DNA of 58,628 nt. Source: an uncultured delta proteobacterium. Lineage in GTDB: Bacteria; Desulfobacterota; WTBG01; CAIYCZ01; CAIRTM01. A model generated the notes under the pieces. It did no database searches and was not told where the DNA came from. It worked only from the letters and a program-made list of their open reading frames with translations. Shown here in pieces: positions 1 through 58,628 of the stretch (positions are counted from its first letter, which is position 1; each line of letters starts with the position of its first letter). The position numbers and the translations under genes are program-made. The stretch lies in the NCBI GenBank assembly GCA_903881505.1, contig CAIRTM010000120.1, positions 1 through 58,628 of the forward strand. Reading direction: 5' to 3'.

Positions 1-1591
1 CGCGCAGGCTGAGGCCGATCTTGCGGTTGCGCTTGTCGATGCTGATGATCAGCACATCGAGCTGGTCGCCGACGGCGCCGACGTCCTTTACATCCTTGGC
101 CTTGTCTTCGCCGACCTCGGAAACGTGCACGAGGCCCTCGACGCCCTCTTCAAGCTCAAGAAAAATGCCGAAGTCGGTCACGTTGGTGATGGTGCCTTTG
201 ACCATCTGGCCGCGGCGGTATTTGCGAGGAACGTCTTCCCACGGATCGGGTTCGAGCTGCTTGATGCCCAGGGAGAAGCGCTCGTTCTGCTTGTCGATGC
301 TGAGCACAACCGCCTTGACCATGTCGCCCTTTTTGAACATTTCGGCCGGGTGCTTGATTTTTTGCACCCAGGAAATGTCGGAGATGTGCACCAGCCCGTC
401 GATGCCCTCGTCAAGGCCGATGAAAATACCGAAATCGGTGATGTTCTTGATTTTGCCCTCAACCACGGTCCCGACGGGGTACTTTTCTTCGATAACGCTC
501 CACGGGTTGGGCTCGAGCTGCTTGAGGCCCAGGGAAATGCGCTTGCGGTTGATGTCCATGTCGAGCACGATGGCCTCGACCAGGTCGCCGATGGACAGTA
601 CCTGCGAGGGATGCTTGATCTTTTTGGTCCATGACATCTCAGAAATGTGGATCAGGCCCTCGACGCCTTCCTCAAGTTCGATGAACGCGCCATAATTGGT
701 GATGTTGACGACTTTACCGGTCACGCGCGTCTGCAGCGGATACTGCTTCTGCACCAGCTCCCAGGGGTTGGTTTTGAGCTGTTTGTAGCCCAGGGCCACG
801 CGCTGCGTTTCGCGGTCGTAGTTCAGAATTTTCACTTCGGCCTCATCGCCGATATTGAAATAATCGCGCGGGGAGGTGATGCGGCCCCAGGAGATATCGG
901 TAACGTGCAGCAGGCCGTCGACGCCGCCCAGGTCGATGAATACGCCGTAATCGGTGATGTTTTTGACAATGCCCTTGACGATGGCGCCTTCCTCGATCCG
1001 CTTGAGCGTTTCGGCGCGCAGGCTTTCGCGCTCTTTTTCAAGAATCGCGCGGCGCGAAAGCACGATGTTGCCCCGCTTGCGGCTCAGCTTGAGAATTTTG
1101 AATTCCAGGGTCTGGCCGATCAGCCTGTCAAGGTCGCGCACCGGGTGCAGGTCGATCTGCGAGCCGGGCAGGAACGCTTTCAGTCCGATATCGACCGCCA
1201 GGCCGCCCTTGATGCGCGATACGATCCGGCCTTCGATGACGCCGTCGTTCTCAAAAACCTCGTTGACACGATCCCAGACCTTCATGCGGTCGGCCTTGTC
1301 CTTGGACAGCAGCATCATGCCGTTTTCGTTTTCCCAGCCCTCTATGAAAACATCGATTTCGTCGCCTTCCTTGACGTTGATCTGGTTGTCGATGTTTTTG
1401 AACTCTTCGATCGGAATCTGGCCTTCGGACTTGTAGCCGACGTCAACGATCACGTAATCCGGCGTGATCTTGATGACGGTACCGCGGGTGACTTCCTCGA
1501 CCTGCATTTTTTTGCCGGAAAAGCTCTGTTCCAGCATCTGTTCGAATGATTCCGGGGCTTCGGCTGCTGCGGCTTTTACGTCTTCTTCCAT
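1..1591 (-). CDS. rpsA: 30S ribosomal protein S1 (partial, 3' end outside window)
   Basis: Translation of the minus strand from the ATG at 1591 gives about 530 codons that stay open to base 1, so the C-terminus is missing. Six S1 (OB-fold) RNA-binding repeats can be read. The last four carry the typical pattern G-x-V-x-N-I-T-D-Y/F-G-x-F followed by G-L-x-H-I/V-S. The first two are the more divergent ribosome-binding type, as expected for bacterial S1. S1 binds mRNA and the ribosome and promotes initiation on structured or weak leaders. The start is supported by an AGGAAG Shine-Dalgarno sequence a few bases upstream. It lies 46 bp downstream of cmk on the same strand, the common cmk-rpsA pairing, and is probably transcribed with pheA-cmk. 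Nothing is unusual apart from the window edge. Confidence 0.96.
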   Translation of the reverse strand, partial: MEEDVKAAAAEAPESFEQMLEQSFSGKKMQVEEVTRGTVIKITPDYVIVDVGYKSEGQIPIEEFKNIDNQINVKEGDEIDVFIEGWENENGMMLLSKDKADRMKVWDRVNEVFENDGVIEGRIVSRIKGGLAVDIGLKAFLPGSQIDLHPVRDLDRLIGQTLEFKILKLSRKRGNIVLSRRAILEKERESLRAETLKRIEEGAIVKGIVKNITDYGVFIDLGGVDGLLHVTDISWGRITSPRDYFNIGDEAEVKILNYDRETQRVALGYKQLKTNPWELVQKQYPLQTRVTGKVVNITNYGAFIELEEGVEGLIHISEMSWTKKIKHPSQVLSIGDLVEAIVLDMDINRKRISLGLKQLEPNPWSVIEEKYPVGTVVEGKIKNITDFGIFIGLDEGIDGLVHISDISWVQKIKHPAEMFKKGDMVKAVVLSIDKQNERFSLGIKQLEPDPWEDVPRKYRRGQMVKGTITNVTDFGIFLELEEGVEGLVHVSEVGEDKAKDVKDVGAVGDQLDVLIISIDKRNRKIGLSLR

Positions 1592-1637
1592 TGTGTGTGC
1601 TTCCTGCTGTGTTGGGGTTATGGGTTTGTTGGTTCCG

Positions 1638-2354
1638 TTAACATGTTTCCTGTGTTCCCGTTTGTGTGTATGGCAACAAAGGGCGCCCGCGCTCGATATG
1701 CGAAACCAGAGCGGTGAGCACCTCTTCGATTGTCATCAGGCTTGTATCAAGTATGACAGCGTCAGGGGCCGGTTTGAGCGGTGCGTGCAGTCGGGTTGTG
1801 TCATTATGATCGCGCTGTTCGACTTCTTTCAGCACACCACTATACTCCATCGGGATATTTTTTTCAATAAGTTCTTTATGGCGCCGCCGGGCCCGGACTT
1901 CCACGTTCGCGTCGAGATAGAACTTGAAGGGCGCCTGCGGAAAAATGACGGTTCCGGCATCGCGGCCGTCGGCCACGACACCGTTTTCCGCGCAGGCGCG
2001 CTGCTGGGCGACCATGGCGGCGCGCACGCAGGGCTGGGCCGACACGGCCGAGGCCAGCATGCTGATTTCGGGCAGGCGGATCTCGCCGGTCACGTCCGCG
2101 CCGTCGAGGAAAACAAGCTGGCGGCCGCCGTCCCGGCTGAAGCTGATGCGGATCCGGCCGCACAGCCTGCCCAGCGCGGCGTCGTCGTCAGGGGCGATGC
2201 CGCGCTGGCGCGCGGCAAGCGCCACCGCGCGGTACATGGCGCCGGTGTCGAGGTAGAGTATGCCCAACCGCTCGGCCAGCATGCGTCCGATCGTGCTTTT
2301 GCCCGATCCCACAGGTCCGTCAATCGTAATAACAGGGGCTGTGTGTGTTTTCAT
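1638..2354 (-). CDS. cmk: Cytidylate kinase
   Basis: The 238-residue protein phosphorylates CMP/dCMP to the diphosphates with ATP in the cytosol. The N-terminus has the P-loop GPVGSGKST at about residues 13-21, then the LYLDTGAMYRA nucleoside-binding segment near 33-43. Further on is GRDAGTVIFP, the cmk version of the NMP-binding motif (usually GRDIGTVVFP), and a RRHKEL segment in the lid. Length is slightly above the family's usual 220-230. It lies between pheA (52 bp upstream) and rpsA (46 bp downstream) on the same strand, an arrangement seen in many proteobacteria. No good Shine-Dalgarno sequence is visible before the ATG. Confidence 0.95.
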   Translation of the reverse strand: MKTHTAPVITIDGPVGSGKSTIGRMLAERLGILYLDTGAMYRAVALAARQRGIAPDDDAALGRLCGRIRISFSRDGGRQLVFLDGADVTGEIRLPEISMLASAVSAQPCVRAAMVAQQRACAENGVVADGRDAGTVIFPQAPFKFYLDANVEVRARRRHKELIEKNIPMEYSGVLKEVEQRDHNDTTRLHAPLKPAPDAVILDTSLMTIEEVLTALVSHIERGRPLLPYTQTGTQETC

Positions 2355-2406
2355 GGCGCGGGGTTTTTCAGTTCCGCGGGGCAGCGGGCTTGCGCGCGGG
2401 CGCTTG

Positions 2407-3495
2407 TCAGCGCCGTCCGCCCCGGGGGTATGATCCCATCACTTTCATAAAGGCGGCAAGGCCGGAGATTTCGGCCAGGGCCTCGGCAACAGGCGCATCC
2501 TGGGCATGTCCGACGATATCGATGAAGAAAATATATTCCCAGGGCTTGGAGCGCGACGGCCGCGATTCAATTTTTGTCATGTTGATGCCGTGTTTGCCGA
2601 ACGGCTCGAGCATAGTGTGCAGGGCGCCGACCCCGTCTTTGATCGAGAACATGAGCGAGGTTTTGTCCTGTCCGGTGCGCCCCGGCCCCCGGGGGCCGAT
2701 GACCCAGAACCGGGTTGAGTTGTACGGGTTGTCTTCGATGCGCTCCCTGAGCACCGGGATTGCATGCACGCGCGCGGCGTGCTGGCTGGCGATCGCGGCG
2801 GCGGCCGGGTTGTCGCGTACCGTCATTGCGGCCGAGGCCGTACTGGTGGTTTCCTCGATAGCCGCGTTCGGCAGATTTTTTTTCAGCCACTGGCAGCACT
2901 GGGCCAGTGCCTGCGGGTGCGAATAGACGACTCGGATATCCTCAAGCTTTGCGGCTGTCGACAGCAGGCTGTGGGTAATCTGCAGCAGGATCTCAGAGCA
3001 GATCTGCAGGGGCGAGTCGATGAACATGTCGAGCGTTACGTTGACGACGCCCTCGGTTGAATTCTCTATCGGCACCACGCCGTAATCGGCGCGCCCGCGT
3101 TCAACCTCGTCGAAGATATCTGCAATGCTGACCGTGTGGGTCAGCTCTACTGCCTGTCCGAACTGCTGCACGGCAGCCTGATGGGAAAACGTAGCCTCGG
3201 GGCCGAGGCACACTACGCGCATGGTTTTTTCAAGGTTCAGGGACGCTGAAATGATTTCGCGGAAAACCGGCCTGATGGCCTGCGTCGGAAACGGGCCGGC
3301 ATTGGAGGATATCAGGCGGTCATAAATAGATTCCTCGCGCTCAAGCACATGAAAACGCGCTCCCGGCTTGCTCTGCTTTGCGCGGCCGACTTCCAGCACA
3401 TGGCGGGCGCGCTCGTTCAAAAGCTCAAGCAGGCGGTCGTCGATTGCGTCGATTTTTTCGCGCAAATCCGCAAGGCGCTTCTGTATCTCATCCAT
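2407..3495 (-). CDS. pheA: Bifunctional chorismate mutase / prephenate dehydratase (P-protein)
   Basis: The 362-residue protein converts chorismate to prephenate and prephenate to phenylpyruvate, the committed steps of phenylalanine synthesis. Residues 1-90 are an AroQ-type chorismate mutase helical domain (RxKIDxIDxxLLxLLNERA). Residues about 93-270 are prephenate dehydratase, with GPEATFSHQA at 98-107 and the catalytic-region TRF at 261-263. Residues about 280-352 are an ACT domain with the phenylalanine-binding ESRPS motif at 310-314, so feedback inhibition by phenylalanine is expected. It is first in the operon with cmk and rpsA and has a clear promoter upstream. The length is typical. 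Confidence 0.95.
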   Translation of the reverse strand: MDEIQKRLADLREKIDAIDDRLLELLNERARHVLEVGRAKQSKPGARFHVLEREESIYDRLISSNAGPFPTQAIRPVFREIISASLNLEKTMRVVCLGPEATFSHQAAVQQFGQAVELTHTVSIADIFDEVERGRADYGVVPIENSTEGVVNVTLDMFIDSPLQICSEILLQITHSLLSTAAKLEDIRVVYSHPQALAQCCQWLKKNLPNAAIEETTSTASAAMTVRDNPAAAAIASQHAARVHAIPVLRERIEDNPYNSTRFWVIGPRGPGRTGQDKTSLMFSIKDGVGALHTMLEPFGKHGINMTKIESRPSRSKPWEYIFFIDIVGHAQDAPVAEALAEISGLAAFMKVMGSYPRGGRR

Positions 3496-3582
3496 GGGCG
3501 GTGTCTCTTTTCGGCGCGCGCATCGCTCCTGTTCAGGTTGATGGAACCGTGAGCGAGCCGCTGTTCATTGAGTAAATTATAA

Positions 3583-3611
3583 AATATATTAAAAAAACAC
3601 CACTAAATCAA
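3583..3611 (-). promoter_or_regulatory. Sigma70-type promoter of pheA-cmk-rpsA
   Basis: On the minus strand a -35 TTGATT (3606-3611) and -10 TATATT (3583-3588) are separated by exactly 17 bp. The surrounding DNA is very A+T-rich, unlike the coding DNA. It lies about 90 bp upstream of the pheA start and faces it. Transcription would start near 3575. Confidence 0.7.
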
Positions 3612-3746
3612 ACTTTTTTTTGGTCGTGAGATGATGATCCCGGAGCGGAATGAAACGGGAAGATCCGGGCGGGGGAGGTTAGACGGGCGTTGCCTGCCGT
3701 ATCAAGGATTTCCCGTGTGCGTTGCAGAGCCGGTCGCAAGACGATA

Positions 3747-3775
3747 TTGCCTGCAGATGCTCTTTACATTATAAT
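3747..3775 (+). promoter_or_regulatory. Sigma70-type promoter of the first GT-C-like gene
   Basis: A -35 TTGCCT (3747-3752) and a consensus -10 TATAAT (3770-3775) are spaced by 17 bp on the plus strand. Transcription would start near 3782, giving a leader of about 210 nt before the gene at 3992. The leader contains a strong secondary structure at 3888-3949. Confidence 0.65.
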
Positions 3776-3887
3776 GAGCCCCAAAACGCCGACGCTGCCG
3801 CAGGACGGGCAGGCCGGGTTGAAAGGCCGGGTCGTTTTCAGCTTTTTGGCCTGCACAATCGTATATGGTGATGTAAAACGCTCATCA

Positions 3888-3949
3888 GATCCCGGACATG
3901 CCCCGGCTATTTCGGGGCAGGACGACCGCCCCTTCTGTCGTCCGGGATC
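3888..3949 (+). promoter_or_regulatory. Structured 5' leader (three-way-junction-like RNA)
   Basis: The arms GATCCCGGAC (3888-3897) and GTCCGGGATC (3940-3949) form a perfect 10-bp outer stem. It encloses a perfect 7-bp hairpin TGCCCCG/CGGGGCA (3899-3905 with 3913-3919). A second hairpin GACGAC/GTCGTC (3921-3926 with 3937-3942) shares three bases with the outer stem, so the two are mutually exclusive. The element sits between the promoter at 3747-3775 and the start codon at 3992. It matches no riboswitch class I recognise. Confidence 0.5.
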
Positions 3950-3991
3950 AGGGGGAAACTACCGGTTCACGACGGAAACGGTACATCAGCG

Positions 3992-5476
3992 GTGTCTATT
4001 ATGGATCGAAACCCTACGAAAGATTTTATTTTCATATTTATTTTTTTCTTTATAACCTACGCGTATTTTTTCCAGGGCGGCGGCTGGAATCAGAACTGCC
4101 GGGTCAGCCTTATGCGCGCTATGCTTCATGAACAGACCTTTGTAATAGATTCATTTTTGGAGCCTTCAACAGCGCATGATATCGCATTTGACAATACCGG
4201 GGACTGGTCCTATTACGACGGTCATTATTATATCAATAAATCCCCGGGGCTTTCAATGCTTGGATTGATCCCGTTTGCCGTCGCGCATTATCTGACCGGG
4301 ACCTTGTTTCATTTGGACAGTGAACTGCAAGTGCTTTTCAGTACGTATGCCAGCACGGTTTTTACGGTGGGTATATGCGGCGCCCTGTTATGTGTGGCGT
4401 TATTCTATATGATCAGCGTGGTATTACGCCTGCCCCGTCCAGCGGCACTGATGCTGACATTTTTTTTCGGCCTGGGCACCCTTGTTTTTTCATACGCTAC
4501 CACGTTGTACAGCCATGTCCCGGCCGCTTTTTTTTCGTTCGTATCATTCCTGCTGGCTATGCATGCCGGACGCGGCGGAACGCGGCACGTGAAAAAAGCC
4601 GCTTTGCTGTCGGGCTTGTGCGCATCGCTCGCGGTGTTCATAGAGCCTTCGACTGTTTTGATGCTGGGCTTTGTCGCTGTCTTTCTACTGAGTCGCGGCA
4701 GTGGAAGAAAATACCTGCCCCTGTTTCTTATAGGCTGCGTTCCGTGCGGTCTTTTGCAGTGCCTGTATAATGCCGTATGCTTTGGAGGACCCTTTGAGTC
4801 CAGCTATGCATACGCCAATGATGCCGTAATGGTCAGGATCAACGGCAGGCTGTTCGGTGTGCCCAGGTTTATGACAATGATCGAGATGCTGTTCCTGCCC
4901 TACCGTGGCCTTTTCGTGACCTCTCCGGTAATGCTGATGGCGTTACCCGGGGCCGTGCTTTTTTTGAAAGAAAAGAAATTCAGGGCGGAAGCCCTTTTCT
5001 TTATCATGGTTTCGCTGGGGTTTTTTGTGTATATGGCCGGGTTTCATGCATGGCATGGTGGGTTCACCGTGGGGCCGCGGTATTTGCTGCCCGCCTTTCC
5101 ATTCATGTTCATGCTCTGCGTCTATGCGCTGCGCGCTTTCCCGAAATCCTTCGCTGCCCTTGGTGTGGCCTCGGTTTTTATCAATGTTTGTATTACTGCC
5201 GTTGGGAATGAAATTCCGTTTACCGAGAAAAATCCATTGATCAATGTTGTTTTGCGTCAAATCCTCCAGGGCAATGTCTCGATCAATCCAACTCCCGTGT
5301 CGCATTTCGACCGCTATTTTTGCATATATGAATTTTTAAATATAGAAGCATGGCCGCAAAATTTTAATTCTTTCAACCTGGGCGAGTTTTTCTGCCCGCA
5401 CAGTCTTATGAGCCTTCTTCCCCTGTTTGCCGTATGGGCTGTGCTTGCGCTGCCGTGGAAACGCTGTGCAGTGTAG
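3992..5476 (+). CDS. Polytopic membrane protein, GT-C glycosyltransferase-like
   Basis: A 494-residue protein with about ten hydrophobic segments, so an inner-membrane protein. After the first membrane segment comes a long loop ending in YYDGHYYINKSPGLSML. The C-terminal half has a GPRYLLPAFPF segment at a membrane boundary. Both patterns recur in bacterial PMT/GT39-like (GT-C fold) membrane glycosyltransferases, which use polyprenyl-phosphate sugars. No catalytic residue can be assigned with certainty, so substrate and activity are unknown. The start is GTG at 3992 or ATG at 4001; neither has a strong Shine-Dalgarno sequence. It shares architecture with the next gene and faces a GT2/radical-SAM operon. 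The DNA is richer in A+T and T-runs than the flanking genes, which suggests transfer. Confidence 0.65.
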   Translation: MSIMDRNPTKDFIFIFIFFFITYAYFFQGGGWNQNCRVSLMRAMLHEQTFVIDSFLEPSTAHDIAFDNTGDWSYYDGHYYINKSPGLSMLGLIPFAVAHYLTGTLFHLDSELQVLFSTYASTVFTVGICGALLCVALFYMISVVLRLPRPAALMLTFFFGLGTLVFSYATTLYSHVPAAFFSFVSFLLAMHAGRGGTRHVKKAALLSGLCASLAVFIEPSTVLMLGFVAVFLLSRGSGRKYLPLFLIGCVPCGLLQCLYNAVCFGGPFESSYAYANDAVMVRINGRLFGVPRFMTMIEMLFLPYRGLFVTSPVMLMALPGAVLFLKEKKFRAEALFFIMVSLGFFVYMAGFHAWHGGFTVGPRYLLPAFPFMFMLCVYALRAFPKSFAALGVASVFINVCITAVGNEIPFTEKNPLINVVLRQILQGNVSINPTPVSHFDRYFCIYEFLNIEAWPQNFNSFNLGEFFCPHSLMSLLPLFAVWAVLALPWKRCAV

Positions 5477-5765
5477 CGCTCCATGGCCCATGTGCAGTGC
5501 GGATAGTGCGCTGCCAGCATCCATAGCCCGTGAGGCGAGGGGATTAATAATCAACGGTAACCCCCTGCTGTGCCGGAGGCTGAGGACGCAACCATCGTTT
5601 GATATAAATCGCTGGCCCGTTATTCAACGTGCCGGGATTCGTGCCGACTGTGCGCGCGTGACGGGGCTTATCCCCGATGCACCATCTGCATCACTGGCGC
5701 ATAGAGTGTGTAAGCGGTAGCGGGCGCGGCCGTTGCCGGGGTCCGGCTGCCCGGCGGCATCAACC
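5477..5765. other. Intergenic stretch without a recognisable gene
   Basis: No credible reading frame, RNA gene or terminator is seen here. The following 30 bp hold the promoter of the next gene. Confidence 0.5.
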
Positions 5766-5794
5766 TTGACACAAAAACAGCGCTGTTTTATAGT
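5766..5794 (+). promoter_or_regulatory. Sigma70 promoter with a 16-bp palindromic operator in the spacer
   Basis: A consensus -35 TTGACA (5766-5771) and -10 TATAGT (5789-5794) are 17 bp apart, about 46 bp before the gene at 5840. The spacer holds a perfect 16-bp palindrome, AAAACAGC/GCTGTTTT (5774-5789), a likely binding site for a dimeric regulator that would occlude RNA polymerase. The 12-mer CTGTTTTATAGT (5783-5794) is repeated exactly in the promoter of the opposing operon at 11849-11877. Confidence 0.7.
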
Positions 5795-5839
5795 TACACG
5801 ACGTACGACAATCCTGCACATCAGCTCGATAATCCGCGT

Positions 5840-7504
5840 ATGAATTTCTTGAAGGACGCAAGCAAAACATATTGTCTTGTCTTTCTGGCAATCTTTGCCG
5901 TGTTTGCCGGGATCGCATGGCAACCGCTGCCCTGGTTTGAATGGAGCGACGGATGTGAGCACGCAGCAACTGTCAGAGAGCTCACCTGTTCCATGACAAG
6001 CCCTAAAAATCCTTTTCTTGACCTTCCCGGGGATACTTCACCCCGATTTGTTCCGTCGATTATTATTATGGCGTTCCTCCAAAGGATGTTTTCTCTGGAT
6101 GTTTTTGTCGTCCTGGGAATCATGTCCGCAATCTGCTTTGTTTTTCTGGGTTGGGGGGTCTACCTTTTTTCAAAAGAATTTTTCCGGGATGACCGCCAGG
6201 GGCTCTATACCCTGATTTGTATTTTGTTTTTATGGGGGCGCGGATGGGATGGTGCCAATGGCTTCATGTTCAGCTCCCTTGTTTTTAACGCATACTATCC
6301 ATCGGTGGTCTCTTTTATAGGGATTTTTTTTGGCCTCACCATTCTTTTGAAGCATATACGCAGGCAGGACTGGAAAAGTTTTATCGGTTTTGTCGCATTG
6401 AGCTGCCTCATAGCACTCAATCATCCCGTGACCGGTGCATTCTTTTTTATGCTGGCCGCGCTGCTGATTGCAACCGAGGGATACCAATCGAAAAAAAACT
6501 TCTACATGTTCGCAGCAGCGCTGGTTGCCGCCTTTTTCACGAGCGTGCTGTGGCCATACCATGATTTCATTAAAAGTGCTTTTTTTATTCTCAAGGGGCA
6601 GGGTAACCAGTTTTGGGAATACAACCAGGCCCATTATTGGCTTTATTCACAGCAACTATCCCGGGCGGGCCCCGCTTTTTTAGGGCTTATCCCCCTGGCA
6701 TACTTTGCGGTAAAAAACCGCCACCGCTTCCTGGTTGCCGGATTCACGGCTTTTTTTATCTTGTATGCCGCCGGATATATCTTTCATATTATTCTGCTCG
6801 AGCGGTGTATTTTTTACTGCATGTTGTTTCTCCAGCTGGCATTCTCGCGACTGCTGAAAAATGTTATCGAGCCCGCAGAAACGCCTGTACATTTAACATT
6901 ATGGAAAGGCATTAGAATTGTTTTTGTCACGGGTCTTTGCGCCGGTTTTTTCATCCAGTTGTACATGACAGGCAAAGTGTATCTGCCCCAGTGGGTCGCC
7001 TTTACGCCGCAGTTTCGTTTGAAGTCGTATGAGCATCCGCTTAAAAAATACATCGACCTCAAACCGTATCTCGGCAGAGGTGATATCGTGCTCGCGGACA
7101 TTTTCACGTCGTGGGTGCTGCCGTGCACTACCGACGTCAAAGTCGTACCGCTGTTGCATAATATTCCGTGTTTTTTTGAAAATATTGAACGTGTGCATGA
7201 CACGATGCAATTTTTTATATCGCCCGGTGACCGGGACGGCATTTTGAAAAAATACAGGGTTACGCATGTTCTGATCAACAAAAAGAAAATCCCCGACGAG
7301 AAAACGCCTTCCGACATCCCGTATCGTTTCATTCCTCGGCCCGAAGAGGGATTGCTTTCCTCGTTGGCCGGAATGGGCACGGTTGTGCTGGACGACGAGA
7401 ATTTCCTGCTTGTTGAGGTGGAGGGTGCGCCTCGGCCGCAGCAGCCCGCAGATAAAACATTGTACGGGAAAACGCCCCGGCCTTCGGTGCCCCTGGAACG
7501 GTGA
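5840..7504 (+). CDS. Polytopic membrane protein, GT-C glycosyltransferase-like, with soluble C-terminal domain
   Basis: A 554-residue protein with about ten to eleven hydrophobic segments in the first 390 residues, then about 150 hydrophilic residues probably outside the membrane. This two-part layout is common in GT-C transferases such as oligosaccharyl- and arabinosyltransferase-like proteins. After the first helix comes a loop beginning with W-S-D-G-C-E-H, an acidic/His position where GT-C enzymes keep their catalytic Asp. That assignment is inference. The start is the ATG following the promoter at 5766-5794; no clear Shine-Dalgarno sequence is present. It is probably a functional partner of the preceding gene and of the GT2/radical-SAM operon that converges on it (105 bp between stops). 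Base composition is A+T-rich relative to the rest of the window. Confidence 0.6.
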   Translation: MNFLKDASKTYCLVFLAIFAVFAGIAWQPLPWFEWSDGCEHAATVRELTCSMTSPKNPFLDLPGDTSPRFVPSIIIMAFLQRMFSLDVFVVLGIMSAICFVFLGWGVYLFSKEFFRDDRQGLYTLICILFLWGRGWDGANGFMFSSLVFNAYYPSVVSFIGIFFGLTILLKHIRRQDWKSFIGFVALSCLIALNHPVTGAFFFMLAALLIATEGYQSKKNFYMFAAALVAAFFTSVLWPYHDFIKSAFFILKGQGNQFWEYNQAHYWLYSQQLSRAGPAFLGLIPLAYFAVKNRHRFLVAGFTAFFILYAAGYIFHIILLERCIFYCMLFLQLAFSRLLKNVIEPAETPVHLTLWKGIRIVFVTGLCAGFFIQLYMTGKVYLPQWVAFTPQFRLKSYEHPLKKYIDLKPYLGRGDIVLADIFTSWVLPCTTDVKVVPLLHNIPCFFENIERVHDTMQFFISPGDRDGILKKYRVTHVLINKKKIPDEKTPSDIPYRFIPRPEEGLLSSLAGMGTVVLDDENFLLVEVEGAPRPQQPADKTLYGKTPRPSVPLER

Positions 7505-7608
7505 GGATGCTGCGGCATCGCTGCCGGAGCACGGCTATGTTAACCGGAACCGGGGGAGCTTTCGAATGCTTCCGTCCTCAGGCGATAGAAAACCGATACA
7601 GATGGCGT

Positions 7609-8787
7609 TCATTGCTGACCCGTTGTTGAGTCATCCCCGGCTACTTCAACGTTGAACAGTCCTGAATAGAATGAAGAAAAGACCATTTGAAGTCCCAGCA
7701 TTGTTACTGTTGAACCAACCATCCCGGCTTTGGTGAGCGGTACGTTGAGAACCCCCGCATTGTGGGGCTGCGCTATGAAAGCAAAAATCTGATAGCCGAC
7801 CCATGTGCACATTCCCAGTCCTGCAAGGCTCAGTATAATGCCAAGGACGATCCCTTTCTCCAGGGTGAAACTTCTCATGAATCGGTCAACAGGATCGTTT
7901 CTGACCATGAATGCCTTGAATTGCGCAAATCCCCGTGCCGTAATGCCGAGAAAAAGAATTTGTGCCCCCAGAAATATCAGCCCTTGCGCGAAGAACATGG
8001 TAAAAAAACCAAAGCTTTTAAAATTCAGCAGGAGCAGGCACGTCATGATTGCGGAACCGGTCAGCAGGGATATTGCACCGGGTATAAGAAAAAGCCAGGT
8101 AGGCGCAAATAAACAGATGAAACGCAAATGCCTCCAGCCGTCCCTGAAGGGCCTGAGATGGGGCGCACGGCCGCGCTTGTCCGGGAAAAGAGACGTGGGG
8201 ACTTCAATCGTTTTCAGGCGCAGCATGAATGCCTTGATAACCATCTCAGACGCAAACTCCATGCCGCCTGCCTTCAAGTTAAGCTTCTCAAAAGCCTTTT
8301 TGGTAAGACCCCGCATGCCGCAGTTTACATCGGATATTGATGCGCCAAAGAAAAGATTGATGATGAACGTCAGCACGGGCGTTCCGAGGTGCCGATTGAG
8401 AAATGGCATCGCACCCGGATGAATCGTTCCCCTGATGCGCGACCCCATTACAAAGTCGGCACCCTCCCGCAACGGGGCAATGAATTTCGGTATGTCATTG
8501 AAATCATACGATCCGTCAGCATCAGCCATAATCAGGAATTTGCCCAGCGCGGCGCGCATGCCGCAGATGAGGGCATTGCCGTAACCTTTTTTGAGCGCGT
8601 GGACAACGCGGGCACCGTGTGCGAGTGCAACCTGTACCGAGTTGTCGGTCGACCCGTTGTCAGACACAATGATTTCACCCGCTATGCCTGCTTTGTGCAT
8701 TGCGTTTTTTGCTATGTCAATACAGGCACCCAGCGTTTTTTCTTCATTAAGGCAGGGAATAGTGACCGATACTTCAGGCTGTTCCAT
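7609..8787 (-). CDS. GT2 family glycosyltransferase, polyprenyl-phosphate sugar synthase type
   Basis: A 392-residue protein. Residues 5-235 are a GT-A fold GT2 domain: VTIPCLNEEKTL at 8-19, VSDNGSTDNS at 41-50 and the metal-binding DAD at 89-91 in MADADGSYD. The C-terminal third has about four hydrophobic segments (about 240-385), as in DPM1/GtrB-like enzymes that transfer a sugar to polyprenyl phosphate on the inner membrane face. An upstream in-frame GTG (8811) is less likely, because AAGGAG lies about 9 bp before the ATG at 8787. It is the last gene of the operon with two radical-SAM genes. The product could be the lipid-linked sugar donor for the nearby GT-C-like proteins (inference). 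Confidence 0.8.
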   Translation of the reverse strand: MEQPEVSVTIPCLNEEKTLGACIDIAKNAMHKAGIAGEIIVSDNGSTDNSVQVALAHGARVVHALKKGYGNALICGMRAALGKFLIMADADGSYDFNDIPKFIAPLREGADFVMGSRIRGTIHPGAMPFLNRHLGTPVLTFIINLFFGASISDVNCGMRGLTKKAFEKLNLKAGGMEFASEMVIKAFMLRLKTIEVPTSLFPDKRGRAPHLRPFRDGWRHLRFICLFAPTWLFLIPGAISLLTGSAIMTCLLLLNFKSFGFFTMFFAQGLIFLGAQILFLGITARGFAQFKAFMVRNDPVDRFMRSFTLEKGIVLGIILSLAGLGMCTWVGYQIFAFIAQPHNAGVLNVPLTKAGMVGSTVTMLGLQMVFSSFYSGLFNVEVAGDDSTTGQQ

Positions 8788-8857
8788 AATGCGCACTCCT
8801 TGCATCTCCACCCGGGTTCATCCGGCAGCCGCACGGGCATTCCAGTGATATCCGCAC

Positions 8858-10267
8858 TCAGTTCTTGATCCACTTGAGAAAGTTTGCCGCCTGCAAAACC
8901 TGACGGAGGGATTTTATTTTTATGAGCTGGTCTATAATATATCTGGGGCGGAGGTAGAATTTCTGAAAAGCGGTCTGCCGATACCGGTCAACATCCGCAG
9001 GCGAAACCGATCCTATGTTCATGACAGAATTCCCGCCGTAATCATATTCCGACCAGCTTTCCGCCGTAATCCAGCCCTTCTCGCGGGCCATTTCGCCAAG
9101 AGGGGTTTTGGGAATGGGGACAGCGCAGTAACACTGCATGTAGTCAAGGCCGAGGGTTCGGATATACTTGATTGTTTCCTGGGCGGTCGACTCTGTTTCT
9201 CCCGGCAGTCCGAAAATAAAATGGCCCATGGTGGGAATTTTAACTTTTTTGCAAAGCTTGACCGCTTTTACGATTTGCTCGACAGTCTCATTTTTTTTCG
9301 CATTGTTTAAAATTTCCTGGGAGCAGCTTTCAATACCCATTCCCAGAAGCACACATCCTGCGGCCTTCATTTTTTTGAGGATATCCTCTTCAATCAGATC
9401 AGCCCGGGTGGTCGTCATCCAGGAAATTTTAAGGTCCCTTTTTATGATTTCATCACACAGGGCGATGCCAAAACTCTTTTCAAGAGTGAACACCTCCTCC
9501 CAGAAAAGGAAGTCCTTTATGCCGTGCTCTTTCATGCAGAGCTCTATTTCATTGATGACATATCCTACGGAATGATGGCGCAGTTTTTTCCCGTAATAGA
9601 TATTTGCAGTGCAGAAGATACAGGGATAGGGGCAGCCGCGCGCAACATTCACCAGGGTAAAGGGGTGACCGTTGTTAGGCAGCTTGTAACGGTCAGTTTT
9701 TAAGAGATCCCGTGCGGCCACGGGTATGGTGTCAAGATCCTGGATGAAAGGTCGCACGTCACCTTTTTTTACCCGGCCCTCTTCACGCCACAGCAGACCT
9801 TTGATGGGAATGATTTTTCCTGTCGACTGATAGTTGATAAGGAATTCCTCAAAGGTTTCTTCGGGTTCACCGAATATCGCAGCATCATAGCCGGCAATAT
9901 CATGCAGGGAGGTTTCCTCCAGCAGCGTGAAGAATACGCCAAACCCGAGCATGACAGATCCGGGACATTTTTCTTTAACCCTGCGGCAAAAATAGTCATC
10001 ACTCTCTATTGATGGAAATGTGGGGCATGTAACGACAAGGTCGGGTTTGAAATCGACGACAGTACCTACGGTTTCCTCAAGGGTGAAATTTTCAACATTC
10101 CAATCGATAAGACGCACTTCGCCATATTTTTTTGCTATGCTGGCAAGGATGGCAAGCGTCAGCGGCGGCCAGACGGCAGCCCATGAGTCGACGCTTTGCA
10201 TGCAGCGCCCCTCACGAATAAATCGCTGATTGTCCCGTGTCGGGGGATTTACAAACATTATCTTCAT
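8858..10267 (-). CDS. B12-binding-domain radical SAM protein
   Basis: A 469-residue protein. Residues 1-150 resemble the Rossmann-like cobalamin-binding domain of class B radical-SAM enzymes (MKIMFVNPPT start, then F-G-E-P-E-E-T at the domain end). The usual DxHxxG base-off motif is not evident. The radical-SAM core starts at about 200 with ARGCPYPCIFC, giving the [4Fe-4S] cysteines C212, C216 and C219 in CxxxCxxC spacing. The strand GMGIESCSQEIL and the segment FIFGLPGET follow, both typical of this family. Members methylate or rearrange unactivated carbons in lipids, sugars and antibiotics; the substrate here cannot be told. The gene starts 23 bp after the other radical-SAM gene and lies 70 bp upstream of the GT2 gene. 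Confidence 0.85.
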   Translation of the reverse strand: MKIMFVNPPTRDNQRFIREGRCMQSVDSWAAVWPPLTLAILASIAKKYGEVRLIDWNVENFTLEETVGTVVDFKPDLVVTCPTFPSIESDDYFCRRVKEKCPGSVMLGFGVFFTLLEETSLHDIAGYDAAIFGEPEETFEEFLINYQSTGKIIPIKGLLWREEGRVKKGDVRPFIQDLDTIPVAARDLLKTDRYKLPNNGHPFTLVNVARGCPYPCIFCTANIYYGKKLRHHSVGYVINEIELCMKEHGIKDFLFWEEVFTLEKSFGIALCDEIIKRDLKISWMTTTRADLIEEDILKKMKAAGCVLLGMGIESCSQEILNNAKKNETVEQIVKAVKLCKKVKIPTMGHFIFGLPGETESTAQETIKYIRTLGLDYMQCYCAVPIPKTPLGEMAREKGWITAESWSEYDYGGNSVMNIGSVSPADVDRYRQTAFQKFYLRPRYIIDQLIKIKSLRQVLQAANFLKWIKN

Positions 10268-10290
10268 TATGGATTCCCTTGTTGAAATCG

Positions 10291-11679
10291 TTACTGTTGT
10301 TTAAGAAACAGGCTGATGATGGCCCGCCGGTACGTTATGATGAACTTGCATAGATCCAGAAACCTGAAATTTTTCAGATAAAAATTGAGAAGCCCCCTGC
10401 GCTGCCATTTTTCAAGTGTTTTAATCGGCAGCCCTTCCAGTTCCAGCGCCTTGCCGCCGTATTTGTCGTATTTTGACCAGTCCCTGCTCAGCAGGCGGTA
10501 TCCGCCTTCACCATGCTGCGCCATGTCATATATCTTTGTCCCCGGATATGGCGTCATGACTCCTATCGCCACCGTGTTAGGGTTGAGCCGTGCGGCAAGA
10601 TTTATTGTGTCCTTAATTGTTGCAAGCGTTTCATGCGGATGCCCAAGTATGAAATTTGCCTCGACGGCAATGCCTGCGCTTTTGATGATCCGGACCGCAT
10701 TTTCGGCCTGCTCAACGGTTATGCGTTTATTGATGTGCCTGAGAATTTCATCGTTGCCCGATTCGATGCCTATTTCCAGTGAAAAACACCCGGCTTCCCG
10801 TGCTTTGCTGATAAGTTTTTCGTTCACAAGGTTTACGCGGGTCAGGCCGCGCCACCGTATGCGGTTTGGAATGTTGCGCTGTATCATCAGGTTAAGGGTG
10901 TCGAAGGTAAGCTGATCATTAAACAGCAGAATTTCATCGAGAAAGTATATGGTATGTGCGCCGTACTGCTCAATGGCATATTCCATTTCACCCACAACGC
11001 TCTCCGCGGAACGCCGGCGCACCTGCCTGCCCAGTACCTGCATGCAAAACGCGCAGCTGTACGGGCAGCCCCTGCTTGATATCATGACATAGTAATCATG
11101 TTTACCGGTAAGCCGCTGGTTCTCGGCATAGTAGTGATGAAAAGCAGGGTAGGGTAGGGTTTCCAGCTCGGCATCGGTTAATCTGTCGCGGGCCGGATTC
11201 ACGATCACATCATGAGAGTCCCGATATACCAGACCGTTTATTCCACGGAGTTTGTCGCTATTCCTGCTCTGGACGGCCTGTGCAAGAGCAAGCATGGTCT
11301 TTTCGCCCTCACCGTAAATGCCGTAGGTGAAGCTGGGAAATTCCACGAGTGTTTCCTGGGGGAGTGCTGTGATATGGCAGCCGCCGATAACTGCCGGTAC
11401 GTCAGGCAGCCGCGCCTTTAAAAGTGCGGCAATGGTATGGGCCATACAGATTTCGTGGGTCATTGATGACAGGCCGATAATATCAGGTTCGTATGCCACG
11501 ACGAACTCAACCGTTTGGCGGTCGGTCCATCCATTGTAGTTGGCATCGAAGATTTTGACCTGTATCCCGTTTGACTCAAGATATGAAGCGATATAGCTTA
11601 TACCCAGGGACGGTTTGGCGGTGTTCCAATACGGATTGACTTCCGGCGGTCTTATGAGCGCAACTTTTATGGCATCCAT
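10291..11679 (-). CDS. B12-binding-domain radical SAM protein (second copy in operon)
   Basis: A 462-residue protein with the same layout as the downstream radical-SAM protein but clearly diverged. The N-terminal domain (1-165) has VALIRPPE, then VIGGCHITALP, the loop that in relatives contacts cobalamin. The radical-SAM domain carries SSRGCPYSCAFC with cluster cysteines C205, C209 and C212, then FSLEIGIESG and NFILGHPHET. Function is probably SAM/B12-dependent chemistry on a lipid or glycan intermediate, but this is inferred only from family and neighbours. It is first in a minus-strand operon with the other radical-SAM gene and the GT2 gene, with a good promoter about 170 bp upstream. Confidence 0.84.
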   Translation of the reverse strand: MDAIKVALIRPPEVNPYWNTAKPSLGISYIASYLESNGIQVKIFDANYNGWTDRQTVEFVVAYEPDIIGLSSMTHEICMAHTIAALLKARLPDVPAVIGGCHITALPQETLVEFPSFTYGIYGEGEKTMLALAQAVQSRNSDKLRGINGLVYRDSHDVIVNPARDRLTDAELETLPYPAFHHYYAENQRLTGKHDYYVMISSRGCPYSCAFCMQVLGRQVRRRSAESVVGEMEYAIEQYGAHTIYFLDEILLFNDQLTFDTLNLMIQRNIPNRIRWRGLTRVNLVNEKLISKAREAGCFSLEIGIESGNDEILRHINKRITVEQAENAVRIIKSAGIAVEANFILGHPHETLATIKDTINLAARLNPNTVAIGVMTPYPGTKIYDMAQHGEGGYRLLSRDWSKYDKYGGKALELEGLPIKTLEKWQRRGLLNFYLKNFRFLDLCKFIITYRRAIISLFLKQQ

Positions 11680-11848
11680 GGTATATCTTGAACAGTCGGC
11701 TGCAGTATAAGTTTGTAGAAGTTATCGTGAGCGGTCGATAGTAGGTTTGCGTATAAAATAATGCGGTTTCCCTCTGCGCGTGTTCAGTGTTTTTTGTGGT
11801 ATGTTTGTGATCATGCTTGACAGGAATTGACTGTTTTGAGTTGGGCAG

Positions 11849-11877
11849 ACTATAAAACAGGCTCGTTTGCGAGTCAA
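11849..11877 (-). promoter_or_regulatory. Promoter of the radical-SAM/GT2 operon, sharing operator half-sites with the 5766 promoter
   Basis: On the minus strand, -35 TTGACT (11872-11877) and -10 TATAGT (11849-11854) are 17 bp apart. The spacer ends in CTGTTT, so CTGTTTTATAGT is identical to the promoter at 5766-5794. The two spacers match at about 11 of 17 positions, with the palindrome imperfect here (AAACG-AGC-CTGTTTT). Transcription would start near 11841, leaving a leader of about 160 nt. Confidence 0.65.
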
Positions 11878-12278
11878 TACAAAGTTTGCCGTACCTTGCA
11901 GGCGGTCCGGCCCGTACAAAATGAACGGTATACAATAAAAATGGGCGGCCTGCCTGGCGGTATGTATAATAAAGTGCTCTCACCCGCAGCATCCCGCAAA
12001 ATCTGAAAGCCGTTTTTTATTCGTCAGGCATGGCGAACGAAGGGGGGGCTTTGATTGCAGAATGAAAGATCGTTCGCTGCTATTGAAACGGGGCCATGCG
12101 GACAGGCTTTTGCCGCATGCTGCCTGCGTAACGCTGAAGGGACGTTTTCTGCGCGATCGTATGACGGGTGCGGAGCACCGGCCGTCTGCCGGGAAGAAGC
12201 CGATACCCGCCATCCACGGGCTGTGCCGGACATGGTCGAACACGGATCAATCCCGGGCGTTATGCGGGGCAGCTTCGG
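11878..12278. other. Intergenic stretch without a recognisable gene
   Basis: Beyond the operon promoter this 400-bp stretch holds only short frames with no protein-like composition. I see no tRNA, known ncRNA or clear terminator. Confidence 0.45.
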
Positions 12279-12734
12279 CTAATGCCGTGTCACCTGCGGA
12301 GGCGGGGCAGCGGCTGCAGGGGCGGCCACGCAGATGCGCGTGGCCAAATCGGGCCTGATTGCACACACGGCAGAACCGGCCTGCTTGAAGATCAGCTCAA
12401 CGCCGAGCGCCCCCTCGCCCGGAACGCGCACGGATGAGTTGACGAAAAACAGGTTCATCAGCCCGTGATGGGGCGGGATATGCATCGGGCCCGACAGTCG
12501 GCAGATTATTTTCCCGCTGCAGCGCACCTGAAGGTCAAAGCCGTCAATGCCGGGGGCGCTTCCGTCGTTGAGCAGCCGGATGAAAAAGCCGAGCCTGAGC
12601 GGCACGGGCCAGCGCACGGCATCCGGCGAGGGCGTGTTGATCATGATGCGGTCTTCGTAGACGCCGACCAGCGTGACCTTGCCGCCGACTTCCTGGCGGA
12701 TGTCATCGCAGATTATGAAATCAATCAGTTTCAT
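12279..12734 (-). CDS. Small protein resembling the DUF6941 family
   Basis: A 151-residue soluble protein starting MKLIDFIICDDIRQEVGGKV, then a V-G-V-Y-x-D turn and alternating beta-strand-like segments. This start matches my memory of the DUF6941 family (small beta-rich bacterial proteins of unknown function); the assignment needs a profile search. The tail is low-complexity Ala/Pro. It follows the 354-residue unrecognised gene on the same strand after 105 bp, so the two may be co-transcribed. No function is claimed. Confidence 0.6.
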   Translation of the reverse strand: MKLIDFIICDDIRQEVGGKVTLVGVYEDRIMINTPSPDAVRWPVPLRLGFFIRLLNDGSAPGIDGFDLQVRCSGKIICRLSGPMHIPPHHGLMNLFFVNSSVRVPGEGALGVELIFKQAGSAVCAIRPDLATRICVAAPAAAAPPPQVTRH

Positions 12735-12839
12735 GGCGGGTACAATTTTAAAACATCCGGATGCTGCGTTGCATCTTCAGGTGGAGCAGCCTGCGGAAAC
12801 GTGTACCGTTTGCGGGGTGCACAGTACACCGCGCGTCTG

Positions 12840-13904
12840 TTATAGCTCCCGGTCAAGAAAATCTTCGGCGATCCGCACCAGCTCGACCCAGCGGCGCATG
12901 GGATAGGCATGCCGTTCGGTCTGTACGCTGATGTTTTTCCACAGGCAGCCTGCCAGCCAGCGCTTGCAGTCGTCCTTTTTGCCCAGCAGGCCGAACAGCT
13001 CATCGCGCAGCTTTGTGATGCCGGCGCGGTCATCGGGGAGTTCTTCGTCCAGCCAGTAGCTGGCAAGCACGCTCAGTATGTCGCGGGTGATCTGGCGGCG
13101 CCCCGTGATCAGTTCATCTTTGGACGGCAGCGTGCCTCTCCAGCGCAGGCACCCGATGCTGCTGACCAGGATGTCAACCCGGCGGGTGAATTTGAAGTGG
13201 CAGGCCGGCTCGCTTGATCCGCCCACGTCGCACAGAAAGTCACGCGCAGCCGGACCCATCTCGCGCCTGATGTCGGCCTCAAGGCCGTGCATGCGCGCCT
13301 GCCAGCCGGACGGGAGCGGATGCACGGTAAAGGGCGCAAGGTCTGTTTCGGGATCGCGGGCGTTGTTGCCCCAGAACGAGCAGTTCATCACGCGGCTTGC
13401 CAGTCCCCAGTAGGTGCGCTCGGCCAGTGTGCGCTTGAGCCCGTCCTTCGCTCCGAGAAAGGCGTATACTTTGGCGATTGTGCCCTGGTCCGCGCCGTTG
13501 AAAAAATGAGCGTCGTCCGGGGCCTTGTCTCCGCACCAGCCCTGCAGCGCCCGGGCGTAGTCGATGAATTCCTTCCGGCGCGCCGGGCAGACCTGGTAGT
13601 GCAGCCGCAGCTGGGTGTGCGCGCATCCGCCGATAATTTCACAGATGCGCCGCACGTTGCGCGGGTAGTCATAGCGCCAGATGCAGCAGAAATCGGCTGC
13701 AACGCGCCGCTCAAGCTGTTCATCGGTCAACTCGCCCAGGGACGCCTGCATGCGGTTGATTTCATCAAGCATGTTGTCGTGGCCGAACCCGGCGCGGATA
13801 TTGTGGTCATAATATGCGGAACCCCGCAGCAGGGGCAGGGCCCTTTTCAGGGGTATGCCGCATGTCTGCACGCAGGCATGCGGGCTGAGCAGGCTGTGTT
13901 CCAT
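12840..13904 (-). CDS. Conserved-looking protein of unknown function
   Basis: A 354-residue soluble protein I do not recognise. It has no signal peptide or membrane segment, is rich in Trp, Arg and Cys, and looks mostly helical. The N-terminus has CVQTCGIPLKRA; CCIWRYDYPRN lies near residue 73 and NCSFWGNNARDPETD lies mid-protein. The start is well supported by AAGGAG about 6 bp before the ATG. It is divergent from the AsmA-like gene, with about 100 bp between them for back-to-back promoters, and upstream of the DUF6941-like gene. Coding is supported by its length, its Shine-Dalgarno sequence and the lack of a better frame. Confidence 0.7.
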   Translation of the reverse strand: MEHSLLSPHACVQTCGIPLKRALPLLRGSAYYDHNIRAGFGHDNMLDEINRMQASLGELTDEQLERRVAADFCCIWRYDYPRNVRRICEIIGGCAHTQLRLHYQVCPARRKEFIDYARALQGWCGDKAPDDAHFFNGADQGTIAKVYAFLGAKDGLKRTLAERTYWGLASRVMNCSFWGNNARDPETDLAPFTVHPLPSGWQARMHGLEADIRREMGPAARDFLCDVGGSSEPACHFKFTRRVDILVSSIGCLRWRGTLPSKDELITGRRQITRDILSVLASYWLDEELPDDRAGITKLRDELFGLLGKKDDCKRWLAGCLWKNISVQTERHAYPMRRWVELVRIAEDFLDREL

Positions 13905-14004
13905 GGCAACTCCTTTCCGTCTGCCGCCTGAATTCTTTCAAAGTCAAATGTTCTGTGGTATACCGGTACGCAGTGCACACAAATTAGACAGGTTTTGGGC
14001 GGAA

Positions 14005-17000
14005 ATGACAAGAAAATTATTATCGCGCTCGCTGCGGGTCTTCTCCGTTGTGCTGATTATGGCCGCTGGTGCAGCGCTCGTGCTGTCGGTCTTCCTGCTG
14101 GACCTGAATCAGTATGCCCGGCGCGCCCTTCAGCATCTCGAGGACGAAACCGGCTACCGCCTGACGTTCAGCGATGTCAGCCTGCATCTCGCGCGCGGGG
14201 CGGGCCTGCGCGTCGATGATTTTGTCCTTACGCACGCCGCCACGGGCAGGGAGTTCCTGCGCGGAGAACATCTCTATATACATATCAGACTGAGTCCTCT
14301 GGTCAGGAAAAAAATAACAGTACGGCAGCTTTTAATTGAAAAGCCGCAGATGCGCGTGTACCGCGAACCTGATGGAACCTGGCATTCGTTTCTTTCACCG
14401 CTGGCGGCGCAGGACGCCGACGATGCCGGCAGCCTGTTCGGGGATTATCGCCTGGAGGTGAAAACCATCGCCCTTGAAGACGGCGTGCTGGAGGTCGAAG
14501 ATGGACTGCACGGCGCCGGCGTGCGCCTTGATGATTGTACGATCAGGCTGCACCGCGCGGAGGCCGGCATGGACCATATGGAGCTCACTGCGCAGCATCA
14601 TGCCGACGGCAGCCGGGGAACCATCAGGTGTACGGCGGACTTTCACCGCTCGCTTCTGCGGGGCCGGGGCGCGGATGCGGGCCTGCCGACGCTGCTGAGC
14701 GCCGAGCTGGTGTTCAGCAACCTGCCGGTGCGCGAATGCATGGCCTATCTGCCGGAGCGTTTCCCGGTGCCGCTTGACGGCGGCCTGCTCGATGCAGCGC
14801 TTGCGATAGAGCTCAGGCAGGGCGGGAAACTGTCGGCCGGCGGCGAATCGGTTCTGAAAGGCGCACGGCTGATCGCGGGCGGCCTTGGACCGGTGGGCCT
14901 GCCTGATGCCGCGCTGTCGTTCAAGGCTGCGTCTCAGGATACCACAATCAATTGCAGTGAGTTCTCGCTGAGGCTCGATCCTGATCTGCACCTGGAGGGC
15001 AGCGCGAGCATCGATTGCTCCGGCGGGGAACCGGCCCTTGCCGTGCGGATCGGGTCGGGGGTTTTGGACGTGCATGCCATTGCGCAGCGCCTTGCCGCAG
15101 CCGCCGATGCCGGAAAGCGTTTCGCGCTGCTGACGCAGGCGTGCGGGCGCCTGGCAACAGCACATATCGCGGTCCATGATCTCAGCCTCGGCGCGCCTCT
15201 CGGCTCCTCGTTCGGTTTGGACTCGATCAGCCTGCAGGCGCATCTTGGCCTTGATGCGTCCGGGGATGCGGCGGGTATGCTGTACGAACTCTCCACACCG
15301 GACGGGAGCCCGATAGCGCTTGGGATTGCAGACGGCCGCCTGCGGTCCCGCGGGCGTCTTAAAAGCGCCTCAGGAGACAGCCACGCCTTTGACCTTGATG
15401 CGGCTGTGCCTCACGGAAAACCCCGGCTGACATGCACACTCGATTCCCGCCTGGGCCTTGCGAGTCTTAACGCTTTGCTGCATGGCCTCGCGAAGGACAC
15501 AGCCGCCGCGCCCGAGCTGCTCGGGGGCAGTGTCGTCCTGCGCACAGCGCTTCGTTTTGACAGCAGTCTGCATGTCGTTTCCGACATCGACGCAACCGAC
15601 GCAGCCTACGGCGTTGCCGGCATTGCGGGCAAGTACCGGGGCGTGCCCAACACGATCCGGCTGGAGTATGACAGCACACAAAAAAAACGGCAGGAGCTGC
15701 CGTTTGAGTTCCGGCTGGGAGACAGCCTGAGCGTAACCGGCCGTTTGTGTGCAGCCGGCAAAACCGCGGTGGCCGGTCAATTCGCTGCGAAGGATTTCGA
15801 CCTGGCCGTGCTCGACTGGGCGTTCCTGCCAGGGGGGCTTGGGCTTGCCGGTTCCGTTTCCGGCACGGGTGAGTTCGCATTTCCGGAACACGCGCCGGGC
15901 GCGCGGCCCGTGGCCGGCACGTTTGAGCTTGACGGCATAGCGCTCACGGAGAGCTCCGCGGAGCAGCCGCTGCTGCAGGCTTCTGCGGTTGTCGATGTTC
16001 CGCGGGCGCCGCAGCAAATAAGGGTGTCGCAGGGGTGCGTGTCTGCCGGTGACACCCGAGGTGCTTTTTCGGGAACGCTCTCAAGCGCCGTGCCGCTGGC
16101 CGGCACGTTTGCGGTCCCGATGGAGAAGTATGATATCGGCGACTTCGTCAATATCATGCTCAAAATCGTGCGAAGTTTTAAACGGGAACAGGTTGAAAAG
16201 GAGCCGCAGCCCAAGGATCCCGACAGCATGTTCGCCCGGATGGATATCACGGTTGACCTGAAATCAGCGCAGACACGCTATCTGAACTGGGACTTCGGGC
16301 CCGGGACCTGTGTTTTCTCCATTAAAAACAGGCGCCTGCTCTGGGATGCCATTGACATCGAGGGAGGCGGCGGCAGCCTGAACGGCTCGGTCCTCTATGA
16401 CCTCTCCAATACGGATCATTACCGGCTTGAGTTTTTTATCGGGCGCTCGGACGTCGATGTCACCTGGGCCATCCCCGGCCTGAAGACAAAGCAGACCATC
16501 ACCGGCAGGCTTAACCTGAAAAGCCGCTTCGCGAGCAACTTCACATCCGCCAGGGAGCTGCTCGGCAATATGGAGGGCACATTTGATTTTGTGGTGAGCA
16601 ATGGAGCGGTCAGGAAGATGGCGCTGTTGTCCAATATTCTCAATGCGCTGAACGTGACGCGGCTGCTGGCGCTCAGGATGCCCGAGTTTTCAGCAGACAC
16701 GATGCCCTTTGACACCATGACCGGCCGTTTTACGCTTAAAGATAAACAGCTTGCAACCGATGATTTCGTGCTTGCATGCCCGTCAATGGATTTTTCGGTT
16801 GCCGGTTTGTTCGACCTCGGCCGCGCGAGGCTCGACCTGCTCATCGGCGTTCAGGTGTTCAGAACGTTTGCGCGGGCGCTGGGCGCCATTCCGTATCTGG
16901 GCAAAAAAATAACGGGTAAAAATAAAACCCTTACCTTCGCATACTTCCGCGCCAAAGGGCCGTTTGAGAGCCCGCGGGTACGGCCGGTGCCCATGAAGGC

Positions 17001-17127
17001 CATCGAAAACGCGATTTTAAAGGTATTCAAGTCAGTGGGCGAGGTGCCGCGTGATTTGATGTATCTGCCGATGGGGATGATACGGCGGTTTGTTCCCGGC
17101 GAGGCGGACAATGAAAACGGAGACTGA
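14005..17127 (+). CDS. AsmA-like inner-membrane/periplasmic protein
   Basis: A 1040-residue protein. A basic N-terminus and one membrane helix (about residues 12-34) are followed by a very long periplasmic region of beta-strand character. The first 120 residues (YRLTFSDVSLHLARGAGLRVDDF) match the AsmA N-terminal pattern. The last 250 residues (TGRLNLKSRFASNFTSARELLGNMEGTFDF) match the AsmA C-terminal domain. AsmA-like proteins are thought to form hydrophobic grooves that move phospholipids between membranes and affect outer-membrane assembly. The frame is open further upstream, but the ATG at 14005 gives a proper membrane anchor and avoids overlap with the divergent gene. It is convergent with the next minus-strand gene. 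Confidence 0.82.
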   Translation: MTRKLLSRSLRVFSVVLIMAAGAALVLSVFLLDLNQYARRALQHLEDETGYRLTFSDVSLHLARGAGLRVDDFVLTHAATGREFLRGEHLYIHIRLSPLVRKKITVRQLLIEKPQMRVYREPDGTWHSFLSPLAAQDADDAGSLFGDYRLEVKTIALEDGVLEVEDGLHGAGVRLDDCTIRLHRAEAGMDHMELTAQHHADGSRGTIRCTADFHRSLLRGRGADAGLPTLLSAELVFSNLPVRECMAYLPERFPVPLDGGLLDAALAIELRQGGKLSAGGESVLKGARLIAGGLGPVGLPDAALSFKAASQDTTINCSEFSLRLDPDLHLEGSASIDCSGGEPALAVRIGSGVLDVHAIAQRLAAAADAGKRFALLTQACGRLATAHIAVHDLSLGAPLGSSFGLDSISLQAHLGLDASGDAAGMLYELSTPDGSPIALGIADGRLRSRGRLKSASGDSHAFDLDAAVPHGKPRLTCTLDSRLGLASLNALLHGLAKDTAAAPELLGGSVVLRTALRFDSSLHVVSDIDATDAAYGVAGIAGKYRGVPNTIRLEYDSTQKKRQELPFEFRLGDSLSVTGRLCAAGKTAVAGQFAAKDFDLAVLDWAFLPGGLGLAGSVSGTGEFAFPEHAPGARPVAGTFELDGIALTESSAEQPLLQASAVVDVPRAPQQIRVSQGCVSAGDTRGAFSGTLSSAVPLAGTFAVPMEKYDIGDFVNIMLKIVRSFKREQVEKEPQPKDPDSMFARMDITVDLKSAQTRYLNWDFGPGTCVFSIKNRRLLWDAIDIEGGGGSLNGSVLYDLSNTDHYRLEFFIGRSDVDVTWAIPGLKTKQTITGRLNLKSRFASNFTSARELLGNMEGTFDFVVSNGAVRKMALLSNILNALNVTRLLALRMPEFSADTMPFDTMTGRFTLKDKQLATDDFVLACPSMDFSVAGLFDLGRARLDLLIGVQVFRTFARALGAIPYLGKKITGKNKTLTFAYFRAKGPFESPRVRPVPMKAIENAILKVFKSVGEVPRDLMYLPMGMIRRFVPGEADNENGD

Positions 17128-17145
17128 TCCGCGGCGGCGGCGGGC

Positions 17146-17775
17146 CTACTGCGCTGCCAGGAGAATGCGGCGCAGCAGGTCCATGGCCAGCCACTGCGGG
17201 CGGCACAGGGGCGCTTCGGGCTCCCACCGGCTCGGGCTGCCGTCGGCGCCTGTCCAGCGGTAGCAGGGGAAGCGCCGTGATTCCATGCGGACGGACTGCG
17301 GCGGCTGCACGTTTTCCATTTCCATGAAAAACCAGCTCAGGGCCCAGAGCATCTCCATCACGGGGCTGCTGTTCCAGGACAGCTCCTGCTGGGCTTCCTC
17401 CGCATCGAGTTTCCGGATCGTTGCAAGCAGCATGGGGGCGACGGCCTCCCAGGCCGGCTGCGCATCCGCATGCGCGAGTAGTTCGCCGATCACGGCCCGG
17501 CGTGTTTTCATGGGGATCATGTTCAGGTCGTTGATGATGAAGGCGTGCACATCCTGGATACGGGCGCTTATCTGTTCTTCGGCGGACAGTTTGAGGGGCG
17601 GCAGTACGTCAAAGGCGCGCACTACCAGGCCTTCCCCTCGGTAGTATTCGTAGAGCTCGCGCACCCAGGCCATAAGGCGGAATCCGGCCGGGGCCGGTTC
17701 CAGCTCAGGCGGCAGCTCGAATGCTTTCGTCTCCAGGAAGCTTTGATGCAGCTGTTTAATGAGGGGAACCGGCAT
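17146..17775 (-). CDS. Hypothetical protein, function unknown
   Basis: A 209-residue soluble, mainly helical and acidic protein with many Trp and Met residues (MLWALSWFFMEMENVQ) that I do not recognise. There is no signal peptide or membrane helix. It is convergent with the AsmA-like gene (18 bp between stops) and divergent from the ferredoxin-like gene. The Shine-Dalgarno region before the ATG is weak, so the start is uncertain. Confidence 0.6.
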   Translation of the reverse strand: MPVPLIKQLHQSFLETKAFELPPELEPAPAGFRLMAWVRELYEYYRGEGLVVRAFDVLPPLKLSAEEQISARIQDVHAFIINDLNMIPMKTRRAVIGELLAHADAQPAWEAVAPMLLATIRKLDAEEAQQELSWNSSPVMEMLWALSWFFMEMENVQPPQSVRMESRRFPCYRWTGADGSPSRWEPEAPLCRPQWLAMDLLRRILLAAQ

Positions 17776-17827
17776 GATCTCGTACTTTCTTGCGGCGGTG
17801 CGCGAAGGCAGCGGGGTTAATTTTTGT

Positions 17828-17856
17828 TTGCCTTATCCGGGCTGCTGTGCTATAGG
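17828..17856 (+). promoter_or_regulatory. Sigma70-type promoter of the ferredoxin-like gene
   Basis: -35 TTGCCT (17828-17833) and -10 TATAGG (17851-17856) with a 17-bp spacer, about 55 bp before the ATG at 17910. The region is A+T-rich and intergenic between divergent genes. Confidence 0.6.
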
Positions 17857-17909
17857 TCTAAATCGTTTTATGAACCTCTAAATTAACAACCTACAGGGAT
17901 GTACGCATT

Positions 17910-18863
17910 ATGGTGAATTTGACGATCGATGGCAAGAAAATTAAAGCCCGCCCCGGGCAGAGCGTGCTGCAGGCCGCCCGTGACCACGGCATTCATATCC
18001 CCTCGCTGTGCGCCTGTGACGCGCTTGAGGCCTACGGCTCCTGCCGCGTGTGCGTGGTCGAAATCACCAGCGGCAGCGCGTCTACGCTTGAAAGTTCCTG
18101 TACCTATCCGGTGTCCGAAGGCCTGCAGGTGTCCACGTCCTCGGATGAGGTCGTCAAGGCCCGCACACTCGTGCTGCAGCTGCTGCTGGCCCGGTGCCCT
18201 AACGTGAACGAAGTGCGGCAGCTGGCCGCGCGGTACGGCGTGAACGCGCCCGCGGATTACCTGACCGTTGAAAACGAATACTGCATCCTGTGCGGCCTGT
18301 GCGTGCGGGCCTGTTCCGAAGTCGTGCAGGCGAATGCCATCAGCTTTGCCGGCAGCGGCAAGGACAAAAAAGTGACAAGCCCCTTCGGCCAGGAGGCCGA
18401 GAACTGCATCGGCTGCGGCTCCTGCGCGTTCGTGTGCCCGACCGGCATTATCAAGGTGCGCACAATCGGCCGCGCCACCGAAAACATGCCGGCCGGCGAA
18501 GTTCTGATCGGGCCCGAGCGCATTATCGACAACTGGAACCGCAATTTGAAGCTGCAGCAGTGCAAGCAGTCAGGCGACCCCATCGCGCCGGAATTCATGC
18601 TCAAGCGCTTCCAGGACACCATGCCGCTTACCCCGCAGTTTTTCGACATCGCGCCCAGCTACCGCGAATATCCCGAAGTGGATGAAACGCTGTGCGTGGG
18701 CTGCGGCGCCTGCCTGGATGAATGCCCGGTGGGCGCGATCAGGCTCAGGCTGACGGAAGAGGGCGAGGTGCGTTCCAATATCATGAAAACGCATTGTTGC
18801 GGCTGCCGCACCTGCACCATGTATTGCGTACGCTCGGCGATCAAGGTGCCTGAAATCGCCTGA
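17910..18863 (+). CDS. Multi-cluster 2Fe-2S/4Fe-4S ferredoxin-like electron-transfer protein
   Basis: A 317-residue cytosolic iron-sulfur protein. Residues 1-75 form a plant-type [2Fe-2S] domain with ligands C34, C45, C48 and C64 (C-x10-C-x2-C-x15-C), as at the N-terminus of NuoG and HydA. Two CxxCxxCxxxC [4Fe-4S] sites follow (C125/128/131/135 and C166/169/172/176). After a 75-residue linker there are two more (C262/265/268/272 and C296/299/302/306). The His-Cys cluster normally found between the 2Fe-2S and 4Fe-4S parts of NuoG/HydA is absent. No catalytic domain is present and no dehydrogenase or hydrogenase gene is adjacent, so the redox partner is unknown. It has its own promoter and a strong terminator just downstream, so it is monocistronic. 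Confidence 0.8.
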   Translation: MVNLTIDGKKIKARPGQSVLQAARDHGIHIPSLCACDALEAYGSCRVCVVEITSGSASTLESSCTYPVSEGLQVSTSSDEVVKARTLVLQLLLARCPNVNEVRQLAARYGVNAPADYLTVENEYCILCGLCVRACSEVVQANAISFAGSGKDKKVTSPFGQEAENCIGCGSCAFVCPTGIIKVRTIGRATENMPAGEVLIGPERIIDNWNRNLKLQQCKQSGDPIAPEFMLKRFQDTMPLTPQFFDIAPSYREYPEVDETLCVGCGACLDECPVGAIRLRLTEEGEVRSNIMKTHCCGCRTCTMYCVRSAIKVPEIA

Positions 18864-18901
18864 AGAGCTTTTGCTACGCTTTGTTGAAGCAACGCATCAT
18901 A

Positions 18902-18936
18902 AGACCTGCCGGTTTGCTCGCGCAGGTCTCTTTTTT
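18902..18936 (+). terminator. Rho-independent terminator of the ferredoxin-like gene
   Basis: A perfect 8-bp stem AGACCTGC/GCAGGTCT (18902-18909 with 18922-18929) is followed by C and six T residues. It lies about 40 bp after the stop codon. Confidence 0.85.
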
Positions 18937-18985
18937 ACCATGCCGGCCAGGCCTGCCAACAACAAATCGCCGGCCCAGTATGAAA

Positions 18986-19016
18986 GCCTTTCCGCCGGGC
19001 ACCCCGGCGGAAAGGC
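18986..19016. repeat. Perfect 14-bp hairpin with 3-nt loop
   Basis: GCCTTTCCGCCGGG (18986-18999), loop CAC, then its exact reverse complement (19003-19016). There is no T-tract on either strand, so it is not a standard terminator. It could be a REP-type element or an RNA processing/stability structure upstream of tRNA-Gln. Confidence 0.7.
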
Positions 19017-19064
19017 ATGCCGATATCAGTAGTTCGGGATTCAGTGCATACCGGCTGAAAAAGG

Positions 19065-19092
19065 TTGAAGATTTCGGCCCGGCAGGTACAAT
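19065..19092 (+). promoter_or_regulatory. Promoter of tRNA-Gln
   Basis: -35 TTGAAG (19065-19070) and -10 TACAAT (19087-19092), spacer 16 bp, ending 13 bp before the mature tRNA. Confidence 0.6.
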
Positions 19093-19105
19093 AAGGCAGT
19101 GCCGT

Positions 19106-19179
19106 TCGGGGATCGTCTAATGGTAGGACAGCGGGTTTTGGTCCCGCCAGTGGGGGTTCGAGCCCTCCTCCCCGAGCCA
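19106..19179 (+). tRNA. tRNA-Gln (anticodon TTG)
   Basis: A 74-nt cloverleaf with encoded CCA. The acceptor stem TCGGGGA pairs with TCCCCGA. The anticodon stem GCGGG/CCCGC encloses loop TTTTGGT, so the anticodon is TTG. The T-arm contains GGTTCGAGCC. The discriminator base is G. Confidence 0.95.
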
Positions 19180-19361
19180 TTTTTTTATGACTGCCGGCTG
19201 CGGCCTCGGCCGCGCACGCGGACTGATCGACGGGGGCCTGACATGCACATCGGGGACCAGGAGTTTGACCGCACAGCCGGACCGGCATTCAAACAGCATT
19301 CCAGCGTTTCCTGCAGCACCCGGGTGCACTGATGCAGGCCCGGACCCCCCCAGATGCATGT

Positions 19362-20918
19362 ATGAGAATGCGCGCCCTGCATCGTTGCGCCGGATGCCTC
19401 GCCGCGCTGGGCCTGCTGTGCTTGTACGCCGCGCCCGCGCGCGCATCCCAGGCCAATCGCCTGACCGATATCCGGCACTGGTCGTCGCCCACCTATACCC
19501 GCATTGTTCTTGACCTCAGGCAGGAAGCGGCGTTTGAATCCTTTACGCTCGCCAATCCGGCCCGCATCGTGGTTGATGTTCTCGCGGTTGCGCCGCAGGT
19601 CCCCCGGGACCTGCTGGTCATCAACGACAGTATCGTGCGGCAGGTGCGGGCCTCGGGCAGCGGCAGCGATCGCGTGCGTATCGTGATTGAGCTTGACCAG
19701 CAGTCCGAGCACACTATTTTTTCGCTGGGCGCGATTGATTCAAAACCGCCGCGCCTGGTCATAGACATATCGCGCCCTGATCTTGAGGCGGCCGATCAGG
19801 CCCGGCGCACGCAGGCGCGCGCAACGATACAGCCCGGCACGCGCATTGTGGTCGTTGATCCCGGCCACGGAGGCGAAGACCCGGGCGCTGTGCAGGGCAG
19901 GCTGCATGAAAAACAGGTTGTGCTGTCGATTGCCCGGCGCCTGCTCGACAGCCTCAACCGCCAGCCGGGCATCAAGGCCTACCTGACCCGAACGGGCGAC
20001 TATTTTATTCCGCTTGCCAAGCGGGTAGAAATCGCGCGGCAGTACGACGCCGATCTTTTTATTTCAATTCATGCCGATGCAAGTTTCAACAAGAATGCGT
20101 CAGGCAGTTCCGTCTATTGCCTTTCCTTTCAGGGGGCTTCCAGCAATACCGCGCGCATGGCCGCCCAGAAGGAAAACGCCTCCGATTTTATCGGCGGCGT
20201 GCCCCTGGGGCGGCCGGGCGATGATTTGAACAACATTATTTTCGACCTTCTGCAGACGCGCAGCCTGAATGCCGGTCTGCAGCTTGCCGGCCTGGTGCTC
20301 AAGGAGATCGGCCGCATCAACCCGCTGCACACCCGGCATCCGCAGCAGGCCAATTTCGCGGTTTTGCGGGCTCCGCATATTCCGTCGGTTCTGATAGAGA
20401 CCGATTTTCTGAGTAATGTTCAGCGCGCCCGGCGTCTGCTTGATACGGGATTTCAGGACAGCTTTGCCCGGCATGTTGCGCAGGCGGTCGAGGCATTTTT
20501 CAGGGAGGATTATACTCCACTGCAGCTGCCTGCACAGCAGCTGCCCGCAGGGCCCGGCGCTGATACGCGCCGTCCTTCCTATCACGCGGTGCAGGCCGGC
20601 GATACGCTCTCGGGCCTGGCAGAGCGCTACGGTACGAGCGTTGCCGAGCTTCGGCATCTGAATAACATGAAGCCAGCTGACGCGCTGCGCAAGGGGTGCA
20701 AACTGAAGCTGCCGGGCGGCAGCACGCCCGAAGCGGCCGAGGCAAAAGCGCCGGCCGCCGCTGCGCCGGAACGTCCGTCATATCATGCCGTACAGCGCGG
20801 CGATACGCTCTCGGGCCTGGCGGCGCGCTATGGTATGAGTGTTGCCGAACTGCGGCGTCTGAACGGCATGGGCAAAGATGCGGTTCTGCGGGCGGGCATG
20901 AAATTAAAGTTAATGTAA
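19362..20918 (+). CDS. amiC: Periplasmic N-acetylmuramoyl-L-alanine amidase with AMIN and two LysM domains
   Basis: A 518-residue secreted protein. A signal peptide (about 1-29, ending A-R-A-S) is followed by an AMIN domain (about 33-140) that localises the enzyme to the septum. The Amidase_3 catalytic domain spans about 160-382. Its zinc ligands are H169 (DPGHGGEDPGA), E183 (LHEKQ) and H237 (ISIHADA), and E346 is the catalytic glutamate. An insert between H237 and E346 is of the kind that blocks the site in AmiB/AmiC until an EnvC/NlpD-type activator binds. Two LysM domains at the C-terminus bind glycan, an arrangement more like AmiB than E. coli AmiC. It cleaves the peptide from MurNAc during daughter-cell separation. 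An upstream in-frame ATG (19332) would only lengthen the signal peptide. Confidence 0.92.
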   Translation: MRMRALHRCAGCLAALGLLCLYAAPARASQANRLTDIRHWSSPTYTRIVLDLRQEAAFESFTLANPARIVVDVLAVAPQVPRDLLVINDSIVRQVRASGSGSDRVRIVIELDQQSEHTIFSLGAIDSKPPRLVIDISRPDLEAADQARRTQARATIQPGTRIVVVDPGHGGEDPGAVQGRLHEKQVVLSIARRLLDSLNRQPGIKAYLTRTGDYFIPLAKRVEIARQYDADLFISIHADASFNKNASGSSVYCLSFQGASSNTARMAAQKENASDFIGGVPLGRPGDDLNNIIFDLLQTRSLNAGLQLAGLVLKEIGRINPLHTRHPQQANFAVLRAPHIPSVLIETDFLSNVQRARRLLDTGFQDSFARHVAQAVEAFFREDYTPLQLPAQQLPAGPGADTRRPSYHAVQAGDTLSGLAERYGTSVAELRHLNNMKPADALRKGCKLKLPGGSTPEAAEAKAPAAAAPERPSYHAVQRGDTLSGLAARYGMSVAELRRLNGMGKDAVLRAGMKLKLM

Positions 20919-20955
20919 AAAAAACGCAAAATTAACATGTTATGCCGCTGGCGGC

Positions 20956-20983
20956 TTGACGCGGCCTGCGTTGCTGGTATAGA
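20956..20983 (+). promoter_or_regulatory. Promoter of the type II secretion operon
   Basis: -35 TTGACG (20956-20961) and -10 TATAGA (20978-20983) with a 16-bp spacer, about 95 bp upstream of gspE. No comparable promoter is seen between the following gsp genes, which mostly overlap or abut. Confidence 0.6.
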
Positions 20984-21078
20984 GTTGTCCAGAGGCACAC
21001 GTTCATTCACACCTGCATGGCCCGGCGCCGGGCGGTAGCGCGCCGGCCGTGCGGAAATCAAACGAAAGCACATGCCCT

Positions 21079-22776
21079 ATGGCCCTGCACGAGCACTCGC
21101 TGGCAGGTGTACTGCTGGCGTCCGGCAAATTCACCCCGGATACAATCAAGACGGTCATGAAGGAGCCGGGCCTTGATCCCGTTTCCGCCTGTCAGCGCCT
21201 CATTGATCTGGGTTTTATTTCCGAAGAGGATCTGCTCAAAATACTGGGCAGGTATTTTGACCTCCCGCTGGTATCGCTCAAGCACTATCAGGGCAGCAAC
21301 CTCTACATTGAAAAAATTCCCGAGCAGTTCATGCGCGAGGCCCGCCTGGTTCCGCTGGAGCTGAAAGAGACAACCCTGGTCGTGGCCATCAGCAATCCCT
21401 TCAGTGCCGCGGCGCTCGAGGCGGTTGAGCAGGCAACCGGCTATCGCACCGAGGCCTGCCTTGCCAGAAGCGAGGAAATCGCGCAGGCGATCGGCACGCT
21501 GTTCAGCAGCGAAGTCAGCTCCATGGACCGCATCATTGAAAATATCGGCAGGGACGGCGACGGTGACCTCGGTGATGAAGACAATGTCGACCATCTCAAG
21601 GACCTTGCCTCGGAAGCGCCCGTTATACGCCTGGTCAACCTGATCATATCGCGCGCCATCGAGCTGCAGGCCAGCGATATCCATCTGGAACCGTTTGAAA
21701 AGTCGTTTCTTATCCGCTACCGCATCGACGGCGTTCTGCACGACATGGAGTCGCCCCCGAAGAACCTGCAGGCCGCCATCATCTCACGCATCAAAATCAT
21801 GTCCAAGCTCAATATCGCCGAGCGCAGGCTGCCGCAGGACGGCCGCATCAAGCTGCGCGTGCTGGGCAAGGAAATCGATTTTCGCGTGTCCACCCTGCCG
21901 ACCCTGTTCGGCGAAAGCGTTGTCATGCGCATCCTCGACAGCGAGAGCATCACGTTCGACCTGCACACCCTCGGGTTCCCGTCCGACAACCTGAGCAAGT
22001 TCGAGGACCTCATCAGCCGGCCCTACGGCATCGTGCTGGTAACCGGGCCGACCGGCAGCGGTAAAACGACCACGCTCTACAGCGCGCTCAACCAGATCAA
22101 TTCGCCCGACAAGAAAATCATCACGGTCGAAGACCCGGTCGAATACCAGCTGCACGGCGTAAACCAGATCCACGTGAAGCCTTCCATCGGGCTGACGTTC
22201 GCCAACACCCTGCGCTCCATCCTGCGCCAGGACCCGGACGTCGTCATGATCGGTGAAATCCGCGACGCCGAAACCGCGGAGATCGCCATACACGCCGCGC
22301 TCACCGGCCATCTGGTTTTTTCGACCCTGCACACCAATGACGCGCCCGGCGCGATTACCCGTTTGCTTGAAATGGGCATGGAACATTACCTGGTCTCATC
22401 AAGCCTGCAGGGCATTCTGGCGCAGCGCCTGGTGCGCGTGATCTGCAGCCAGTGCCGTGAAGAATATGACGCCAACCCCGAGACCCTGCCCGAGCTGCCG
22501 GTTTCGCCGTTTGCGCGCGGCGCGATCAGGCTTGCGCGCGGCCGCGGCTGCGAGCACTGCGCCAATACGGGATTCCGCGGTCGCTCCGGCATCTATGAGC
22601 TCATGATGGTCACCGATGAGATCAGGCACCTGGTTTTATCTCAGGCCGACAGCAGGGCGCTCAAGGACCAGGCCCGCGCCCAGGGCATGCAGACCCTGCG
22701 CGAGGCCGGCTGGCATAAGGTTTTGGAGCAGGTCACGACCGGGTCCGAGGTGATTCGCGTCACGCAGGTGGAATAG
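21079..22776 (+). CDS. gspE: Type II secretion ATPase GspE
   Basis: A 565-residue cytoplasmic hexameric ATPase that drives pseudopilus assembly. An N-terminal N1E-type domain (about 1-145) is followed by the ATPase core. The Walker A motif GPTGSGKTT is at 323-331, the Asp box lies around VEDPVEY, Walker B around MIGEIRDAET, and the His box is STLHTNDA. The tetracysteine zinc finger CxxC...CxxC near the C-terminus (CSQC and CEHC) is intact, as in GspE and PilB. An in-frame GTG 30 bp upstream is possible, but the ATG at 21079 gives the usual length and start. First gene of gspE-F-G-H-I-J-K-L-M-D. Confidence 0.95.
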   Translation: MALHEHSLAGVLLASGKFTPDTIKTVMKEPGLDPVSACQRLIDLGFISEEDLLKILGRYFDLPLVSLKHYQGSNLYIEKIPEQFMREARLVPLELKETTLVVAISNPFSAAALEAVEQATGYRTEACLARSEEIAQAIGTLFSSEVSSMDRIIENIGRDGDGDLGDEDNVDHLKDLASEAPVIRLVNLIISRAIELQASDIHLEPFEKSFLIRYRIDGVLHDMESPPKNLQAAIISRIKIMSKLNIAERRLPQDGRIKLRVLGKEIDFRVSTLPTLFGESVVMRILDSESITFDLHTLGFPSDNLSKFEDLISRPYGIVLVTGPTGSGKTTTLYSALNQINSPDKKIITVEDPVEYQLHGVNQIHVKPSIGLTFANTLRSILRQDPDVVMIGEIRDAETAEIAIHAALTGHLVFSTLHTNDAPGAITRLLEMGMEHYLVSSSLQGILAQRLVRVICSQCREEYDANPETLPELPVSPFARGAIRLARGRGCEHCANTGFRGRSGIYELMMVTDEIRHLVLSQADSRALKDQARAQGMQTLREAGWHKVLEQVTTGSEVIRVTQVE

Positions 22777-22787
22777 GAGCCGCGCGG

Positions 22788-24062
22788 ATGGCAGCGTACG
22801 CCTGCCGCGCAGAAAACGCCATGGCGGAATTTTATTACAAAGCAAGTGACCGCGGCGGCAAGGTGGTGCAGGGATCGATCCAGGCGCCCGATCAGTCCGC
22901 GGTGATCGCGCAGCTCCGTAAAATGGGCTACATCCCCATCCGCATCGCTGCTCCGGGCAGCCGGCGCAGCGGCTCATCGCCGTGGCTGAACCTCAACCTG
23001 GATCTGCAGCTCGCCAACCCGTTCGCCCGCGTTTCCGGCAAGACGCTGCTCGCCTTTACCCAGGAACTTTCAACCCTTATCAGGTCCGGGCTTCCGCTTG
23101 ACCGCAGCCTGTCCATTATCGCCGAGATAACCGACCACCCCCGGCTTAAAAAAACCGCCGAGGAAGTGCTGAAAGACGTGCGCGGCGGCAAGTCGCTCTC
23201 TGATGCGTTCGCCAGGCACCCGGCCGTGTTCAACAAGCTCTATGTCAGCATGGTCAGGGCCGGCGAGGCCGGCGGCGTGCTGGACGTGGTGTTCGAGCGG
23301 CTGACGGACTTTATGGAACGCTCCCAGAACCTCAAAAGCACGGTCAGCAACGCGGTCATCTATCCTGCGGTCATCATTGTTTTCATGGCCCTGGTGATGG
23401 CCGTGCTGATCGTGTTCATCATCCCGCGCTTTGTCGATATTTTTAAAACGCTGGGCCAGGAACTGCCTGCATCGACGCAGCTGCTGCTGTATGTCAGCAA
23501 CGCGATTACCGGCTACTGGTGGCTGGTGCTGCTCACGGTGCTCGGCCTGTACGTCTGGTTCAAAAAATACAGCGCCACTGAAGCCGGCCGGCGCACAATC
23601 GACAGCGCGCTGCTGCGCATCGCCATTATCGGCGACCTGATACTGAAGGTCGAGGTCGCGCGTTTTGCGCGCACGCTCGGCACGCTCATCAGCAGCGGCG
23701 TGCCCATACTGCAGGCGCTTGCCATTGTGAAGGACATTGTCGGCAACGTCGTGGTCGGCTCCTCGATCGTGCGCATTCACAAAGAGGTCAAAGAGGGCCG
23801 GGGCGTTTCGGCGCCCATGCGCGCCGACGGCGTATTCCCGCCCCTGTCCGTGCACATGCTGCGCGTGGGCGAGGAGACCGGCCGCATGGAGGAGATGCTC
23901 ATGAAGGTCGCCGACACCTATGACGGTGAGGTCCATAACGCGGTCAAGCGCTTTGTTTCGTTTCTTGAGCCGGCCCTGATCGTGATCATGGCCGCGCTTG
24001 TCATAGCCGTTATCGTGCCGATTATCCTGGCAATCGTCAGCATCAACGACGTTGGCATGTAG
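22788..24062 (+). CDS. gspF: Type II secretion inner-membrane platform protein GspF
   Basis: A 424-residue inner-membrane protein with two GspF/T2SSF domains, each a helical cytoplasmic bundle, and three membrane helices (around 175-200, 225-250 and 390-415). F-x-Q-E-L-S-T-L-I-x-S-G-x-P-L and the second-repeat version F-A-R-T-L-G-T-L-I-S-S-G-V-P-I mark the duplicated domain. It links the GspE ATPase to pseudopilus assembly. The ATG at 22788 has GGAG about 8 bp upstream. The internal ATG at 22821 (MAEFYYKA) matches the usual family start better, so the true start is unsettled. It follows gspE after 11 bp. Confidence 0.94.
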   Translation: MAAYACRAENAMAEFYYKASDRGGKVVQGSIQAPDQSAVIAQLRKMGYIPIRIAAPGSRRSGSSPWLNLNLDLQLANPFARVSGKTLLAFTQELSTLIRSGLPLDRSLSIIAEITDHPRLKKTAEEVLKDVRGGKSLSDAFARHPAVFNKLYVSMVRAGEAGGVLDVVFERLTDFMERSQNLKSTVSNAVIYPAVIIVFMALVMAVLIVFIIPRFVDIFKTLGQELPASTQLLLYVSNAITGYWWLVLLTVLGLYVWFKKYSATEAGRRTIDSALLRIAIIGDLILKVEVARFARTLGTLISSGVPILQALAIVKDIVGNVVVGSSIVRIHKEVKEGRGVSAPMRADGVFPPLSVHMLRVGEETGRMEEMLMKVADTYDGEVHNAVKRFVSFLEPALIVIMAALVIAVIVPIILAIVSINDVGM

Positions 24063-24116
24063 GCCCGCAGCTGCGTGCCGGGCATGCAATCCGCACATAT
24101 CATTCAGGAGATCACT

Positions 24117-24578
24117 ATGCAGATGGAGAAACAGCAGCGTCACCCCGGCGGCCAGCGTGGCTTCACGCTGATCGAACTGATGATCGTCATCGTTATTCTG
24201 GGCCTTCTGGTCGGCCTGGTCGGCCCCCGTATGGTCGGCAAAGTCGGGGGCGCCAAGCTGAAGACCGCGCAGGCCCAGATCGAAATGCTTGCAACGGCCT
24301 GCGATACGTTCCGGCTGGACATGAGCCGATTCCCCGCAAGCCTCGAGGAGCTGATCGTCAATCCGGGTGAAGGCACGAAATGGGACGGCCCCTACCTGCG
24401 CAAGAGTGAAATTCCGCGTGATCCCTGGGGCAACGCCTACGAGTACCGCGCGCCGGGAGAGGGCGGCCGTGATTACGATATCATGTCCTACGGCGCCGAC
24501 GGCACTGCCGGAGGCGAAGGTGAAAACCGGGATGTCGTGAGCTGGGCCTCCCTTGACTCGCAAAATGCGGCAGAATAA
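24117..24578 (+). CDS. gspG: Major pseudopilin GspG
   Basis: A 153-residue prepilin-like protein. The leader ends QRG, with cleavage before FTLIELMIVIVILGLLVGLVGP, the type III signal with Glu at +5. The globular part carries DPWGNAYEYRAPGE, the conserved GspG motif, and a C-terminal G-x-D-G calcium-loop region. It forms the shaft of the pseudopilus after processing by GspO/PilD, whose gene is not in the window. The start is chosen at the ATG preceded by CAGGAG (about 7 bp). Confidence 0.95.
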   Translation: MQMEKQQRHPGGQRGFTLIELMIVIVILGLLVGLVGPRMVGKVGGAKLKTAQAQIEMLATACDTFRLDMSRFPASLEELIVNPGEGTKWDGPYLRKSEIPRDPWGNAYEYRAPGEGGRDYDIMSYGADGTAGGEGENRDVVSWASLDSQNAAE

Positions 24579-25200
24579 ATCCTGCGGACCGGCGGCTGCG
24601 GCGCTGTCATCCCGCGGTTTTACCCTGATCGAGCTGGCGATCGTGCTGGTGGTCATGGGCATTGTGATCGCCTTTGCCGGCCCGCGGGTCGTCGGCGGCC
24701 TGACCGGGCAGGGCGTCAGGACGGCCGCGCTGCAGACGGCGGCCATGCTGCGCTACGCGCGCAGCAAAGCGGTCAATACCGGCTGCCGCTACCATGTGAT
24801 GTTCGACGGCGGCAAGCGCAGGGTGATTTTCCTGCAGGGAAGCATTGAGGACACGGCGGGCCGGCAGTCTTCCGGCGGCGGCTTTGCCGCCGGCACTGCC
24901 GGCGGAGATGATCCGCTGCAGGACGGCTTTGCGGGCGCCGATGCCGGCGCTGCGCCGGCCGAGGGGGAAAAACGTGAGTACCAGCTGCCTGACGGGGTGT
25001 TTTTTGAAAACGTGGTCATCGCCGACATCGACAGCGCCGGCTTCGGCGATGACGCGGTGATGATGCTGACGTTTTACCCGAGCGGGATGAGCCCGGGGGC
25101 GTTCGTGACGATTGCCGATGAGCGCGGGCGGCGTTTTTTCATAACGGTTGACACCATCGCAGGCGGCGTGCGCGTCGACCAGGAGCAGGACAATGCTTAG
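24565..25200 (+). CDS. gspH: Minor pseudopilin GspH
   Basis: A 211-residue prepilin-like protein with SRG before FTLIELAIVLVVMGIVIAFAGP and a GspH-type C-terminal domain. The middle holds a Gly/Ala/Asp-rich insert (about residues 100-140) that lengthens it beyond the usual 150-190. It overlaps the end of gspG by 14 bp and gspI by 8 bp, so translation is probably coupled. A TTG 12 bp upstream is a less likely start. Confidence 0.85.
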   Translation: MRQNKSCGPAAAALSSRGFTLIELAIVLVVMGIVIAFAGPRVVGGLTGQGVRTAALQTAAMLRYARSKAVNTGCRYHVMFDGGKRRVIFLQGSIEDTAGRQSSGGGFAAGTAGGDDPLQDGFAGADAGAAPAEGEKREYQLPDGVFFENVVIADIDSAGFGDDAVMMLTFYPSGMSPGAFVTIADERGRRFFITVDTIAGGVRVDQEQDNA

Positions 25201-25651
25201 GCCCAAAGGCCTGCCGGCAGGCCAGCAGGGCTTTACCCTGCTGGAAGTGCTCGTGGCGGTCATGATTATGGCGGTTTCGCTCGGGGCTATTTTGTACCAG
25301 TTCGCCCTTGCAAGCCGGGCCGGATCAGCGTCCTATGATTCCACCCGGGCCGTCATGCACGCCCGGGAGAAACTCGAAGAGCTCAAGACGCTCCCGCAGC
25401 TCGGCGAGGGGGCGGCGGGCGGAAGCTTTGAAGACGGATTCGAGTGGGCGACACGCGTGAGTTTCTACGGCTATGACGATGTCGAGGACCCGTCGGTGTT
25501 CGAAAACATGCGCTATGAGACCTACCACCTCTCTGCCGTTGTCACCTGGCGCTATGGCAGCAGGGCGCGGCAGGTTGAGCTTGAAACACTGCGGACCGTG
25601 CGCAAGCGCGAGTGGGAGCGGACGTTCGATGATTCCGGCACCGGCCAATAG
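25193..25651 (+). CDS. gspI: Minor pseudopilin GspI
   Basis: A 152-residue prepilin-like protein with QQG before FTLLEVLVAVMIMAVSLGAIL, the E-V-L-V-A variant typical of GspI. AGGAG lies about 9 bp before the ATG at 25193, which overlaps the gspH stop. GspI is part of the pseudopilus tip complex with GspJ and GspK. Confidence 0.88.
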   Translation: MLRPKGLPAGQQGFTLLEVLVAVMIMAVSLGAILYQFALASRAGSASYDSTRAVMHAREKLEELKTLPQLGEGAAGGSFEDGFEWATRVSFYGYDDVEDPSVFENMRYETYHLSAVVTWRYGSRARQVELETLRTVRKREWERTFDDSGTGQ

Positions 25652-26327
25652 CCCGGCCCCTGGCCGCGCCGCGCGCTGCAGGGGGTTCACGCTGATCGAG
25701 CTCATGCTGGCGATTACCATATTTGCCATGGTGGTGGGCGTTATTTTCAGTTCGTTTCAGGCCGGGATCAGCGCCTGGCAGGGCGGCGAGCGCGACATCG
25801 CCTTTTACCAGAGCATGCGCGCGGTGACCGACCTGCTGTTTCGTGAAATCAGCGGCACATATGCGTATAAAATCAACACCGGCGAGCTGGACAGCCATAA
25901 GGAGTTTTCAGCTTTTTTCGGAACATCCGAATCGCTTGTCCTTGTTTCGACCGCGACCCTGCGCAACAGGATCGGCGGGCTGTCCCTGATTGAACTCTGG
26001 GTCGATGATGACCGGGGCCTGATGATCGGAGAAGCGCCGGCGCTGTTCGGCGACTATGCGGAAATGCGCGGAATAAACCTGCGCAGCGATGAGCATGCAG
26101 GGCTCGTGTCCGGCTGGGTAAAAAAAATGAAGCTGCGCTATTTCAGGCGCGACGGCGATGATGATAACGGCGTGTGGCTGGAGCAGTGGGACGTCCGCGG
26201 CGGCGACAGCCGCAGCAATGATCACGATCTGCCCCTGATGGTCGAGATCGTGCTGCTGTTCGAGGATATACGCGGCCATAAGATCGAGCAGTCGCTGCTT
26301 GTGCCGGTCATGAGCCGGCCGTTTTGA
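25629..26327 (+). CDS. gspJ: Minor pseudopilin GspJ
   Basis: A 232-residue prepilin-like protein with CRG before FTLIELMLAITIFAMVVGVIFSS, then a beta-rich C-terminal domain (Y-F-R-R-D-G-D, then LPLMVEIVLLFED). The frame is open further upstream inside gspI, but the ATG at 25629 (MIPAPANSPAPG) gives a leader of normal length and overlaps gspI by 23 bp. Part of the pseudopilus tip. Confidence 0.87.
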   Translation: MIPAPANSPAPGRAARCRGFTLIELMLAITIFAMVVGVIFSSFQAGISAWQGGERDIAFYQSMRAVTDLLFREISGTYAYKINTGELDSHKEFSAFFGTSESLVLVSTATLRNRIGGLSLIELWVDDDRGLMIGEAPALFGDYAEMRGINLRSDEHAGLVSGWVKKMKLRYFRRDGDDDNGVWLEQWDVRGGDSRSNDHDLPLMVEIVLLFEDIRGHKIEQSLLVPVMSRPF

Positions 26328-26376
26328 TTACGGACAGCCGGCGCGCTCATGCGCCGCAGATGCAGATACGGTGAAC

Positions 26377-27579
26377 ATGCGTGTGATGGGTCCGAAAACA
26401 GCCATGGCAGGCCCTGCGGGCGAGCGCGGCATAGCGCTGCTGCTGGTGCTGTGGGTGATCGTGTTCCTGGCGTTCATCTGCGCGGAATTCAGCTGGACCA
26501 TGCGCACGGAAACCTCCACGGCCGCCAATTTCAAGGAGGGCAGCCAGGCCTATTATGCGGCTGAAGCCGGCGTCAACCGCGCCATCATCGAGCTGCTGCG
26601 CGCCGCGGCCTCCTCACGCAGCAGCGTTTTCGCCGACTCGGAAGGGGACGAAGAACCGGACGGGCCCGGCGAAAATCCGGGCGATGCTGACGGCGCCTAT
26701 GATGAACTGCAGCTGTGGGTTGCCGGGGGAGGTCCGTACCGGTTCGAACTCGGCGATTTTTTCTGCGAGGTGAGCGTTATTGACGAGAACAACAAGGTCA
26801 ATATCAACTCGTTTCTGAATCAGGCGCAAAACGATCCGACGCGCCTGAAGTCGCTGCTTGAGTCGCAGATCGGCCTTGAAGGCGACGATCGTGACATCGT
26901 CGCCGATTCGCTGCTTGACTGGTGGGACAAGGACGGCAATGTCACCGGAACCCAGGGCGCCGAGGACGACTACTATGGGTCGCTTGATCCGCCGTATCCC
27001 TGCCGCAACGGCGACCTGCCGGTGATTGAGGACTGTCTGCTGGTGCGCGGGGTGACGGAGGAGGTTTTTTACGGGCAGGGCCGCCGCATGGAGGAGCGCA
27101 TTGTCCTGAGCCCGGATGAGCTCGAGCAGTTCATCGCCGGCGGAGGACGTGGCGATGCGGATGGTTCCGGGGACGGCGGGGGCGATGCGTACGGCCCGGA
27201 GGGCTTCCCGGGGACGCGCCTCGGGCTTGTTGATGTGTTTTCCGTTACCTCCAGCACGACATCGCTGCAGGTCAATATCAACTCGGCCTCCCTGGAGCAG
27301 CTCGTGCTGCTGCCGGGCATGGACGCCAAGGCCGCCCGCGACATCATCGCCGAGCGCTCACGGCGGCTGTTCGAGAGTCCGACCGACCGGCTTCCGCAGT
27401 ACGCCAACTACGAGGTATGGAAAAAAATGATCAGGGTGCAGCGGCCGTCTGCCCAGAATACCTATACGATCGTGTCGCGCGGGGTTTCCCGCGACGGGCG
27501 CATCAGCCGCACCGTCCGGTGCAGCCTGCTTGTATCGGCGTCGAAGTGCATTATCTCAGACTGGCGCACGGGCGGCTGA
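26377..27579 (+). CDS. gspK: Pseudopilus tip protein GspK
   Basis: A 400-residue protein starting with a prepilin-like segment RGIALLLVLWVIVFLAFIC, which lacks Glu at +5 as in other GspK proteins. It then has QAYYAAEAGVNRAI, N-x-V-N-I-N, and DSLLDWWDKDGN with acidic loops that bind calcium in characterised GspK. Repeat NINSAS and a helix-hairpin-helix-like LVLLPGMDAKAARDII follow. Several Asp/Gly-rich inserts lengthen it. In-frame GTG 26371 and ATG 26386/26404 are alternative starts. It caps the pseudopilus and controls its length. Confidence 0.9.
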   Translation: MRVMGPKTAMAGPAGERGIALLLVLWVIVFLAFICAEFSWTMRTETSTAANFKEGSQAYYAAEAGVNRAIIELLRAAASSRSSVFADSEGDEEPDGPGENPGDADGAYDELQLWVAGGGPYRFELGDFFCEVSVIDENNKVNINSFLNQAQNDPTRLKSLLESQIGLEGDDRDIVADSLLDWWDKDGNVTGTQGAEDDYYGSLDPPYPCRNGDLPVIEDCLLVRGVTEEVFYGQGRRMEERIVLSPDELEQFIAGGGRGDADGSGDGGGDAYGPEGFPGTRLGLVDVFSVTSSTTSLQVNINSASLEQLVLLPGMDAKAARDIIAERSRRLFESPTDRLPQYANYEVWKKMIRVQRPSAQNTYTIVSRGVSRDGRISRTVRCSLLVSASKCIISDWRTGG

Positions 27580-27685
27580 AATGATTTGCCACGGCCGCAA
27601 TTGCGCTGTACAATGCCCGTCGACGCTGCCGCACAGGCAGCTGCGGGCCGTGCAGGGTCTATGAGGGAGAGGATCCCCGGAGCAT

Positions 27686-29266
27686 ATGCGAAGCATCGGT
27701 GTTGTTTTTAAAAAAAATGAAATGCTCATGGTCGCCGCGCGCCACGGGCTCAGCCGCTACTTTCTGGACGGCTACCGGATCCTTCCGTTTCTGGAGTGCC
27801 GTGACGAGGAAAAGGAAGCGGTCATCCTGCATACCATCGAGGGCTTTCTGCGTGATTTTCGCGGCGCACGGTCGAATATTTTTGCGGCCCTGCCGCGCTC
27901 CGATGCTTTCATCAGCTACGTGCATCTGCCCGCTGCTGCACGGGAGGACGTACGCGCCGCCATCGGCTATGAAATCGACCGGCACTCGCCATTCGGGGCC
28001 GATGACGTGTATTATGACTGCCATGTCGTGCGGCACCTGCCTGAGAGCGGCCAGATCTACGTGATGCTGGTTATCGTGCCGCGCGTAAAAGTCGATTTTC
28101 TGATCGAGCTGTTTAAAAAGCTCAATATCCGCCTGCAGGGCATCGAACTGACCACGACCGCCCTGGTCAACGGGCATGCCGTTGCGCTCCCTGCCGGGGC
28201 CGCTTTCGACGCACGGGCGCTTGCGCGCAACGACTATGCGCGCGCAGCGCTGCGGCCGTTTGCGCGCCGTTTCCCGCGCCTTGAACAGCTGCTTGCCGAT
28301 GCCGGTGAGCGCGATCCTGAAGGCCCGAGCCCGATCATCGTGCCGGTGGAATATCTTGAACCCGGGCGCTATGAGCTCAACGTGCTGGCCGACGGCGCGC
28401 TGCACTATTCGCGCGTTTTTACCGCCACGGGCCGCGAGCCCGACGAGGCCCAGCTGCGCGACATGCTGCGCCATGGCCGGCAGGCCTGCATCCACCTGCC
28501 GTTTGAGCAGGTCGAGGAGCGCCCCTTGCGTTTCGTGATTTCCGGCCGGGAGCTGGACCGCAATTTCGCCGCGGCCGTTGCTGATGAGCTGGGCGGCCTG
28601 TTCAGCCCTGCCGCGCAGCTGCCGCTGGACCCGGTCCCCGCGCAGGGCGAGCCCCAGGCGGCCGTGGCGCCCCTGCTGCTTGTGCCCGCTAACCTTGCGC
28701 TCAAGGGCCTTGCGCCGGTTGCGCTGGACATCAACCTGATACCGCCGGAGCTGCGCCCGCGCCGCAGAAAAAGCAAGCGCAAACTGATTGCCGCGGCAGC
28801 CGCCTGCACGCTGCTGCTGCTGCTTGCCGCCCTGGCGCTGCGCTGGGACAGTTCGCGCGCCGCTGAGCAGGCCAGGACTTCCGCGCAGGTCGGCCGTCTC
28901 GCGCGCGAGTATAAAATTCTTGAGCAGCAGCGAGAAGAGTTTGCCCGCATGGAGCAGCTGTATGCATCGGCCCAGAGCATCGCAGCCCGCGACGTTGGCA
29001 AATTGAAGGTGCTGCGCGAGCTGACCGAGATATTTCCCGATGACGCCTGGCTGACGGAATTTACCTACCGCGCCGACCGCTCCGAGCTCAGGCTGTCGGG
29101 CTATGCGCTTTCGGCATCGCAGCTGCTGCCGGTGCTTGAGCAGTCGGATTTGTTCGAAAATGTCCGCTTTACCTCGCCCATTACGACTGACCAGCGCCTG
29201 CGCAAGGAACAGTTCCGGCTGGAAATGAAAATCCAGGCCGCCGCCGCAGTCAAGGAGGCGCCATGA
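27686..29266 (+). CDS. gspL: GspL-type inner-membrane protein with PilM/PilN-like organisation
   Basis: A 526-residue protein. The N-terminal cytoplasmic part (1-300) resembles the actin-like fold of PilM/GspL (IGYEIDRHSPFGADDVYYD). At about 345 the sequence INLIPPELRPRR, a PilN signature, is followed by one membrane helix (about 366-388). A coiled-coil stretch and a periplasmic ferredoxin-like domain follow (LRELTEIFPDDAWLTEF and SGYALSASQLLPVLEQS). It therefore looks like PilM fused to PilN, which is what GspL is thought to be. GspL anchors GspE to the membrane platform. It overlaps gspM by 4 bp. Confidence 0.85.
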   Translation: MRSIGVVFKKNEMLMVAARHGLSRYFLDGYRILPFLECRDEEKEAVILHTIEGFLRDFRGARSNIFAALPRSDAFISYVHLPAAAREDVRAAIGYEIDRHSPFGADDVYYDCHVVRHLPESGQIYVMLVIVPRVKVDFLIELFKKLNIRLQGIELTTTALVNGHAVALPAGAAFDARALARNDYARAALRPFARRFPRLEQLLADAGERDPEGPSPIIVPVEYLEPGRYELNVLADGALHYSRVFTATGREPDEAQLRDMLRHGRQACIHLPFEQVEERPLRFVISGRELDRNFAAAVADELGGLFSPAAQLPLDPVPAQGEPQAAVAPLLLVPANLALKGLAPVALDINLIPPELRPRRRKSKRKLIAAAAACTLLLLLAALALRWDSSRAAEQARTSAQVGRLAREYKILEQQREEFARMEQLYASAQSIAARDVGKLKVLRELTEIFPDDAWLTEFTYRADRSELRLSGYALSASQLLPVLEQSDLFENVRFTSPITTDQRLRKEQFRLEMKIQAAAAVKEAP

Positions 29267-29826
29267 CGATGTCGGAGCGCAACAGGCGCAGCCTCATCCT
29301 GGGCGGCAGCGTTGTCGCCCTGATCCTGCTGTGGGTCTTCGTGCTGATGCCGTTTTCAGACCGTATCAGTTTGCGCGAGCAGGAGATCGAGGACAATGAA
29401 AAGCTCATCCGCCGCTACAGCGCCGCTCTTGAGGAAGCCGCGGCCCGTCCTGCCGCCGACAGCGAGATCCGCGCCCGGCTCGGCCAGGTGGAAGAGCGCC
29501 TGTTTACGGGCAAAACCATACAGCTTGCGGCGGCCGATATCCAGAGAATCGTCGACGGCGCCGCGCGCCAGAGCGAGCTTGCCATCCGGACCGTGAGGGT
29601 CATGGATTCGGAAAAGGTCGATGCTTTTGTGGCCGTGCCGATCCAGGTGATTTTTGAGTCGGACCTGACACGGCTGATAAAGTTTGTTTCGCTGATTGAA
29701 ACCAACCGGAAGCTGCTGACAATCCCCGAGCTCCAGATCAGGGTAAAAAACAGGCGCCAGCCGCGCGAAATTACCCTTACCATGAAAATAGCCGGCTATA
29801 TGAAACCAGAAGGAACGGGACGATGA
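29263..29826 (+). CDS. gspM: Type II secretion protein GspM
   Basis: A 187-residue bitopic inner-membrane protein with one membrane helix (about 12-31), then a coiled coil and a small alpha/beta periplasmic domain of PilO/GspM type. GspM binds GspL and stabilises the platform. Sequence conservation in this family is low, so position (4-bp overlaps with gspL and gspD) and topology carry the assignment. Confidence 0.82.
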   Translation: MTMSERNRRSLILGGSVVALILLWVFVLMPFSDRISLREQEIEDNEKLIRRYSAALEEAAARPAADSEIRARLGQVEERLFTGKTIQLAAADIQRIVDGAARQSELAIRTVRVMDSEKVDAFVAVPIQVIFESDLTRLIKFVSLIETNRKLLTIPELQIRVKNRRQPREITLTMKIAGYMKPEGTGR

Positions 29827-32231
29827 TGAAACTCATGACAGTAGTGATCATGACCGCTTTTGCAGCGTTCGGGTGCGCAGGCACGCAAACGGCCAGCCTG
29901 CCGTCTGAGCCACATGCGCAGGCCGCCGCGCAGGCCCCGCCCGCCGCGCCTGAGGCGCCGCAGGCTCCGGCCGCCGCGCCGGATGCCAAGCCCGCTGCCG
30001 CCGCAGCCCCCGCAAAGCCTGCTGCTTCCCCCGCGAAAGGCAAGCAGGAGGATTTCACCTGGTACGGGGAAGCGCGCACGAAGGCCGCAGCTGCCTCACC
30101 CCCGGTACCCGCACCCACCGGAGAGATGATCGCGCTTAATTTCGACGATGCCGATATCTATGAGGTCGTCAACGCATTGTCCGAGGCGCTGGGCGTCAAT
30201 TTCATCATAGACCAGAGGGTCAAGGGCCGGGTCAACATCCACACGGCCGGCGAAATCGACAAGAGCAGGCTGCTGCCGATCATGGAAACCATTTTCGAGA
30301 TGAACAATATCGCCATGGTCCAGTCCGGCGATTTCTATAAAATCATCCCGATCAAGGAGGCCAGGCAGCAGATCGTTGATTTCAGCATCGGCCGCGATGT
30401 AGCGCGCGTGCCGTCCAACGACCGGCAGATGATCCAGGTCGTGCCCCTGCAGTATGTGCCCGCCAAGGAGATCGAAACGCTGGTGAAGCGTTTCCTGGGC
30501 CCGGGCGGCGATGTGTTCGAGTACCCCAAGGGCAACCTGGTCGTGATCATCGAGCGCGCGGCCACGATACGCAAGATGCTGGCCCTGATCAACGAGGTCG
30601 ATATCGACCTGTTCGCCTACAACCACGTCCGTTTTTTCAAGGTCGAGCATGCCAATGCCGCCGATGTTGCCGCCGAGCTTGAAGAAATTTTTGCGTCGAT
30701 CGGCCTTGATAAAACCCCGGAAAAAGGGCTGGGCATGAAGTTCATTCCGGTCGAGCGCGTCGGCGGCGTGATGGCGGTCGGCTCGGTTCCGGCCGCGTTC
30801 GACCGGGTCGCGAAATGGCTGGAAGTGCTCGACACCGTCGATGACAATGCCACCGAGCAGGTGTTCATCTATTTCGTCGAGAACGGCAAGGCCGAGGAGA
30901 TCGGCGATGTGCTGAGCCAGGTCTATCTCGGCGGCAGCGGCGGCATGGGCATGCAGGGCCGCAATATGCAGGACTTCCAGAGCCGCACCCGGGGCGGGGC
31001 AAGCAGCCGCCGTTCCGGACAGGATTCCGGCAGCTTCAGCAGCGGTCTCGGCGGCAGCAGCAGCCGCAGCGGCAGCTTCGGCAGCGGCAGCAGCTTCGGC
31101 AGCGGCAGCAGCAGCCGCAGCGGTCTCAGCGGCAGCGGCAATTTCGGCAGCGGCGGAAGCAGCCGCGGCAGCAGCAGCCGCAACCGCCGCAGCCTGATGG
31201 GCGGCGGCAGGGCTATGTCCTCGCAGGGCGGCGAAGCTTCGACCCTGCTTGAGGCCGATGTCAGCATCGTGGTCGACATACCGACCAACGCCATCATCGT
31301 CCGGGCCATCCCGCGCGACTACGAGATCATCAAGCGCACCATGGTCCAGCTCGACAAGGTCCCGCGCCAGGTCCTGATCGAAGTGATGATCGCCGAGGTG
31401 ACGCTGAGCGGGGACACCGAGTTCGGTGTTGAATGGTCCCTGTACAGCGACGATGCCTCGATCGGCGGCTATAAAGGCAAGGACCGCTTCGGGTATAACA
31501 AGGGGAATCTTCCTCTTGTGGACGCAGATGGTAATGCGCTTCCCCTTGCCGATGTTGTGCCGAAGGGCTTTACCTATCTGTTTGATTCCGACGACTTGAA
31601 GGTGTTTTTACAGGCGCAGGCAAGCCAGAACAAGCTCAATATCCTTTCCTCGCCGCATATCCTTACCGCCGACAACATGGAGGCCCGCATCGAGGTCGGC
31701 GAAGAAGTGCCTCTGGTGTCCAGCGAGTACATACCCCTCACAACAGAAGCCAATGACACGACATCGCGCTCGGTCGAATACCGTTCCACCGGCGTCATTC
31801 TCGCCGTGACGCCGCGCATCAATGAGCGCGGCCTGGTGGCCATGGACGTCAGCCAGGAGGTGAGCAAGGCCGCGGAGAATAAAACCAGCGGCGTTGATTC
31901 GCCGGTTATCATCAACCGCATAGTCGACACGAGCCTGGTCGTCCAGGACGGCCAGACGATCGTTATCGGCGGTCTTATCCAGGACCAGGGGGATGATGTC
32001 GAATCGGGCATACCGTATTTGTCCCGCATACCGCTGCTCGGCTTCCTGTTCGGCAGCAGCTCAACAACTGACAAGAAAACCGAACTTATCCTCATGCTGA
32101 CTCCGCATGTGGTCGCTAATTTTGAAGAGGTTGACCTGGTGACAAATGAGATGAAGAAAAAAGTGACCAATATACGGAATCTTATCAACAGGAGCGGCAA
32201 TTATTGGGATGCCTACAAGGATAAGCAATAG
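29823..32231 (+). CDS. gspD: Type II secretion outer-membrane secretin GspD (lipoprotein)
   Basis: An 802-residue secretin. The N-terminus has a lipobox ending FGC at residue 18, so it is probably a lipoprotein that reaches the outer membrane without a separate pilotin. A Pro/Ala-rich linker follows to about 95. The N0 domain (ALNFDDADIYEVVNALSEAL) and N1-N3 domains come next. N3 is interrupted by a Ser/Gly/Arg-rich loop of about 75 residues (about 375-455). The secretin core begins VPRQVLIEVMIAEV and contains VPLVSSEYIP and GLIQDQGDD-x-ES-G-I-P. It forms the outer-membrane channel. It is last in the operon; gspC, normally next to gspD, is missing. Confidence 0.94.
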   Translation: MMKLMTVVIMTAFAAFGCAGTQTASLPSEPHAQAAAQAPPAAPEAPQAPAAAPDAKPAAAAAPAKPAASPAKGKQEDFTWYGEARTKAAAASPPVPAPTGEMIALNFDDADIYEVVNALSEALGVNFIIDQRVKGRVNIHTAGEIDKSRLLPIMETIFEMNNIAMVQSGDFYKIIPIKEARQQIVDFSIGRDVARVPSNDRQMIQVVPLQYVPAKEIETLVKRFLGPGGDVFEYPKGNLVVIIERAATIRKMLALINEVDIDLFAYNHVRFFKVEHANAADVAAELEEIFASIGLDKTPEKGLGMKFIPVERVGGVMAVGSVPAAFDRVAKWLEVLDTVDDNATEQVFIYFVENGKAEEIGDVLSQVYLGGSGGMGMQGRNMQDFQSRTRGGASSRRSGQDSGSFSSGLGGSSSRSGSFGSGSSFGSGSSSRSGLSGSGNFGSGGSSRGSSSRNRRSLMGGGRAMSSQGGEASTLLEADVSIVVDIPTNAIIVRAIPRDYEIIKRTMVQLDKVPRQVLIEVMIAEVTLSGDTEFGVEWSLYSDDASIGGYKGKDRFGYNKGNLPLVDADGNALPLADVVPKGFTYLFDSDDLKVFLQAQASQNKLNILSSPHILTADNMEARIEVGEEVPLVSSEYIPLTTEANDTTSRSVEYRSTGVILAVTPRINERGLVAMDVSQEVSKAAENKTSGVDSPVIINRIVDTSLVVQDGQTIVIGGLIQDQGDDVESGIPYLSRIPLLGFLFGSSSTTDKKTELILMLTPHVVANFEEVDLVTNEMKKKVTNIRNLINRSGNYWDAYKDKQ

Positions 32232-32254
32232 GGGGGGCCTTGGTGATCCGTCCG

Positions 32255-32276
32255 GGGGCGAAAAATTGTTCGCCCC
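32255..32276. repeat. Short hairpin after gspD (GGGGCGAA/TTCGCCCC)
   Basis: A perfect 8-bp inverted repeat with a 6-nt loop 24 bp after the gspD stop. The sequence resembles the GGGGCGAA...TTCGCCCC repeats scattered between genes in many bacteria. No T-tract follows. It may act as a bidirectional stability hairpin. Confidence 0.6.
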
Positions 32277-32352
32277 TACAGACGCCGCTGAGATGCAGGA
32301 CGATTACAACTCAGTAGGCCTGCTGAGGCGGATAGGCATTTTCCATAATCCG

Positions 32353-33330
32353 TTAATTCCATCCGTCCGGCCGGCTGAAGTCGGGCACGAACGCGCGGTC
32401 GTCCTGACCGCATTCCTGCACCCAGCCGTTTTCAAATCCGAGCTCATACAGCATCGCGCATGCCTGTTCATATTCCTCCGGGCTCAGGGGGCGGCCCAGC
32501 ACCGGGTGCCCGGCAGCCTTGAAGCAGGGAGTGAACTGCCCCATCAGGCTTATGGTCACAAATGGCCCCAGGTTCTTCTTGATCGCCCGCAGGACGCGGT
32601 AGGTGTCTGTGAGCCCGTCCGGCAGCACCAGGTGCCTGATGATCAGGCCCCGCAGGGCACTGCCGTGTTCGTCCACCTCCAGATGCCCGGCCTGACGCGC
32701 CATTTCCCGCAGGGCTGCCATGTTGATCCGGTGATAGTCGGGCGCCTCTGAAAAATGCATCGCAATGGCATCGCTGCAGTACTTGGCGTCCGGCAGGTAG
32801 ATATCGATAATGCCGTCCAGCAGGCGCAGCACCTCGGGATTTTCATACCCGTTGGAGTTGTAAACCAGCGGCACGCGCAGGCCGCCTGCGGCCGCAAGGA
32901 TAAGCGCTTCAAGAATGCCCGGCAGGAAATGGGCGGCTGATACCAGGCTGATGTTGCGGCAGCCCCGGTCCTGCAGGCCGAGCATCATGTGCGCGAGTTC
33001 TTCCGCGCTGACCTCCCGGCCAAGATGCTCCCGGCTGATCTGGTAGTTCTGGCAGAACAGGCAGCGCAGGTTGCAGTGCGTGAAAAAAACGGTGCCGGAG
33101 CCGCACGTGCCGGATATGGCCGGTTCCTCGCCCGTGTGCGGCAGCGCTTTTGCCGCCTGCACGCGGCTTCCGGCCCGGCAGAAGCCGCGCTCGCCGCGGG
33201 TGCGGTCAACCCCGCAGCAGCGCGGGCACAGGCGGCAGGGGGAGCAAAGCGCGCGCAGCGCCCGGGCCCGTTCCTCGAGCAGGCCCTGCTCGTGCAGGCT
33301 CAGGTATCCGGGTTTAGAGGCGTTCGTCAT
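32353..33330 (-). CDS. Radical SAM protein, PflX-like
   Basis: A 325-residue protein. The N-terminus has a Cys cluster C29, C32, C35, C38, C39 and C51 (CSPCRLCPRCCGVDR...GFC), the hallmark of the PflX group (pyruvate-formate-lyase-activase homologues). The radical-SAM motif is HCNLRCLFC with C86, C90 and C93. The rest (VYNSNGYENPEVLRLLDG and DIYLPDAKY) fits the family. The target is unknown; no glycyl-radical enzyme is adjacent. The frame is open for 36 further codons upstream, but the ATG at 33330 with a GAGGG box about 10 bp upstream fits the family start. Convergent with gspD. Confidence 0.85.
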   Translation of the reverse strand: MTNASKPGYLSLHEQGLLEERARALRALCSPCRLCPRCCGVDRTRGERGFCRAGSRVQAAKALPHTGEEPAISGTCGSGTVFFTHCNLRCLFCQNYQISREHLGREVSAEELAHMMLGLQDRGCRNISLVSAAHFLPGILEALILAAAGGLRVPLVYNSNGYENPEVLRLLDGIIDIYLPDAKYCSDAIAMHFSEAPDYHRINMAALREMARQAGHLEVDEHGSALRGLIIRHLVLPDGLTDTYRVLRAIKKNLGPFVTISLMGQFTPCFKAAGHPVLGRPLSPEEYEQACAMLYELGFENGWVQECGQDDRAFVPDFSRPDGWN

Positions 33331-33457
33331 CGTTTTTAGGCCCTCTGAGTTTGTTGTACATACAAAGTTGAGTCTATAAAATATAGTTAAAAGCTTTTTG
33401 CGGCGTGACACGTTGTGCGGAGGTTCTGGGACTGCCATGCCACGGCATAAGGCGATT
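33331..33457. other. Intergenic, no gene seen
   Basis: An A+T-rich stretch before the palindromic repeat. It probably carries the promoter of the PflX-like gene on the minus strand, but no convincing -35/-10 pair could be fixed. Confidence 0.35.
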
Positions 33458-33535
33458 TCTCCCTTTTAGAAAGGGGGATACAGGGGGATTTCACTCTTTC
33501 GTCAAATCCCCCAACCCCCTTTGCCAAAGGGGGCT
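33458..33535. repeat. Palindromic G-run/C-run repeat, MITE-like
   Basis: An imperfect inverted repeat of about 78 bp. AAAGGGGGATACAGGGGGATT on the left is mirrored by AATCCCCCAACCCCCTTT on the right. Each end also forms its own hairpin (CCCTTT/AAAGGG at about 33461-33475 and CCCCCTTT/AAAGGGGG at 33515-33533). Related AAATCCCCC...CCCCTTTG repeats are common between genes in Desulfobacterota and Cyanobacteria. It encodes nothing. Confidence 0.75.
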
Positions 33536-33791
33536 TGAACACAGCTACCCTGCACGATGCACTACGGCAATTCTGCGCAGCGGGTCTGTACAAATAATTG
33601 CGCGCGCCTTGCATCTGGCCATTTTTGTTTTGCTGGCCTAACAAAACATTGCACCATGGTATAACGGCTCGGCGGCGCCGTGTCAAGCCGGGGCCGGTCC
33701 GAGTTTTTTGTGGACGAACCCGTAAAAATCTGGAACTATCATACGCATACGGCCCGCACGGGCATGATTTTCTGGAAAGGAAGCACACCCC

Positions 33792-34862
33792 ATGAAAGCT
33801 GGCATTATCGGGCTGCCGCAAACCGGCAAAAAAACGCTGTTTACAATCCTGACCGGCGCGCATCCGGCTGCCCAGGCCGACCAGAAAAAAGTCCTGATCG
33901 GCACGGCCAGCCTGCGCGATCCCCGCTTTGAAAAACTCGTCGCCATGTACCGCCCCCGCAAGGAGGTGCAGGCGCGCATCGACCTGGCGCTGCTGCCGAA
34001 ACTCGAGCGCGAGACGATCGCGCGCGGGGATGTGTTCCGCGACATCCTTGATCTGGACGCGATCTGCCACGTGGTGCGCGCATTCGAGGATGACGCGGTC
34101 TATCATGCCGAAGGCTCGGTCGATGCGCTGCGCGATATCGAGATGATCAACGGCGAGCTGATCCTGCACGACCTCGTGTTCGTGGAAACCCGGCTCGAGC
34201 GCCTGGCCGCGGCCATCAAAAAGGTCAAGGACGAGCACCAGCTGAAGGAAAAAGAACTGCTCGAGCGCATGAAGACGCACCTGGAGGCCGAGCGGCCCCT
34301 GCGGCTCATGGCGATCGCGCCCGAGGAGGAGCAGTTGATCCGCAGCTATCCGTTCATCACCCGCAAGGAAATGGTGCTGGTGCTCAACGTGGGCGACGAC
34401 GCGCTTGAAAGCACCGGCCTGATCGAGCGCCTTGCGGCGCTGTGCGAACGCGACCGCATTGAGGTCATGCAGGTCTCGGCGCGCATGGAGGCCGAGGTGG
34501 CCGCGCTCGAGTCCGAGGAGGAGCGCCGCGAGTTTCTTGAAGGCCTGGGCATCAAACACTCGGCGCTTGAGCAGCTCTCAGCCCTGTGCATCAAGGCCCT
34601 GGGCCTGATATCGTTTTTTACCGTGGGCGAGGACGAGGTGCGCCAGTGGCTGCTGCGCGCCGGATCCAGCGCGCCCGAGGCCGCCGGCGTGATCCACTCC
34701 GACCTGCAGCGCGGCTTTATCCGGGCCGAGACCATGAAATACGCCGAGCTGATGGAGCACGGCACCGAGGCGGCCCTCAAGGCCGCCGGCAAGATGTATC
34801 TCAAGGGCAAGGACTACATCGTCGAGGACGGCGATATTCTCAACATCCGCTTCAAGGTGTAG
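33792..34862 (+). CDS. YchF/OLA1-family protein with degenerate GTPase motifs (DUF933/TGS C-terminus)
   Basis: A 356-residue protein collinear with YchF. Segments ICHVVRAFEDD, EGSVDALRDIEMINGELIL and the C-terminal TGS domain (ISFFTVGEDEVRQWL, AAGVIHSDLQRGFIRAE, GKDYIVEDGDI) match YchF closely. The nucleotide site does not. The P-loop is GLPQTGKKT with Lys14 where Ser/Thr should hold magnesium, against GLPNVGKST in YchF. The switch II D-x-A-G-L-V-x-G-A run is replaced by IDLALLPKLERETIARGD, and the NxxE base-recognition motif reads NVGD. It is therefore likely not an active ATPase/GTPase. Classical YchF binds ribosomes; this could be a regulatory paralogue. Whether a normal ychF exists elsewhere cannot be seen. 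Confidence 0.85.
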   Translation: MKAGIIGLPQTGKKTLFTILTGAHPAAQADQKKVLIGTASLRDPRFEKLVAMYRPRKEVQARIDLALLPKLERETIARGDVFRDILDLDAICHVVRAFEDDAVYHAEGSVDALRDIEMINGELILHDLVFVETRLERLAAAIKKVKDEHQLKEKELLERMKTHLEAERPLRLMAIAPEEEQLIRSYPFITRKEMVLVLNVGDDALESTGLIERLAALCERDRIEVMQVSARMEAEVAALESEEERREFLEGLGIKHSALEQLSALCIKALGLISFFTVGEDEVRQWLLRAGSSAPEAAGVIHSDLQRGFIRAETMKYAELMEHGTEAALKAAGKMYLKGKDYIVEDGDILNIRFKV

Positions 34863-35055
34863 GGCAGGTGCGTGCAGCGGAAGTGGGTCAGCTGACATGC
34901 GTCCACCCCGTCAACGTATCTTTCCGTCCGTGCTGATTGGTTGAACGTTGAACCCTTGTACGCCTTTGAATAAGTGCTTGCCTTGCGCACCCGAGATGTA
35001 TTACACTGCATCGCTGAAAACCGGACGCCCTGCGGACGGCTTTTATAAAAAATAC

Positions 35056-35131
35056 GGGGATGTGGCTCAGCTGGGAGAGCACTGCCTTCGCAAGGCAGGG
35101 GTCGAGGGTTCGAATCCCTTCATCTCCACCA
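35056..35131 (+). tRNA. tRNA-Ala (anticodon CGC)
   Basis: A 76-nt cloverleaf including CCA. Acceptor GGGGATG pairs with CATCTCC (one G-T). The anticodon stem CTGCC/GGCAG encloses TTCGCAA, so the anticodon is CGC. D-arm GGCTCAGCTGGGAGAGC and T-arm GGTTCGAATCC are canonical. A plausible promoter (TTGCCT near 34980 and TACACT near 35005) lies upstream. Confidence 0.95.
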
Positions 35132-35153
35132 GATTATAATCCGGGGCAGTCCC

Positions 35154-35199
35154 GGAAATCACAAAAGCCCTTGAGAAATCAGGGGCTTTTGTGATTTCC
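35154..35199 (+). terminator. Long hairpin after tRNA-Ala, probable terminator/processing structure
   Basis: Arms 35154-35174 and 35179-35199 form a 21-bp stem with one mismatch and a GAAA tetraloop. No T-tract follows. The position 22 bp after the tRNA suggests termination or 3' processing. Confidence 0.5.
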
Positions 35200-35259
35200 C
35201 AGTCTTGTGCTGTCTCATATACTCTATTGATATACCGTCACTGTGAACCTTGGCGCACG

Positions 35260-35420
35260 GCAGTCACCGCCTAAAGTTTTCCGTGTGCCTTGATGCGGGT
35301 ACGACAAAGAACGATGAAGCGCGGACGGTTTATCCTGATAAAGAGTTGAAGGGATGTTTCCGGGCGCAGTTGGGCACAATTTCGGGCACAGGAGCAAAAC
35401 CCGCCACAAGCAGCAGCTAA
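35260..35420 (+). pseudogene. Tyrosine-recombinase (phage integrase) relic
   Basis: In the frame ending at TAA 35418-35420 the DNA encodes about 50 residues. They include CLDAGTTKNDEARTVYPDKE, closely matching the L-x-x-G-T-T-K-N-x-E-x-R-T-V-P strand at the start of tyrosine-integrase catalytic domains. It then jumps to LGTISGTGAKPATSSS, which looks like an integrase C-terminal tail. An in-frame TGA lies upstream, the catalytic R-H-R-Y residues are missing and no start codon fits. Its place just after tRNA-Ala, a classic integration site, supports a decayed island or prophage. Confidence 0.6.
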
Positions 35421-35423
35421 CCC

Positions 35424-35449
35424 GGGCTCTGAGGAGCCCCCTGTTTTTT
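35424..35449 (+). terminator. Rho-independent terminator
   Basis: Stem GGGCTC/GAGCCC with TGAG loop, then a run of seven T residues (35443-35449). It immediately follows the integrase relic and probably once terminated it. It also shields the opposing tRNA-Leu. Confidence 0.75.
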
Positions 35450-35464
35450 TGATTTAAAAGAGTG

Positions 35465-35548
35465 TGCCCGGGACGAGAATCGAACTCGTACAGCCTTGCG
35501 GCCGAGGGATTTTAAGTCCCTTGCGTCTACCAGTTCCGCCACCCGGGC
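35465..35548 (-). tRNA. tRNA-Leu (anticodon TAA)
   Basis: Minus-strand class II tRNA, 84 nt without CCA. Acceptor GCCCGGG/CCCGGGC, D-arm TGGCGGAACTGGTAGACGC, anticodon stem AGGGA/TCCCT with loop CTTAAAA (anticodon TAA), long variable arm and T-arm GAGTTCGATTCTC. CCA is not encoded, unlike the other two tRNAs in the window. Confidence 0.94.
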
Positions 35549-35579
35549 GACCTTTGCACGCTGTATTTTCAGGCTAAAA

Positions 35580-35608
35580 GATATAGCGGCTTTGCGGGGG
35601 TATGTCAA
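35580..35608 (-). promoter_or_regulatory. Promoter of tRNA-Leu
   Basis: On the minus strand: consensus -35 TTGACA (35603-35608) and -10 TATATC (35580-35585), spacer 17 bp, about 31 bp before the mature tRNA. Confidence 0.7.
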
Positions 35609-35753
35609 ACGTTGATTTAAGCGAAAAGATTGTATTTACGGGGGATTACTGCTATGATGCCCGAGGCTCGCACGGCGCGCAGGCCGCTGGCATCCCCCCG
35701 GCCGCGCTTGATGACTGCACACGCTTTACGGTGAAACAGGAGTTTGATACTGC

Positions 35754-36323
35754 ATGGATGCTGAACTGAAACGGAAACTGACCGCCCTGCTGCTTGCAAA
35801 ATCATTCCGCTATAATCCTGAGCCGGTTTTCAAACTTGCATCCGGCCGGATGAGCAATTACTACATCGACTGCCGCAAGACGACGCATTCCTGCGCGGGC
35901 AAGCACATCATCGGCAGCCTGATTCTCGACCTGATTGCGGACACGGACGTTCAGGCCGTGGGCGGGTTGACCATGGGCGCGGACCCGATCGCCTGTGCGG
36001 TATCCCATGCGGCCTATGGGCGCGGTCTGGACATTGCCTCGTTTTCAATCCGCAAGGAGCCCAAGGGCCACGGCCTGCAGCAGCAGGTTGAAGGCGATGT
36101 CAAGGCCGGCGACCGCGTCTACATCCTCGAAGACGTGGTGACGACCGGCGGATCGACCATCAAGGCAATCGAGGCCGCGCGCCGCGAAGGCCTTGAGGTG
36201 CTGGGCGTGGTCGCCCTTGTCGACCGCGAGGAAGGCGGCAGGGAGGAAATCCTGAAACATGTGGGCAGCCTGACATCCCTGTGCACGGCATCAGAGCTCC
36301 AAAAGGCCTGCCGGGCGGCATGA
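35754..36323 (+). CDS. pyrE: Orotate phosphoribosyltransferase
   Basis: A 189-residue cytosolic enzyme joining orotate to PRPP to give OMP in pyrimidine synthesis. Visible are FKLASGRMSNYYIDCRKTT near the N-terminus, GGLTMGADPIA in the centre, the flexible-loop segment IRKEPKGHGLQQQVEG, and the PRPP-binding motif VYILEDVVTTGGSTIKAI at about residues 122-139. Length is normal. AGGAG lies about 10 bp before the ATG. It stands alone, with a weak terminator at 36455-36485. Confidence 0.95.
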   Translation: MDAELKRKLTALLLAKSFRYNPEPVFKLASGRMSNYYIDCRKTTHSCAGKHIIGSLILDLIADTDVQAVGGLTMGADPIACAVSHAAYGRGLDIASFSIRKEPKGHGLQQQVEGDVKAGDRVYILEDVVTTGGSTIKAIEAARREGLEVLGVVALVDREEGGREEILKHVGSLTSLCTASELQKACRAA

Positions 36324-36454
36324 CAGGCCGCATGTTCAAGCCGGGGTGGAATGGCGGCCGCATCCTGTGCGGCATACCGGCAGTTTCTGTTTAAGTCCCG
36401 CGTTTCATGTCCGATGGTATACGTGTCTCATACTCCAGGCATACGGGGTAACCA

Positions 36455-36485
36455 TGCCCGGGCCGTTAACGGGGCAGATTTTTTT
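36455..36485 (+). terminator. Possible terminator of pyrE
   Basis: Stem TGCCC/GGGCA (36455-36459 with 36472-36476) whose loop contains the palindrome CCGTTAACGG, followed by seven T residues. The stem is short, so termination may be partial. Confidence 0.4.
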
Positions 36486-36493
36486 AAATTTTT

Positions 36494-36522
36494 TTGACAC
36501 GGCCGCTCTTTGAACTTATATT
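36494..36522 (+). promoter_or_regulatory. Consensus sigma70 promoter of the small orphan gene
   Basis: -35 TTGACA (36494-36499) and -10 TATATT (36517-36522), spacer 17 bp. Transcription would begin near 36529, which rules out any start codon upstream of that point. Confidence 0.75.
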
Positions 36523-36562
36523 TAAAGCGGAAGCACACAGTACGATGACAGGAAAAACCGAT

Positions 36563-36832
36563 ATGCAGCCCTTTGACCGCACGCAGAACGATATAATCGA
36601 CCAGATACGCAAAACCGGCCGCTGCAACAATACGCAGATCGCCATCCTGCTTCCGTCGCTTGTGAACTATATCTTAAAGAACGACAGCAGCCTGGGGGAA
36701 AAACTGGCCCTGCGCTACGGCCAGGACCTGCCGTCCATGCTTGAGGGCCTCGGAACCGAGCTTCTCAGCGGCAGGCAGGATGCTCTGAGCTTTTTTGAGA
36801 TGATGGTATCGAAGACGCACAAGGATAACTAG
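36563..36832 (+). CDS. Small hypothetical protein
   Basis: An 89-residue soluble, mostly helical protein starting MQPFDRTQNDIIDQIRKTG that I do not recognise. The start is chosen by AGGA 9 bp upstream. An ATG at 36545 (six codons longer) is also downstream of the promoter but lacks a Shine-Dalgarno sequence. The stop codon TAG touches the left end of a MITE-like element, so the original C-terminus may have been altered by that insertion. Coding is supported by the strong promoter and the protein-like composition. Confidence 0.55.
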   Translation: MQPFDRTQNDIIDQIRKTGRCNNTQIAILLPSLVNYILKNDSSLGEKLALRYGQDLPSMLEGLGTELLSGRQDALSFFEMMVSKTHKDN

Positions 36833-36997
36833 CAGGCTGTTGAAAAACGCCCATCTGCCGTTCGACAGGCTCACGGCCCCGGGCTTCGCCGAAGGGCCGC
36901 GCTGCACTCATCATTCCTCACTGCGGCGTACGCAAAAGCACTCCTCATTCCTCATGATTTCGCCGCGCCCGGCATCTGTGCGTTTTTGAACAGCCTG
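36833..36997. mobile_element. MITE-like element, copy 1 (165 bp)
   Basis: Terminal inverted repeats CAGGCTGTTGAAAAACG (36833-36849) and its reverse complement with one mismatch (36981-36997). The similarity extends weakly to about 30 bp. Inside are two 16-bp direct repeats with one difference (36905-36920 and 36939-36954). No coding capacity. A shorter relative lies at 44520-44595. Both copies begin directly at the TAG stop of the upstream gene, within the shared sequence CTAGCA. Confidence 0.7.
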
Positions 36998-37083
36998 TAT
37001 AAAACGGCTTTTTAACGCCCTGCTTGAGCACTCCATTGACGTTGAGCTTTTTTCGTAGTGCTTCAAGCCCCCGCCTTTTCAAT

Positions 37084-37596
37084 TCAGCCGCGCTTTTTCA
37101 CGGCTTGCATTTCCCGGAACAGTTTTTCCAGCAGCTTCCGTGCCCGCTCATACAGGCCCGGGAAGCGCGATTCGCGCGGCCCGGCAACGTTGAGCACCGC
37201 CGGGTCATGGGACGCAAGCCATGCGCGGATCAGCCGTATGGCGGATGCGTCTGGTTCGCGGCCGATGTCGACCACCAGCAGGGGTTTTTTATGTTTGGCG
37301 GCCAGCCGTGCGGTCAGGGCGGTGCCTCCCTCGGGCGCTCCGGGGCACAGGATAAGGGTTGCATCGGCATCGAGCACGTTGCGCCTGGTGCGCGCGGCAT
37401 ACACGTTTGTTTTCAGCTCAGCAAGGCGGGTATAGCGCCGCGAAACCGGGCCGTCTTCAGCCAGGCGCCCGCGCGGAATCGAGCCGCCGCAGGCAAGGCC
37501 GCAGGCAATGGCCGCGTCAAGGGCGGCGCGGTCAACGCCGGTCTGCGCGCCGGATATGATTGTACGCGGCCGCATCGGGATGGATTGTCCGGTCAT
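37084..37596 (-). CDS. Putative molybdenum-carrier / cpYpsA-related Rossmann protein
   Basis: A 170-residue soluble protein beginning (after a short lead) RTIISGAQTGVDRAALDAAI, the signature of the molybdenum-cofactor-carrier-like proteins of the SLOG/LOG Rossmann superfamily. It continues with G-G-x-I-P-R-G-R-x-A-E-D-G and LNVAGPRESRFPGL near the C-terminus. The family binds nucleotide-like or cofactor ligands; the true role is unknown. Several in-frame ATGs exist (37620, 37596, 37575) and none has a good Shine-Dalgarno sequence. It lies 62 bp downstream of the PLP decarboxylase gene on the same strand. Confidence 0.72.
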   Translation of the reverse strand: MTGQSIPMRPRTIISGAQTGVDRAALDAAIACGLACGGSIPRGRLAEDGPVSRRYTRLAELKTNVYAARTRRNVLDADATLILCPGAPEGGTALTARLAAKHKKPLLVVDIGREPDASAIRLIRAWLASHDPAVLNVAGPRESRFPGLYERARKLLEKLFREMQAVKKRG

Positions 37597-37658
37597 GGGG
37601 ACGTGCTGGCCACGGCGCACCGCATCAACAATATGCCCGGGCCCGGAAACGGGATACG

Positions 37659-39386
37659 CTATTGCAGGAGCTTTTCAAATTGCTGTTTGTAGTGTCTGGC
37701 GTACAGGTTCAGGCCCATCTTTTCCTGTTTTCTCAAAATCTCTTCAAGGGTTGCCCGGGTGGTAAGCGGATTGACCGTGACCGAGCGCAGCACGACGATC
37801 GGCTGGGGCGCATAGCGCGTGGTGCTCAGCGTGGTGCGTGAAACAAAGGTCGAGTCCTCGGCCCGTATGGCGCGGTGCAGCTCGGTATTGAGCGTGTTCA
37901 GGAGAGCGTTGATCTGTTTTTGCTGCTTCCTGGCTGCAGCCGACCGGCCGTTTTTGCCGATCAGGGCGCGCAGGCGCTCAAGCCCTTCCTGCACATCGCG
38001 GGGCACAAAGCGGAAAACGTGGATGAACAGCTGCGGGTTGTTCATGACCTCGAAGTTGGGCGAGGCGCTGATGAGCTGGTTCAAATCAGCCGTCAGGGTG
38101 AACGCATGGTCAAACAGGATCTGAAAGCCGTCGGTGCCCAGCACTTTCAGCGAGGCCCAGGGCTTGAGCACATCGAATTTGCGCGATCCCTCGAGCGTAA
38201 AGCGGCCCTGGTCGACCGAGCTTTTACGGATAACGTAGCTGGCGGTGTATTTGACGCGCATGAGGTCGCGCTCGTTGCGGAACAGCACCAGGCCCATGGA
38301 CATGGGTGTGTAAAACAGCTTGTGCGTGTCGATGGTGACTGAATCGGCTCGGTCGATGCCGTCGAGCAGGTGGCGGTAGCGGTGCGTCAAAAGCGTTGCG
38401 CCGCCCCAGGCCGCGTCAACATGGTAGTGCGCACCGCATTCGCTGGCGATATCGCGCAGCTGCTTGAGGTCGTCGATGTTGCCGGTTTCGGTGGTTCCGG
38501 CAATACCCACGACCGCCATGATTTTTATTTTTTTCTTTTGCAGCTCGGCGATCCTGCGGCGCAGCTTCGCGCAGTCGACCTGGTTCTCGGCATTGACCGG
38601 AATCCTGACCAGGGAGCGGCTTCCCAGGCCCAGCACGTCCATCGACTTATCAAGGGAATAGTGCGCCAGCTTCGAGACCAGCACCGCGGCACCGCTGCAG
38701 CCGTAGTGTGTGAGCGCAGCCGCGATGCCGTCCCTGCGCACGCCCGCGAATGAGCGCCGGGCAGGAAAGGCCTTTTCGCGCGCGACCCACAAAGCGGTAA
38801 GATTGGCAAGTGTGCCGTCGGAGGCGACATTGCCGAGCGCGATTTCGGGATTTTGAATCGTACGCTTGTAAAACGCCTTTCCGCGGCGGAAGACCAGCTG
38901 ATGCATCCAGGCGAGAAATTCGCGCTCGACGAATGTCGATGCTTTCGCGGTTTCAATTTTTACCTGGTTCTGGTTGAGCGCGGCGATGATCATTTCGATC
39001 AGGATCATGAAATAGGGAATGGCGCTGGTCATGTGGCCGATATAGAAGGGGTTGCCGACCTTGACCGAGTGGCGGATGATCTTTTCCTTGATTTCGTAGA
39101 GAACGTCGACGATCAGCTCGGGATCGGTCGGCGGATCGATGTCGGAGAACAGCTTGGAGAGATCCGGCAGGCTGATGGCCGAGTGGATGCCGCCCTGTTC
39201 CTGGAAAAATTCGCGGATCATGACCAGCAGCGCATCGCCGAATTCGAGGAACTTATCGGGCGTTTCCGGCATGATGAACAGCTTGGACAGGTACTGGATC
39301 GAAGCGATTATCTTTTTTTTTGATTGCAGGCTCGGCGCGAGCACATGGTCGCTGATATCGATGGCAAGCTCTTTGCGGCGTTTCAT
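37659..39386 (-). CDS. panP: PLP-dependent decarboxylase, PanP-like (putative aspartate 1-decarboxylase)
   Basis: A 575-residue group II PLP decarboxylase. Visible are HSVKVGNPFYIGHMTSAIPY, the stacking His in AHYSLDK (about 242), HVDAAWGG with the pyridine-nitrogen Asp (324) and the PLP lysine K356 in TIDTHKLFYTP. The N-terminal region (LAPSLQSKKKIIASIQYLSK) resembles PanP, which replaces PanD for beta-alanine in pantothenate synthesis. Glutamate or other amino acids are alternative substrates. The start ATG at 39386 has AAGGGG just upstream; the frame stays open for 91 more codons but those do not look like protein. Confidence 0.72.
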   Translation of the reverse strand: MKRRKELAIDISDHVLAPSLQSKKKIIASIQYLSKLFIMPETPDKFLEFGDALLVMIREFFQEQGGIHSAISLPDLSKLFSDIDPPTDPELIVDVLYEIKEKIIRHSVKVGNPFYIGHMTSAIPYFMILIEMIIAALNQNQVKIETAKASTFVEREFLAWMHQLVFRRGKAFYKRTIQNPEIALGNVASDGTLANLTALWVAREKAFPARRSFAGVRRDGIAAALTHYGCSGAAVLVSKLAHYSLDKSMDVLGLGSRSLVRIPVNAENQVDCAKLRRRIAELQKKKIKIMAVVGIAGTTETGNIDDLKQLRDIASECGAHYHVDAAWGGATLLTHRYRHLLDGIDRADSVTIDTHKLFYTPMSMGLVLFRNERDLMRVKYTASYVIRKSSVDQGRFTLEGSRKFDVLKPWASLKVLGTDGFQILFDHAFTLTADLNQLISASPNFEVMNNPQLFIHVFRFVPRDVQEGLERLRALIGKNGRSAAARKQQKQINALLNTLNTELHRAIRAEDSTFVSRTTLSTTRYAPQPIVVLRSVTVNPLTTRATLEEILRKQEKMGLNLYARHYKQQFEKLLQ

Positions 39387-39564
39387 GCAACCCCTTTCAG
39401 GCGCAAAAAAACAATGCCTGACAGTATATGCCATTGGGGGGTGGCTGTCAATCGTATTTCTTGAGGAAAAACGATAGGTTTGGAGTATGCGCACCCCGCG
39501 GCGGCATGGCCGGCAGCACGGGCGCTGCCGACGCGGAGGTGACGGCGCAGAGAGTGCCGCCCGG

Positions 39565-39996
39565 CTATCGCTGGTACATGAAAATGCAGGCGCAGTCGCC
39601 GTCAGCCATGGTTGTGAGGATTTTGACTCCGAGCCCTTCAAACGCCAGCGCCATGGCATCCTGGTCGAGTTCGCAGATCACCGTGCAGGGCTTTTCGAAG
39701 CCGAACTCGCGGGCCATGTCCATGAACGGGCAGCGCATGTGCACTTCAAGCGCGGCGTCATGGTCGTTGTTGGATATATCAACCGGATGCATTTCCATGC
39801 CGAAGGATCCGTATACGGGCGCGGCCTTTTTGAAGCCCTCGTAGAGCGTGCAGCCTTCGAAAAACGGGCCCATGTTCTGTTTCTGGCGCTCAGGGTAGCC
39901 TTCCATCATTGCGGCGCGGGCCTTTTTTTTCCCCTGGTCATCAATGAGTTTGCGGTAGTCTGCGAATTTTTTTCTGAACATATCCATGACGTTCAT
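39565..39996 (-). CDS. L-2-amino-thiazoline-4-carboxylic acid hydrolase-like protein
   Basis: A 143-residue soluble protein. The C-terminal half (MRCPFMDMAREFGFEKPCTVICELDQDAM, then TTMADGDCACIFMY) has the Cys and G-D-x-x-C-x-F pattern I associate with the ATC-hydrolase-like family; this is a recollection, not a search. Function in this organism is unknown. The start is supported by a perfect AGGAGG 9 bp before the ATG. Same strand as the PanP-like gene, about 180 bp upstream of it. Confidence 0.55.
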   Translation of the reverse strand: MNVMDMFRKKFADYRKLIDDQGKKKARAAMMEGYPERQKQNMGPFFEGCTLYEGFKKAAPVYGSFGMEMHPVDISNNDHDAALEVHMRCPFMDMAREFGFEKPCTVICELDQDAMALAFEGLGVKILTTMADGDCACIFMYQR

Positions 39997-40303
39997 GGGG
40001 TGGTGCCTCCTGTGTTGAGGTAAAAAAGGTTGCTATCCAAACCATATCAGAAAAAAAAAGCAAAAGAAATGCTTTTTTCGAAGCTGTCTGTGCGCCGGAT
40101 TGACCTGTGCGCTTCTATCCGGTATAATGTGCTGTACCGTAGAGCGACCCGCCTTGCATGCTTACCGCGCTCACGCATCCGTTTGACCGGGTTATTCCTC
40201 CTCACAGTTTCTCACGCTGCGGGATACTCCGTCACATGAGTGGTGTATATCTGCGGACGGGTCATATAATGCAGTAATCATTGTACACATGAGAGGAAGG
40301 CAC
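39997..40303. other. Intergenic between divergent genes
   Basis: Contains the slyD promoter (40100-40128) and a second TATAAT at 40263-40268 without a good -35. No other gene is seen. Confidence 0.4.
40100..40128 (+). promoter_or_regulatory. Sigma70 promoter upstream of slyD
   Basis: -35 TTGACC (40100-40105) and -10 TATAAT (40123-40128), spacer 17 bp. The leader to the slyD start would be about 170 nt. Confidence 0.65.
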
Positions 40304-40804
40304 ATGTCGGATTCAATTAAAGCAGGCGACACGATCAGTGTTGATTACACGGGCAGATTTGACAGCGGCGAGGTGTTTGATACGTCCCGGAACCGGGCAC
40401 CGCTCAAGTTTACGGTCGGGGCCGGGCAGCTTATACCGGGGTTTGACGCTGCCGTGCTCGGCATGCGGCCGGGCGGTAAAAAGACCGTGACCATTCAGCC
40501 TGAAGACGGCTACGGTGCCCATGAGCCGGAGCGCATCATCAAAATGCCGCGCGCCGGCGTACCCGAGGGTATGGACGTGGCGGTCGGCATGGCTGTTCAC
40601 CTGGCGGATCAGCGCGGCAACCCGGTTCCGGCTGTTGTGCAGGACGTGACCGACGAAGATGTCGTGCTGGACCTGAATCATCCGCTGGCAGGCAAGACCC
40701 TGACCTTTGATATCGAGATCCGTGAAACCGGGCTTGAGCCCGACCCGCAGTGCGGTTCCGGCAGCGCTTCCTGCGGAAGCTGCTGCGGCGGTTGCGGCGA
40801 GTAG
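40304..40804 (+). CDS. slyD: SlyD-type FKBP peptidyl-prolyl isomerase
   Basis: A 166-residue cytosolic cis-trans prolyl isomerase and chaperone. The FKBP domain (VDYTGRFDSGEVFDTS, FTVGAGQLIPGFDAAVLGM) is interrupted by the insert-in-flap chaperone domain (about 70-130) and closed by DLNHPLAGKTLTFDIEI. The tail is Cys/Gly-rich with about six cysteines (CGSGSASCGSCCGGCGE), like the metal-binding tail of SlyD that serves nickel delivery. AGGAAGG lies just before the ATG at 40304. The gene faces a rubredoxin-like gene and shares a hairpin with it. Confidence 0.93.
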   Translation: MSDSIKAGDTISVDYTGRFDSGEVFDTSRNRAPLKFTVGAGQLIPGFDAAVLGMRPGGKKTVTIQPEDGYGAHEPERIIKMPRAGVPEGMDVAVGMAVHLADQRGNPVPAVVQDVTDEDVVLDLNHPLAGKTLTFDIEIRETGLEPDPQCGSGSASCGSCCGGCGE

Positions 40805-40838
40805 GCTTCCTGCGTGTATGCTGCCGGCGATTGTGCTC

Positions 40839-40863
40839 CGGACGGCCCGTACAGGGCTGTCCG
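40839..40863. terminator. Shared hairpin between convergent slyD and rubredoxin-like genes
   Basis: CGGACGGCCC (40839-40848) and GGGCTGTCCG (40854-40863) form a 10-bp stem with one G-T pair. It lies between the two stop codons and may stop transcripts from both sides, though it lacks a clear T-tract. Confidence 0.45.
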
Positions 40864-40886
40864 GCAGGCACACATGCCGCGCGTTT

Positions 40887-41000
40887 TCAGTCCTTTATTT
40901 CTTCAAACTGTTCTTTTGAGGCCCCGCAGATCGGACATTCGTCGGGCGGCGTGTCGCCTTCGTGGACATAGCCGCAGATTGTGCATCGCCATTTTTTCAT
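40887..41000 (-). CDS. Rubredoxin-like mini-protein (37 residues)
   Basis: The minus strand encodes MKKWRCTICGYVHEGD, then P-x-E-C-P-I-C-G-A and a short acidic tail. Two CxxC knuckles (C6/C9 and C22/C25) form a rubredoxin-type iron or zinc site. This is the compact rubredoxin-like domain found at the C-terminus of rubrerythrins and as stand-alone proteins. AGGAAGGAG about 7 bp upstream is one of the strongest ribosome-binding sites in the window, which argues that the gene is real and well expressed. The role is probably electron transfer in oxidative-stress defence (inference). Confidence 0.85.
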   Translation of the reverse strand: MKKWRCTICGYVHEGDTPPDECPICGASKEQFEEIKD

Positions 41001-41723
41001 GCCGGTTCTCCTTCCTGTGCAATGTGTTGCGGCGTGAGCCGTTGTGTCTGAACGGAGGTAACCTTACCCTGAATGCCCATGCCGTGTCAAGGCGGCCGGG
41101 AGTCCTTTTTTGCCGTGATTGCCCGCACGCTTTGTGGCGGTTGCGCCGCCGCTGGTTACTGCGATGGCGGCAGGAGCCGTGGAGATGCCTGTTCTTGCAG
41201 TAACCGTTACCCTATCCCCGATATGGACCGGGCAGGAGACCGCCGCAGACAGCCATGCACAGCAGGGCTGTCAGGCAGGCGCGGTGCCAATGATGTGCCG
41301 TTTGCATTGATCCAGGCGTTGTATGCACGCATGGACCGGCATGGTGCCGGCGGCAGCGCCGCGGCTTAATGCGCTGACGCTGCGCATGGTGTCAGGTGTC
41401 GACCGCCTTCATGGACGTGTTTTTTTGCGGTAGAGTTTACCGGGCAAGCGGCACGCCTGCTGCGGTTCATTTCTATGTTTCACACCGCGTACTATTATTT
41501 ATGGTTGACAAAATGCTGTGTTTCTGCCAATTTTTAATAAGTTACGGGCGGTGCAAAAGTTTTGCAGGGCGCATGTCTTTTTGATTCGATTGTCCGGGTG
41601 CAGGGTATCGAGTATCGGGCGGCTTTCCAGGCGCTGACGCCTGTCGGGGCAGGCAGTATGCTCTAAACATATAAACACCCGGATGATTCTGGCCGCAGCT
41701 GTATGAGAGGAGACTTGATCCGC
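41001..41723. other. Long intergenic region without a recognisable gene
   Basis: Over 700 bp with only short, atypical frames. It holds an odd palindrome TGCAAAAGTTTTGCA (41552-41566) and an isolated TTGACA (41505-41510) without a matching -10. Nothing else can be supported; a ncRNA is possible. Confidence 0.4.
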
Positions 41724-42566
41724 ATGAAAGTTGGAAAACTGACATCAGTGGCGATAGCGGCGTTTGCTGTATCGGTTGTGACGGTCATGGGCGCTGAGTT
41801 TCCGGGAAATGATGCCGGCAAAGCGGCAGGTATTGACAGGCCCCCTGTGATCACGAACGGTCCGTTTCTGGGGGCGGGCGGGTGGCCGTTGCTTCCGACT
41901 TCGGCTGAAAAGGCTTTTGTCCTCATGCGGAATCATACGCTGGTCTGGACGTTCAGCGATGATCAGGGCTCGTGCAGCGGCGCCTGCCTGCTTAAGGCCG
42001 AGTATCAGGCAGTCGGCAGCGGCAGATGGACACGGCTTCCGGTCGCCAGCGGGCCGGATCCCGGACTTGCGAGCGTCTCGCTTCCGGTTGAGATTTTGGA
42101 TCGAGATACCAAATACGGTTTCCGGTTTTCTGTGACCGATTGCGCCGGCCAGACCACGCAGTCGGCCGTTTATTATTTCGCGGTCCCGCCTCCTGATAAT
42201 CCTCCGGTCATCGGTGACGGCCCCTTCCTGTCAACAGGACCGTGGCCCGTGCTTGCCCTTTCGCAGTCGAAAGCCGTTGTCGTCAGGCACAACGTACATA
42301 TTCTCTGGAATTTCAGTGACGATTACGTGTCCTGCAGCGGCCTGTGCACGCACCGGGCCCGCTATCGCAGGGTTGGCGAAGAGCAGTGGGTATGGCTTGA
42401 TACTGTCTTGACTGATGAGACGGCAAAGAAAAATGCCTATGTTGAGCTGCCGGTTGAAAAGCTGCAGAACGGCTCCTACATGTTTCGTTTTGACGTGCAG
42501 GATTGCGCCCGCCAGAGAACCGAGTCGCAGACATATTATTTTGATGTCGAAAAACCGCAGACGTGA
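41724..42566 (+). CDS. Secreted protein with two tandem copies of an unnamed ~115-residue domain
   Basis: A 280-residue protein. A signal peptide (about 1-24) is followed by two homologous units. Each starts PPVI-x-x-G-PFL and continues with L/I-x-W-x-FSDD-x-x-SCSG-x-C and A-x-Y-x-x-VG-x-x-x-W. Each ends F-R-F-x-V-x-D-C-A plus a Y-Y-F strand. The layout suggests an Ig/fibronectin-like beta sandwich with a conserved disulphide. I do not recognise the family. AGGAG lies about 11 bp before the ATG at 41724. Upstream of an ABC exporter pair but 225 bp away. Confidence 0.65.
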   Translation: MKVGKLTSVAIAAFAVSVVTVMGAEFPGNDAGKAAGIDRPPVITNGPFLGAGGWPLLPTSAEKAFVLMRNHTLVWTFSDDQGSCSGACLLKAEYQAVGSGRWTRLPVASGPDPGLASVSLPVEILDRDTKYGFRFSVTDCAGQTTQSAVYYFAVPPPDNPPVIGDGPFLSTGPWPVLALSQSKAVVVRHNVHILWNFSDDYVSCSGLCTHRARYRRVGEEQWVWLDTVLTDETAKKNAYVELPVEKLQNGSYMFRFDVQDCARQRTESQTYYFDVEKPQT

Positions 42567-42791
42567 CTGCCTGGTCCGTACGGGAGGCCCTCTGCGGCTG
42601 GCTGCGCAGGGATGCTGCCGCTGCGTTCGTGGCCGGAATGTGTGCCGCTATTCTCCTGATTCCTTCCCCCGCAGCGCAGTATGACTGTTTTTCGATGCGC
42701 CTTTTGCTCACCATGCGCGCATGTCCCCTGAAACCGCAATCCGGACGTATGTTCCCTGCCGGCTGATGTGCGCCGGTCCTGCATCAGGCCC

Positions 42792-44519
42792 ATGACTCCT
42801 TTTGCCACCATCAAGCAGTATGTGATTCAAAACCGCTGGTATATCGCTTCCGGGTTTGCCGCACTTGTCATCGTCGATGTACTGCAGCTGCTGGTGCCGC
42901 GGGTGTTTAAGCACGCGGTCGATCAGCTCACGCAGGGAACAGCCACGGCGCAGACGCTTTACAGGGCATTTTTACTGCTGCTGGCTTTTGCCGGAGCAAT
43001 TTGTGCGTTCCGGTTCTGCTGGCGCATCTGCCTGATCGGCACATCGCGCCGCATGGAATTGCATCTGCGCGACCGTCTGTTCTCCCGCCTGATCCGCCTG
43101 CCCATGCCGGTGATCAACGCGCGCAGGGCCGGCGACAGCATGGCCCGCATGACCAATGATCTTGAATCGGTCAGGATGTGCTTCGGCATCGGCATGGTTG
43201 CCCTGTTCGACACGGTGTTCCTGGGTACGTCCGCGCTGGTTTTTTTATGCTTCATCAGCCCGGCCCTGACGATGCTTGCATTGCTGCCCATGCTGCTGAT
43301 CATGCTGATTACCTGGCGGCTGAGCCCGGCGCTGTTCCGCAGGTTTAAGCAGGTGCAGGGTACGTTTTCGGACATGACCGAAAAGGTGCGCGAAACACTG
43401 AGCGCTGTATGGGTTGTCAAGGCCTACAGCATGGAAGGCCACCAGGCCGACTCATTCGGCGCCCTGAGCCGGACCTATATCCGGCAAAACCTTGATCTGG
43501 TCAGGGTGATGGGGGTTTTTTTTCCGCTGATCATGGTGTGCGCCAATCTCAGTATCGCCATACTTCTTGCTGCCGGCGGGCGCATGACGATTGCCGGCTC
43601 GATATCAACCGGCGATTTCGTGGCATTTTCAAGCTATCTGTGGATTCTTACCTGGCCCATGATGGCCCTCGGCTGGGTGGTTAACCTGTATCAGCGCGGC
43701 AGGGCATCGATGCAGCGCATCAATGAACTGCTGGATCTGCCGATAGAGGACCTGGCCGCAGACGACAGCGCGGCGCCCGGCAGTCTTGACATTACCATAC
43801 GCGACCTCAGTTTCGTCTACGCCCCCGGCATGCCCGCGGCGCTGCGCAGCGTTTCGGCGGTGCTGCCGCAGGGGGCGGTAATCGGCATTACCGGAACGAC
43901 CGCCTCCGGAAAAACAACACTGTGCAGTCTGCTGCTGCGCCTCTATGATCCGCCGCCGGGAACCGTGTTCATCGGCGGCCGGGATATCCGGGATATTCCG
44001 CTGCAGAGCCTGCGCCGGTTGTTTTCCTGTGTTCCTCAGGACAGTTTTCTTTTTTCCCAGTCCCTTGCGCGCAATATAGCCTTCGGCTGCGACGGCTGTG
44101 ATGACGAGGTCGAGCGCTGTGCCGCCGATGCGCAGATGCTGCACGACATCCAGAGGCTCAGCCGCGGCTTTGAAACCGTGGTCGGCGAAAAGGGCGTGAC
44201 GCTCTCCGGCGGCCAGCGCCAGCGGGTCTGCATCGCGCGCGCCCTGATTACCGATGCGCCGATCATGATTCTGGATGACGCGGCCTCGTCGCTTGATGCA
44301 GAAACAACACGTTTGCTGACAGCGCGGCTGCGCGAGGTCGGCGGACGGAAGACGATGCTGATTATTTCCAACCGTATCGCGACCATAGAGCATGCCGACA
44401 TGATTCTGGTGCTTGATGACGGCCGCCTGGTCGAAACCGGCACGCATGCGCAGCTGACAGCGCGCGACGGACTGTACCGGCGTCTGTTCCTTAAACAGCA
44501 GCTTGAAGAAGGAACCTAG
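42792..44519 (+). CDS. ABC exporter half-transporter with degenerate catalytic site
   Basis: A 575-residue half-transporter: six membrane helices (about 1-320) then the nucleotide-binding domain. The Walker A motif is GTTASGKTT, the Q-loop region VPQDSF, the signature LSGGQRQRV, and Walker B IMILDDAAS. The catalytic glutamate is therefore replaced by Asp, as in the degenerate site of heterodimeric exporters such as TM287/288 and BmrCD. The start ATG (MTPFATIKQ) is chosen over an upstream GTG. It is paired with the next gene, likely forming a heterodimer. The substrate (drug, lipid or peptide) is unknown. Confidence 0.88.
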   Translation: MTPFATIKQYVIQNRWYIASGFAALVIVDVLQLLVPRVFKHAVDQLTQGTATAQTLYRAFLLLLAFAGAICAFRFCWRICLIGTSRRMELHLRDRLFSRLIRLPMPVINARRAGDSMARMTNDLESVRMCFGIGMVALFDTVFLGTSALVFLCFISPALTMLALLPMLLIMLITWRLSPALFRRFKQVQGTFSDMTEKVRETLSAVWVVKAYSMEGHQADSFGALSRTYIRQNLDLVRVMGVFFPLIMVCANLSIAILLAAGGRMTIAGSISTGDFVAFSSYLWILTWPMMALGWVVNLYQRGRASMQRINELLDLPIEDLAADDSAAPGSLDITIRDLSFVYAPGMPAALRSVSAVLPQGAVIGITGTTASGKTTLCSLLLRLYDPPPGTVFIGGRDIRDIPLQSLRRLFSCVPQDSFLFSQSLARNIAFGCDGCDDEVERCAADAQMLHDIQRLSRGFETVVGEKGVTLSGGQRQRVCIARALITDAPIMILDDAASSLDAETTRLLTARLREVGGRKTMLIISNRIATIEHADMILVLDDGRLVETGTHAQLTARDGLYRRLFLKQQLEEGT

Positions 44520-44595
44520 CATGCTGTTAAAAAACGCACATCTGCCGCGCTGCGCGTGCGCCTGTACCCCGCAGCAGATTGAGAAGCCCGTATAA
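44520..44595. mobile_element. MITE-like element, copy 2 (short, decayed)
   Basis: The left end CATGCTGTTAAAAAACGCAC differs at a few positions from copy 1 (36833) and continues with the same ATCTGCCG. The right end TTGAGAAGCCCGTATAA matches copy 1 at 14 of 17 positions. The middle is deleted. It starts immediately after the TAG stop of the ABC gene and lies in the short gap between the two exporter genes. Confidence 0.55.
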
Positions 44596-44632
44596 GGGAT
44601 TGTTACCACACTGACAGGAAAGAGCAGCGCGC

Positions 44633-46744
44633 ATGCCGCCGTTTGACAGCGTCCATATCGAGGAACACCACCACACGACCGTCGGCTTCGGCCGTCTGCT
44701 CCTCTATTTTCTGCGGTTTTTCAAACCGCGCAGGGCGGTCATCGCTGCAACCCTGGTGCTGGCGGTGGGCGCTACCGCGGCTGAACTGACCCTGCCGCAC
44801 CTGATGCGCACGGGCATTGACCGCTATATCGTACCGGCTGCCATGGCCGTTGACATGGAGCGGCTTCGTCAGCACCCTGACCTGATGGCTGAGCTTGAGG
44901 ACGATCTTATCCGCGTTGACGGGGCCGATGCGGTTTTTTTGGGGCCTTCCGGCCTGCGGCGTGCCGGCAGTTCGCGCGTGCAGCAGCTGCAGGCACTGGG
45001 CGTGTGCGGCCCGGAGAACTACTATATCACCGGGGCGGCGCCGGAAGCCGGACAGGTCGTGCGCTCGCATCCAGGCCTGTTTACCGCCGATGAGCGGACG
45101 GTGGTGATTTCACGTGCGGACATGGCCATGCTCACCGCCTCCGAGCTGCTGCGCCTGCGCCGGGGCGATATCAGCGGAGTGCTGCGCCTGTGCGGCATCT
45201 TTCTGATTGTGCTCTTTGCCGGGTTCGCCCTGAACGCGGCCCAGATTTTCTGGGTTGAACATGCCAGCCAGCATATCATGCATGACGTGCGGCAGACGGT
45301 TTTGCAGCATCTTATAAGCCGTCCGCTGAGCCTGTTTACCGCCAGCCCCGTGGGCCGTCTGGTAACGCGCGCGACCAATGACGTGCAGAACCTGCATGAG
45401 ATGTTCAACGCGCTTTTTGCCGGCATGCTCAAAGATGTGCTCATGATTGCCGGCATCATGGCCGTGCTGCTGATGCTGGACGCGCGGCTGGGGCTTGCCT
45501 GCTGTGCCGTCCTGCCCGTCGTGCTGCTTGCGACCGTGCTTTTTTCCGTTTTTTCGCGCCGCGCGTTTCGCGAGGTCCGCATCAAGATCGCGGCGATCAA
45601 TGCCATGATCCAGGAAAGCATCGCGGGCCTGACGGTTGTGAAGGTGTTTTGCCGCGAGCGCGGGCACGACGCCAGCTTTCGGCAGCTCAATTATGAAAAC
45701 TACAAGGCCAATATGCGCCAGACGACGGTGTTTGCGGTATTCAGCCCCGTTATCGACCTGGCGCAGCTGTGCGTTATGGGCATTATCGTGTGGTACGGCG
45801 GCATGCGGACGCTTGATGGCGCGCTGTCGCTCGGCACCTTCGTGGTTTTCCTGTATTACATGCGCATGTTTTTCCGGCCCATTCAGGACATCGCCGAGAA
45901 GTACAACATCATTCAGTCGGCGTTTGCCTCGCTTGAGCGCCTGTATCTTCTGCTGGAGGACAGCGGACCCGGCGAGCAGTATGCCGGAGACCTGCTGCCG
46001 GACGTGACCGGGGGCTCGATATCCTTTCGCAATGTCTCGTTTGCCTATCATGAGGACGAGCCGGTTTTGCGGAATGTTTCCTTTGACGTTGCCCCGGGCC
46101 AGACCCTTGCAATCGTGGGGGTGACCGGATCGGGCAAAACGACGATTATCAACCTGCTGGAGCGTTTTTATGAGCCGCAGCAGGGATCGATTTTCCTTGA
46201 CGGCATCGATATACGCCGGTTTGACGTGCGGCAGCTGCGCCGCAGGATGGGGCTTGTCCTGCAGGATGTGGCCCTGTTTTCAGGCAGCATCCGGGACAAT
46301 ATTGTGCTGGGCAATCCAGCTGTTTCAGAGCAGCATCTGCAGCAGGCTCTGGCCGTCTCAAATCTTGGCAGGGTTGTGGCCCGGCTGCCGGGCGGCATTG
46401 ATGAGCTGCTGCTGGACGGCGCCAGGATCTTATCGGCCGGCGAGCGCCAGCTTCTGGCGTTCGCCCGGGCGGTTGCCGCCGACCCCCCGGTTCTGGTGCT
46501 TGACGAAGCCACGGCCAATATCGATCCCCTGACGGAAGATTTGATCCGGAAGGCTCTTCAAAACATAACCACGCGGCGTACGGCAATCATTATCGCCCAC
46601 CGGCTTTCCACCATCCGCCATGCTGACAAAATTCTTGTACTTCACCGGGGCGCGGTCTGCGAGCAGGGAACGCATGCTGAGCTGATGGCCCGCAAGGGGC
46701 GGTACTACCGCATGTCGCAGCTGCAGTACCTGTCGGGCAGCTGA
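44633..46744 (+). CDS. ABC exporter half-transporter with large periplasmic insert
   Basis: A 703-residue half-transporter. The membrane domain has an insert of about 110 residues between the first two helices (about 60-170), probably a periplasmic domain. The nucleotide-binding domain has Walker A GVTGSGKTT, LQDVALFSG, signature LSAGERQLLAFARA and a complete Walker B with glutamate, VLVLDEATANID. It supplies the active site missing in the preceding half-transporter, so the two probably form one exporter with one consensus and one degenerate ATP site. AGGAAAGAG lies upstream of the ATG. Confidence 0.88.
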   Translation: MPPFDSVHIEEHHHTTVGFGRLLLYFLRFFKPRRAVIAATLVLAVGATAAELTLPHLMRTGIDRYIVPAAMAVDMERLRQHPDLMAELEDDLIRVDGADAVFLGPSGLRRAGSSRVQQLQALGVCGPENYYITGAAPEAGQVVRSHPGLFTADERTVVISRADMAMLTASELLRLRRGDISGVLRLCGIFLIVLFAGFALNAAQIFWVEHASQHIMHDVRQTVLQHLISRPLSLFTASPVGRLVTRATNDVQNLHEMFNALFAGMLKDVLMIAGIMAVLLMLDARLGLACCAVLPVVLLATVLFSVFSRRAFREVRIKIAAINAMIQESIAGLTVVKVFCRERGHDASFRQLNYENYKANMRQTTVFAVFSPVIDLAQLCVMGIIVWYGGMRTLDGALSLGTFVVFLYYMRMFFRPIQDIAEKYNIIQSAFASLERLYLLLEDSGPGEQYAGDLLPDVTGGSISFRNVSFAYHEDEPVLRNVSFDVAPGQTLAIVGVTGSGKTTIINLLERFYEPQQGSIFLDGIDIRRFDVRQLRRRMGLVLQDVALFSGSIRDNIVLGNPAVSEQHLQQALAVSNLGRVVARLPGGIDELLLDGARILSAGERQLLAFARAVAADPPVLVLDEATANIDPLTEDLIRKALQNITTRRTAIIIAHRLSTIRHADKILVLHRGAVCEQGTHAELMARKGRYYRMSQLQYLSGS

Positions 46745-46827
46745 AAAACCGGGACTGATACAGGGCCTTCGTTAAAGCCCGATTGCGATGATCGCCCCGG
46801 CTGCCGCCACAGCGGGCACACCGTCGC

Positions 46828-46856
46828 TTGCCCCTGCCGGCAGCGCATGGTATAAC
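46828..46856 (+). promoter_or_regulatory. Sigma70-type promoter
   Basis: -35 TTGCCC (46828-46833) and -10 TATAAC (46851-46856), spacer 17 bp. It would start a transcript near 46863, just before a mini-ORF with its own Shine-Dalgarno sequence. Confidence 0.5.
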
Positions 46857-46886
46857 TAAGCACTATACGCATGCCAGGGGAGCAGT

Positions 46887-46946
46887 ATGGCGATCTATCC
46901 GGATTGCGGGAACAGGTTTGATCCGTCCAAAGCAGTAGCATTGTAA
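46887..46946 (+). CDS. Mini-ORF or truncated zinc-ribbon remnant (19 residues)
   Basis: The frame reads MAIYPDCGNRFDPSKAVAL and stops. GGGGAG lies about 5 bp upstream and a promoter about 25 bp further. The start resembles the first knuckle of zinc-ribbon proteins (MxICPxCGxxF), with the first Cys lost, so it may be a gene remnant or a leader peptide for the Kelch gene. Evidence is weak. Confidence 0.25.
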   Translation: MAIYPDCGNRFDPSKAVAL

Positions 46947-47211
46947 ACGGTCCTTCCCATGCCCGTAAATGTTTTTTATTGTTTTTTATAAAAATGAGAT
47001 AACGCAAGATATTCCGAACCCTTAATCTTGATATTATTTTGAAAAATTGGCGAGCGTATTTAAGAAAAATATTTTTCAACCGATGATTAAAACTGTTACA
47101 GGAGTCGGCTGCAGCCGCTCGGTTGTTGATTTCGAGACGGCCGGGCAGCCGCTAAAATAGAAATCATCCGGTAATCCGGCATCTTAACCGATTGCATAAA
47201 GGGGACCTGCA

Positions 47212-49521
47212 ATGGTGAGCACACACAAGACCATGCTGCACACTGCGGCAAGCGCCATAGTTCTTATGGCATGTTTATTGATGCCCTGCACATGTCCGGC
47301 ACAATCCGTGATGTGGACCTGGATGAGCGGATCTGACCGGATAGATGAGGCCGGCGTCTACGGCACCCAGGGTGTCCCGGATGCTGCCAACGCGCCCGGG
47401 GCACGGTATGACAGCAGTTCATGGACTGACGCTTCCGGCGATCTGTGGCTGTTTGGGGGCGAAGCCCCCGGATGGGGCCTCCTCAACGACTTGTGGCGCT
47501 ATGATACTGTTACAGGCGAGTGGACCTGGATGAGCGGATCCAGCCTGACAGATCAGTTTGGCGTCTACGGCACCCGGGGTGTCCCGGATGCTGCCAACGT
47601 GCCCGGAGCCCGTGCAGGAGCCGTTTCCTGGATAGACAGCTCCGGAGACCTGTGGCTGTTTGGGGGGAGAGGTTTTGATCGCGATGGGCAATATGACTGG
47701 CTGAACGACCTGTGGCGCTATGATACCGCAGCAAATCAGTGGGCCTGGGAGGACGGGCTGCCCTTTATTGATTTAGTGTATGAGAAAGGCTTCCATAATG
47801 ACAAGGGGTATCCGCGGCCCGACGTCTGGCCCGGGGCGCGTGAGGGGGCCATTTCGTGGATAGACAGCTTCGGTTTTATGTGGCTGTTTGGCGGGTACGG
47901 CTACCAGGATATTGTTTATTTCGACTATCGCGAGGAAGACGGCACATACTGTTGGGACAGAGACCCCGGTTCGTGCCCGAAACCCGGCGCTTTGAATGAT
48001 TTGTGGGTCTATAACAAAGCCACACATGAGTGGGCCTGGGTAAGCGGCTCGTCAGACAGGAATAAACTGGGCTCCTATGGCGCAATGGGCGCCCCGGCTT
48101 TCGGTAACATGCCCGGGGCGCGCTGGGGCTCCATTCCCTGGATAGACGAAGACAACAACCTGTGGCTGTTCGGGGGGGCAGGCAAAGACAACCAGGTCAG
48201 TGACGACTACTTCATTCGCATGAACGACTTGTGGAATTATAATCCTGTTACAAAGATGTGGACATGGGTAAGCGGCTCAGCAACAGGTGACACGGTAGGC
48301 GTTTATGATGAAAGCAACGGCGATCTTGTTCCCGGATGCCGTGAAGAGAGCATTTCCTGGATAGACAACGCCGGCAAGCTGTGGCTGTTCGGGGGCTTCG
48401 GTCTGGCCAGCACATACTCTCCCATCGGCGGCCTTCTCAATGACTTGTGGTCTTTTGACAATGCAACAAAACAATGGGACTGGGTAAGCGGTTCAGACGA
48501 AATCTCGACTCCAGGCGGCACCATCATCGCCGGTATTTACGGTACCAGGGGGGTTCCGGATGAAGCTAACGTTCCCGGTGCGCGTGAAGGCACTGTCTCC
48601 TGGATAGACAGCCTGGGCACCCTCTGGCTGTTCGGGGGGGGGGATGGTTTCGACGGCTACGGAGACTATGGCTATCTGAATGATCTGTGGCGCTTTGGAA
48701 CTATTGCCTGCGTGTCAGATGCGGAGTGCGATGACGGCCTGTTCTGCAACGGTGATGAAACCTGTACGGGTGGAGCATGTGTTGAAGGCACAGCGCCCTG
48801 CAGCGGCGATACGCCTGTCTGCGATGAGGACCTTGACCTGTGCGTGGCATGCAGCTCCGACGACGACTGCGGCGGCGATACCCCGTTCTGCGACACGGCG
48901 CAGAATCTCTGCGTTGCATGCCTGGCGGACGGCGACTGCGATGACTCCCTGTTCTGTAACGGAGCCGAGACATGCACGGATGGAGCATGCGGCGAGGGCA
49001 CAGATCCCTGCCAGGGAGCAACGCCGGTCTGTGATGAAGCACAGGATATTTGCACGCCGCCTGAATGCACAGTTGACGGCGACTGTGATGACGGCTTGTT
49101 TTGCAACGGCCCTGAGACCTGTTCGGATGGCAGCTGTGCGGACGGAGCGGCCCCCTGCGGAGGCGATACGCCGATCTGTGATGAAGCAGACGACACATGC
49201 GTTACGGGTTGTCTTACCGACGATGACTGCGGTGATGCGTATACATGCCAGGCAAACGTGTGTGTCCCGAAATGCAATCTGCTGATCAAGTATAAACAAT
49301 TGGTCTCTGCCAAGCTGACCAAGGATAAAAAAGTTACGTTTAAAATCACCACCGGGGCGTTCGGCCCGGTTGACATGGGGCCGGATATCAGGATACTGGA
49401 AGTAAAGCCCAACACGAAAAAGGGAACGGTGAAGGTTAAGACGATCGTTCCTGCCGGGCTCGCGCCGCAGACCATTCCTGTCTGGGTGGGCGACTGCTTC
49501 GGGCAGATCGTTATCCAATAG
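47212..49521 (+). CDS. Secreted Kelch-repeat protein with Cys-rich C-terminal repeats
   Basis: A 769-residue exported protein. A signal peptide (about 1-30, ending CPAQS) is followed by six Kelch-like units of 65-90 residues. Each has L-N-D-L-W-x-Y/F, W-x-W-x-S-G-S, P-G-A/C-R-x-x-x-x-x-W and L-W-L-F-G-G, consistent with a six-bladed beta-propeller (galactose-oxidase type). Residues about 500-690 hold Cys-rich repeats, three long (C-D-D-x-L-F-C-N-G-x-E-T-C) and two short, with about 40 cysteines. The last 75 residues form a separate beta-rich domain ending V-G-D-C-F-G-Q-I-V-I-Q. Probably an extracellular adhesion or binding protein and a candidate type II secretion substrate. Strong terminator downstream. 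Confidence 0.8.
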   Translation: MVSTHKTMLHTAASAIVLMACLLMPCTCPAQSVMWTWMSGSDRIDEAGVYGTQGVPDAANAPGARYDSSSWTDASGDLWLFGGEAPGWGLLNDLWRYDTVTGEWTWMSGSSLTDQFGVYGTRGVPDAANVPGARAGAVSWIDSSGDLWLFGGRGFDRDGQYDWLNDLWRYDTAANQWAWEDGLPFIDLVYEKGFHNDKGYPRPDVWPGAREGAISWIDSFGFMWLFGGYGYQDIVYFDYREEDGTYCWDRDPGSCPKPGALNDLWVYNKATHEWAWVSGSSDRNKLGSYGAMGAPAFGNMPGARWGSIPWIDEDNNLWLFGGAGKDNQVSDDYFIRMNDLWNYNPVTKMWTWVSGSATGDTVGVYDESNGDLVPGCREESISWIDNAGKLWLFGGFGLASTYSPIGGLLNDLWSFDNATKQWDWVSGSDEISTPGGTIIAGIYGTRGVPDEANVPGAREGTVSWIDSLGTLWLFGGGDGFDGYGDYGYLNDLWRFGTIACVSDAECDDGLFCNGDETCTGGACVEGTAPCSGDTPVCDEDLDLCVACSSDDDCGGDTPFCDTAQNLCVACLADGDCDDSLFCNGAETCTDGACGEGTDPCQGATPVCDEAQDICTPPECTVDGDCDDGLFCNGPETCSDGSCADGAAPCGGDTPICDEADDTCVTGCLTDDDCGDAYTCQANVCVPKCNLLIKYKQLVSAKLTKDKKVTFKITTGAFGPVDMGPDIRILEVKPNTKKGTVKVKTIVPAGLAPQTIPVWVGDCFGQIVIQ

Positions 49522-49554
49522 CGCTTGATTTGACACCGGGAACAGCATGGCAAA

Positions 49555-49586
49555 GGCGGGGCCTGAAGAGGCCCTGCCTTTTTTTT
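49555..49586 (+). terminator. Rho-independent terminator of the Kelch gene
   Basis: Stem GGCGGGGCCT/AGGCCCTGCC (one G-T pair) with GAAG loop, followed by eight T residues, about 34 bp after the stop codon. Confidence 0.88.
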
Positions 49587-49951
49587 GGCAGGTGAGCATC
49601 GATACAAAGTCGAAAAATCGGCCGCGGAAACCACGGCGCCGATACGGTTGCGGCAGACCTGTCACACGGTGCCGGAATGTCTGCATGCCCGGCTTGCGGG
49701 CCCTTCACGTGCCGAATATCCTGCCCTGAAAAAAGTAAAAACTTTTTATTGGATGACGGCGGCTATAATGGTATATAAAGACCCTGCTGCCGAAAACCAT
49801 GGCGCGCAGAACACATGGGCTTTGCCAGAGCATTGAAGGAAAAAGCCCCTCGCGCCGGATTGCGGGGGCGGGAGCTCCATTTTGAAAACGCGCACGCGGT
49901 AGTTCTGCACGCCTGGCGTGAGGCGATTACATCATTACATCAGGAGGAGAT
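49587..49951. other. Intergenic region upstream of the Liv operon
   Basis: Holds a candidate promoter at 49749-49777 and an overlapping TATAAT (49764-49769). No gene is seen. Confidence 0.4.
49749..49777 (+). promoter_or_regulatory. Candidate promoter of the Liv/PaaK-like operon
   Basis: -35 TTGGAT (49749-49754) and -10 TATATA (49772-49777), spacer 17 bp, about 175 bp before livK. Confidence 0.4.
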
Positions 49952-51076
49952 ATGAAAAAAACAGTATGTGCAATTATTATCGCGGCTTTTTCGGTGTGTG
50001 TATGGCTGCAAAACGCAGGGGCTGAGGACATCAAGATCGGATCAATTTTACGGCTTTCACAGGGCGCATCGGATGGACTGCCCGCACGGCGCGGTGTTGA
50101 GATTGCCGTCAAGGAGATCAACGCCAAAGGCGGAATCGGCGGCAGGAAGGTGGAGGTCATTTTCGAGGACAGCAAGGACACTGATCAGGCTGCGGTTGCC
50201 GCATTCCAGAAGCTTGTTTCAATGGACGGGGTCAAGGTTGTCATCGGTCCCATGAAAAGCAGCGAAGTGCTTGCGGTTGCGCCGATTGCCATGCGCGAAA
50301 AGATCGTTGTCATCACTCCGAACGGAACCTCGCCCAAAATATCCGAAGCCGGTGAATACGTCTATCGCGGCTGCTCCCGCATCGACAAGCAGGCCGAGGC
50401 GCTCACCCAGTTTGCCAAAGACCCCATGAAGGCAACCGGGGTTGCAATCCTGTACAGCAATGAGCCCTACGGCAAGGGATGCAATGACCTTTTTACAAAG
50501 CAGTTCACGGCCCTGGGCATTCCGGTTGTCGCTGTCGAGAGCTTCATGGTCGGCGACAGGGACTTTTCAGCCCAGATCACCAAGCTCAAGCAGAGCACGT
50601 TTGACCTTCTGTTCATCCCGGGCTATCTGCAGGAAACCGCGCCTGCCATCGCCCAGGCGCGCAAAATGGGCATTGTTGCCGAGTCGATGGGCGTGTACGG
50701 CGACATGGCTCCCAAGTATATCGAGCTTGCCGGCAAGGCTGCTGAAGGCCACATAAACGCAAGCGAATATGACGAGGACTACGCAACCGGGAAAAACAAA
50801 AAGTTCAAAGATGCCTACTACAGCATCGTAAAGGCCGACGCCAATGAGCCCAACAACATCATGTTCGCCGCCCTGACCTACGATGCGATGGGCCTTGTGG
50901 CCGAGGCGATCGCCGCGAAGGGAAATTCGCCTGACGGCATCAGGAGCTATCTTGACAGCGTGAAGGATTTTGACGGCGTGACCGGAAAGCTCAGCTTTGA
51001 CGCCAACGGAGACGTGGTCAAGCAGGGCGTCTACATTTTCAAGGTGCAGGACGGAAAATACGTAAAGGTCAAATGA
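49952..51076 (+). CDS. livK: Branched-chain-type ABC transporter substrate-binding protein
   Basis: A 374-residue periplasmic protein. Signal peptide (1-25, ending NAGA), then EDIKIGSILRLSQGASDG and VEIAVKEINAKGGIGGRKVEVIFEDSKDTDQ, the typical start of type I (LivJ/LivK-like) binding proteins. The two-lobed fold continues to the end. Ligands of this family include branched-chain amino acids, amides, urea and aromatic acids; the PaaK-like gene in the operon hints at an aromatic or organic acid (inference). The ATG follows AGGAGG closely. First gene of livK-H-M-F-G plus the PaaK-like gene. Confidence 0.9.
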   Translation: MKKTVCAIIIAAFSVCVWLQNAGAEDIKIGSILRLSQGASDGLPARRGVEIAVKEINAKGGIGGRKVEVIFEDSKDTDQAAVAAFQKLVSMDGVKVVIGPMKSSEVLAVAPIAMREKIVVITPNGTSPKISEAGEYVYRGCSRIDKQAEALTQFAKDPMKATGVAILYSNEPYGKGCNDLFTKQFTALGIPVVAVESFMVGDRDFSAQITKLKQSTFDLLFIPGYLQETAPAIAQARKMGIVAESMGVYGDMAPKYIELAGKAAEGHINASEYDEDYATGKNKKFKDAYYSIVKADANEPNNIMFAALTYDAMGLVAEAIAAKGNSPDGIRSYLDSVKDFDGVTGKLSFDANGDVVKQGVYIFKVQDGKYVKVK

Positions 51077-51077
51077 T

Positions 51078-51935
51078 GTGTTTTTTCAGCAACTGGTAAA
51101 CGGACTTGTCTCGGGCTGCGTATACGCGCTGATCGCTCTCGGCTATACCATGATTTTCGGCATCCTGGGCATTGTTAATTTCGCCCAGGGTGAGATATAC
51201 ATGTTCGGGGCGTTCGGCGCCGTGACCGTGTATGCGGCAACAGGGAGCCTTGCCCTGGCAATCCTGGCGGGGCTGGGCGCGGCGTGCCTCGTCGGCGTAC
51301 TGCTTGAGCGCTTTGCGTTCAGGCCGCTCCGGGGCACCCATCCGCTTGTCCCGCTCATCAGCGCAATCGGCGCGTCCATACTGCTGAGCTCGCTTGCCCG
51401 GTTTTTTTTCGGGCCCGAGGACCGGCCCTTTCCGCATGAATTTTCCGCGGCAACCTACACGGTTTTTTCCGCGCACATAACCGGCATGCAGCTCACCATC
51501 ATGGGAATTTCGGCGGCTCTCATGACCGCTCTCTGGCTTTTTCTCACGATGTCCCGGCATGGCAAGGCGATACAGGCCGTGGCCATGGACAGCGATGCGG
51601 CCAGGCTCTCGGGCATTAATGTCAACAGGGCCTATGTCGCAACATTCCTCAGCGGTTCGGCCCTCAGCGGTGTTGCGGGCATGCTCATGGCGGTCTATTA
51701 TAACGCCACATCGCCGACCATGGGACTGCTGCCCGGACTCAAGGCATTCTCCGCGGCAATACTCGGAGGCGTCGGGTCGATACCCGGCGCGATTATCGGC
51801 GGCCTGGTGCTCGGCGTGGCCGAGAACCTCGGCGCCGCCTACCTGTCATCAAACTTCAAGGATGCATTCGCATTCATAGCGCTTGTGCTGGTGCTTATCA
51901 TCCGGCCGCGCGGCATCATGGGGCAGCGGAAATGA
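51078..51935 (+). CDS. livH: Liv-type ABC transporter permease LivH
   Basis: A 285-residue inner-membrane permease with about eight helices. It starts FFQQLVNGLVSGCVYALIALGYTMIFGILGIVN, the LivH hallmark, and contains the cytoplasmic coupling region DSDAARLSGINVNRA and FSAAILGGVGSIPGAIIGG. The start codon is GTG, one base after the livK stop. The next gene overlaps by 4 bp. Confidence 0.92.
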   Translation: MFFQQLVNGLVSGCVYALIALGYTMIFGILGIVNFAQGEIYMFGAFGAVTVYAATGSLALAILAGLGAACLVGVLLERFAFRPLRGTHPLVPLISAIGASILLSSLARFFFGPEDRPFPHEFSAATYTVFSAHITGMQLTIMGISAALMTALWLFLTMSRHGKAIQAVAMDSDAARLSGINVNRAYVATFLSGSALSGVAGMLMAVYYNATSPTMGLLPGLKAFSAAILGGVGSIPGAIIGGLVLGVAENLGAAYLSSNFKDAFAFIALVLVLIIRPRGIMGQRK

Positions 51936-52795
51936 GCGCCTATGTTTTTCATGTGCTGATCATGGTTTCGATCTTCGCGATCCTGTCGCTGAGCCTCAAT
52001 ATCATTGTCGGCTTTGCCGGCCTTGTGTCGCTGGGGCATGCGGCATTTTTCGGCATCGGCGCGTATGCAAGCGGCCTTATGATGATACGCGGCATGGGCT
52101 TTGTGCCTGCATTGTTTCTCGCGGGCCTGTGTACCGCGGCGCTGGGAGTCGCGCTCGCGCTTCCCGCGCTGCGGGTGAAAGACGACTATCTTGCCATTGT
52201 AACGCTTGGTTTCGGCATTATTGTCGTGATGGTCCTCATGAACCTTGAGGTGACCGGCGGCCCTGACGGACTGGTAGGCATTCCTCCTGCCGCCCTGCTT
52301 GGTACTCCGCTGTATTCAAAGCCCGGTTTTCTGGCCCTGACGCTGGGATTCCTTCTGGTTATGATCCTGAGCGTGTATGCGCTCAAGCAGTCCAGGATCG
52401 GCAGGGCATGGGCCGCCATACGCGACAATGACGTGACCGCCATGTTCATGGGGATCAATATCTATTATTACAAGATGCTCGCCTTTATCGTGAGCTCATT
52501 CTGGGCGGGACTCGCGGGCAGCCTGTATGCCCACTACACCGCCTATATCAACCCGCAGACCTTCGGCATGCACACCTCCATTCAGATACTTTCCATGGTC
52601 GTGCTCGGCGGCATCGGCAGCATTACCGGCTCGCTTCTGGGCGCCGCCCTTCTGGTGGTGCTGCCCGAAATCCTGCGCCCCCTGGCTGATTATCAGGATA
52701 TTTTTTATGGAGCCCTGCTTGTTACCATGATGGTGTTCAGGCCCCAGGGCATCATGGGCCGCGTGAAAATAACCGAGATCTTCGGAAAGAAGTAG
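51932..52795 (+). CDS. livM: Liv-type ABC transporter permease LivM
   Basis: A 287-residue inner-membrane permease with LNIIVGFAGLVSLGHAAFFGIGAYA, LRVKDDYLAIVTLGFG and MVVLGGIGSITGSLLGA, all characteristic of LivM. Shorter than E. coli LivM but normal for the family. ATGA overlap with livH indicates translational coupling. Confidence 0.92.
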   Translation: MSAYVFHVLIMVSIFAILSLSLNIIVGFAGLVSLGHAAFFGIGAYASGLMMIRGMGFVPALFLAGLCTAALGVALALPALRVKDDYLAIVTLGFGIIVVMVLMNLEVTGGPDGLVGIPPAALLGTPLYSKPGFLALTLGFLLVMILSVYALKQSRIGRAWAAIRDNDVTAMFMGINIYYYKMLAFIVSSFWAGLAGSLYAHYTAYINPQTFGMHTSIQILSMVVLGGIGSITGSLLGAALLVVLPEILRPLADYQDIFYGALLVTMMVFRPQGIMGRVKITEIFGKK

Positions 52796-52796
52796 C

Positions 52797-53525
52797 GTGC
52801 TCAGGCTCTCCAACATCCACACCTACTATGGCAATATCCACGCGGTCAAAGGCGTGAGCATACATGTTAATCCGGGTGAAATCGTTGCGCTTATCGGCGG
52901 AAACGGTGCGGGCAAAAGCACGATTTTAAGGACCATTTCGGGAATCTTAAAGCCCGCCTCGGGAACCATACACTTCGGGAGTGACGATATCACGAGCCTG
53001 GGCCCCGAGAGCATCCTGAGGACCGGCATCGGCCATGTGCCTGAAGGCCGGCGGCTTTTCAAGGGCCTCACGGTCAGGGACAACCTGATCCTCGGCGCGT
53101 ATTCCCGCAGGGACCGGGACAGGATAGACGATGACATTGATGCGATGGAGCGGCTTTTCCCCATACTTAAAAAACGAAAGGGCCAGATCGCCGGGACCCT
53201 TTCAGGAGGAGAGCAGCAGATGCTTGCCATGGCGCGGGCGATGATGGCACGGCCCGGGGTGCTGCTGCTGGATGAGCCCTCGATGGGCCTTGCCCCGATC
53301 ATCACCGCGCAGATTTACGCTCAGATCAAAGCGCTTAATCTCGGCGAGGGGCTGAGCATGCTGCTTGTCGAGCAGAATGCCCGGCTTGCGCTGAACCTTG
53401 CCCACCGGGGCTATGTTGTCGAAACCGGCCGCATTGTCATGGAGGGCACTACCGGCGAGCTGCGGGAAAGCAACGAGATACAGCGCGCCTATCTCGGCAA
53501 GGGATACCGGGAAGTGTGGGAATAG
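52797..53525 (+). CDS. livF: Liv-type ABC transporter ATPase LivF
   Basis: A 242-residue ATPase. Walker A GGNGAGKST, GHVPEGRRLFKGLTV, signature LSGGEQQMLAMARA and Walker B VLLLDEPSMGLAP are intact. It powers uptake together with LivG. The start is GTG directly after the livM stop. In most operons livG precedes livF; here the order is reversed. Confidence 0.93.
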   Translation: MLRLSNIHTYYGNIHAVKGVSIHVNPGEIVALIGGNGAGKSTILRTISGILKPASGTIHFGSDDITSLGPESILRTGIGHVPEGRRLFKGLTVRDNLILGAYSRRDRDRIDDDIDAMERLFPILKKRKGQIAGTLSGGEQQMLAMARAMMARPGVLLLDEPSMGLAPIITAQIYAQIKALNLGEGLSMLLVEQNARLALNLAHRGYVVETGRIVMEGTTGELRESNEIQRAYLGKGYREVWE

Positions 53526-53592
53526 CGCCGGGGCCGCGCGCGTGTCCCTGCCGTGCCGCGCGTGCCGTTAACGACCATCAGGGTACTGCATC

Positions 53593-54354
53593 ATGCTGAC
53601 AGCCGAAGGCATCACGAAAAGCTTCATGGGCATCCATGCGCTCTCGGGCGTGTCCATGCAGGTGCATGCGGGAGAGATCCTTGGCGTTATCGGGCCCAAC
53701 GGCGCGGGCAAAACAACGCTGTTTAACGTACTCACCGGACTGTACGCCCCTGATGCGGGAAACATTTTTTTTGAAGGCAGGGACATCACAAACCTGCGGC
53801 CGTACCGGAGGGTCGGGCTGGGTCTGGCGCGCACATTTCAAAATCTTGAAATATTCCGCGACATGAGCGTGCTTGAAAACGTCATGGTGGGGGGCCATGT
53901 CCGGCTTTCGTGCGGCTTCTGGCAGAGCCTGCTTGTGACACCGGGCAAAAGGGCCGAGGAGCGCCTGCTGAGAAGTCAGGCCCTTGAGCTTCTTGCGCTG
54001 CTTGGGCTTGCCGACCGGGCGTCCGCTCCCGCGGTGAGCCTGTCCTATGGCGACCAGCGCAGGATCGAGATCGCCCGCGCGCTTGCGTCACATCCCGCCA
54101 TGCTGTTTCTTGACGAGCCGGCCGCGGGCATGAACCCCAGGGAAACCGAGCTTCTTGCCGGCCTGATCGCGCAGCTCAGAAAGGATTTGCAGCTGACCGT
54201 TGTCATCATAGAGCATGACATGAACCTCATCATGAATGTCTGCGACCGCATTGTGGTCATGAGCGAGGGCAGGGTTCTTACGGCCGGCGCCCCCCATGAG
54301 ATCAGACTGGACGCGCGTGTCCTTGAAGCCTATCTCGGAGAGGAGATACTATGA
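53593..54354 (+). CDS. livG: Liv-type ABC transporter ATPase LivG
   Basis: A 253-residue ATPase with Walker A GPNGAGKTT, the LivG-specific GLARTFQNLEIFRDMSVLENVMVG, signature LSYGDQRRIEIARAL and Walker B MLFLDEPAAGMNP. The C-terminal VLEAYLGEE matches the family. It starts 67 bp after livF and overlaps the PaaK-like gene by 4 bp, so that gene is translated with the transporter. Confidence 0.93.
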   Translation: MLTAEGITKSFMGIHALSGVSMQVHAGEILGVIGPNGAGKTTLFNVLTGLYAPDAGNIFFEGRDITNLRPYRRVGLGLARTFQNLEIFRDMSVLENVMVGGHVRLSCGFWQSLLVTPGKRAEERLLRSQALELLALLGLADRASAPAVSLSYGDQRRIEIARALASHPAMLFLDEPAAGMNPRETELLAGLIAQLRKDLQLTVVIIEHDMNLIMNVCDRIVVMSEGRVLTAGAPHEIRLDARVLEAYLGEEIL

Positions 54355-55634
54355 TGTTCGAAACCCGGTATGAAACAATGTCCGCAGCCGAGCTTGCGCT
54401 CATCAGGATGGAGCGCCTGCAGTCGACGCTCAACCGCGCATACCTGAACGTCGCTCATTATCGCAGGACGCTTGACGGCGCAGGCATACTGCCCGAGGAT
54501 GTCAGGTCGCCGGCCGACCTTCAAAAGCTGCCCTTTACCACGAGGGCCGACCTTGAAAAGGGCTATCCCTATGACATGTTCGCCGTCCCGCTCAGGGAGG
54601 TCGTGCGTATCCACGCTTCCCTGGGCAAGGCCCGCAAACCCATCGTGACAGGCTACACGGCCGGCGACCTCAAGGCCTGGGCGCGGCTCATGGCCCGGTT
54701 CCTTACCGGGGCCGGCATTACGCGCGATGACGTTTTACAGATATCATTTCGCTACGGCCTGATGACCGGCGGCTTCGGATTTCACAGCGCGGCAGAGCTT
54801 ATCGGGGCGTCGGTCATTCCGGCCGACATCGGCAACACGGCCGAGCAGGCGGCCATTATGCATGACTACCTGACATCGGCCATAGCCTGTACGCCGGGAT
54901 TCGCCCTGATACTTGCAAGCAGGCTGGGGGAGCTGCGGATCAATCCAAAATCGCTCAGGCTGCGGCGGGCAATCCTCGGGGCTGAACGGCTCGGCGCCGG
55001 AGTGCGCTCGCGCGTTGAGCAGGCGCTTGGCGTCGAGGTTTTTGACAGCTACGGATCAAGCGTTGTGCTCGGGCCGGGCATTGCCGGCGAGTGCAGCGCC
55101 CATGACGGGCTGCACGTCTATGAGGACTTTTTTATACCGGAAATCATAAACCCCGCGACAGGCGAGGTGCTCGGGCCCGGAGAAAAGGGGGAACTTGTTA
55201 TTACCACGCTGATGCGCGAGGCCTATCCGCTTATCCGGTACCGGACGGGCGATATCACGATGGTGCAGGAGGGCGCGTGCCCGTGCGGCAGGACCCATGT
55301 CCGGCTCGCGGGATTTTTCGGAAGAACCGACAGCACCGTCAAGGTCAAGGGAACAAGCGTGTCGCTTGACCGGCTCCGGGAAATCCTTGCGGCAGAAGGC
55401 GTTGCCACGAGAATCCAGCTGCATCTCTGCCGCGAAGGGGCTTTTGAAAAAGCCGTCCTGCTCGTTGAAATCGGAGAGACGTTCTTTTTCGACAGGATGC
55501 GGGACCAGAAAGTATTTATCGAAAAGCTTGAAAAGAACCTGCATACGGGTACGGGCCTGCATCTTGGCGTCAAACTCGTTCCTTTTTCAGCGTTCAGGGG
55601 CGACGCGCCGGTGGTTGATGAGCGGGACGAATGA
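54351..55634 (+). CDS. PaaK-like adenylate-forming-fold protein with lost catalytic motifs
   Basis: A 427-residue protein clearly homologous to phenylacetate-CoA ligase: LQKLPFTTRADLEKGYPYDMFAVP, LGVEVFDSYGSSVVLGPGIAGEC, EDFFIPEIINPATGEVLGPGEKGELVITTL, PLIRYRTGDI and the CPCGRTH cluster. Catalytic motifs are altered. The ATP-binding SSGTTGKP is SLGKARKP (about 90-97). YGLSE at the A5 motif reads YGSSV (234-238), losing the magnesium/AMP glutamate. The C-terminal GKAxRV region has no lysine (GDAPVVDER). RYRTGD (296-301) is intact. It is probably not a working ligase and may bind or sense the transported compound (inference). Its 4-bp overlap with livG ties it to the uptake system. Confidence 0.82.
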   Translation: MMFETRYETMSAAELALIRMERLQSTLNRAYLNVAHYRRTLDGAGILPEDVRSPADLQKLPFTTRADLEKGYPYDMFAVPLREVVRIHASLGKARKPIVTGYTAGDLKAWARLMARFLTGAGITRDDVLQISFRYGLMTGGFGFHSAAELIGASVIPADIGNTAEQAAIMHDYLTSAIACTPGFALILASRLGELRINPKSLRLRRAILGAERLGAGVRSRVEQALGVEVFDSYGSSVVLGPGIAGECSAHDGLHVYEDFFIPEIINPATGEVLGPGEKGELVITTLMREAYPLIRYRTGDITMVQEGACPCGRTHVRLAGFFGRTDSTVKVKGTSVSLDRLREILAAEGVATRIQLHLCREGAFEKAVLLVEIGETFFFDRMRDQKVFIEKLEKNLHTGTGLHLGVKLVPFSAFRGDAPVVDERDE

Positions 55635-56525
55635 CATGGGCCCGGCTGCAGGCTGCTTGGCCCTGCGCAGGGGTTCTATCCCTGCTGCGGAGGCGGCACG
55701 GCCGTGGCAATCTCCTGATGGCGCATTCCACAACCGGACAGCACACCATTTGTCTGTCCTGGCCGCTGCACAGCAATAACCCGTGAGGTCCGGCCGCATG
55801 CGGCTGCGCGGCCGGGCTGAAACGGCAGCCCGCTGCATGCCGGGCGGTTTGCGGAACATGAAAATACAGCAGCTTAGCCGGCATTACGGGGGCTGCTCCA
55901 AATTTGAGCAATCTGCTAAATACCCTCTGTTTATGCTTGCGGCGTGAGGTTTCCCCAGGGTTTTCAACAGGGAATTAACAGATGCTGTGCATTACTGTAA
56001 GGCCCTAGATATAGTGTCCTGAGCGGCATACGTCCACAAGATATCAACACATTGCAGCTGCTCAAGCATGCGGGGAGATGGCTGCTTCAAAGCGATACCG
56101 GCAGCGCCTTTCAGCACGGCAAACGAATTGAGTTTTTGCCGTGCTGCAGGCTGCAAACCGCCATTCAACCGGCGACAGTACAAAAGCACCCGGCCGGAGC
56201 AGCCGGCTGCTTTTGCGCACCGGCGGGAACGGCGGGAAAACAGTATGCAATGGTGCCGGTTTAGACCGCGGTTTTCAGGCCTGCGCCAGCCCGCAGTCTT
56301 TCATTATTGAAAGTACATCATCTGGATCACGTGCCGGTGCGGTGAACGCGCAATCGCGCTTTGATGCTTGCCTAAGCGGTGGAGTCAATGTATAAAGGAG
56401 CCACAACCACCGTGCCGCCGTAAGCGGCTGATGTCCAAAACCGTTTGAAGATATGCATTGCCTCGAAAAGCCGGCGGGCCCAATAAGCACATAAACTGCT
56501 GCAGTGTCTCCGGAATTACCCGCGC
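55635..56525. other. Long intergenic region without a recognisable gene
   Basis: Nearly 900 bp with only short, atypical frames. It contains an imperfect hairpin CAAAAGCA...TGCTTTTG (56181-56215) with the inner palindrome AGCAGCCGGCTGCT. The stretch 56280-56520 precedes the beta-helix gene and may be its leader; no known riboswitch could be matched. Confidence 0.4.
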
Positions 56526-58628
56526 ATGAAGAGACTACAAGATACTCTTCTGTTTGTAACGGTCATTATCCTTGGCGGATGTCTTCTTCTTGCCACCCGG
56601 GCCGGAGCGGCTATGTATTGCGTTAAGCCTGACGGGGCCGTAACGGCGGCAAACAGGGCCAGTGCCGCCGTGCCCAATGCGGAAACCTGCACCGAAGTTT
56701 CTCATGTTCATGGCGCACTGTCCATGGCTCAAGCCAATGTATTAACCGGTTTGTCCGCCGGAGACACGGTATATTTTTCAGCTACAAACACATCTGGCGC
56801 CGATACAGCCTATGATACGGGCCTTGTTGTTGCCAGCAGCGCTTCCGACTATATCAATTTTCGCGGTATCGCTGATGGGGCTGGAAACAGCTATCCTGTA
56901 ATCGCTGTGAGTTCAGGCGCATCCATTCATACTAATTACAGGTCATATATTGATATTTCCGGTTTTTCTATTCAATACCGGGGATCGAACTGCGATGTTC
57001 ATGTGGCCATAGCCGGAGCGGTTTCCCATATCAGGTTGTCCAATCTCGCCATAGATGGAAACGGCTATGGATATCCTCTGAACGCAGGAAGCAGCGTCAG
57101 CAATGTTGTTATTGATTCAGTGCATATAACAAATCCCTGGAGTTACAGCGTCTGGTTTTCAGGCGCATCAAACAGCGGCATAACAATGCGCAATCTGACA
57201 ACGGCCGGCGGCCGGGGAATCAGCCTTTCAAACGTGTCTGGCTTAACGATTACAAACATGGCAAGCGGTGCAACCAGTTCGCCATCATACAGCTCATTGG
57301 CATTGAACAGCTGTTCCGGCGTGCTTTCAATTTCAAATTACATTTCAAATGCTTCTGCAGGGTATGGCCTGGAAATAAACTCATGCACTTTCAGCGCGGG
57401 GAGTTCTATAAACGGGCTCAACATAGCATCAGCCGGCGTATCCGGTGCCATGATAAGAAACACGGCAGTACAATCACTCATACTCGACAGTCCGACAATT
57501 ACCGGAAGCAATGGCCCGGGCGGCTGCGGGCTCTATCTGCTTGATGTTGCCGGCGGCGTATCGATTCTAAATGGTTCAATTCATGATAACGGCGGCACGG
57601 GAATTTTCCTCGACCAGGTGCCGCATGCGGTCATACGGGGAAATGACATATACAATAACGGATCGAGCGGCATAAGCCTGCAGGCAACCGCCGGGGACTG
57701 CAACGGCGTTGTCATAGACCATAATTATATCCACGCTAATGGATTACTGTATGATTCCGTTCCGGGAAACCAGGACGGAATTGATGGCCACACGAACACT
57801 GCCGATATGCGGATATACAGCAATATCATATCGGGCAATGGTAACGCAGGCCTTGCGTTTGTGCAGAACAGCTCCGGCAGTGCCTATAACAACATCATAC
57901 GAAATAACGGCACAAAAAATTCCACCTACAAAAAATACAGGGGCGGGTACTATAATACAGGCACAGGCGCCGTTACATTAAAGAACAATATTTTTGTGGG
58001 TAATTACGGCAGTGAAATGTACGGGCAAAGCACCGGGCTGGCAGCAACCGCATCTGACAATAATATTTTTCTGCATGCCGGTAATGGCATAACCAATGAG
58101 CCGTTTGCATATAGAAATACAGACGGCACGTCCTACCCTTTGCTGGCGCACTGGCAATACGTATATGGCCAGGACCTGCATTCGGCAGGCGCTGATCCCG
58201 GCTTTGTTTCCTCCTCGGATTTCAATCTTCAGGATACATCGCCCGCCATCGACGCCGGAACGCACATTGAGGGAATAACCCGCAATTGCCCGGGCGCCTG
58301 CACTGACTACGCCGGCAACCCCGTCTACGGCCTCCCGGACATCGGCGCCTATGAATACCAGCCCCCATACACCATGGGAACCGACGAAGTTTCCACGTCC
58401 GCGCCGGTCCGAGTGTATGGCGATGGAAAATTCAGAAACACCTCTGCCCCGGCAGGAGGGGAGACGGCCGATATGTCGGTTGCGATTGCCGGTTCCGATA
58501 CGCTCGCGTGGCTGGATATTCAAATTACCGACTGGCAGACAGACGGCGCCCGTGCCAAAGCCTGGACAGAGGGCGGGGCCTCTTCTTCAGTCGGCAATAC
58601 TGTTCATACTATCGGAGATCTCAGGCCG
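56526..58628 (+). CDS. Secreted right-handed parallel beta-helix protein (partial, 3' end outside window)
   Basis: An open frame of 701 codons from the ATG at 56526 to the window edge. A signal peptide (about 1-29, LLLATRAGA) is followed by long stretches of short beta-strand repeats. These include I-x-G-N-x-I-Y-N-N-G-S-S-G-I-S-L, V-V-I-D-H-N-Y-I-H-A-N-G and M-R-I-Y-S-N-I-I-S-G-N-G-N-A-G-L, the pectate-lyase/NosD-type beta-helix pattern. D-x-S-P-A-I-D-A-G and P-D-I-G-A-Y-E-Y near residue 610 are the usual end of such domains. A further beta domain begins after it. Probably an extracellular or surface polysaccharide-binding or -degrading protein. Catalytic residues cannot be assigned. The DNA is A+T-richer than most of the window. 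Confidence 0.82.
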   Translation, partial: MKRLQDTLLFVTVIILGGCLLLATRAGAAMYCVKPDGAVTAANRASAAVPNAETCTEVSHVHGALSMAQANVLTGLSAGDTVYFSATNTSGADTAYDTGLVVASSASDYINFRGIADGAGNSYPVIAVSSGASIHTNYRSYIDISGFSIQYRGSNCDVHVAIAGAVSHIRLSNLAIDGNGYGYPLNAGSSVSNVVIDSVHITNPWSYSVWFSGASNSGITMRNLTTAGGRGISLSNVSGLTITNMASGATSSPSYSSLALNSCSGVLSISNYISNASAGYGLEINSCTFSAGSSINGLNIASAGVSGAMIRNTAVQSLILDSPTITGSNGPGGCGLYLLDVAGGVSILNGSIHDNGGTGIFLDQVPHAVIRGNDIYNNGSSGISLQATAGDCNGVVIDHNYIHANGLLYDSVPGNQDGIDGHTNTADMRIYSNIISGNGNAGLAFVQNSSGSAYNNIIRNNGTKNSTYKKYRGGYYNTGTGAVTLKNNIFVGNYGSEMYGQSTGLAATASDNNIFLHAGNGITNEPFAYRNTDGTSYPLLAHWQYVYGQDLHSAGADPGFVSSSDFNLQDTSPAIDAGTHIEGITRNCPGACTDYAGNPVYGLPDIGAYEYQPPYTMGTDEVSTSAPVRVYGDGKFRNTSAPAGGETADMSVAIAGSDTLAWLDIQITDWQTDGARAKAWTEGGASSSVGNTVHTIGDLRP

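Follow-up and report, generated by a model that had tools for sequence, protein, structure and literature searches.

In the window, the whole stretch of 58,628 nucleotides that we analysed, the gene that closes a Liv-type importer operon encodes a homologue of phenylacetate-CoA ligase (PaaK), named here PaaK'. It is predicted to keep the PaaK fold, has lost the side chains used for adenylation and ranks with the most heavily eroded representatives of a lineage of PaaK homologues that is widespread at this operon position. PaaK' may serve as a non-catalytic accessory subunit of the importer, a reading to which we give an even chance.

The paaK' gene occupies positions 54351-55634 of the forward strand: an open reading frame of 427 amino acids without internal stop, immediately behind livG, the final ATPase gene of the liv series. 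Upstream, on the same strand, lie livK for the periplasmic binding protein (49952-51076), the permease genes livH (51078-51935) and livM (51932-52795), and the ATPase genes livF (52797-53525) and livG (53593-54354). The stop codon of livG and the start codon of paaK' share the four bases ATGA (54351-54354); both the intact frame and this 4-bp overlap had been described in an earlier sequence-only reading of the DNA.

The best solved relatives of PaaK' by sequence are PaaK2, PaaK1 and BT_0428, with homology to PaaK2 (2y4o) running over the whole length (E=2e-90). NCBIfam PaaK models give it 359 and 373 bits; their cut-offs, 646 and 700, are far higher. An AlphaFold2 model built from 61 sequences has a mean pLDDT of 90 and a pTM of 0.88, and superposes on PaaK chains, its best structural matches, with TM-scores of 0.88-0.93. 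Compared with the known ligases BcPaaK1 (2y27/2y4n) and BcPaaK2 (2y4o), PaaK' shows 39% identity in the structural alignment and a TM-score of 0.88 to 2y4o.

The catalytic changes fall in three motifs. In the alignment to PaaK2, the A3 motif or P-loop, (S/T)SG(T/S)TGxP in active ligases, turns from ASSGTTGKP into ASLGKARKP (residues 89-97; the degenerate SLGKARKP, residues 90-97, lies at 54618-54641, forward strand). The residues Ser94, Thr96 and Thr97 of PaaK1, which hydrogen-bond the ATP phosphates (PMC8388817), are here Leu91, Lys93 and Ala94. The A5 motif YGLSEV becomes YGSSVV (55050-55067, forward), that is, Leu236Ser and Glu238Val, the latter at the position of the invariant Mg2+-associated Glu, which 49 of 49 intact PaaKs have. 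The A10 motif, RSEGKAQRVIDKR in the intact paralogue of the same genome, reads SAFRGDAPVVDER in PaaK' (55587-55625, forward), and the A10 region changes from SEGKAQRVIDKR to AFRGDAPVVDER. The invariant lysine of A10, whose position we define as the residue six before a D-x-R anchor, is Lys422 in PaaK1, where it is described as essential (PMC9493321), and Lys429 in PaaK2. No lysine stands among the last 19 residues of PaaK' (409-427), so it is not merely displaced; by eye, no second P-loop-like motif occurs across the window protein either.

Other parts of the active site persist: RYRTGD of A7 (55236-55253, forward) with the ribose-binding Asp301, the GR of A8 with Arg325, Gly280, Tyr234, and the residues C248, H255, C310 and C312, Cys/His residues found in many other PaaKs. 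Five residues are invariant across 374 class I adenylate-forming enzymes, the A5 Glu and the A10 Lys among them (PMC6122825); PaaK' lacks these two and keeps Gly280, Asp301 and Arg325. From the loss of two residues invariant in the superfamily and of the side chains of the P-loop, we strongly infer that ATP-dependent adenylation is no longer possible. The sequence-only reading had this right in its particulars, namely SSGTTGKP replaced by SLGKARKP, the glutamate of YGLSE by valine, a changed C-terminal lysine region, and RYRTGD and the fold signature retained; its term pseudo-ligase suits a protein with such motifs and such a predicted fold.

Scans returned five orthologues of PaaK': L145 (75% identity), L039 (73%), L040 (71%), L041 (60%) and L042 (59%). 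Together with the window protein they span two families and form a single branch in a quick tree search (SH-aLRT 100). All six genes lie directly downstream of livG; the 4-bp overlap recurs in five (the window, L039, L041, L042 and L145), and a 13-bp gap separates the two genes in L040. Each orthologue has an altered P-loop and no in-register A10 lysine, and the replacement of Glu238 by Val or Leu is common to all six members. P-loop and lysine erosion vary inside the clade, since the serine equivalent to PaaK1 Ser94 is kept in all five orthologues and a lysine stands one residue before the A10 position in L040 and L145 (FKG) or one residue after it in L041 (VGKG). Residues invariant in the clade and specific to it include Ser236, Arg134, Lys331 and Arg341. 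The distribution is patchy: within the family of G048, the clade is present in four of 24 genomes and absent from 20. In L041 (8320-9297) and L042 (4320-5297), paaK' is followed by a gene which, from its sequence, we take to be nitronate-monooxygenase-like; it is absent there in the window.

The clade gene is under purifying selection, at a rate like that of the liv genes. Between L041 and L042, dN/dS is 0.063 for paaK' and 0.05-0.095 for the liv genes (the remaining pairs are close to saturation at silent sites), and between the window and L039 or L145 the identity is 0.73-0.75 for paaK' and 0.68-0.78 for livK to livG. The sequence-only reading had held the gene to be under selection and had proposed to look for a clade sharing its changes beside liv genes; the six members are such a clade, and the substitution rates agree with selection.

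Divergence is unevenly spread along the protein. The mean identity between clade members and intact PaaKs is 0.40-0.49 in three N-domain segments and 0.29 in the C-domain, against 0.49-0.61 and 0.54, respectively, among intact PaaKs. The C-terminal catalytic domain is thus the most diverged, strongly so together with the hinge/A8 region, and the N-domain is better kept. In the presumed acid pocket, Gly134, Phe138, Tyr146 and Gly147, conserved in intact PaaKs, are changed clade-wide. PaaK dimerises through its N-domain, and its C-domain moves during catalysis (PMC9493321). The pattern is as one would expect if catalysis had been dropped and N-domain contacts kept, a fit that falls short of proving a dimer of PaaK' with the intact PaaK.

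An intact PaaK is present in all six clade genomes, and a search with the intact PaaK of contig C47 of the window genome returned relatives in each. The intact copy is ior-linked in five (G000, G008, G048, G352 and G396). In G400, which is 86% complete, the protein closest to this ior-linked query is a degenerate Liv-terminal PaaK (L222), and the intact PaaK (L165) falls in a different subgroup; G352 carries an additional degenerate Liv-terminal copy (L225). In the window genome, any pairing of PaaK' with the intact PaaK would be in trans, because the latter is encoded on C47, a separate contig. A further Liv operon lies on C47, and its last gene encodes another PaaK with degenerate motifs (L037, G000:C47, 7021-8322), in which TVTDTTDTPT replaces the P-loop, the A5 Glu is kept and the Lys is lost. 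After it come a putative porin gene (our own reading), iorA, iorB and the intact paaK. The nearest solved matches of the window LivK are branched-chain amino-acid binding proteins; those of the C47 LivK are 3sg0 and 4dqd, which we take to be complexes with aromatic oxoacids. The PDB relatives of these two LivK proteins do not settle the imported compound.

We define the Liv-terminal PaaK lineage by a paaK gene that immediately follows the final liv ATPase gene on the same strand and whose product groups with other such copies, away from ior-linked PaaKs. Gene maps reveal a recurrent operon, iorA-iorB-paaK-livK-H-M-G-F-paaK'; IorAB-type enzymes convert arylpyruvates to arylacetyl-CoA (PMC5109826). 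The ior-linked PaaKs have all motifs wherever these can be scored, in 17 of 17 cases in a first set of homologues and 21 of 21 in a second. As members of the first set were chosen for their similarity to the window protein, its proportions are not population estimates: among its 87 Liv-terminal copies, the P-loop pattern is present in 33, the A5 Glu in 77 and the A10 Lys in 32 of 83 scorable copies, with all three motifs in 23 and none in nine (the six clade members, L108, L113 and L136). The second set comprises PaaK homologues from the genomes of relatives, the clade members and other near matches, mostly from Desulfobacterota. Here at least one motif is lost in 30 of 37 Liv-terminal copies versus one of 64 others (Fisher p 7e-18, with shared ancestry ignored). 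The other seven Liv-terminal copies keep every motif, so a gene at this position need not encode an inactive enzyme. Intact copies such as L129, L147, L148 and L127 share operon position and lineage with PaaK' but, having all three adenylation motifs, are presumably active.

Most Liv-terminal copies, PaaK' among them, separate from the ior-linked PaaKs in the trees of both sets (SH-aLRT 99; quick searches, motif columns removed). A careful tree of the first set implies at least 10 state changes in the P-loop, at least seven at the Lys and at least four at the Glu; that of the second set implies at least four changes of the combined motif state, or about nine separate losses if there was no regain, its deep forks being weak. 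An independent-pairs test of position versus motif loss had only five phylogenetically independent pairs to draw on. The sequence-only reading had presented the window gene as a single odd gene: the gene is real, but it is one of a widespread lineage in which some members have all motifs.

Several Liv-terminal loci deserve a separate mention. L108 (6959-8287) and L113 (6959-8284), both from Planctomycetota, show a separate loss of the A5 Glu (YGLTAL and YGLTAI) along with losses of P-loop and Lys. In the Liv-terminal PaaK of L114 (6977-8341), the P-loop is interrupted by about 13 inserted residues (TSGAPGRGATTHKAASGGPKP). In L125 (G010), the ior-linked paaK (4700-5952), livM (10270-11315) and the Liv-terminal paaK (12833-14102) are each in two frames, which looks like draft-assembly frameshifts. 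In Desulfococcus multivorans, dmul_C22990 and dmul_C23060 are reported padJ genes with 54% and 35% identity to the reference (PMC5109826); given their nearby locus numbers, they may belong to one paaK-liv-paaK' cassette.

Four other accounts of PaaK' have to be weighed. Degenerate catalytic motifs, and P-loop sequences that differ among clade members, could belong to a decaying gene that no longer functions but whose frame is still open. This is contradicted by six intact frames in two families, by a dN/dS near 0.06 with a transporter-like rate, and by the clade-specific invariant residues Ser236, Arg134, Lys331 and Arg341. A sequencing or assembly error might come to mind for a window taken from a 149-contig draft genome, but the same kinds of change occur in the independent assemblies L039, L040, L041, L042 and L145. 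As the orthologues share the losses and evolve at a dN/dS of about 0.06, we reject both: decay is very improbable, and an error in the window practically negligible.

The two remaining accounts grant PaaK' a function of another kind. It could be an enzyme of altered chemistry, carrying out the thioester half-reaction with the adenylate made by the intact PaaK, hydrolysing acyl-CoA, or using another mode of activation. The adenine and ribose side is kept (A7, the A8 Arg and the A5 Tyr), and the predicted model is closest to PaaK chains in the thioester conformation (2y4o, 4r1m_A and 6he0, TM 0.88-0.93, versus 0.75 for 2y27), although this may merely reflect a preference of the predictor. Also in favour, the A10 Lys is reported to act in the adenylation half-reaction and to face the solvent in the thioester conformation (PMC6122825). 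The C-domain, however, is part of that conformation and is the most diverged region of the protein; we regard altered chemistry as unlikely, if a serious contender. A ligand sensor, finally, which the sequence-only reading had proposed alongside a ligand carrier, would use the retained pocket to bind the imported acid, its CoA ester, AMP or acyl-AMP and would act on LivG and LivF without the intact PaaK, for example by trans-inhibition. In many operons the gene immediately follows that of the final Liv ATPase; this placement, the 4-bp overlaps in five of six clade members and the retention of ribose-binding Asp301, with Arg325, Gly280 and Tyr234, would suit such a role. The clade-wide changes of the pocket residues Gly134, Phe138, Tyr146 and Gly147 speak against it, as PaaK' may bind a different ligand or none, and we find a sensor of this kind distinctly doubtful.

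Our preferred reading, about evenly balanced between right and wrong, is that PaaK' is an adenylation-deficient, PaaK-fold accessory subunit of the Liv-type importer and a non-catalytic partner that links active PaaK to it. A non-catalytic helper in uptake is suggested by the relatives in the same position, which have often lost the same residues. The ancestor would have been an active ligase, encoded last in iorA-iorB-paaK-livKHMGF-paaK', that turned the incoming aromatic acid into its CoA ester and so trapped it. Once catalysis was lost, the N-domain surfaces of PaaK' would have been kept, and through this domain it would pair with the intact PaaK and hold it at the importer. In a variant, PaaK' would adjust uptake according to the bound product; by analogy with known non-catalytic paralogues, we prefer the partner of intact PaaK. 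Against the preferred reading, PaaK' may still bind AMP, CoA or acid, or even carry out the second half-reaction. More tentatively, and with somewhat less than an even chance, the Liv-terminal PaaK-fold lineage of Desulfobacterota, Spirochaetota and Planctomycetota would consist of non-catalytic ABC importer subunits that repeatedly lost adenylation residues and kept the fold.

Several known systems offer partial parallels. Within the same metabolic field, PaaA and PaaC of phenylacetyl-CoA epoxidase are structural paralogues, of which one pairs with the catalytic other (PMC4498308); they are unrelated di-iron oxygenases with a proven interaction, whereas for PaaK' pairing is proposed. The prozyme of trypanosome AdoMetDC is a dead paralogue in a functional complex with an active partner (PMC5201418); being a eukaryotic decarboxylase, it is an analogy of mechanism only.

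In vectorial acylation, acyl-CoA synthetases such as FadD and Faa1 are linked to uptake. This link between synthetase and uptake (PMC4853782) resembles the one proposed for PaaK', but FadD and Faa1 are active ligases and act with a transporter other than a Liv ABC importer. A literature search, with most subscription journals outside its coverage, found no paper that describes a PaaK pseudoenzyme or an operon uniting liv genes with paaK. In a recent survey, 2,161 of 12,240 PaaK homologues were retained after motif scanning (PMC13186573).

Annotation by similarity would call the Liv-terminal genes phenylacetate-CoA ligase. Should the lineage prove catalytically inactive, that label would lead astray any model of how anaerobes metabolise aromatic compounds. 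A ligase-derived subunit of an ABC importer would, if true, be a new coupling of uptake to CoA activation; the lineage, if its members indeed serve importers in this way, would represent a novel type of accessory protein that descends from a CoA ligase.
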